Origin: an uncultured bacterium
GTDB lineage: Bacteria; Patescibacteriota; Gracilibacteria; Absconditabacterales; Absconditicoccaceae
Assembly: GCA_946611795.1 (NCBI GenBank)
Contig: CAMOEC010000003.1
Span: forward strand, 1 to 36,226
DNA: 36,226 nt
Direction: 5' to 3'
A program made the position numbers and the translations under genes. This document shows positions 1-36,226 of the stretch, one piece after another. The notes below the pieces were generated by a model. The model worked only from the letters and a program-made list of their open reading frames with translations. It made no database searches and was not told the DNA's origin. Each line of letters starts with the position of its first letter. Positions within the stretch are counted from its first letter, which is position 1.

Positions 1-10
1 AAAACAGCGT

Positions 11-1399
11 ATGGCAAAAAAAACAGAAGAAAAAAAGGTTTTCGTATTGGATACAAATATCCCAATGCAAGACCCCAATTGTCTGATTGGGTTCAAAGAG
101 CATGATATTGCTATTCCAATCACGGTAATCGAAGAATTGGACAAGTTCAAAAAAGGAACTGGTACAATCAACCTTAACACAAGAGAATTCCAAAGACAAC
201 TCGAAAAGTACATTAACAATCCCAAAACAGCTACTGGAGGCGGTCGTCTAGGAAAAGATCTTGGAAAGGTGTTCATTGCACTCGGAAGTGGAGGATATCC
301 TAAAATCATGGAAGACTCATTTATGAATGACATTCCTGATCACAGAATCCTTGCAACCGTTCTGTCTTTGAAAAAGAAGAAGCCCGATTATGAGGTAGTA
401 CTCGTCACAAACGACCAGAACCTCAAATTCAAGGCCATGGCTATCGGCATCGATACCGAACCTTATCGGAATGAAACTGTAACTGACATGGATAAGATTT
501 TCTCCTCCATCGAAGAAACGACACTCACCGATAAGGAGTGGACTCAGCTGTATGCAAAGCCAGCAAGGCCCAAGAAAAAAGAAAGCTTCTTTGACAACAA
601 GACACTTCTTCTTCCCACATCTTTGAAAAAGTTCCCGATCAATCACCTCTTCATCATCAAAGGTGGCGATGATTCGAACTTCCGATTCCTTGCGAGAAAG
701 ACTGAAGACCATCTGATTGTCATTCAAGAAGATGAACTGAAGATTAAAGAAGTGACGCCGCGTAACAATGAGCAAACCTTTGCACTCAGTGCGCTGCTTG
801 ATCCAACAATCAGTCTGATTGCTATCACCGGCAAAGCTGGTACTGGTAAAACACTTGTTGCTCTAGCTGCAGCAATACACCAGAAGAACAAGCCCTACAA
901 GGAAATTTTGGTAGCACGTCCAGCAATGGAAATGAGCGACAAGACACTCGGATTCCTCCCAGGCAGCAAAGAAGAGAAAATTGATCCGTACATGATGCCA
1001 ATTTACGATAATTTGGCTGTCATCAAGGAGAAAATTGAACCTGACAAGAACCCAGAAGCGCAAGAGCCTATCAGAGAATGGGCTAGAGCAAACCAGATTG
1101 AAGTTCTCGTCCTCAACTACATCAGAGGACGTTCTCTCGCTGAGCGATTCATCATCATTGATGAAGCCCAGAACCTTACACCGCACGAGATTAAAACAAT
1201 CATTACCCGCGCAGGTGAAGGAACGAAAATCGTTGTGATTGGCGATATCTCACAGATTGATTCACCATATCAGAATGAGAGAAGCAATGGTCTCTCCTAC
1301 CTCATCGACAAATGGAAAGGCGAACCTGAATTCGTCCACGTTCACATGGTTCATGGAGAACGTTCACCACTAGCCGACAAGGCAGGAAGAATCATGTAA
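11..1399 (+). CDS. PIN-PhoH family ATPase (YlaK/PhoH2 type)
   Basis: 462 aa. An N-terminal PIN nuclease domain (about residues 9-150, opening FVLDTNIPMQDP with the first acidic metal ligand) is fused to a PhoH ATPase domain (about 250-462). The P-loop GKAGTGKT is near residue 274 and the Walker B stretch FIIIDEAQN near 380. PIN-PhoH proteins are thought to be ATP-driven RNA helicase/ribonucleases; that is family knowledge. All 27 glycines use GGN codons and none uses TGA, unlike the neighbouring genes, and the gene is visibly GC-richer. It ends TAA directly followed by TGA, then a strong terminator. Only 10 bases precede the ATG, so its start context is not visible. The family assignment is firm. 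Confidence 0.93.
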   Translation: MAKKTEEKKVFVLDTNIPMQDPNCLIGFKEHDIAIPITVIEELDKFKKGTGTINLNTREFQRQLEKYINNPKTATGGGRLGKDLGKVFIALGSGGYPKIMEDSFMNDIPDHRILATVLSLKKKKPDYEVVLVTNDQNLKFKAMAIGIDTEPYRNETVTDMDKIFSSIEETTLTDKEWTQLYAKPARPKKKESFFDNKTLLLPTSLKKFPINHLFIIKGGDDSNFRFLARKTEDHLIVIQEDELKIKEVTPRNNEQTFALSALLDPTISLIAITGKAGTGKTLVALAAAIHQKNKPYKEILVARPAMEMSDKTLGFLPGSKEEKIDPYMMPIYDNLAVIKEKIEPDKNPEAQEPIREWARANQIEVLVLNYIRGRSLAERFIIIDEAQNLTPHEIKTIITRAGEGTKIVVIGDISQIDSPYQNERSNGLSYLIDKWKGEPEFVHVHMVHGERSPLADKAGRIM

Positions 1400-1420
1400 T
1401 GATTAACCACCAAACAAACT

Positions 1421-1452
1421 TATCCCCTGACTATTTTAGTTAGGGGATTTTA
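1421..1452 (+). terminator. Intrinsic terminator of the PhoH gene, possibly bidirectional
   Basis: An 11-bp stem (tcccctgacta with tagttagggga, one G-T pair) and a 3-nt loop are followed by a T-rich tail. It lies 23 bases after the stop. The convergent minus-strand gene ends at 1513, so the stem may also end that operon, although the minus side lacks a clean T-run. Confidence 0.85.
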
Positions 1453-1512
1453 ATAACAAAAAAACTAGCAAAACAAACACAGTTTCTCAATTTTTATTAC
1501 ATTAAAAACTAA

Positions 1513-2406
1513 TTATTCCCATAAATTTTTAGGATATTTTCAAGCTTCTATTAAGCTATCAATACTCTTATTTGTAGCATCTTTATCCTCTTGATAAGTT
1601 ACTCCAAACCATTGAGCCTCTGTTGGTAAAACAGGTACATGCTCCCCTTCTTCATTAATTAATCTTGTAACAACCTCAGGCATATAAAACTCAACCTTTG
1701 GTTCATTAATATTCTTCTCTAAGAATTCTTTAAAATATCTTTCATAAAAAGCTAAACTTTCCTTTCTAAATCACATCATATTCATAGAACAAAGCTCATT
1801 AGGATTAATCTCAAAGCTAGTTCCATCTTCTTTATCAGCTAAGATCTTTCAATCCTTTCTATAAATCTTTTTAGTTTCATGAATAGCTACCAAATTACCT
1901 TCATTATCTAACTCACACATTCCTCTAGAAACAGTTCAGAAATCAGATAATACTTCAGAAATCTTATATCAAACAATAGCATTTTTATCATTATTCTTTA
2001 GAAAATTTGCTATTACTTCATAACTTTCTCTTCAATAAAAGTCATCAGCATTTATCACAGCAAAAGGTCAATCAATAACATCTTTTGCACATAATACTGC
2101 ATGACCTGTTCCCCAAGGTTTTTCTCTTGTACTAGGACAAACAAAACCATTTGGTAAATCATTAATATCCTGATAAGCATAAGAAACAGGCATAAATCAA
2201 GAAACCTTATTTCAAATCTTTTCTTTGAATTCCAATTCAAATGATTTTCTAATAACGAAAACAACCTTATCAAATCAAGCTAACTTAGCATCATAAATTG
2301 AATATTCCATCAAAGCATGTCCTCATGATCAGAACTTATCAAGTTGCTTTAATCCTCAATAACGGCTTCACATTCAAGCCGCAAGAATAACTAAGTTTAG
2401 TGCCAT
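1513..2406 (-). CDS. Nucleotidyltransferase family protein (sugar-phosphate NTP transferase fold)
   Basis: 297 aa read in code 25. The N-terminus LVILAAGMGSRYGGLKQLDK is the nucleotide-binding signature of the NTP_transferase superfamily (LAAGxGxR...K). A later INADDFYG stretch (about residue 118) supplies the metal-binding aspartate region. Family members join sugar-1-phosphates to nucleotides for polysaccharide or lipid precursors; the sugar cannot be told from sequence. Of 25 glycine codons counted, 15 are TGA, including two in the LAAGMGSR motif. It is the last gene of a five-gene minus-strand run, 32 bases after the TPR gene. No Shine-Dalgarno is seen. A lone ATG fits the conserved N-terminus, so the start is secure. 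Confidence 0.87.
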
Positions 2407-2438
2407 AGATATATTTGAAAAAGATAAAAGATTCAATC

Positions 2439-3386
2439 CTATTCTCTAGTAAACTCTCTTAACTTTGCTTTTGCTTTTTCATTATTTTGTTCATATTCAA
2501 GAACTGTGAAATAATACTTCTTAGCATTATCAATATCTCAGATCTGTTCATACAACTCTGCAGTAGCTAACAAATACTTTGGATTAGTTGGTCTTAATTT
2601 AATAATCTTTTCCATAAATGCTAAAGCCTCATCATATCTTTCAGTATTATAGTAGATTTCTACCATAGTTAAATAATACTTAGGATTATCATTTTTAAGA
2701 TTAATAGCTTTTTCAATTAGAAGTTCAGCTGTTTGAGTATCTCAAGCTACAAAATAAATCTCAGCAATCTGCCAAATAGCTTTATGATCAGTAGGATCTT
2801 TTTCTGTAACTTTCTTTAATAATGATAAAGCCTTCTTATAATTACCCAAAGTAAAATATAAATCAGATAATGGCTTTAAAACCTTTAAAGATTCATCATC
2901 AATAGCCATTGCCTCAATTAATTTCTTTTCATATGCTTCAAACTTTCATTCATTCTTAAATAACTCTGCCTCAAGCAATAATGAATCAAACTTCTTTTTT
3001 TCTCTTTCTTGCGCTTGTTCTCTTTTTTCAGCATCTTCAATAAGCTCAGCTAACTTCTCATCTGTATTTTCTTTTACAGACAAAATAGAAGATTCTGTAT
3101 CAACATTTTCTTCCTTAACTTCAGCTTCCTCTTCTCACTTTTTTTCTGAATCATCAGGAGCAATAAAAGTTCAATATTCATTAGTAGCTATAAACTCCTC
3201 TTTTTGTTCTTCTAGATCATTTTTAATAGTTTTAAGCTCTTTATTTTCTTTAAAAACCTGAGCTTTTCTTTCAATAAAATCAGAAGACTTATTCCATAAT
3301 ACATATAATAAATATCCACAAGGAATAATAACAATAGCAGCAGTTAAAAATAACCAGAAATAAATAATCAAATCAGTTCGTTGCAT
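2439..3386 (-). CDS. Membrane-anchored TPR-repeat protein
   Basis: 315 aa. A single transmembrane helix lies at about residues 7-31 (IIYFWLFLTAAIVIIPCGYL). A charged coiled-coil linker rich in E and K follows to about residue 130. The C-terminal half holds at least four tetratricopeptide repeats, for example LSDLYFTLGNYKKALSLLKK and VEIYYNTERYDEALAFMEKI, with the usual small/aromatic pattern. TPRs form scaffolds for protein assembly; the partner is unknown. The gene lies between the YaaT-like gene (22 bases) and the nucleotidyltransferase gene (32 bases), so co-transcription is likely. TGA is read as glycine several times, including just after the first 71 codons. Confidence 0.85.
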
Positions 3387-3408
3387 TTTAAAAATTTAGA
3401 ATAAAATA

Positions 3409-4245
3409 TTATGCCTTAACCTTTTCTTTAGCTCATTTTAACAAAGACAATGGTACTCTTAGAACACCACCCTCTTCAGTCTTAATAACAACCTCTTTTG
3501 TAATAATATTATATGAACTTACAATACCTTTTTGTTCTCATCATGGACAAACGACAGTGCTTCCTCTTTCAGGGAATTCTTTACTCTCTTTCATGTAAAT
3601 CTCCAATTCATATAATAAGCTACACTTTAGTTTTCCACATCTTCATTTTAATCTTTCAATATCTCTTCAATCTAATCACTGCATAGCAATATTCTCAACC
3701 TCAACACTTGGTAATGGTCAATATCACTGACAAGCAATAGCCATTCAACAATCAGTTCCAACAGAATAAACAGCAGCATTAGGATCTATTCTCATCATAT
3801 CCCTTGCTCAAACTTGAAACAAAAAGATATTCTTACCTAATTCACTTCTTAATTCCTTTACAAAATCACCGAAAACATATCTCTCCTCAGAGAAGAAATA
3901 AAAATAAAGCTGATCAGTAATAGGATTATATCTTGCAGTAACTGGCTTAGATCATTGAAAGTTAGCTTTAAACTTCTTCTTAAACATTGGGAAAAGTTTT
4001 AATGCAAAATCTTGTTGTTTAGCAAATTCTAAACACTCATCTGCAGTCAACTTTCTAGAGAAAGGAACTTTTCTATCAAGTTCTATTGGATATCAAATAG
4101 CGGTACCTATAGATTCTTTTTGAGTTCACTTTTCTTCTAAAAAATAAGCAATTTTATCTCAATGTTTAATTTCAACATCATCAGGAACATCTGTGACATT
4201 GAAATTCTTATTTAAAAAGTAATCCAAAACAGCTATTGTTTTCAT
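3409..4245 (-). CDS. PSP1 / YaaT-like protein
   Basis: 278 aa. The central and C-terminal parts match the PSP1 C-terminal domain family (Bacillus YaaT): LYFYFFSEERYVFGDFVKEL, then FQVGARDMMR, then the cysteine motif RCGKLKCSLLYE near residue 210 and a terminal GxVVxxN...V.V segment. The usual GiGpCGR segment is reduced to a short VGTDCGMAIAC. In Firmicutes, YaaT forms the RicAFT (Y) complex with YlbF and YmcA and affects mRNA processing by RNase Y; that role is only inferred here. It lies 16 bases downstream of ftsH. TGA-glycines occur in the conserved motifs, for example FQV-G-ARD. The family call is good; function in this lineage is open. Confidence 0.85.
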
Positions 4246-4261
4246 AGAATATTAGTTATAA

Positions 4262-6232
4262 TTAAAGTTTTTTACCCTCTTTCATCATCTCAACAAATTC
4301 ATCACTTGAAAGATATTCTTTCTCTAACAAAATTTCTGCCATTTTGTTTATTAAATCTTTATTTAGTTCAAGAATTTTCTTAGCTTTTACATAAGCTTCT
4401 TGAAGATAAACTTTAATCTTTTTATCTACAAGTTGAGCGATATCATCACTATATGGATTAATAAATGACTGATCTTCACCTTCTTTTAAATAATTAATAG
4501 GTCAAAAATCTTCATCCATTCAATACTTCAAAATCATATTCTTTATAATTCAAGTTGCTCTTTCTAAATCATTAGAAGCTCAAGTAGTAATCTCATCTTT
4601 ACCAAAGAAAACTTCTTCTGAAGCTCTACCTCATAACAAGCTAACAATTTCATCTAAGAACTTAGCCTTAGAATAAAGATTCTTATCCTCCTCAGGAGTA
4701 GTCCAAGTCACTCATAATGCATGTCCTCTACGAACAATAGAAATCTTTTCAATTGGATCAGTATTTTCTAATAAATGACCTGTAACAGCATGTCATAATT
4801 CATGATATGCTACTAATTTCTTTTCTTTTTCTTTCATAGATTTTACTTTCTTTTCTGGTCACATAATAACCTTCTCTAATGCATATTCAAAATCTGCAAC
4901 TTCTAATACTTCTCTATTAGCTTTAGCAACTTGTAAAGCAGCTTCATTAACAACATTTTCAATATCAGCTCAAACTAATCAACTTGTTCTTTTAGCTAGA
5001 GACTCAATACTTACATCATTAGCAACTTTCTTTTTAGTTAAATAATATTGAAAAATCTGAACTCTCTCATCAAAAGTTGGAACAGATACAAAGACTTTTC
5101 TATCAAATCTACCAGCTCTTAAAAGTGCAGGATCAAGAGTATCTGGTCTATTAGTAGCAGCCATAACAATAATATTAGTATTCTTATCAAATCAATCCAT
5201 TTCAGTTAAGATTTGATTCAATGTCTGTTCTTGTTCTTGATGACCTCATGTAAATCCTGCTCATCTTTTCTTTCAAATAGCATCAATTTCATCAATAAAG
5301 ATAATAGCCTTTCAAGCTTCTTTAGCTTGTTCAAAAAGTTTTCTTACCTTAGCAGCTCACATTCAAACAAGCATCTCCATAAACTCAGATCAAGAAGCAG
5401 AGAAAAATGCTACTCAAGCTTCTCAAGCAACAGCTCTAGCAAGTAATGTTTTTCAAGAACCAGGAGCTCAGTATAACAAAACTCCTTTTGGTGGTCTTGC
5501 TCAAATCTTTTGATATTTTTCAGGAGACTTTAAATAATCAATAATTTCTATTAACTCATTTTTAACTTCTTCCATTCATGCAATATCTGAGAACTTTGTA
5601 GTAGATTCATTCTTTTTACTTTCTTTTCAAACTTTAATTCAGAACATTCCTGTTGGTCAATTTTTAGGAAGAAGGAATCTCATTCAAATCAAAATAATAA
5701 GGAAGAATGCTATTAACGTTCAAATTTGCTCTGCAAGTTTCATCCAAAGTGAATCCTCTACTTTATATAATGAAATCTCAGCATTTCAAGTTAATGCTAA
5801 TCACATATCAACAACACTTAAAGATTCAGCCTTTTCAGAAGTATATAATTTATATTCAGAAGTAGGAGCAGAAAATCAAAGGACAACTTTCTCTCAAGTT
5901 TTAACAAAAGCATATCCTTCTAACGTTCTATCATTAATAACATTAATCTTCTTAAAATCTCATGATTGATAATGATCAAGCCATTGATTTAATGATAAAT
6001 CTTCAGTCTCATTTACTATTTCAATAGCTCAACTTCAAGCTCAAAAAATTGGTGCTAATTGAGAATTTTGTGCAGCATTAATTCAAAAAGCTACAACAAT
6101 AGAAACAATAATTAAATATCAAAACCATCTAACAAAAGAAAACTTAGTTGTATCTTTCTTCTGATTTTGATTAGTATTTTTAGCACTAGTATTTTTATTT
6201 TTGCTAGTATTTTTTTCAGAATTTTTAGACAT
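4262..6232 (-). CDS. ftsH: ATP-dependent zinc metalloprotease FtsH
   Basis: 656 aa, the usual FtsH size. A lysine/asparagine-rich cytoplasmic tail is followed by a transmembrane helix (about 31-52), an extracytoplasmic domain, a second helix (about 168-187), an AAA+ module with P-loop GAPGSGKT (about 255-262), Walker B IIFIDEID, the SRH segment [20 protein letters not shown], and a peptidase domain. The zinc site is HELGH at about 477-481 (commonly HEAGH); both histidines and the glutamate are kept. FtsH degrades membrane and regulatory proteins. It lies 42 bases downstream of asnS in the same run. Many motif glycines are TGA, so a standard-code reading shatters the gene into short pieces. 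Confidence 0.97.
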
Positions 6233-6274
6233 AGTTCTGAGATATTCATAAAAAATATTTAATAGCAGTATAAC

Positions 6275-7666
6275 TTAGAATTCACAAGTCTTTGGTGCTC
6301 TTGGGAAAGGAATAACATCACGAATATTTTCCATTCAAGTAACATACATTACTAATCTTTCAAAACCAACACCAAATCCAGAATGAGGAACTGAACCATA
6401 TTTTCTTAAGTCTAAGAACCAAGAATAAGCTTCAGGATCCATTCATAATTCAATCATTCTATTTCTTAATTTATCATAATTATCTTCTCTTTGAGAACCT
6501 CAAATTAATTCTCAAACACCAGGAACTAGACAATCAACTGCTCTAACAGTTTTTCAATCTTCATTCATCTTCATATAGAATGCTTTAATCTCTTTTGGAT
6601 AATCAGTAACAAAAACTGGACCATTAAAGATTTTTTCAGATAGACATCTTTCATGTTCTGTTTGTAAATCAATACCCCATTCAGGTTGATATTCAAATTT
6701 TTGTCCTGATTTCTTAAGTAATTCAATAGCTTCAGTATAAGTAACCTTAGAGAAATTAGCATTAACTAAATTTTCTAATCTTTCTTTAACTCAAGGCATA
6801 ATAAATCTATCAAAGAATTCCATTTCAGCTTGAGCATGTTCTAATACATAACCAAATGCATATTTTAACATACCTTCAGCAATCTCCATATTATCTTCCA
6901 AATCAGCAAAAGCGATTTCAGGTTCAATCATCCAGAATTCTGACAAGTGTCTTGTTGTGTTAGAATTTTCAGCTCTAAATGTAGGTCCAAAAGTATAAAT
7001 CTTACCAAAAGCAGTAGCAAAAGTTTCTCCCTCAAGCTGTCAACTAACAGTTAATGAAGCTTTTTTTCAGAAGAAATCTTTAGTATAGTCAATACTTCCA
7101 TCTTCATTTCTTGGAAGGTTCATCAAATCTAATGTAGACACTTGAAACATTTCTCAAGCACCTTCAGCATCACTAGCTGTAATCAATGGTGTATGAGCCC
7201 AAATAAATCCGTTCTTATTAAAATATTCATGAATAGCAAAAGCTAACATACTTCTAACTCTAAATACAGCAGAAAAAGTATTTGTTCTACCTCTTAAATG
7301 AGCAATAGTTCTTAAGTATTCAAATGAATGTCTTTTCTTTTGTAAAGGATAAGTCTCATCAGCTCAACCAATTAAAATAACTTCTTTAGCCTTTAATTCA
7401 AAAGCTTGTTTAGCTCATTCAGATTTTACTAATTCTCAATGAACTTCAATACTACTTCAAGTTGTAAACTTACATATTTCATCAAAATTATTTAAGTCAT
7501 TATTGAATACTACTTGTAAATTTTTTAAATAAGATCCATCATTAACTTCAATAAATCCAAATGTTTTTGAATCTCTTAAACTTCTAATCCATCCTTTTAT
7601 AACAAGATCACTACCAATCATGCTTTCATACCCCTCAAAGATGGATTTAATACTTGTAGCTTTCAT
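6275..7666 (-). CDS. asnS: Asparagine--tRNA ligase
   Basis: 463 aa, the standard AsnRS length. An N-terminal OB-fold anticodon-binding domain ([20 protein letters not shown], about 23-42) precedes the class II catalytic core: motif 1 region with [17 protein letters not shown], motif 2 with [20 protein letters not shown], and motif 3 [15 protein letters not shown] near the C-terminus. It charges tRNA-Asn. It is the first gene of the minus-strand run and has a candidate promoter at 7701-7728. The chosen ATG begins [10 protein letters not shown]; an in-frame ATG 90 bases upstream would add a hydrophobic extension atypical for AsnRS and is rejected. TGA-glycine use is interspersed with GGN. Confidence 0.97.
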
Positions 7667-7700
7667 AAGTATAAATACAAAAAAATAAAATCTAAACCTG

Positions 7701-7728
7701 AATATATTTTTTTGCAGAAAAGATGCAA
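7701..7728 (-). promoter_or_regulatory. Candidate sigma-70 promoter of asnS operon
   Basis: On the minus strand TTGCAT (7723-7728) and TATATT (7701-7706) are separated by 16 bases, giving a 5' leader of about 28 bases before asnS. AT-rich DNA makes chance matches common, so this is moderate evidence. Confidence 0.45.
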
Positions 7729-7855
7729 GCAGAGAGAAAGCAATAATTATTGACAAAAATCATATTTTTCAAAAAATAAAATATACAAAAAATCATAGGT
7801 TTTAAGCCGATTTTACAAGTGTCTCTATTTTAACTTTAATTACCTTGAAATTATA

Positions 7856-7885
7856 TTGACATTTTAATAAAATATAACATATTTA
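7856..7885 (+). promoter_or_regulatory. Candidate promoter of the 568-aa gene
   Basis: A perfect TTGACA at 7856-7861 is followed after 18 bases by a weak TATTTA (7880-7885), some 20 bases before the ATG. A short leader and no Shine-Dalgarno would go with it. The -35 is convincing, the -10 less so. Confidence 0.4.
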
Positions 7886-7904
7886 AAATAAATAAAGCTA
7901 AATA

Positions 7905-9611
7905 ATGGACTTCTGAACCGACATATACTCACCAAATAAAAGAAATTGCCAAGAGTTATTCAATTTAGCAGAATGATCTCACTACCCTGAGGATGATTTA
8001 GTTATCACTGAATTAATAAAAGTTCTTTCAAAACAATCGAGAGATTTTTCCAAAAAATATAAAATCTATATGGATAGTGTAATGGAAAATCTCAAATCAT
8101 GATCAATAAATACAGATTACTATGAACAAGAGATTTCTGCAGCAATAAATGAAGTAAGTACTGATGCAACAGAACTCCAAAAAACAGAAAATCTTATGAA
8201 ATGACTAAAATACTTATGATTATGAAATAGACAATTTGCAAAAGAATTTCTTGCAGAAGAACCTATAGAAGAAAACATAAGAACTATTGCCATTCCATTT
8301 ACACAATATGCTGATTGATTTATAAGAAGCTATCTAAAAAACTGTTATGAAGTTTTGAAAAAATCAAACAAAGTTCCTAACTATATTCAAGAATTAAGAA
8401 AGACATTCTGCAGCATAGCAAAACGTCATGCAACCTCTCAAATTAAAAAGCTTGAATTCAATGAAAACACTTTTAGAGAATCATTTTCTGATATCAACAC
8501 AGTACTAGAAAAGAAATGAATAACAATTCCAGCAACTGATGATATTAAATGAGAATTCATAAAGCTCTGTAGAGAAAGATTTCCATTAGCTAAGAACAAC
8601 TATAACCAAATATTTGAAAGCAAGAAATTTAAGAATGAATTCATAGAAAAAACAATTTCATGATTAGATGAATTCCTTGATGACTACTACTCTAAAATCA
8701 TTAAAAATACTGAAGATTTCATAGCGCTATGATTTACATGAGAAAAGCATTGATACATCGTAAATAATGTACTACTTAACTACAATACCTTCATTAAAGA
8801 AGAATACTGGGAAGATAATATAATAGGAAAATACTTCTTAGAAATATATGAAGCATTTGAAAAAGATCATAATAGAAAGTTAAAGAATCAAGAGAAGAAA
8901 AAAATAGCAGAAATAAAGACTGAAAAAGAAGAGCTCATAGACGAAATACCAGTACTAGATGAAAAAGCAAAAAAAGGACGAAGATATGCATTAAGTGAAG
9001 AACAAAATAGTCTCATAAAAGAAGCTATTCAACATATAAACTGCAGTGATGAGAAAAAAAGAAGTATAGAAAAATTCATAACAAAGCTCATCATAAAAGA
9101 CTTTCCATTAAAACTTACAGACCTTAAAAAAATATTTAATCTAGAAGGAATACCTAAAGAAACCGTACTTGTTCTTACTGAAAAACTATGAATAGAATAT
9201 CAAATTGGTAAAGATGAACCTATACTTGATAAAAAACAAAAAAAAGATGACGAAGAAAAAGAAGACAATAAACAAGAGCAACCAGAAATAATAATAGAAG
9301 ATCCAATTGAATACTTCATAAACCGTATAGAATCATTTAATTATATCATTCCTAACAAGAATTTATTAACAAAACAGATTACAGAATTCTGTAAAAACTC
9401 AACATACGAAACAGTACTAACAAATCAATTAAAGAATCCAGAATTCTGAAAAGTACTTTATCATAGATGATGACACAAAAAAGCTCGTGTACTTCCTATT
9501 TGAAGGACAGGATGGAGGCTTCTACTAATAAAAGAATGAAAAGAAATAACTGTTGATAGTTTTTGTAACCACAATGATTACCGAGATCGTTTAGTAGAAA
9601 TTAAAAATTAA
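7905..9611 (+). CDS. Unknown protein A1, paralogue of the 24.0-25.8 kb gene
   Basis: 568 aa, not recognised. There is no signal peptide or membrane helix, and charged helical sequence dominates. A K/E-rich linker lies at about 325-350 and a second acidic linker (KDDEEKEDNKQEQPE) at about 447-461. The last 60 residues form a distinct domain: FGKVL-x-H, RVLP, TG-x-R-x-L and NHNDY...RL. Much of the protein aligns with the 597-aa product at 24040-25833, and about half of the last 58 residues are identical. The basic/aromatic pattern of the last domain loosely recalls RelE/ParE folds; this is a guess. The gene heads a plus-strand trio and uses TGA-glycine heavily. Start taken as the ATG just after a TTGACA promoter. 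Confidence 0.85.
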
Positions 9612-9679
9612 AAGAGCTTGACATATTACACAAAGAAAATATTATACAATAAATATTTTATTCATAACAATTTAAAAGC

Positions 9680-10495
9680 ATGAATAAAGGAATTAATAAT
9701 ATCTCATCTCCAGAGAAAAAAAATTCAAAAAACACCTTACGCAACCGAGTTATTACAGGAGCTTTACTAACAACATTATGAACACAAGCTGCTGAAAATA
9801 AACCAATTAACAACGAAATAAACACCACAAATATCGAAAACACATATTGAATGGAAAATAGTCTATCAATAGAGGAAGTAGAAAAACTTAAAGTTACTGA
9901 CTACTTAACACTTATTGATCAAAAATGGAATGTCTATTATCCAGAATATTGAGATTACCTTAGTAAACTAGTAAATCTAGGAAAACAGCTCACTAAAAGT
10001 AATAGTGTTAAAAATATTTTCAATATTATTCTTGGTGAAACTATTAACGATCCAGAATTTAAACCAAAAATTAGGACAGAAAAACAAATTATTACAACAG
10101 CACTTTATGCTCTAGATTGATTAACTAATGAAAAAAGATTTTTAAATAATGAAGCAATTAAAACCCCTGACAACGAATATTGAGAAGACACTAAACGAGT
10201 TGTATGAAAAATGGCTGCAAGAGAAATTTGAAAAAAAATAAAAGATATCACCCAAAAGAACGAAACCTCATTAAATAAAATTAATAATTGTTGACTATCT
10301 AACTTACCACCAGAAGAATTTATAAAATGAGTTGAAGAATGTATTATGAATACTTATTCAATAGATGACTTAAAATATTCATACCAAGCACAAGCTCGAA
10401 TGGAACTATACATAAGTACAGTCAACAAGCTCTGAAAACCTGTAAGTCAAAAATGAAGACAACGAATTCAAGAATATGAAAAAATTACCCAATAA
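9680..10495 (+). CDS. Unknown protein, 271 aa, possibly exported
   Basis: Not recognised. A basic N-terminus is followed by a modest hydrophobic stretch (VITGALLTTLGTQAAEN, about 24-40) with an Ala-x-Ala-like end, which could be a weak signal peptide or short anchor. The rest is polar and helical with no motif I can name. It lies 68 bases after the 568-aa gene and is closed by a hairpin terminator, so the two may be co-transcribed. TGA is read as glycine at about a dozen positions. The reading frame is continuous only with that code, which supports a real gene; function is open. Confidence 0.75.
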
Positions 10496-10526
10496 TTTGA
10501 CAATATCAATAAAAGAAACTATAATT

Positions 10527-10553
10527 AATCAGGAAACTTTCCTGATTTTTTTT
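10527..10553 (+). terminator. Intrinsic terminator after the 271-aa gene
   Basis: A 9-bp stem (aatcaggaa with ttcctgatt) and a 3-nt loop run straight into a T8 tract. It lies 31 bases after the stop at 10495 and separates this gene from the 687-aa gene. Confidence 0.88.
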
Positions 10554-10568
10554 AGATAAGATATTAAG

Positions 10569-12632
10569 ATGGATCCAGAATTAACATTAAACTTCGATTC
10601 ACTGCAAGATGAAACCAATGATGGTGGCATCAATAATTCTGAAATACCATCATCTAGACACGAAGAAGAAAGACAGCCAGAAATAAATAAAGAAGAAAAA
10701 GACAAGAAAACAACTGAAATAATATCAAAAAAATGCAACTTAAATGAACAACAAAAATGAAGATTACTAAAAATAATTTCGTCAGAAAACTACAGTGCAA
10801 CAGAAATCGAAAGAAAACTAATAAATAAAAAAACTGAAGATATTGATAAAGTATTATCTGAACTTGAAGAAGAAATAAAAGATCAAATAGAATTAAATAC
10901 ACAAGAAGATAAACGTGAAAAAAATTCAACAAGCAACACAGAATTAACAAATTGATGAGAAAAAAAAGAACCTAATGAAACAAGTATCTATGAAGAAATA
11001 GCAAATAAAGACTCTAAAAATCAAGAAGAACAATTAAAAAAACTAAGAGAAACTAGTCAAAATCTAAAAGAAAGATTCAAAAGCATTTCAGAAAATCTAA
11101 AACCAACTCAAGAAGAAATAAATCAGAAAAAATCACAAATAGATGAAGATCAAAATCTAAAACAAAAACTTGATAAAATCTGACTTGATAGTGACACATA
11201 CCTATCATATGCTATTACAAAAGAAAAAATTCTACAATCAGACAATCGAAATCAAGACGATAATTTAAAAGGATTCATTGAAGATTTAAACAAAATTGAC
11301 GAATATCTTTGAATACCAAGAAGTACCGAAAAATGATATCCACTATCATACAATAAAGATCTTTTAACTCCATGAACAGAAGCAATTAAAAAAGAACCAA
11401 GTATACAAGCTCTAGAAGAAGATACAAAAATTGGAGAATGAATTGAATCTCTAGAAGATTGTTTAATACTTGCAAAACTCTATTGATATAAATGAGAATA
11501 TGATGAAAACAACTTAAAAGAATTAGCAAATAAAACACAACGCACACCAGAAGAAGAGCAACAAATAAGAAACTTTTTATCAAATGACGAAATCAAAAAA
11601 ATAAGGGAACAACACAATGAACGAATAAGCAACTACACAACATGATTTGCTGCTCAAACACCATTATTTTCAATCATCAGATACTTAGACTACCCTAAAA
11701 GAAGCTCAGAGACATTACAAAATAAACTATCAAAAACAAGCTGAACTAAGGATATAAAAGAAGAATTTGCAACAATATGAGAAAATTGAGAGTTAGAGAT
11801 CAAAGGATTTATTGATAATAATCCAATTACACTATATTATGATTTTAACAACGAAAAACACAATTTACGATGTGATGACATTCTAAATATAGACAACAAT
11901 TCAATATCATTAAACAAAAAATGAAAAACTGATTTAAAAATCAACATGCCAACAATTAAAGAAATTGGAGAAAAATTTAAAGAAATTAACTTCTGAGAAA
12001 TATTAAAAAAATCAAAAGATATTGATGATTACAAAGATACACTTTTCGAAGCAATGAATAAAAAAGCAGAAGAATTATTCTCCAATGACGAAGAAATAAA
12101 AAGACGTATAAATAAAAACATCGAAAAGAACCTTACAACACAATCAATTTGTAATACACTCATCCCTGAAAAATTTCAATCTAAGATAAACTCAGACACT
12201 AACGGAGAAACGGGAGAAACACCAATAAGAAAAATATTAAAAAAAATTGATAATACAACAGAACATAGTACAACAAACAAACTAAATAAAATAAAGAACT
12301 GCTTTAATACATTAAATAATTTCTTAAAAGGAAGCAACGTAACAGATCCAAAAAATCAGATAAACAAAATCAGTTCTCCTCTAAAAGAATATATTGTAAA
12401 ATTAAAAATAGCACAAGAAACAGAAAATTATGCTACACGAGAAGAAAATATCTCCAATTTCCTATCTATACTCACAAATGAATCAGACGTTGATAATAAC
12501 AAAGAATCAATTAATGAAGAAACATTAGAAACAGTTATAAAACACCTCTCAAAACCAGAAAAAATACCAGAAGACGAATTAAATTGATTTTCAGAAGATT
12601 TCAAACTACAATTAAAAATAGATGAATTCTAA
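10569..12632 (+). CDS. Unknown large polar protein, 687 aa
   Basis: Not recognised. It is extremely rich in E, K, N, I and D. An acidic, low-complexity N-terminal third (to about 220) includes a stretch resembling a small winged-helix (EQQKGRLLKIISSENYSATE, about 61-80); DNA binding is only a thought. The middle (about 220-470) is more globular with aromatic residues, and the C-terminal part is helical. No signal peptide or membrane helix is seen. The gene sits just after the terminator at 10527-10553. Its TAA stop overlaps the TAG stop of tex on the other strand (shared ctaa), and its likely terminator lies inside tex. TGA-glycine is used throughout. Confidence 0.8.
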
Positions 12633-14893
12633 GAAAACGTAATATTTCATCACAAAGTAAATCATTCAGAAGACTCTCTCCTATCTTTTTTAGGAGATTT
12701 TTCTTTATTTTCTTTTACAACAGTATTCTCTTCTCACTTCATAGATAGTGATAATCTTTCTTTCTCTAAATCAATATCTAAAACCCTAACTGTCACTTGT
12801 TGTCAAACTTTGACAACATCGATTGGATTCTGAACATAAAAATCGGCTAATTGAGACTTATGAACTAATCAATCATTATGTAATCAAACATCTACAAAAG
12901 CACCAAAATCAGTAATATTTCTTACTACTCACTGTAATTTCATTCAAACCTGAACATCTTTAATATCTAACACATCAGACTTAAAACAAGGTTTTTCTAA
13001 CTCTTCTCTTGGATCTAATCAAGGTCTTTGTAATTCCTTAATACAATCCTCCATAGTCTCATATCATAATCCATAATTATTAGAAAAATTCTCGATTTCT
13101 TCTTCAGAATAACTTCTTAATTTCAAAGGTAAAACTAAGTCCTTCTTTTTAATTTTTAATTCATTTTCAATAAAATCATAAACTTGTTTATAATGATCAG
13201 GATGAATTCAAGTAGAATCTAATACTTCTTTTCCTCATTTAATTCTTAAGAAACCAATAGCTTGTTCATAAGCTTTAGGTCATAATCATTTAACTTTTTT
13301 AATTTGCTTTTTATCTGTAAAACTTCAGTTTTCATCCCTATATGCAACGATATTTTTTGCAATAGAAGTAGACAATCAAGCAATATATTGTAACAAGGTA
13401 TAACTAGCAGTATTAACATCAACTCAAACAGAGTTAACAATATCCTCCACTTTTTCATTTAACTTTTCTTTTAAGAATTTCTGATCAACATCATGCTGAT
13501 ACTGTCACACTCAAATAGCTTTAGGATCTATTTTAGTTAATTCAGCCAAAGGATCTTGAACTCTATGCGCAATACTAATAGCTCATCTAATAGTAACATC
13601 CAAATTAGGATATTCTTGTTGCGCTAACTCAGATGCAGAATAAACAGAAGCTCAAGCTTCAGAAGTAATCAAATATTGAACTTTCAATTTATTCTTCTTT
13701 ATAAAATCAGCAACAACTTTTTCTGATTCTCTTGAAGCCGTACCATTTCATAAAACGATTAAATCAATATTATACTTCTTTACCAAATCTAATAAAGTCT
13801 GCTGTGCTTCTTCAACTTTATTTTGAGGCTCAGTAGGATAAATAACAGATTTTTCTAAAAACTTTCAAGTCTTATCAACAACAGCCAATTTACATCAAGT
13901 TCTAAAGGCTGGATCAAATCAAAGAACTGTTAATCATTGAACAGGTGGAGTTAACAATAATTGTTTTAAATTTTCACCAAATACTTTTATTGCAGCCTCA
14001 TCAGACCACCTCTTTTTATCAGCTCTTAATTCTCTTTCTAATGAAGGTAATAACAATCTTTCTAATCAATCATCAATAGCTTCTTGCAAATATTCAGCAG
14101 AACTACCTGCATTTTCAGGCATAAAATATTTCTTAGAAAACTTATCAATCTTCTCTTTAGAAAAAACTATTTTAATAGACAATTGTTTTTCTTTCTCAGC
14201 TCTTGAAACTGCCAAATATGCATAAGAAGGCATATCAGCCAAAACTTTACTATATTCTTTATAGATTTTATATACTCAATTTTCTTCAAAAGTCTTAGTT
14301 GCCTTGGTTTCTAAAACAGCAAATTTTTCCTCATATTCTTTCAAATCAGCTCTTAAATCTGCATGGTCAGAAACATCTTCAGCAATAATATCTTTAGCTC
14401 ATTGAATTGCTTCTTCAACACTTCAAACACTAGTCTTTTTATCTCAAGTATCTTTAACAAACTCCTCAGCTTTTTTCTCAAAATCTTCCTTAGAAAGTTG
14501 AGCCTTTGCAAGAATTTTAGCAAGTGGTTCTAATCATTTAGCTTTAGCAATTGTAGCTTTAGTATTTTTCTTCTCTTTAAAAGGCCTATATAAATCTTCT
14601 ACTCTTGCCAAAGTTTCAGCATTTAAAATCTGATCCTTTAATTCAGGAGTTAATAATCCTTTCTCATCAATTAAACGAATAACATCTTGTTTTCTAGCTT
14701 CAAGATTTTTTGTATACATATAAATTTCATAGAAATCACGTAACTGTTCATCAGTAGCTCATTTCGTCATTTCTTTACGATAACGAGCAATAAAAGGAAC
14801 AGTATTTCATTGATCTAATAACGAAATAATATTAGTAATAACAAGAGTTTCCATTCAAGTTTTCTCTCTAATTTGATTAATTAATGATGACAT
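12629..14893 (-). CDS. tex: Tex-family RNA-binding protein
   Basis: 754 aa, the normal Tex length. Visible in order: the N-terminal Tex helical domain (NTVPFIARYRKEMTKGATDE; VEDLYRPFKEKKNTKATIAK), a YqgF-like RNase H fold (TVLGFDPAFRTGCKLAVVD, about 325), the helix-hairpin-helix segment (KNIVAYRDENGSFTDKKQIK), and a C-terminal S1 domain (GVVRNITDFGAFVDVGLHND). Tex binds nucleic acid and affects transcription and fitness, with an unclear exact mechanism. A basic tail ends with extra TGA-encoded glycines before TAG. It overlaps the convergent 687-aa gene by 4 bases and follows the 76-aa gene by 46 bases. Confidence 0.96.
12677..12706 (+). terminator. Terminator of the 687-aa gene, embedded in tex
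   Basis: A 7-bp stem (tctccta with taggaga) with a T-rich loop is followed by TTTTTCTTTATTTTC on the plus strand, about 45 bases after the stop at 12632. It lies inside the 3' coding end of tex, so it must serve both as terminator and as codons. Confidence 0.65.
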
Positions 14894-14939
14894 AAAAATT
14901 ATATTATTATTTAAAATATATTGTCTACTTCTGTCTATA

Positions 14940-15170
14940 TTATTGATTAACATCTCAGTATCTTTCCTTGATTAAGTTATTTTCATATTTAGATAAATAA
15001 GGAGATATTTGATCAGGAAGTAATTCTTTTTTCTTAGGAGCAGAACTCATAGCGACACTTAAATCAGTATTTTTAGTCGCCTCCTTTATAGGATTATCTA
15101 AACTCTTGGAAATTTCTTTCTTAGTTTCTTCCTTTTTAATATCCTCTTTTTTTAATTCTTCTTGAGCCAT
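14940..15170 (-). CDS. Small charged protein upstream of tex, 76 aa
   Basis: Begins MAQEELKKEDIKKEETKKEI, a lysine/glutamate-rich, probably disordered or coiled-coil N-terminal half, then a less charged C-terminal part (LLPDQISPYLSKYENN). No family is recognised. Under code 25 it runs five residues past an in-frame TGA to TAA. It is 46 bases upstream of tex on the same strand and has a candidate promoter of its own at 15206-15233, so it probably leads a two-gene transcript. The sequence is low in complexity, so homology searches may be uninformative. Confidence 0.7.
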
Positions 15171-15205
15171 TAATATTTTTTATATTTATAATAAAAGCAG
15201 TTGGT

Positions 15206-15233
15206 ATGTTATTGTAATATAAGAAAATTTCAA
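15206..15233 (-). promoter_or_regulatory. Candidate promoter for the 76-aa gene and tex
   Basis: On the minus strand TTGAAA (15228-15233) and TAACAT (15206-15211) are 16 bases apart. The position makes sense: it begins directly after the terminator of the upstream RNA gene and leaves a leader of roughly 30 bases. Confidence 0.45.
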
Positions 15234-15236
15234 GTT

Positions 15237-15267
15237 AAAAAAAAGACCGGAAGAAATACTTCTGGTC
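15237..15267 (-). terminator. Terminator of the minus-strand RNA gene
   Basis: Read on the minus strand, gaccagaag and cttccggtc form a 9-bp stem (one G-U pair) with a 5-nt loop, then eight Ts. It is one of the clearest terminators in the window and fixes the strand of the RNA. Confidence 0.85.
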
Positions 15268-15587
15268 AGAGTTCTACTTGAACCTGTCCGCAGCCCTTAA
15301 GAATACAGAAGGCTTATTAGTATCAGTAACATAAGATTCTACTGATAGTAAAAAACCTTATACATTTTAACGACTCAAACCGATTCAATATTTAACGCTT
15401 AACAACAAATAACCATTTCCCTATAACAATTAACCAACAATAAATTAAACAAAAATACAGGTTCAAGTATTGTGATAAATTTTCGCAATTGGATAAGCTA
15501 GTCATTTTATCATCCCTTCATGCCCAGAACTCCTGATCCATAACGAGACATTTTTTTGATTTGTTTTTGTATGTAATTTTTATTTAC
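15240..15587 (-). ncRNA. Candidate structured non-coding RNA, about 350 nt, identity unknown
   Basis: No reading frame fits this segment, but it folds. A perfect 13-bp inverted repeat (15275-15287 with 15457-15469, tacttgaacctgt on the plus strand) would close a 195-base domain. An outer 8-bp helix pairs 15526-15533 with 15268-15275. An apical 8-bp hairpin lies at 15321-15347. The RNA ends in a 9-bp hairpin (15245-15267) followed by eight Us, and a good promoter lies at 15594-15621. Size and organisation resemble tmRNA, RNase P RNA or a 6S-like RNA. I looked for the RNase P core (GAGGAAAGUCC, ACAGAA), a tRNA-like CCA end and an Ala-rich tag and did not find them in the right order on this strand. 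Confidence 0.6.
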
Positions 15588-15593
15588 GACTAC

Positions 15594-15621
15594 ACTATAA
15601 CATTGCAAAGAAAAAAAACAA
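15594..15621 (-). promoter_or_regulatory. Candidate promoter of the RNA gene
   Basis: On the minus strand TTGTTT and TATAGT (15594-15599) are separated by 16 bases. Transcription starting near 15587 would give an RNA of about 350 bases ending at the terminator near 15240. Confidence 0.5.
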
Positions 15622-15898
15622 GAAAATAGAAGAAAAATGCTCTAAGTCTAAGTTAGCACATTTTCTAAAAAAAATGATATAAATTGTTTTACAAACGAAG
15701 AATACAGTTATCAACTCAAATCATTTTTTCACAAAAGCAATAAAAAACACTAAAAATACACACAAAACGAATATTGCTATTTAAAATATCGTAGTTAAAT
15801 CATATTGCTATTACATAAAAAATAACTATAGCACAAAAAATCAAAAACCAAAAAATTATATATTATGGTGATAATAATATGAACGACAATAGCAGTAA
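15622..15898. other. Intergenic stretch without a recognisable gene
   Basis: No reading frame above 50 codons was found on either strand in code 25. It holds an imperfect hairpin around 15634-15664 (TGCT/AGCA core, T-rich on the minus side) and an exact 11-base direct repeat, ATATTGCTATT, at 15771-15781 and 15802-15812, 31 bases apart or about three helical turns. The repeat could be a protein-binding site; nothing else supports that. Confidence 0.4.
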
Positions 15899-15931
15899 CA
15901 AAAAAGCTGGACCCTTCATAAAGAATCCAGC
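15899..15931 (-). terminator. Terminator of the 69-aa TGA-free gene
   Basis: On the minus strand a 6-bp stem (gctgga with tccagc), extended after an internal bulge by three pairs, is followed by TTTTTTG. It begins 12 bases after the TAG stop at 15944. Confidence 0.75.
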
Positions 15932-15943
15932 AACATCGTACTG

Positions 15944-16153
15944 CTAAGGATGAACTCTCTTGTACCTTTTCCAATAATCCTCAAAAGAGGTTACATCAAT
16001 CACAAGCGAACTGCGAATCTTTGAGTGCTCGCAGAAGTCTAAGAATTCTTGACGTACACCGACATCATCAATGTACTCCTCTGCAAATTGTTTTAGTGGT
16101 TTTACTATTGCCATAAGCGTATCTGTTTTTGTTACATCAACAACTTTAAACAT
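15944..16153 (-). CDS. Small TGA-free protein, 69 aa, unknown
   Basis: MFKVVDVTKTDTLMAIVKPL at the N-terminus, then an acidic, helical protein ending YKRVHP. No family is recognised and there is no signal peptide. It contains one glycine, coded GGT, and no TGA, and its codons (CGT, GTC, GCG-type) look unlike the AT-rich neighbours. A TTG eight codons upstream (16177) could be an alternative start, but the ATG at 16153 is preferred because no Shine-Dalgarno supports either. It lies 37 bases downstream of the glutathione peroxidase gene and has its own terminator. It resembles the genes at 11-1399, 34302-34763 and 35752-36081 in base use. Confidence 0.65.
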   Translation of the reverse strand: MFKVVDVTKTDTLMAIVKPLKQFAEEYIDDVGVRQEFLDFCEHSKIRSSLVIDVTSFEDYWKRYKRVHP

Positions 16154-16190
16154 TCGATTAACAAAATACAATACCAATTTTAGAAAAAAA

Positions 16191-16733
16191 TTATGCTAGA
16201 AGAGACTTGATATCTTCTTCCATATCTTCTGGCTTAAAAGTTGGATCATATCTCTTTACAGGAACTCAATCTTTATTAACTAAGAATTTTGTAAAATTCC
16301 AAACAATATCACCTTTCTTTTTACAAGTAGCACTAATCTTTTTAACTCAAATCATAGCCATCTTATTTTTCAAACCAACTGGCTTTTCTTCAGGTTGCTC
16401 TTGTTTTAAGTAAGTATACAATGGATGTTCTCCATCTCAGTTAACATCAATTTTATGAAACTGATCAAATGTTGTCTTATATTTTGCAACACAAAACTCA
16501 TGAATTTCATCATCATCTCAAGGAGCTTGATGACCAAACTGATTACATGGGAAATCTAAAATTTCCAATCATGCATCATGATACTTAAGATATAAATCCT
16601 CTAACCCCTTATATTGAGGAGTAAATCAACATCAAGTTGCAGTGTTAACAACAATAACAACTTTTCATTTTAATTCAGACAAAGAAAACATCTCTCAGTT
16701 TCTTTGTTTTGCTTCATATTCATAAATACTCAT
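16191..16733 (-). CDS. Glutathione peroxidase family protein (cysteine type)
   Basis: 180 aa. The three GPx signatures are present: the peroxidatic site VNTATGCGFTPQYKGLEDLY (Cys about residue 36), FPCNQFGHQAPG (the conserved Gln is kept), and WNFTKFLV with the conserved Trp/Asn. It is a cysteine rather than selenocysteine enzyme; the TGA codons flanking the catalytic TGT are glycines in code 25, not selenocysteine. Such proteins usually reduce peroxides with thioredoxin. There is no signal peptide, so it is probably cytoplasmic. The start is the only ATG that gives the family N-terminus (MSIYEYEAKQRNGEMFSL). It probably protects a small, respiration-poor cell from oxidants. Confidence 0.94.
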
Positions 16734-16897
16734 TATAATTAGTTTAAGACATAAAACATTAATAACAAGTTAATATTGTAAAAATCGATTATAAATTCAA
16801 TAATTTTTCAGATAAAAATCAGACCTAAAATATCCTTGAAATAACAATTCAATATTATAAGGTAAGAACAGAAAATTACTTAATCAAATTACAAACA

Positions 16898-17485
16898 ATG
16901 AAAGAATTCAAAAAACTCACACTAACGATTTTCCTCATACTATGATGCTCTCTTATCATAATACTTTTAATAAATGAAATAAAAAACAGAATAAATACCG
17001 ACGAAAAAACAAACGAACCGCAGCAACAAACAACATTAAAACTAGATACATACACGTTCTTAAAAGTAATAGATTGAGATACTATTAAAGTAAAAAACAA
17101 CAATGAAGAAATAAACATACGTATGATAGGCCTTGATGCACCAGAAAAATCAACAACAAGATATTGATATACAGAATGTTTTTGAAATGAGGCCACTAAT
17201 CACTTAAACGAAATCCTCTCTTGAATCACAACAATACAAGTTGAACAAGATCCAACTCAATGAGAAACAGATAAATACTGAAGACTACTATGATATGTAT
17301 TTTTCAGCTGAAATAATATTAATCAAAAAATGATAGAAGATGGATACTGATTTGAATACACATACAACCTTCCATATAAATACCAAAAAGAATTTAAGAA
17401 AGCAGAAAAAAGTGCTAGATTAAATAAGCTATGACTCTGGGACAAAAACACCTGTAACTGAGAAAAGAGAGAAATAAAAGACTAA
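16898..17485 (+). CDS. Thermonuclease (SNase-like), membrane-anchored or exported
   Basis: 195 aa. A basic start and a long hydrophobic helix (about 7-26, LTIFLILGCSLIIILL) act as signal anchor; the internal LGC resembles a lipobox, but hydrophobic residues follow it. The SNase domain follows: VIDGDTIKV, IRMIGLDAPEKS (catalytic Arg and Glu), DKYGRLLGYVF (second catalytic Arg) and a C-terminal helix ending LGLWD. It degrades DNA and RNA with calcium, presumably outside the membrane. In host-attached bacteria with poor nucleotide synthesis this could feed salvage or DNA uptake; that is inference. Its stop abuts the convergent gene with no gap. Confidence 0.92.
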
Positions 17486-18451
17486 CTATTTTTTCTTTTC
17501 CTTTAACCACTTAACATCAGTAACTAAAATTGTTTCACAAGCTCAATCTCAAGTATCATCTCTAACAAGACTAGATCTTAGATTATATCATTTATCTCAA
17601 GTTAACGAAACAAGATATCATTTAATCTGAACATAATCCCCTTTTTTGATTCAACGAAGCAATCTTTTCACTTCATCATTAAAAGGGATAAGATGATTAT
17701 GAGAAAAATGTGTAGAGATTTCTTTCCATGAATGCTTTTCTGTAACATAAAACCAATCCGCTTGAGATTTAGGTTTTGGTACTAAAAATCTACTTAAAGA
17801 ACTCCAAGAAAATCTATCAACATAATCATCCATCGTTAAAAATCACCATCAAATTCAGACGTCTCTATACCTTAAGCTATTATCTTTAAGATAAAAAGAA
17901 CCTAATAATTTTTCTATTAAATTAGCTCAATATTGAGCAGTTGCGATTACTCTTCAACTGATAGTATATGCAGCTAAATAATCAATCTTTATATTTTCTC
18001 ACTCAACATATTTAAAAACTGATCATGTAACAGGAATCTGAATAGGATCTCACATTTCAGAAAAGTCATCAACTTCAATATAGGTCTTATTTGGCATAAA
18101 AACAAACCAATAAAAAAGGAACAATAAAACTCATAATCAAAAGAAAATATAGGTAAAAAGACCGACTTTCTTCTTTGACATAAATGGTTTATTCATGCGT
18201 AAATAGTGATTGTATTCAGCCTTTGAAATTAATCATTTTTCATATGATTCTTCGATATTTTTAACTTCCTTAGAATTTCAACGAAGTGTTTTAATAGTTT
18301 TTACTGAACGCTTAACTCTTCAAAAAAAAGTAGTTTTCTTTTTACCCTCAATAGCTTCCAACATAAGCAGATATTTCTCTTCAGATGTTTTTCATATCTT
18401 ATAATCTGCTTCTACTTCTTCTCTTTTCTTATCTAATCGTTCAAAACTCAT
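17486..18451 (-). CDS. Membrane-anchored conserved hypothetical protein, 321 aa
   Basis: A cytoplasmic, lysine-rich coiled N-terminus (about 1-95) precedes one transmembrane helix (about 97-119, LFTYIFFGLGVLLFLFYWFV). The outer C-terminal domain contains DVGIGWGFLTMDDYV, HFSHNHLIPFNDEVKRLL, GDYVQIKGYLV and SSLVRDDTGDGACETILV. That pattern (GWG...N-HLIP...G.V...GYLV...SS..R.DTG.GACE) is one I recall from unnamed proteins of other bacteria, often annotated hypothetical. The role is unknown. Its TAG stop begins at the base after the thermonuclease stop. TGA-glycines fall on the conserved glycines, supporting the frame. Confidence 0.85.
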
Positions 18452-18509
18452 AAAGATATTATATAATATTAAAACTAATATAAACCACTATTAAACATAA
18501 AATAACAAC

Positions 18510-19130
18510 TTATTCTTTAATTTTTAAGAGCAACTTTTTATTATCCTCTGGTTCATATTTATAAGTAACAGAGAATCCTCACTTCGCACAATTCAATAAA
18601 TAGAATAAATCATAAGTTCCAGAACTATCGCCCAATCGATAATAATCTTTTAATTTTAAGGCATCTTTCAATGATTCTACAAATGGTGATCAAGGAAATA
18701 TTTGTTCTTTTTTAACTCAATAAGACATCAAAACCTTAACAGTAGATGCCATGAGTTTTTGAATTTCATAATATTGATAAGCATTTTCTTTAACTAAATT
18801 CTGAAAATTATCATTACTTCTATCCCAATTATCATCAGAAATAAAGTAGTTATAAGGAGTTCATCGTATCTTTGCATATACTTTAGTTCATTTAATTCAT
18901 TCATATTCTGCATTTTCTTCAATTTTAACATGAGATTTTTTAAATGATTTAATAATCTTATTAACTCTTAACTGAGTCTCTAATTCTTGAACCTTTTTAT
19001 CTTCAAGATCAAACAATTCTTGAATATCACTTTTTGAAATTCATCTTAAATCATCTAAAAGTAGCTGAGAATCTATTACATCTCAGTCATGAGGGATAAC
19101 TAATTTAGATAAATTTACAGATTGTTTCAT
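18510..19130 (-). CDS. Unknown protein, 206 aa
   Basis: Not recognised. It starts MKQSVNLSKLVIPHDGDVID and has a predicted coiled stretch (about 35-65, DIQELFDLEDKKVQELETQL) followed by a mixed domain with many aromatics (YAKIRGTPYNYFIS; SSGTYDLFYLLNCAKGG). No signal peptide or membrane helix. It is divergent from uvrA, with 140 bases between the two starts, and 58 bases upstream of the membrane protein gene on the same strand. The open frame depends on TGA-glycine at eight or so positions. Confidence 0.75.
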
Positions 19131-19211
19131 GTTAAAATAATTAATTAAACAATTCAATTTTAGCAAAAATTTTATAATATGCGAATTTTAACGATTATTT
19201 AATATTATCAA

Positions 19212-19239
19212 TTGAATTTTCATTACAATTAACTATTCT
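19212..19239 (+). promoter_or_regulatory. Candidate promoter of uvrA
   Basis: TTGAAT (19212-19217) and TATTCT (19234-19239) are 16 bases apart and leave a leader of about 25 bases. There is no Shine-Dalgarno before the ATG at 19271. Confidence 0.45.
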
Positions 19240-19270
19240 CAAAGTTAGGATTTAAATTAAATAAAAATTC

Positions 19271-22200
19271 ATGGCAAAAAAAGCTGAAAACATCGTCCCA
19301 GAACAAGATTCTGAAATCATTCTTCAATGAATAAGGACAAACAATCTTAAAGATATCGATCTTGTTCTCCCTAAAAATAAGCTTATTACAATAACATGAG
19401 TATCATGATCATGAAAATCATCACTCGCATTCGAAACAATCTATAAAGAATGACAATATAGATACATTGAATCACTTTCAAGCTATCTAAGACAGTTTTT
19501 CAACTTATGAGATAGACCAGAAATAGATTACTGTTCATGACTTTCTCCTGCTATAGCAATCGAACAAAATAAAAGAACTTGAAACTCTAGATCAACAGTT
19601 TGAACTGTAACAGAAATTGATGATTATATCAGACTTCTTTTTGCTAAAACTTGAGATACATATTGTTGGCATTGTTGAAGAAAAATAGAACCTAAAACAG
19701 TAGATCAAATTCTTCAAACAATGAAAGAAGACTATTGAGAAGAGAAAGTATATCTCTTAAAAGAAAGTTGAAGTTTTGAAAATAAATGAGACCTTTCTAA
19801 ATTCGTAAAAAACAATAAACAAAAAGTAGAAAAATGATGAGGATTTACAAGATATCTACTAATTTCTAAAAATCCTGACCTTCAAGAACCTATTGAATAT
19901 TTCTATCTTGAAGATCCAAATATCCCAGAAAAATACTTTCCATTAAATAGTTATTGAATCTTTGATCGTATTACACTAGAAGAACAAAAACTAGGAAGAT
20001 TAAAAGAAGATATTATTAAAATTCTTTCAGAAACAAAAAAATTCTGAGTTTATAAAGTTGGAAATGACTCAGAAGGAAAAGAAAGCATCTCATCAAAACA
20101 AGTTGATGCAAATTTCTGAGCAACAATAGAAATCTCAACAAAAAAGAAATGAAAAAAAGCATCAGAAAAAGCAAATACAAAAAAGAGAGTAATACCAATG
20201 ATACAATGGTTTACAGATAAAATGTATTGTCCAAACTGTAATATCACTTATCCTGAATTTACTACTCAACATTTCTCTCCAAATAGACAAGAATGAGCGT
20301 GTCCACATTGTCTATGACTATGAGAAATCTTACAAGTTGAATTTGATAAAATTATAGACCCCAACTCTCCTCTACTTCAAGCTATTCTTCCACGAAGAGA
20401 AAGTAATCTATGACAATCAATTCTAAAAAAACTCTGTGAAAAATATAGTATGGATCCAAATAAAAGATGGGCCGACCAACCAGAACGATTCCTTAATGTA
20501 ATCGTTGAATGAGATGATGAATTACTAAGAATAAATTCTTGAGGAAAACGAACATCTCTAAAATATCATGGAATAGAAGAAATAATCAAAGACCAATATG
20601 CTAAATGACTTCTTACAGTAGATTTTCAAGCAATGCTTAGCATGAATGAATGTCCTCACTGTTTCGGTTCAAGATTAAAAAAGGAAAGTCTTCACTGTTT
20701 TCTATGTTTAGACCTTTCAAAAATAGATAAAAAAACATTATGAGAAATTCCTATCAATGAACTATTCGCAAATATAGAAAGTAATGAATGCGCTAAACCT
20801 GAAGACGAGCATCTCCTAAAATTCAATATTTTCGATTTACAAAAAATGGAATTAGATCATCTAATTCAATTCCTTGACCTATTAAAAGCAACAAGTCTAA
20901 AACCTCAGAACCTACTTGAAAGAATTCTAACTCCTCTACTTGATAGAGCTAAAACTATCCAAGACTTAGGATTATGATATCTCATGCTAAAAAGAGCTGT
21001 TGATACCATTTCATGATGAGAAATCCAAAGACTTAGACTTGCTAAACAACTCTGAAATAAATTAACAGGAATCATTTATGTATTAGATGAACCTACAATA
21101 GGACTTGATACATGAGAAATCCAAAAGACTATAAAATCAATTCAGAAACTTAAAGCAATGTGAAATACAATTGTTGTTGTAGAGCACAATGAAGAATTCA
21201 TTAAAGCATCAGACTGGATCGTAGAAATCTGACCATGAGCTTGAGATTTCTGATGAGAATTAGTATTTAACTGAAGTTATGAAGATTTCTTAAAAGCTAA
21301 GACACTAACATCTGATTACATTACTTGAAAGAAAAAAGTTAAAGTTGACTTTGAACATACACCTTCACACAACCGAGTAAAAATAAAGCACGCACATAAA
21401 TATAATCTAAAAGACATAGATGTTGATTTAAATCTATGAAGTTTTACTGTTATCACATGACCATCATGAGCAGGTAAAACAACATTAATGTATACTACTC
21501 TATTCAGATTTTTAAACGACAGACAAAAATTTGTTCAAAGTTATATTAGATTACAACTCTTAAAAAAATGACTAAGTTGGGAGGACATTCTTGCTGCACC
21601 AGTAATGAGAGCTGAAGAATACGCTCATTTTGAGAATCTAGCATTACAAGAATTCTATGAAGATATTTGAGTACGTACAATTCAATGAGCAGAACAAATT
21701 AAAAATACCATCTATGTAGACCAATCAAGTATATGAAAAACACCTAGATCATGTCCAGCTACCTTCGTTAATGTTTTTGATAAAATCAGAATGTTATATG
21801 CTGGAACAACAGAATCAAAATACCTATGATTTAATGCGTCTCATTTCAGTTTTAACTCAGATAAATGAGCATGTCCTGCATGTAACTGATACGGATATAA
21901 AAAAATAGAACTCCAATTCTTACCAGATACTTATGTTCCTTGTGAACTTTGTCACTGAACAAGATATAAACCAGAAATCTTAAGCATTACATGGAGATGA
22001 AAAACAATTAGTGAAGTATTAGATATGTATATCTATGAAGCATTAGATTTCTTCCATGAATTAGATCACATCAAAGAAGAACTTGAACTAATGGTAGAAA
22101 TCTGACTATGATACTTAAAGATGTGACAACCTGCGCACACACTATCATGATGAGAATCTCAAAGATTAAAATTAGTTAAACACTTACTTAAAGAATATAG

Positions 22201-22393
22201 AGGTAATACTGTTTATTTCCTTGATGAACCAACAGTATGACTACATCCAGAAGATATTCAAAGACTACTAAAAGTGCTAAAAAGATTCCTTGATAAATGA
22301 GATACAATTCTCATGATAGAACATGATCAAGATATCCTTCAATTTGCAGACCATGTTATTAGACTTGATAATGGAAGAATTGTAAATAAATAA
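19271..22393 (+). CDS. uvrA: Excinuclease ABC subunit A
   Basis: 1040 aa, longer than the usual 940 or so. Both ABC modules are present: P-loops GVSGSGKS (about residue 45) and GPSGAGKT (about 732), signatures [13 protein letters not shown] and [13 protein letters not shown], Walker B regions [12 protein letters not shown] and [15 protein letters not shown]. The zinc sites CPNC...CPHC and CPACNGYGY...CELCHGTRY are intact. UvrA recognises DNA lesions with UvrB. The extra length seems to include a lysine-rich segment near 300-315 ([18 protein letters not shown]) and expansions in the insertion regions. Every P-loop glycine shown is TGA-coded in at least one position. No uvrB or uvrC lies in the window. 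Confidence 0.96.
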
Positions 22394-22442
22394 AAAATTG
22401 TTACTATAGATAAAAATATATTTTAAAAAAATCAAAAAATAT

Positions 22443-22952
22443 ATGGAACTAACAGAACTCTCAAATGAAATAATAGGAGATACTAGTATAGAAATGCTAC
22501 CATTAATAATTTTGCTAATAATTTGAATTTCTATTAGCATATTATGAAACTTAATACCAATTGGAATTGAATCACTAAGAGAAAAGCATCCTAAATTTGA
22601 TAAGTTCTGTATTAAAGTAAAAAGAATATCAGTTAAAGTACTTGAAACCTCATATAGAATACTCAGCTACATTTGAACTGTTTTTTCAATAATTTTCATA
22701 CTCTTTCTTATAGTTTACTGAATAAAACTTATCATAGAGAATCCATCAGATAATGAATCTATCGGTATGTGAATTCTTTTAATAGGTGTAGGAATATTAT
22801 TCTCATTCTTAATATGGAAATATATAAGATCAAAGAACAAATATAAGTTTGAAGAACAAAATATAAAAGAAGATGTGTTAGGAATAAGGACAATTGATTT
22901 TACTGAGAAACAAAAAGACAAAAATAAAACTTCAAATAAGAAAAAAGACTAA
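22443..22952 (+). CDS. Small integral membrane protein, 169 aa
   Basis: Not recognised. Three hydrophobic helices are visible: about 19-43 (PLIILLIIGISISILGNLIP), about 76-97 (YIGTVFSIIFILFLIVYGIK) and about 110-128 (GILLIGVGILFSFLIW). The last 35 residues are a charged, lysine-rich tail. It starts 49 bases after uvrA and probably shares its transcript. Its 3' end overlaps a hairpin that looks like the terminator of the convergent gene. Confidence 0.75.
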
Positions 22953-22973
22953 GGATATTAAATACTCTTAGCC
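22936..22973 (-). terminator. Terminator of the 267-aa minus-strand gene
   Basis: On the minus strand GGCTAAG and CTTAGTC (22967-22973 and 22947-22953) form a 7-bp stem followed by TTTTTTC. The hairpin overlaps the stop codon of the plus-strand membrane protein gene, the same arrangement as at tex. Confidence 0.65.
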
Positions 22974-23024
22974 TTATCAGATATCATTTCCTAAAACTCA
23001 AAACTTCCACCAGTAATCAATCAT

Positions 23025-23828
23025 TTAAGCATATTGAAAACTTGTATAAGCAACACTTCTAACTTTTCTTTTTTCCTCTCTTTGTCTCTTTAATTCTCTT
23101 TGTTCATCAATTATTTTTTGATTCATTTCGTTCCATTGAGCATATACTCTATTTATAATTCTTCATTGGAATCTATATAACATTGTATTTTGCACTCTTG
23201 AAGGGACAAAATCTCTTAAATTTATTTTCTTCCATTTTAATTCTAACAATTTCTCTAACTGATAGTCAGAAAGTCTTAAAACATTACTAAGATTTAAAGT
23301 ACTAACATTATATTTTGAGAAAATTTCAGCCTGTCTATCAGTTAATTTCTTAAATCAAAAGATAATTTCTTCTCAAGTATAATGAGATAAAATCTCTAAT
23401 TGATAATCAGTAATATCAAATAAAGACAAATCTAACACTTTTTCTCTACTTTTAGCAATAATTCTTACCTGATCATCTGTCAGTATTCCTTTGCGTCAAA
23501 AGATTAAAGAACCTTCATTTTTCTTAAGAATAATAGAAGCTTCAGACATTGTAGGTTTTGATACATAAGTTCATGAAACAGTTCTTTCATTAACATTCTG
23601 AGACATATCAATAGCAACTCTTCAACTTCATTTAGCAACAGCTCTTTTAGATAACTCTACAAGCTCACTCCTATCATATTTTTTCTCAGTTTCTCAAATT
23701 GCTTTAGAAATAAAATCTTCTTCTCACAAATTTTCCCAAGAATTTTTATTCTTATTAGACCAAGATGAAAAAAAAGAAGTTAAAGAATATCGGCTTCTAT
23801 TTGAGATAAAATTCTTCCAACTAGACAT
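23025..23828 (-). CDS. Leucine-rich helical-repeat protein, 267 aa
   Basis: A serine/asparagine-rich N-terminus (MSSWKNFISNRSRYSLTSFF) is followed from about residue 105 by three to four degenerate repeats of about 24 residues with the pattern LTD-x-Q-x-EILSKY...LNLS, for example ITDYQLEILSHYTGEEIIF and LTDRQAEIFSKYNVSTLNLS. This looks like an irregular leucine-rich repeat. The C-terminus is highly basic and coiled (IIDEQRELKRQREEKRKVRS). No signal peptide was seen. The role is unknown; protein binding is plausible. It diverges from the 597-aa gene across a 211-base spacer. Confidence 0.8.
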
Positions 23829-23983
23829 AATAAATAGTATATAAGTAAGATAAATTTCATTAACAAAAAAATAATAACAAATGCTTTTAATTTTACAAAA
23901 ACATTTTTTAATTTTCCGCTAACCAAATGTTTCAACCTATATAGACAAGCAAAAAATCTCAAGAAAAAAAGATACAATTATTG

Positions 23984-24012
23984 TTGCAATAAACAAGCTG
24001 TATAGATATAAT
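23984..24012 (+). promoter_or_regulatory. Strong sigma-70 promoter of the 597-aa gene
   Basis: TTGCAA (23984-23989), a 17-base spacer and a perfect TATAAT (24007-24012) stand 28 bases before the ATG at 24040. This is the best promoter on a TGA-rich gene here and would leave a leader of about 20 bases without Shine-Dalgarno. Confidence 0.75.
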
Positions 24013-24039
24013 AAAACTCGTTTATTACAATAACAAACT

Positions 24040-25833
24040 ATGATAAAAGGTCCAAATAAATATACTATAACAGAAAACTTAAAAAAACTACCTACAAGTA
24101 CTCTCGTTGTGCTAGACAAGCTCTACGATGTTTTATCAAAACAATGAGAAATACAAAAAAACATAAAAGATTGTAGAGAAGAACTTATAAAAAATATAGT
24201 AAATTATGAAGCTTCAACAGAAGAAATAGAAGACTGATTTTCAAAACTAGATCCAATAGTATTACAAGTATCTCCTAATACCTTTGACATCCAAGTTTCA
24301 ATAGACACCTTTGAAAATCTAAAAGAAAATTATGAAAATAATATAAAATTACCATGATTTTGAAAAAAAATCCTAAAATTTTTTTTCAAACTTGATAGAA
24401 AAATAAAAGAAAAGAAGAGACCAAAGCACAACTTATGAATAAAAGGATTTTGAAACTATATTGAAAACGAAAACGAAGAATGGGTAAACAATATTGATAA
24501 TAATTATGATCAACAATTTGTAAATCTATACAAAAGGAATATTTTAGACTACCTTACAAGGATTAACGATATTCCTTCTCTTAAAGAAATGCTAAAAACT
24601 ACATTTTGTATGGCAATAAAACAAAACATAATAGATGAGCTAAACAATACAAACTTCGAAGAAAACGAATGTAAAGAAGCATTCTGAATAATTAACGATT
24701 ATCTATTAGAAAAATGAATAACAATAGAACCAAGTGATAATATCAAAGACTCCTTCATAAATGAATGTAGGAAACACTACCCTTTAAGTAAAAAAACACT
24801 TAATCACCTTTTTGAAAACAAAACCTTTAAGAACACTATTATTAAAAAAATAACATCAAATATTGAATGAGATATCGAACAAGTCTTTGAAAAACTATAC
24901 AAAGACATGGAAAGATTATTAATTAAAGATAATTTAGACAGACGTTACTCATCTATGTGACTATTTTTAAGTAATGTCCTATGAAAATATCAAGAATTTA
25001 AAGATAGTAGCAACCGAAAAGCAGATATGATTAGTTTATATTTTCTTGCTATTGCTGATAAATTTGAAGAAGATCACTTAAAAAAACTAAACAGGAAAGA
25101 AGACGTTCAAACTCAAACAAAAAAGAAAGAAGCTGATGAAACACCAACAATTTATAAAATCTTTAATAGCGAGAAAAAAGAAGTTAAAATAGACAAAAAA
25201 ATAGAAGAGAATATCGATAAAGCTATCTCAATCATTTGATGAACTGATGAAGAGAAAGCTAGTATGAAAAGATATCTTACTAATCTCTATAAAAAATGAC
25301 TTCCTATAAACTTCTCTCACTTTATGAGAATTTTCAATATTAATTGAATTCCTCCTAAAGTAGAAAATATAATCCTTGATAAAATAGGAATGGAATTTGA
25401 ATCAGAAGAAGAAATAAAACAAGAAAAAAGAACTTGATGAGAAATCATTAAACAAGAAAACAACATAGAAGAAGAGATCAAAGAAATAGAAAATCCTATT
25501 GAATATATGACTAATAATTTCAAAGACCTATGATATATTTTCATAAATGAAAATAATTTCCAAGAACAAGCTGAAGAATACTGTAAAAATGATTCTCAAA
25601 AAACAATTCTAAAAAATCTACTTAGTAATCCTAAGTTCTGAAAAGTTCTTCTTCATAAAGCTGGATGTAAAGAAATTCGTGTTCTTCCAGTAGCGAAGAC
25701 ATGACGAAGAATTCTAATGGTAAAAATAGATGACAAAATCTACATTGATTGATGTTATAATCATAATGATTATGAGCAACGTTTAGATTTAATAAAAAAA
25801 GGAAAAGTAAAATTAAAAAGACTGATTAAATAA
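24040..25833 (+). CDS. Unknown protein A2, paralogue of the 568-aa gene
   Basis: 597 aa, not recognised, without signal peptide or membrane helix. It shares with the 568-aa product a block near ITIEPSDNIKDSFINECRKHYPLSKK / ITIPATDDIKGEFIKLCRERFPLAKN, a block YFLAIADKFEEDH, a block of about 60 residues before the acidic linker, and the C-terminal domain (FGKVLLHKAGCKEIRVLPV...NHNDYEQRL). The first 165 residues do not align by eye and look like a different N-terminal module. One copy each side of uvrA suggests an old duplication. It stands alone behind a strong promoter. Start taken as the first ATG after TATAAT. Confidence 0.85.
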
Positions 25834-25932
25834 GAGGGAATTAAGTTTATAGACGATATTAAAGATTATTTTTAATAATATAATCACAAACAAAGACAAT
25901 TAAATATTCGAACAATTGTTTAATAAATTAAA

Positions 25933-26643
25933 TTAATAATGAGTTCTTAATATAGGATATTCATGAAATTTTACATATCAAATTTTATTGCTTTTTATTT
26001 TTTGAAAAAATCTAATATATGTAGATCCCTTCATATTTTGTGGTGTCATATTCCATATAATACAATTATGAGGATTTTCTCATTCCAATAAATCAAAATC
26101 TCTTTCACTCCAATATCATTTAGGATAATACGGTCTTAATAAATAACAAGATTCCTCTCATGAAAGAGACTGGCTACCCATAAATTGATATTCTGGTATA
26201 TCATATATTCCATGGTCATTTAATCACATATTTGCAACAGTAAAATATCATGAACATCAAGAGATACTAATTTCTAATGCCGTATTAGTTTTAAACATGT
26301 AACGGAACATTTTTGCATATCAATTCTCAAAGGCAAAATCCGCTGTATTCTCATCAATAAAATATCATGTATCAAAACTAATATCTTCTCAATCTGTTAA
26401 ATAATTAAAGTTTCCACCCATATTTGGATTTATTGATTCAGATACTATTTTATCATAGGTATATCATCTTTTAACATTTTGTCGTACCATATCAAAATAA
26501 TCTTGGACTTTAACACTTCAGTAATAAGGAACCAAAGAATAAATACTTCGTCAAAAACAGCATAATACAAAGATTCAGAAAAATCGTTTTCAGATTTTTT
26601 TACCTGTCTTCTTTAAATCTTCTTTAGCTAATCACGTTTTCAT
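25933..26643 (-). CDS. Membrane-anchored or exported protein, 236 aa
   Basis: Not recognised. A short basic start and one hydrophobic helix (about 22-34, FFGIFVLCCFGRSIYSL) precede an outer domain with many aromatic residues and the pattern YFTVANMGLNDHGIYDIPEY and NCIIWNMTPQNMKGSTYIRF. It is the last gene of the ten-gene surface block, 112 bases after the SLH-like gene. The many Tyr/Asp/Asn residues and loss of charge fit an extracellular protein. TGA-glycines are frequent. Confidence 0.75.
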
Positions 26644-26755
26644 AGTATTTATATTTATGGGGTAAAATCATTTAGATAAGTATATATATATATCGAGATT
26701 TTGCAATGTTTTTAGACTTTTTTAAGCGAAATTTTCAACTAGTTTGATCAATATC

Positions 26756-28006
26756 TTATAACTTACTTATATAATCTGATAAACAATTATAAACCCTTTC
26801 ATTTAAAATTTTATTATATTTCCTTCTCGATTCATCTGTAAGATTTTTAGGATCTTCTCAGTATTCTTTGAGGAGAGATTCCCATGGGTATTTTAATATA
26901 CATTCAGACCATCTTTCATGCCAAAAAGAGAACTCCCTAAAAATATTATTATCAATATCAAATTTAAATCTTTCAAACCATTGAGAAAAATAGTCATTTT
27001 TCTCTTTTCAAAGAATTAAATTATACATGTACCTATCCATAACTTTTTTACAACTATTGTCTCCTGATTTACAATCTAATTCTTTTTCAATCTTATCTAA
27101 GACTGTTCAACCTCATCATATTGATCTATAAACTTTATTATCATGGAATAAAAGGTTATCCTCATTATCTGAAATTCTATCAAGATAGACATGAAAAAAA
27201 CTATCACTATATGATATCGTATCACATGGATTATTTAATGATTTATATGTTAAATAATAACTCCATCCATCTCAATTTCATCAGTAATGATACCCTATAT
27301 ATCAATCTTTATATGGGAGAATATATTGTTCTTTTGTAACTAAGAGTTCATCATGTCATCATCAAAGCATTTCATAAGGACATTTAGATACCACATCTCC
27401 TAAATTCTCAAAATTAGGTATATTAGGATTTAATTGAGACTGTGAATTTCATCATCAATTTTGGCTTCTCATCATCATTAACATAACGTATCATCTTATC
27501 TCTTTCCTAGTTTCTGCATTATTTATGTTTTTTATAATTCAATCTAAGTTTAATTGATTAAGATGTTTTGTATAATATGGATTTCATCAGTTATATTTTT
27601 CTCAATACAAAGCTCTTGATAATATTGTTCAAAATTCAGCTCTTGTGACTTTATCGTAAGGTCTAAATTCTGAAATTCATTGTCCCATCAATCATAACTG
27701 ACAGGCTTTTGTTACTCAATTATCATATTGTTTATCTAATTCTGCTGTTATATCAAAAAACTGACACTTTTTAGAATTATCTAGTTTCTTTTCTAAAACA
27801 TTTATTACATAATTACTTATCATTTTAGATAACTCAATCCTTGTTATTTCTCAATTCATATTTGCTTTATCTATTGTTGATTGTGTTGTAATTAAATTAT
27901 TAAATGCCCATGTATAGGCAGATATTTGTTCCTTTGAATAATCTGCTTTAACTAAAGGAATTAATATTATTGTTAATAAGAATGTTAATAGTCAGATTTT
28001 TTTCAT
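26756..28006 (-). CDS. Exported SLH-domain-like protein, 416 aa
   Basis: A signal peptide (MKKIGLLTFLLTIILIPLVK-A, about 1-21) precedes S-layer-homology-like sequence: YTWAFNNLITTQSTIDKANM, GEITRIELSKMISNYVIN, and the strongly patterned FRPYDKVTRAEFGTILSRAL. SLH domains hold proteins to cell-wall polymers in other bacteria. A glycine/asparagine-rich stretch (about 215-230) leads to a C-terminal domain of about 170 residues with paired cysteines and tryptophans that I do not recognise. The opening codons, atg aaa aaa atc tga, are the same as in the four lipoproteins nearby. Such SLH-like proteins are common in this lineage as I recall. Confidence 0.83.
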
Positions 28007-28046
28007 TTCTTTAAATTAATAAATAAACCATAAATATTGATATTTT

Positions 28047-28877
28047 TTAATCTGTTTTATCTCATATAGATACTAAATTAGTATCTTCTGAAAAGGAAAT
28101 ATCACAACTATAATCTTGTCAGTATAATACCATTCTATTTTTTATTCATCATAATTTATTTATCTCCGAACAATGAGTAGTTTCATCTCTATCTTTAACA
28201 TAAACATAATATCAATCATTAAAATCTTCACCAACTTTAAATTTGATATTATATAGTTTATATAAATCATCTATTTCTCATACTTCTATTATACAATTTT
28301 TATATGTTTCATCGCTATTTATATCAAAATATTGACCATATGTATTTCACCATAATATATCCTTTTTTAAATGATTATCATATTGATATTTAAATATTCA
28401 ATAATCATACATATCTTTACTAAGTTCTCATGTTCATGGATGCAATTTAAATACTTCTTCTTCGTCCCAATTTTGGATATCTTTTATTCATATATTTCTA
28501 CAATCTATTCTGAAATCTTCTACTATTTGTCTTCAAAGATCACTAATCATTAATCAGAATTTATCAATATACATTGCTGAATTTCTGTTATCAAATCTTA
28601 AATCTTCATTGCTTATTAATTCATTATTTTTGAATGAAAAATTAGTGAATATTTTTTCATTATCTCAAAATGCAAATTGATATATATAATTTCAACTTCA
28701 TTCAAATACTGATAATGACCGTGGATTTATATTTTCATAAAGATATCATGATTCAGATCGAATTAATTTATTTTCAGTAGTATCATTAATAATTTCAGGA
28801 TTTTCTACTGTTCAATTACATCCTGTAAGTAGTAATCAAGCTACTAATAAAGTAGTTAAAAGTCAGATTTTTTTCAT
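28047..28877 (-). CDS. Surface lipoprotein, 276 aa (cassette copy 1)
   Basis: Signal peptide MKKIGLLTTLLVAGLLLTGC with lipobox LTGC, so the mature protein should be lipid-anchored at Cys20. The mature part is Asn/Asp/Tyr/Ile-rich, predicted beta-rich, with a few cysteines and no motif I recognise. Its first 20 codons carry the signal cassette shared with three other genes. It lies 40 bases upstream of the SLH-like gene on the same strand. The long frame needs TGA-glycine more than 20 times. Confidence 0.83.
28818..28877 (-). repeat. Signal-peptide/lipobox cassette, copy 1
   Basis: 60 bases from the ATG. The first 35 coding bases are identical to the other copies; the part coding the second half of the hydrophobic core has about six differences. 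Confidence 0.85.
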
Positions 28878-28943
28878 TATATCACAATATTCATAAAATT
28901 ACTTTCTATATTTTAATACGATGAGAACCAATTAATATGACAT

Positions 28944-29378
28944 TTATCACATAACATAAAATGAAATTACAGGCACACATACTCATAAGAGTAGTATTAA
29001 AATGACACTAATAATATATCGTTTTGAAATAGCATTTTTTTGTTTCCTAAGTTTATTTATTATCCAAATTTCAATTAATTGCAATAAAGCTCAAAACGCA
29101 AAAACAACATAAGAACAAGGGAGCATTTCCAAAATAAAAAACATTGGAAATCTTTTACCAATTACCCAAGTCGGAATAATAAGAATCAGCATCATTATTA
29201 AAGGATAATAGAGCTTATATTTTTTAATTGAAGAAAATCATAAAAGGAAAGCAACGAGTAATCACCAAACAAACGACATTGGAATCATTCAATGTCATTC
29301 GTTAAAAAAAAGGATTAATACAATAAATATAAGGAATAAAAATAATTCAAATCAGTATTTTTTAACAAAGGCCAACAT
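28944..29378 (-). CDS. Integral membrane protein, 144 aa
   Basis: Four hydrophobic helices: about 9-23 (FELFLFLIFIVLILFF), 30-47, 55-75 (LIMMLILIIPTWVIG) and a C-terminal one at about 123-142 (YIISVILILLLGVCVPVISF), with another apolar stretch near 80-100. Loops are short and basic. Not recognised. It sits between two lipoprotein genes with gaps of 66 and 28 bases and so probably belongs to the same transcript. Confidence 0.72.
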
Positions 29379-29406
29379 AATAAAATTAGATTTCTTTGAA
29401 TAAATA

Positions 29407-30540
29407 TTATCTATCATATCAGACAGATCTAATAGAATTTAACCGAGGATATTCATCAAACTTTATTTTATTCTTTCATATAAATAATTCGTCCAATTTC
29501 CCTAAATTTTCAAGTGAAGAAATATCCGATATATTATTTTCTCACAAATAAAGAAACTTCAACTCTTTCATTCAAGAAATAGCGGAAACATCTTGGATAT
29601 TATTCGTATTCAATGCTAAATTAAACATTTGAGTTAAGTTTTTTAATGGTGAAATATCTGATATCTGATTAATCGACAATCACAACATTTTTAAGTTTAC
29701 CAAATTCTCAATTGGTTTAATATCATTTATCTCATTTTTATCCAAAGATAATTCTTTTATATTAACTAAATTTTTTAAAGGAGAAATATCTTTTATTTTG
29801 TTATCTCAAAGATATAATGTTTCCAAAAATGGTTTATTATTTAACGGAGAAATATCTGATATTTCATTAGAATATAAGTTTACATATTTCAAATTATTCA
29901 GATTCTCCAACACCGATATATCTGATATTTTTGGGGGATTAATATCATTATGAATTACCAATTCTTCTAAATTTATCAATTTCTCTAATGGGCTTATATC
30001 ACTTATAAAATTATTACTTAAATTTAAACTTTTTAAGTTTATTAAATTTTTAATAGGAGAAACGTCACTAACATAATTTGATTCAATATCTAATATTTCC
30101 AAATTTACTAATCAGGATATAGGAGAAAGATCATTAAAATTATTTAATTTTAGATATAATGCTTTTAAATTCTTCAATTTAGAAATTTCTGATAAACTAT
30201 TCAATAATCATCCTATACAAAGTTCCTCAACATCCATATATTTACTAAATGCTCATGATTCTATTTCATTAACCCATGAACAACGCATTTTTTTTCAATC
30301 AATTACACATTTATCTTCAATATTACATTCCTTAAGTATTCAATCATATATTTCAGAATCACATGAAACTTTATTATTAATATTCGAATCTTCAAAATCT
30401 ATAGATCCTGTTAAAAATTCCTCATTTGAAGATATTAAATTAGTATTAATCATAATTTCATCGTTTTGCCTATTTTCAAAACAACCTGTAAGTAATAAAC
30501 CACCAACTAATAAAGTAGTTAAAAGTCAGATTTTTTTCAT
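29407..30540 (-). CDS. Internalin-like leucine-rich-repeat lipoprotein, 377 aa
   Basis: Signal peptide with lipobox LTGC at Cys20, then a cysteine-containing cap (about 55-110) and roughly ten 22-residue repeats of the form L-x-x-L-x-x-L-x-L-x-x-N-x-I-x-D-I-S-P-L, for example LKSLNLSNNFISDISPLEKL. This is the bacterial internalin-type LRR, a curved protein-binding scaffold known from adhesion and host-contact proteins. A surface lipoprotein with this fold fits attachment to another cell; the target is unknown. The last repeats end about 20 residues before the stop. The gene carries a nearly identical copy of the signal cassette. Confidence 0.92.
30481..30540 (-). repeat. Signal-peptide/lipobox cassette, copy 2
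   Basis: 60 bases coding residues 1-20 of the LRR lipoprotein. It differs at one base from copy 3. The code is unusual for such length, because TGA at codon 5 is glycine in all copies. Confidence 0.9.
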
Positions 30541-30577
30541 TTTTATCGAATTTTATGTATAAAAATAATTACATATT

Positions 30578-31144
30578 TTACCATCATCATAGAAATGATA
30601 GATATAAGCAATAAATTCACGAAATAAATATTAATACTCATAATATTATCAAAAGTATTTTTACCAACTTTTTCTTTCCCTTTGTATTATCAAATACGAA
30701 ATAACTTCAGAGTAATATTAGGATTGAAAGTAGAATTCACCGAAAACTAATATTGGCTGCTGGAGGTAATTTATAAATAAAATCTGGATTAATGTACGAA
30801 CATCTTTGAACAAAATGTAAGTATCTTCATAACATAACCTGTTGTATTAGATCTATTAGCTTTATTACAAAAAGTAGTATAAAAGAAATACTTAATAACC
30901 TTCTTATTAAGATTTTATTCTTTATTATATCAATAATAAATAATAGTGTTGAGACTATTATTCGTATAAAAGGGAGTACAAACAAAAGCAACTCAATTAA
31001 ACAATTTTTCATATTGGGGCATGCATCTGTACCCCATCCTTCGTTTCTACTATATAAAAAAATCCATCAAATAGGGAATAATAAAGATAATAAAGCTAAT
31101 CGAAATATTCGTTTATAATAGGTATTGAGTATTTTCTTATTCAT
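30578..31144 (-). CDS. Integral membrane protein, 188 aa
   Basis: Four hydrophobic helices are visible: about 17-32 (LALLSLLFPIGWIFLY), 49-71 (CLIELLLFVLPFIRIIVSTL), 83-103 (LLSISFILLFVIKLIDLI) and 136-150, with a fifth near the C-terminus (LVKILLIILGVLIFISGIYC). The loop after helix 1 contains ACPNM. Not recognised. It is 11 bases upstream of nothing but its own spacing: 37 bases before the LRR gene and 11 bases after the next lipoprotein gene, consistent with co-transcription. Confidence 0.73.
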
Positions 31145-31155
31145 ATGTTAATTCA

Positions 31156-31953
31156 TTATAAAACTTCTATTTTTCAGAATATAGAACAAGGTCATGGAGC
31201 ACATCAATCTCATATACTAACTTTATAGAATTTTTCTCAATCTTTAGACTCTATAAAAATTATAGGTCAAACTCAATTTTCTCAATCTTCTCAAACACAA
31301 TCGTTATAAATATTACCATCATTACTAACAAACTCATAATAATATTCTCATGCTCATTTAAAAAGAGTTCCTAAACTCTGATTAATATCGTATTTGCGAA
31401 GATTGCATCATGAAGATGAATAAGTTTTATCGAGTAATTCTTCTAATGACATAAGAGAATCTTTTTTATATCATTTAATATACTCAACAGAATTCAAGTC
31501 CTTATTATCTCTTACATATTCTAAAGAATATATTGCATTTCATGATAATAAAAATAATGGTTTTTCACGCTTTTCAGCAAAGATAGTATTCCAATTTCCA
31601 TTTTCTCAATCTGGGGTCGTTATTTTTACTCAAAGTGATGGATTAGTATATTCATAATACCATCATTCTACATATTCAGTATCTTTTCAATTATCACATC
31701 ATCAGATACATGGCATTTGTCATTTCCACTTTTTTGGCTCAAAAAAAGTCCCCTCTTCACTTCAAGAAAGTTCTTCTCATATATTAACAAAACTTCTATC
31801 TAATTCTGGTACATCAATATCAGCAGAACACCCTTCATCTCATTCTTCAATAACACAATCATCAATAATTTCGATATTTTCTAAAGATTTATTACAACCT
31901 GTAAGTAATAAACCACCAACTAATAAAATAGTTAAAAGTCAGATTTTTTTCAT
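31156..31953 (-). CDS. Surface lipoprotein, 265 aa (cassette copy 3)
   Basis: Signal peptide MKKIGLLTILLVGGLLLTGC with lipobox, Cys20 as anchor. The mature protein is acidic with many Gly, Trp, Tyr and eight or more cysteines, including MPCIGGCDNG and GDGCAPGPCSIF, which suggests disulfide-stabilised outer domains. No family recognised. The first 60 bases differ from those of the LRR lipoprotein gene by one base, while the rest is unrelated. It begins 10 bases after the next upstream gene's stop (31964). Confidence 0.83.
31894..31953 (-). repeat. Signal-peptide/lipobox cassette, copy 3
   Basis: 59 of 60 bases match copy 2 (one change converts Thr to Ile). Similarity stops just after the lipobox cysteine codon. 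Confidence 0.9.
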
Positions 31954-31963
31954 TACTTCATGT

Positions 31964-32794
31964 TTACTCAATAAAATCTCGTTCTCTGATCATTGAGCCA
32001 AAATATGATCGTTCCTCAGCTCATCAATCATCTAACACAACTCTGAATGTATGAATTTTTCAATCATTAGCAATATCACGAAGATTTACACATTCGTGAT
32101 GATTTGTACACTTATTATAAGAATTGAAACACTCTATATCATCAAATCTTAAGTTTGGGTACATTGCTACAATGTGATTTCAGTCTGTATATCATAGAGT
32201 AAATCATCAATACTGATTCCCATCATCAGGATATATTCTCCAAGTTTCAACTGTTCAGAATTCTTTTGCTTCTTCATCATTACAATCAATGCACTCAGAT
32301 ATTGAATGAGTTTCTAAATATCATGTTAGCAACATATTTCACTCTAAATGGTCAAGACTTACAGAATTTGTATCTATATCATTCCAAACATTTTGATACA
32401 TTTTCCAATCAAAATATAGAGGCTCTTTTGTTGGTTGTTCCTGAATAACTATTTTTTCATTTGATTTCCATTGTCATTTTTCATCAAGCTCTGATTTGTA
32501 ATACACTGAATTTAGGAAATAAATATCTTTTCAACAATGATTATCATTATCTCATAATATATTAGGATCATTATAAAGTTTCTGAACCGTCATCCATGAA
32601 TAATCTGGTTTTTGTATTTTTATTTCAGTTCAAAATGGATACAAAGCTAAATATTTTCAAGTATACGATTCAATTATTTCTGTATTATCTTTCTCCCAAT
32701 CCTCAGGTAAACAATCATCTTTACATGATTTATTACATCAAGTAAGAAGCAAACCACCAACTAATAAAGTAGTTAAAAGTCAGATTTTTTTCAT
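31964..32794 (-). CDS. Surface lipoprotein, 276 aa (cassette copy 4)
   Basis: Signal peptide ending LLLTGC, mature start at Cys20. The mature part has several short cysteine pairs (CKDDC, ECIDC, CFNSYNKC with a following CxxHHEC), many Trp/Tyr residues and an acidic charge. The HHEC/CxxC clusters could bind metal or form disulfides. No family recognised. It is 10 bases upstream of copy 3 and 32 bases downstream of the 168-aa exported protein gene. Confidence 0.83.
32735..32794 (-). repeat. Signal-peptide/lipobox cassette, copy 4
   Basis: The first 40 coding bases are identical to copy 2; six differences lie in the lipobox region. A shorter 16-base match (gtcagatttttttcat) also starts the SLH-like gene at 27991-28006. 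Confidence 0.88.
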
Positions 32795-32826
32795 TTAAAT
32801 ATAAAAATTAATAAAGAATATTTAAT

Positions 32827-33333
32827 TTAACTATTTTTACTTATTAAATATCAGAAATATATTCATATATTCCTCGTATAATTATCTTTACTTGATTCAA
32901 ATTTTTTTAATACTTCTTTTACATTTTCTTGTGTTTTTTTATCCTTCTCCTTATAAATAGGAACAAGACTATCTAAAATTTCAAGCGTGAATGATGATAA
33001 ATGTATCCTAGCATCCCGCCAATCTTCAGCAATATGGTCTTCTAATTCTTTATCTTCTTTCCTCAGATTAATCACATCACAATTTAGTTTTACTTCAAGT
33101 AATTCAGAGCGTTGAGCATTTAATTCATTAATATCATATTCGATTAAATGTGTCTCTTCTTCTCAATAGATTGGTATTCAATTATTTACCATATTTATAT
33201 AATACTTTAAAGAATCAAGACCTCATTCTACCATTTTACAGTTTTTATATTCTGAAATACTTAAGTGATCATAAGCTCATACAATACTTAAAGAACAGAA
33301 TATTATAGATAGAAGAAATATTATTTTTTTCAT
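32827..33333 (-). CDS. Exported helical protein, 168 aa
   Basis: Signal peptide MKKIIFLLSIIFCSLSIVGA with cleavage likely after VGA-Y (about residue 20). The mature part is a long, charged, heptad-like helical protein, for example INELNAQRSELLEVKLNCDV and RKEDKELEDHIAEDWRDARI, so coiled-coil is probable. Not recognised. A GTG at 33075 lies inside and is not the start. It precedes lipoprotein copy 4 by 32 bases. Confidence 0.78.
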
Positions 33334-33400
33334 TTTTTCATATTAAGACAATCTAAATTATTGTATATCACTTATATACAATTATATATTATTTTGGAAT

Positions 33401-33928
33401 TTATTTATCACCTTTACCATCATCTTTAATCCAATTATTCTTTACAGCATATCTCTTAAATGAAGCATTCAAATCAACATAGTAATCATCTTCATCTTCA
33501 GGATTAATATAAACATCAATTAAGTCTCAATTTCTAAAAATATCATGTACATCTATAAAAGTTTCTGTATAGTATACATCATCTGTATCATAATCGCGTA
33601 GTGTTAATTTCGTAAACTTTGTTGAACGATATTCAGTTTCTCAAATATCAGTTAATCTTGCAGATATCTTTTTCCGATTTTTCTTTTTCCTTTCAATAAT
33701 AGTATGTTTTTTAATTCAAGTAAATCCCATATAAAGAAATATTGTTGCAGAACAAAAGAAGAACAGCCATTCTCATAAAGGTTGTTGTTTTCAACTTCAA
33801 TCATAAAAAATACTATAATCATGTGATATTGCCCAAAACAAGATAAATATTCACAAGATTAAAGAAAAAATACTATATCGATAAGAATATTTTATTTCCT
33901 CAAGAATTAGATATTTATTGTTCTTCAT
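33401..33928 (-). CDS. Two-helix membrane protein, DUF3592-like
   Basis: 175 aa. Two transmembrane helices (about 19-36, YSIFSLILGIFILFWAIS; about 58-75, LFFFCSATIFLYMGF) frame a short outer loop. A basic segment and a beta-rich domain follow: ARLTDIGETEY, FIDVHDIFRNGDLIDVYIN-PEDEDDYYVD. The pattern of a variable-length beta domain ending in GD-x-I-x-V-Y-x-NP resembles DUF3592 proteins, whose function is unknown. It is the first gene of the minus-strand surface block, with 67 bases to the next. Confidence 0.75.
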
Positions 33929-34268
33929 AAGCATACATTACATATTTAGAAAACCTTTACTTCAATCTAGTATAATAATATTAAATTCAAATACCAGCCT
34001 GCACATATAATTAAACAAATTCTGAATTACCTCAATTTTATCACCAAATCATTCAAAGAAGCACAATAATCATATTAAATTCAACCTTGACAATATTTAT
34101 AAAACACGTCATAAAATATAATATTTTATTCTCATTCTCTCTGGAAAATTCTCAAAGGGAAAAGACAAAAAAGTAAAAGTTGTTCTTAATATAACAAAAA
34201 AACTAATAAAGGAAAGAAAATCTAAGGGTTAGTCAGCACTAAAAACAAAGGTTTTCTATATATTAAAC
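33929..34268. other. Intergenic region of 340 bases without a gene
   Basis: No coding frame above 40 codons is convincing. It must hold the promoter of the surface block; TATACT lies about 50 bases upstream of 33928 on the minus strand but I see no good -35. On the plus strand a lone TTGACA occurs near 34106 without a well-spaced -10. Nothing else stands out. Confidence 0.4.
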
Positions 34269-34297
34269 AAAAAAAACTGGATAAAAAACTCATCCAG
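34269..34297 (-). terminator. Terminator of the 153-aa TGA-free gene
   Basis: On the minus strand ctggat and atccag (34292-34297 and 34277-34282) form a 6-bp stem with a T-rich loop, then eight Ts. It begins just after the TAA at 34302 and 28 bases after the in-frame TGA at 34326. Confidence 0.75.
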
Positions 34298-34301
34298 CAT
34301 T

Positions 34302-34763
34302 TTAATACGCAAAAATTCACTCCTTTCAAATCCGATAGCTTGAAGCAATCCTTTTCTCTTCATCTGTTTTTGCAACAGCACGCATCTTCTCAACAATTTC
34401 CCTACGATAGCTGCTAGGAACCTGATTCAATACATACTGCAGATCTTTTACACTAGCAGCAAAACCAATGTAGTTCTTTTGCCAAAGCATCCGATCATCA
34501 TAGCCAAGAGAATAATAGTACTTAGTTGCATCAGCGAAGTCAATAACGCTCCCCTTCAAGTTCTCTTTAACTAGAGCCTTCATTTCAGAAGAAAGATTAA
34601 CACCTTCTTTAAAAAGCAGAAGCCAATCATCAAAGAGGAAAAACCTTTTAGCACACTCCTCGTCCTCTATAAGGACTTCTTTCAAAAGACTAGAATTCTT
34701 CCTAATCTTAAGAAAATTTACAGAATTCGGAAATTCCAAAAATTCTTGAACCGACTTATTCAT
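34302..34763 (-). CDS. Unknown TGA-free protein, 145 or 153 aa
   Basis: Not recognised; helical, mixed charge, no signal peptide (MNKSVQEFLEFPNSVNFLKI...). Its four internal glycines are GGN, and its codon use is GC-richer than that of neighbours. It has a classic Shine-Dalgarno, AAAGGAG, 7 bases before the ATG, a candidate promoter at 34800-34827 and a terminator. In the standard code it ends at TGA 34326-34328 (145 aa, ...ASSYRI). In code 25 it reads through two TGA codons and ends at TAA 34302 (153 aa, adding GKEGIFAY). I give the code-25 extent, but the natural stop may once have been TGA. Confidence 0.75.
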
Positions 34764-34799
34764 AAAAAATCTCCTTTATTAGTTTTGTTTAACAAAAGA

Positions 34800-34827
34800 A
34801 AAATACAAATACAAAGATTATTTTCAA
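34800..34827 (-). promoter_or_regulatory. Candidate promoter of the 153-aa gene
   Basis: On the minus strand TTGAAA (34822-34827) and TATTTT (34800-34805) are 16 bases apart, followed by the Shine-Dalgarno at 34771-34774. Confidence 0.5.
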
Positions 34828-34850
34828 TAGGAGAATTAATATTTCAAAAT

Positions 34851-34883
34851 TTTCGACTAAACTTCTACTAAATTTCGACTAAA
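34851..34883 (-). promoter_or_regulatory. Triple 11-base tandem repeat, operator-like
   Basis: On the minus strand TTTAGTCGAAA, TTTAGTAGAAG and TTTAGTCGAAA follow each other with no gap. A period of 11 bases places each on nearly the same face of the helix. They begin 24 bases upstream of the candidate -35, where activators often bind. The core TTTAGTC appears once more at 34923-34929 in the opposite orientation. Confidence 0.5.
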
Positions 34884-35003
34884 TTTTCTCATAGGAAAAT
34901 CATCCTTATTATTAAGTTCCCGTTTAGTCATCTATATAAAAAATATAAATATTACAATAATATGATAAAAAAAATTGTTTTTTTCAATATTACTTACATG
35001 ATA

Positions 35004-35165
35004 CTATAACACCAACTCTTTAACATCATCCTCATCTATTCATAGTTCATCAGCAATTTCATCAATAGAATACCCTTCATCATAAAGCTTATGAACTACC
35101 TCTTCTTTATCATAATTAGCAAGCAATCAAACAACATAAGTCTTAAGATCAACTGTCTCTCTCAT
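35004..35165 (-). CDS. Small helix-turn-helix-like protein, 53 aa
   Basis: MRETVDLKTYVVGLLANYDK, then LYDEGYSIDEIADELGIDED, a pattern like a trihelical helix-turn-helix (hydrophobic-x-x-G-x-S-x-x-E-I-A-x-x-L-G-I) as in sigma region 4 or small regulators. The acidic second half makes DNA binding uncertain. One of several TGA codons encodes the glycine of the turn. It lies 44 bases downstream of the 94-aa membrane protein gene. Confidence 0.7.
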
Positions 35166-35209
35166 GATAATAGATTAAAAGATAAAAGATATTTTCTAAA
35201 AGAAAACAA

Positions 35210-35494
35210 CTACTCTAAAATCTCTATAATCTCAGCATCTCAATAAGGAACTCTTCTATATTTTTTATGATTAGTATCAGCAAATAAATTTCAGAATAAC
35301 TTAACAAAATAGTTAATTCATTTAACTCAGAAATAGAAAACAGCAAAGAATAAAAGAACATAAAATCAAGCCTTAATAATAAACCATAATAAAGCTATCA
35401 TAACAAAAAACATTAATATTCTTAGCAATCATCAAAAGATATTAACTCACATTATAGCTCAAAGTAATCAGAATAGTAATAATGCAAATATCAT
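35210..35494 (-). CDS. Small membrane protein, 94 aa
   Basis: Very hydrophobic: helices at about 1-18 (MIFALLLFGLLGAIMGVNIF) and 22-60 (IIKAGFYVLLFFAVFYF), then a short polar tail with KYRRVPYGDAEIIEILE. Not recognised. It uses TGA-glycine repeatedly, so it belongs to the native gene pool. It begins a two-gene run with the helix-turn-helix-like gene. Confidence 0.68.
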
Positions 35495-35641
35495 TTTATA
35501 ATAGTCATATAAAATAAATATCTTTCATTTATCATAAAATAATTGTTTAGAAAATCAAATAAAAAATCTGAAAAAATAACAAAACAATAATCTATCCCAT
35601 CATAATAAATAAAGCCCAGCTTTACACCAAATACATTACTA

Positions 35642-35670
35642 TTGACATTAACACAATTAATATTTATAAC
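35642..35670 (+). promoter_or_regulatory. Strong promoter of the lipoprotein gene
   Basis: TTGACA (35642-35647), exactly 17 bases, then TATAAC (35665-35670). Transcription from about 35677 would give a 75-base leader with two small hairpins (gcct...aggc at 35705-35722 and agtc-taaa-gact at 35723-35735), unusually long for this window. Confidence 0.75.
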
Positions 35671-35751
35671 AATACTACACCAAGACATTGGGAGAATAAA
35701 CAAAGCCTGAGTGCATGAAGGCAGTCTAAAAGACTAATGGTGCATAAACAA

Positions 35752-36081
35752 ATGAAAAAATTATTAATTATCATCGCCTGTTGCTTTATGCTTACAGGTT
35801 GTAGTAATGATGAAAAGAGCAAAGCTCCTGAAGAAAGAAGCGCGTGGAACATGAATCCACAAGACTACACGAAGGAACTGAAGGAAAAAGCTGGCCGCTT
35901 CATTGTAATCAGCCTTCCACAAGAGTACTTTGCATTACGAGGTTCAAAAATCATCGTTGATAACCAGACACGTGTGCAGTACTTCTACCATCCTGGTACA
36001 ACCTCACACACCATGACCGTTCTGGTTGATTCAACAGGTGCTCCGCTCCTTTACAAAGGAGAACTCCCTAAAAAAGAGTAA
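35752..36081 (+). CDS. Small lipoprotein, TGA-free, 109 aa
   Basis: Signal peptide MKKLLIIIACCFMLTGC with lipobox LTGC; mature from about Cys17. The remaining 92 residues (SNDEKSKAPEERSAWN..., TTSHTMTVLVDSTGAPLLYK) form a small beta-rich domain; the last part recalls a periplasmic solute-type fold but I cannot name it. All six glycines are GGN. Codons are GC-richer and the stop is TAA. An in-frame ATG 15 bases upstream gives a non-signal start and is rejected. It has a strong promoter and terminator of its own, so it is a single-gene unit. Confidence 0.82.
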   Translation: MKKLLIIIACCFMLTGCSNDEKSKAPEERSAWNMNPQDYTKELKEKAGRFIVISLPQEYFALRGSKIIVDNQTRVQYFYHPGTTSHTMTVLVDSTGAPLLYKGELPKKE

Positions 36082-36097
36082 TTCCACAAAGCTACAG

Positions 36098-36131
36098 AAG
36101 GTATCAGAGGTTTTCTCCTGATACCTTTTTC
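36098..36131 (+). terminator. Terminator of the lipoprotein gene
   Basis: Ten-base stem aaggtatcag with ctgatacctt, extended by AG/CT inside, followed by TTTTTC. Very strong. Confidence 0.9.
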
Positions 36132-36211
36132 AAAAAATATTTTTCTTTATTTCAATACAGAAATCTTTATAGTTAAATCGATAAATAAATAGTCAAACCA
36201 ATAAAAAAAAG

Positions 36212-36226
36212 AAAGGATTTAAAATG
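36212..36226 (+). CDS. Start of a further gene cut by the window end
   Basis: The window closes with ATG at 36224-36226, six bases after the Shine-Dalgarno AAAGGA at 36212-36217. Only the start is visible, so the product is unknown. The Shine-Dalgarno makes it resemble the other TGA-free genes rather than the TGA-rich ones. Confidence 0.4.

Follow-up and report, generated by a model that had tools for sequence, protein, structure and literature searches.

In an uncultured member of the Absconditicoccaceae, does the DNA which separates a small ORF from a glutathione peroxidase region encode an RNA of its own, and if so, of which kind? The window, i.e., the entire stretch of 36,226 nucleotides which was analysed, originates from a genome in which UGA is read as glycine. 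Its ORFs are open under code 25, as in Gracilibacteria/Absconditabacteria. The putative transcript extends over approximately 15237-15590; it has full-length relatives in two further genomes and a consensus structure of 79 base pairs. The ncRNA gene, its flanking signals and the two genes downstream are all on the minus strand. The downstream genes are a small ORF of 76 aa (14940-15170), which is outside of the RNA, and tex (12629-14893) with Tex_N, YqgF-like, HHH and S1 domains. The small ORF is rich in lysine and glutamate and conserved in three species; it has no Pfam match. The gene order RNA, small ORF, tex is identical in all three species. The third species (G002) has another upstream gene, nevertheless the conserved RNA block is intact. 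At a distance, at 26756-32794 of the window, several lipoprotein-like ORFs are lined up in a row. They start with a near-identical signal sequence (MKKIGLLT-LLV-GLLLTGC), which suggests, as far as can be judged from the sequence, that a cassette was duplicated locally and that its bodies were exchanged.

The original prediction had described a structured RNA without an assignable family, and had proposed a comparison with Rfam and a search for covariation among related genomes. Rfam 15 contains no model which matches the ncRNA, either at gathering thresholds or at E up to 10, which supports the lack of an assignable family. ARAGORN returned 0 matches in the region; a tRNA-like domain is absent. 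The tmRNA model (RF00023) did not match at E ≤ 10, and the genome has its own tmRNA on another contig (G000:C52:4790-5169; 69 bits). tmRNA is comparable to the ncRNA in its size of about 350 nt and in a long-range helix which joins 5' and 3' parts; it differs by the tRNA-like domain which the ncRNA lacks. Bacterial class A RNase P RNA (RF00010) shares size and long-range pairing with the ncRNA, yet its model does not match and the RNase P RNA of this genome is located elsewhere (G000:C36:14936-15266; 109 bits). As a side observation, the RNase P RNAs at L101 (G000:C36) and at L103 (G002:C1) are closely followed by a tRNA-like sequence, GGGGGAGTGGTGTAGTGGTAACACATCGGTCTTCGGAACCG. 6S RNA forms one rod, about 180 nt in size, which has a bubble at its centre. 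Its model (RF00013) did not match the ncRNA, the consensus fold of which is branched and has a long-range helix. No 6S RNA was detected in the source genome, and some relatives have only weak matches.

With respect to the signal recognition particle the situation concerns the class as a whole. Neither the small nor the large SRP RNA (RF00169, RF01854) was found in 49 class genomes; the small-form controls were mostly positive. In the source genome and its neighbours no SRP RNA was found even at E ≤ 10, and the ncRNA region had no match to either model. The M domain of Ffh (PF02978) is absent in 40 of 40 class genomes, with positive controls in 14 of 14. Neither part of the particle was detectable across the class genomes searched (G000-G067), most of which do have tmRNA and RNase P RNA. 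Therefore an SRP RNA is not expected. The absence fits a published remark on the loss of SRP subunits in CPR bacteria, many of which lack the two subunits that Vampirococcus is also missing (PMC8080830).

How widespread is the ncRNA? Using blastn against 99 relatives, full-length matches were obtained in G001 (89% identity) and G002 (72%) only. These are metagenome-assembled genomes, genus-level neighbours of the source and the two other members of the genus which were compared. Among 49 family genomes they were again the sole relatives, and at E ≤ 1e-5 each genome has just one match. Two covariance models were then used over 353 class genomes, R1 for the 3' domain and R2 for the helix-3 domain; candidates were prescreened before scoring, so that strongly diverged homologues could be missed. 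R1 matched the three genus members only. R2 matched the same three and five further genomes weakly (E 0.006-0.03 per genome). These five lack the 3' domain (R1 below 11 bits) and the best one is inside of an ORF; they are therefore probably due to chance. The tex loci of 18 genomes from other genera contain no relative of the ncRNA. Exact motif scans of genome contigs had true matches in G001 and G002 only, 12 others not being convincing by R1. The same scan of viral contigs yielded 23 matches, none of them convincing by R1. In phage and plasmid collections nothing was found except for one match of 15% at E 0.09. Thus, as far as the searches reach, the ncRNA is found convincingly in one genus only.

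The comparison of the three species supports a defined RNA fold. RNAalifold predicted from the three sequences a structure in which 10 pairs are changed on both sides. In the named structure of 79 pairs, 97.4% of the cells are paired across the three sequences, compared to 36-44% when the partners are slid by 1-3 columns; the three sequences, two of them close, served both to derive the structure and to test it, which favours it over the slid controls. Covariation among related genomes is present in this set of three: 11 pairs are doubly changed vs. 3.9 in shuffles, and 0 of 500 shuffles reach 11. The covariation score is 0.266 vs. 0.166 in shuffled alignments (0/500). Of the doubly changed pairs, three each fall in the 5' hairpin and in helix 6, two each in the rod and in the terminator, and one in the long-range helix; most pairs of the structure are invariant among the three sequences. 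Further, the RNA of each species folds more stably than its shuffles do (z -2.5, -3.3, -2.6). No reading frame of at least 20 aa is common to the three species; indels, stops or lost starts break them. Since reading frames are not conserved, the RNA is most likely non-coding. All of this is in line with the structured RNA gene as originally described.

In the covarying fold, a 5' domain of two hairpins and a 3' domain which consists of a rod of about 33 bp are connected by a long-range helix of 13 bp. The first hairpin (helices 1-2; 15513-15548) displays the compensatory changes UA to CG, GC to AU and CG to UA. The loop of the second (helix 3, GAUAAA/UUUAUC; 15473-15512) comprises about 26 nt, with the sequence AUGAYUAGCUUAYCCAAUU-GCGAAAA; it is almost invariant and is the most conserved exposed segment of the ncRNA. 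The long-range helix is formed by UACUUGAACCUGU (5' arm, 15457-15469) and ACAGGUUCAAGUA (3' arm, 15275-15287). They are a perfect inverted repeat, exactly as had been claimed, and the helix is kept across species: nine pairs are invariant and one U-A pair is replaced by C-G on both sides in G002. A perfect 13-bp stem at a separation of at least 30 occurred in 2 of 1000 dinucleotide shuffles. Enclosed by this helix is a variable region (15376-15456; 48-52% identity G000-G002), in which a weak helix 6 varies while pairing is mostly kept. The rod hairpin (helices 7 and 8, with 1x1 mismatches; 15292-15375) has the compensatory changes AU to GC and CG to UA and an invariant segment, UAAUAAGCCUUCUGUAUUC. 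Covariation does not prove helices 3 and 7, since there is hardly any variation in them. The outer 8-bp helix fared less well than the 13-bp helix. It is present in the sequence as predicted, GGAGUUCU pairing with AGAACUCU by seven Watson-Crick pairs and one G-U, yet it shows no covariation, is broken at three of eight positions in G002, and is in competition with the 5' hairpin, for which the support is better.

The ends of the presumed transcript are marked by conserved signals, both identified by reading. The putative promoter, TTGTTT-16-TATAGT, is sigma-70-like and is at 15594-15621. The spacing of 16 is kept in the three species and the counterpart in G002 is TTGTAT-16-TATGAT. The predicted promoter is present and conserved, but its -35 element is weak (3 of 6 consensus positions), for which reason it is missing from the output of the consensus scanner. 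In this AT-rich DNA promoter-like matches are at chance level (12 found vs. 11.4 expected); because such matches abound, the case for the promoter rests on its conservation and not on a consensus score. The terminator (15237-15267) consists of the hairpin GACCAGAAG-UAUUU-CUUCCGGUC at 15267-15245 and a U8 tract at 15244-15237. It, too, was not listed by the consensus scanner. Two pairs are doubly changed in G002, and conservation between species backs both promoter and terminator; the predicted U8 terminator is thus borne out.

Homology does not begin at the presumed RNA start. In the blastn comparisons with G001 and with G002 it begins at 15694, about 100 bp ahead of it, and the conserved block extends from there through the RNA as far as the promoter-like element ahead of the small ORF. 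Its upstream part of about 90 bp (15595-15684) includes the promoter together with A/T tracts and a motif which resembles GTGCTAACTGAG. The identity of this part between species is 72-96% per 25-nt window, and the flank beyond is unalignable. The conservation of this part equals that of the RNA itself. Judging from the sequence, it is possibly an activator site or UP-element region, or it may indicate an earlier transcript start. A 12-bp hairpin in this block (AAAAUG...CAUUUU) was rejected as an RNA helix: it can form in the source genome, whereas by reading the pairing is lost in G001 and G002.

Is the RNA a gene in its own right, or is it part of the transcript of its neighbours? It could be a long 5' leader of the small ORF and tex, attenuator- or riboswitch-like, in which alternative folds decide on termination at U8. 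Like such leaders the ncRNA is a structured RNA with an intrinsic terminator upstream of a gene, the distance to the next start codon being about 67 nt. The constant order of RNA, small ORF and tex in three species, combined with an upstream gene which is not conserved, also fits a leader. Against it stands a second promoter-like element between terminator and ORF, TTGAAA-16-TAACAT (15206-15233), found by scanning, with hexamers and spacing identical in G001 and G002. It resembles TTGAAA-16-TATATT upstream of the tmRNA in the same genome. Independence is favoured for two reasons, namely the conservation of this element behind the terminator in all three species and its likeness to the sequence before the tmRNA. 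Further, there is no match to a riboswitch or leader family within the RNA at E up to 10, and the 18 tex loci from other genera are devoid of the RNA. Complementarity between the conserved loop and the start regions of the small ORF and tex does not exceed that of shuffles, a comparison which bears on control by base-pairing only. We therefore rank an independent, trans-acting RNA first and the leader second, as an unlikely explanation.

Less probable still is a trans-acting antisense sRNA in which the helix-3 loop pairs with mRNAs. The loop as the most conserved exposed stretch and an sRNA-like gene which ends in a terminator would agree with it, yet an RNA of 350 nt which folds into a closed structure of several domains is large for an sRNA, and the two start regions which were examined, those of the small ORF and tex, were both negative. 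One may also ask whether the locus is an RNA gene at all and not a conserved DNA regulatory region or a decaying sequence, given that chance promoters are abundant in AT-rich DNA. The compensatory changes in five helices, above the shuffled and the slid controls, make this quite improbable. The least probable explanation is that a housekeeping RNA, be it tmRNA, RNase P, SRP or 6S, is present here as a diverged copy; a divergent housekeeping RNA had been considered in the original prediction. The size is compatible with tmRNA or RNase P RNA, and 6S is undetected in the genome. Yet tmRNA (C52) and RNase P RNA (C36) are already present, SRP parts are undetectable in the class, the branched fold is unlike 6S, and no match appeared at E up to 10.

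The preferred reading, then, is an independently transcribed, genus-restricted structured ncRNA, putatively acting in trans, to which we assign a probability of about 0.62. We infer that it is made as a transcript of about 350 nt and works in trans. Fold and conservation together suggest how it may do so. The long-range helix would hold the 5' and 3' domains together and thereby would present the nearly invariant helix-3 loop of about 26 nt. It is to this loop that a protein or a partner RNA is predicted to bind most probably, and the rod is predicted to be a second protein-binding surface.

OLE, GOLLD, ROOL and raiA are large orphan structured bacterial ncRNAs. The ncRNA described here is likewise long, branched, apparently independently transcribed, non-coding and lineage-restricted. 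It differs from them by having no match in Rfam 15 and by a much narrower distribution, i.e., one genus. The RNA family is new insofar as it is not represented by any catalogued model, while its kind, the lineage-restricted large structured ncRNA, is already known. In the literature which was covered, largely without subscription papers, an RNA of this sort is not described for the group. A more far-reaching proposal, which we put forward only tentatively, is a new class of large structured RNA which forms a ribonucleoprotein, has a lineage-specific function in Patescibacteria with UGA as glycine, and may have homologues in other genera which have diverged too far for the searches used here.

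Ultra-small, genome-reduced and recoded bacteria are expected to keep little useless sequence. For this reason an RNA of about 350 nt with a maintained fold in a genome of 1.3 Mb is probably functional. The known housekeeping RNAs fail to explain it. A concrete and testable RNA family is at hand for a group of bacteria with very little RNA biology.
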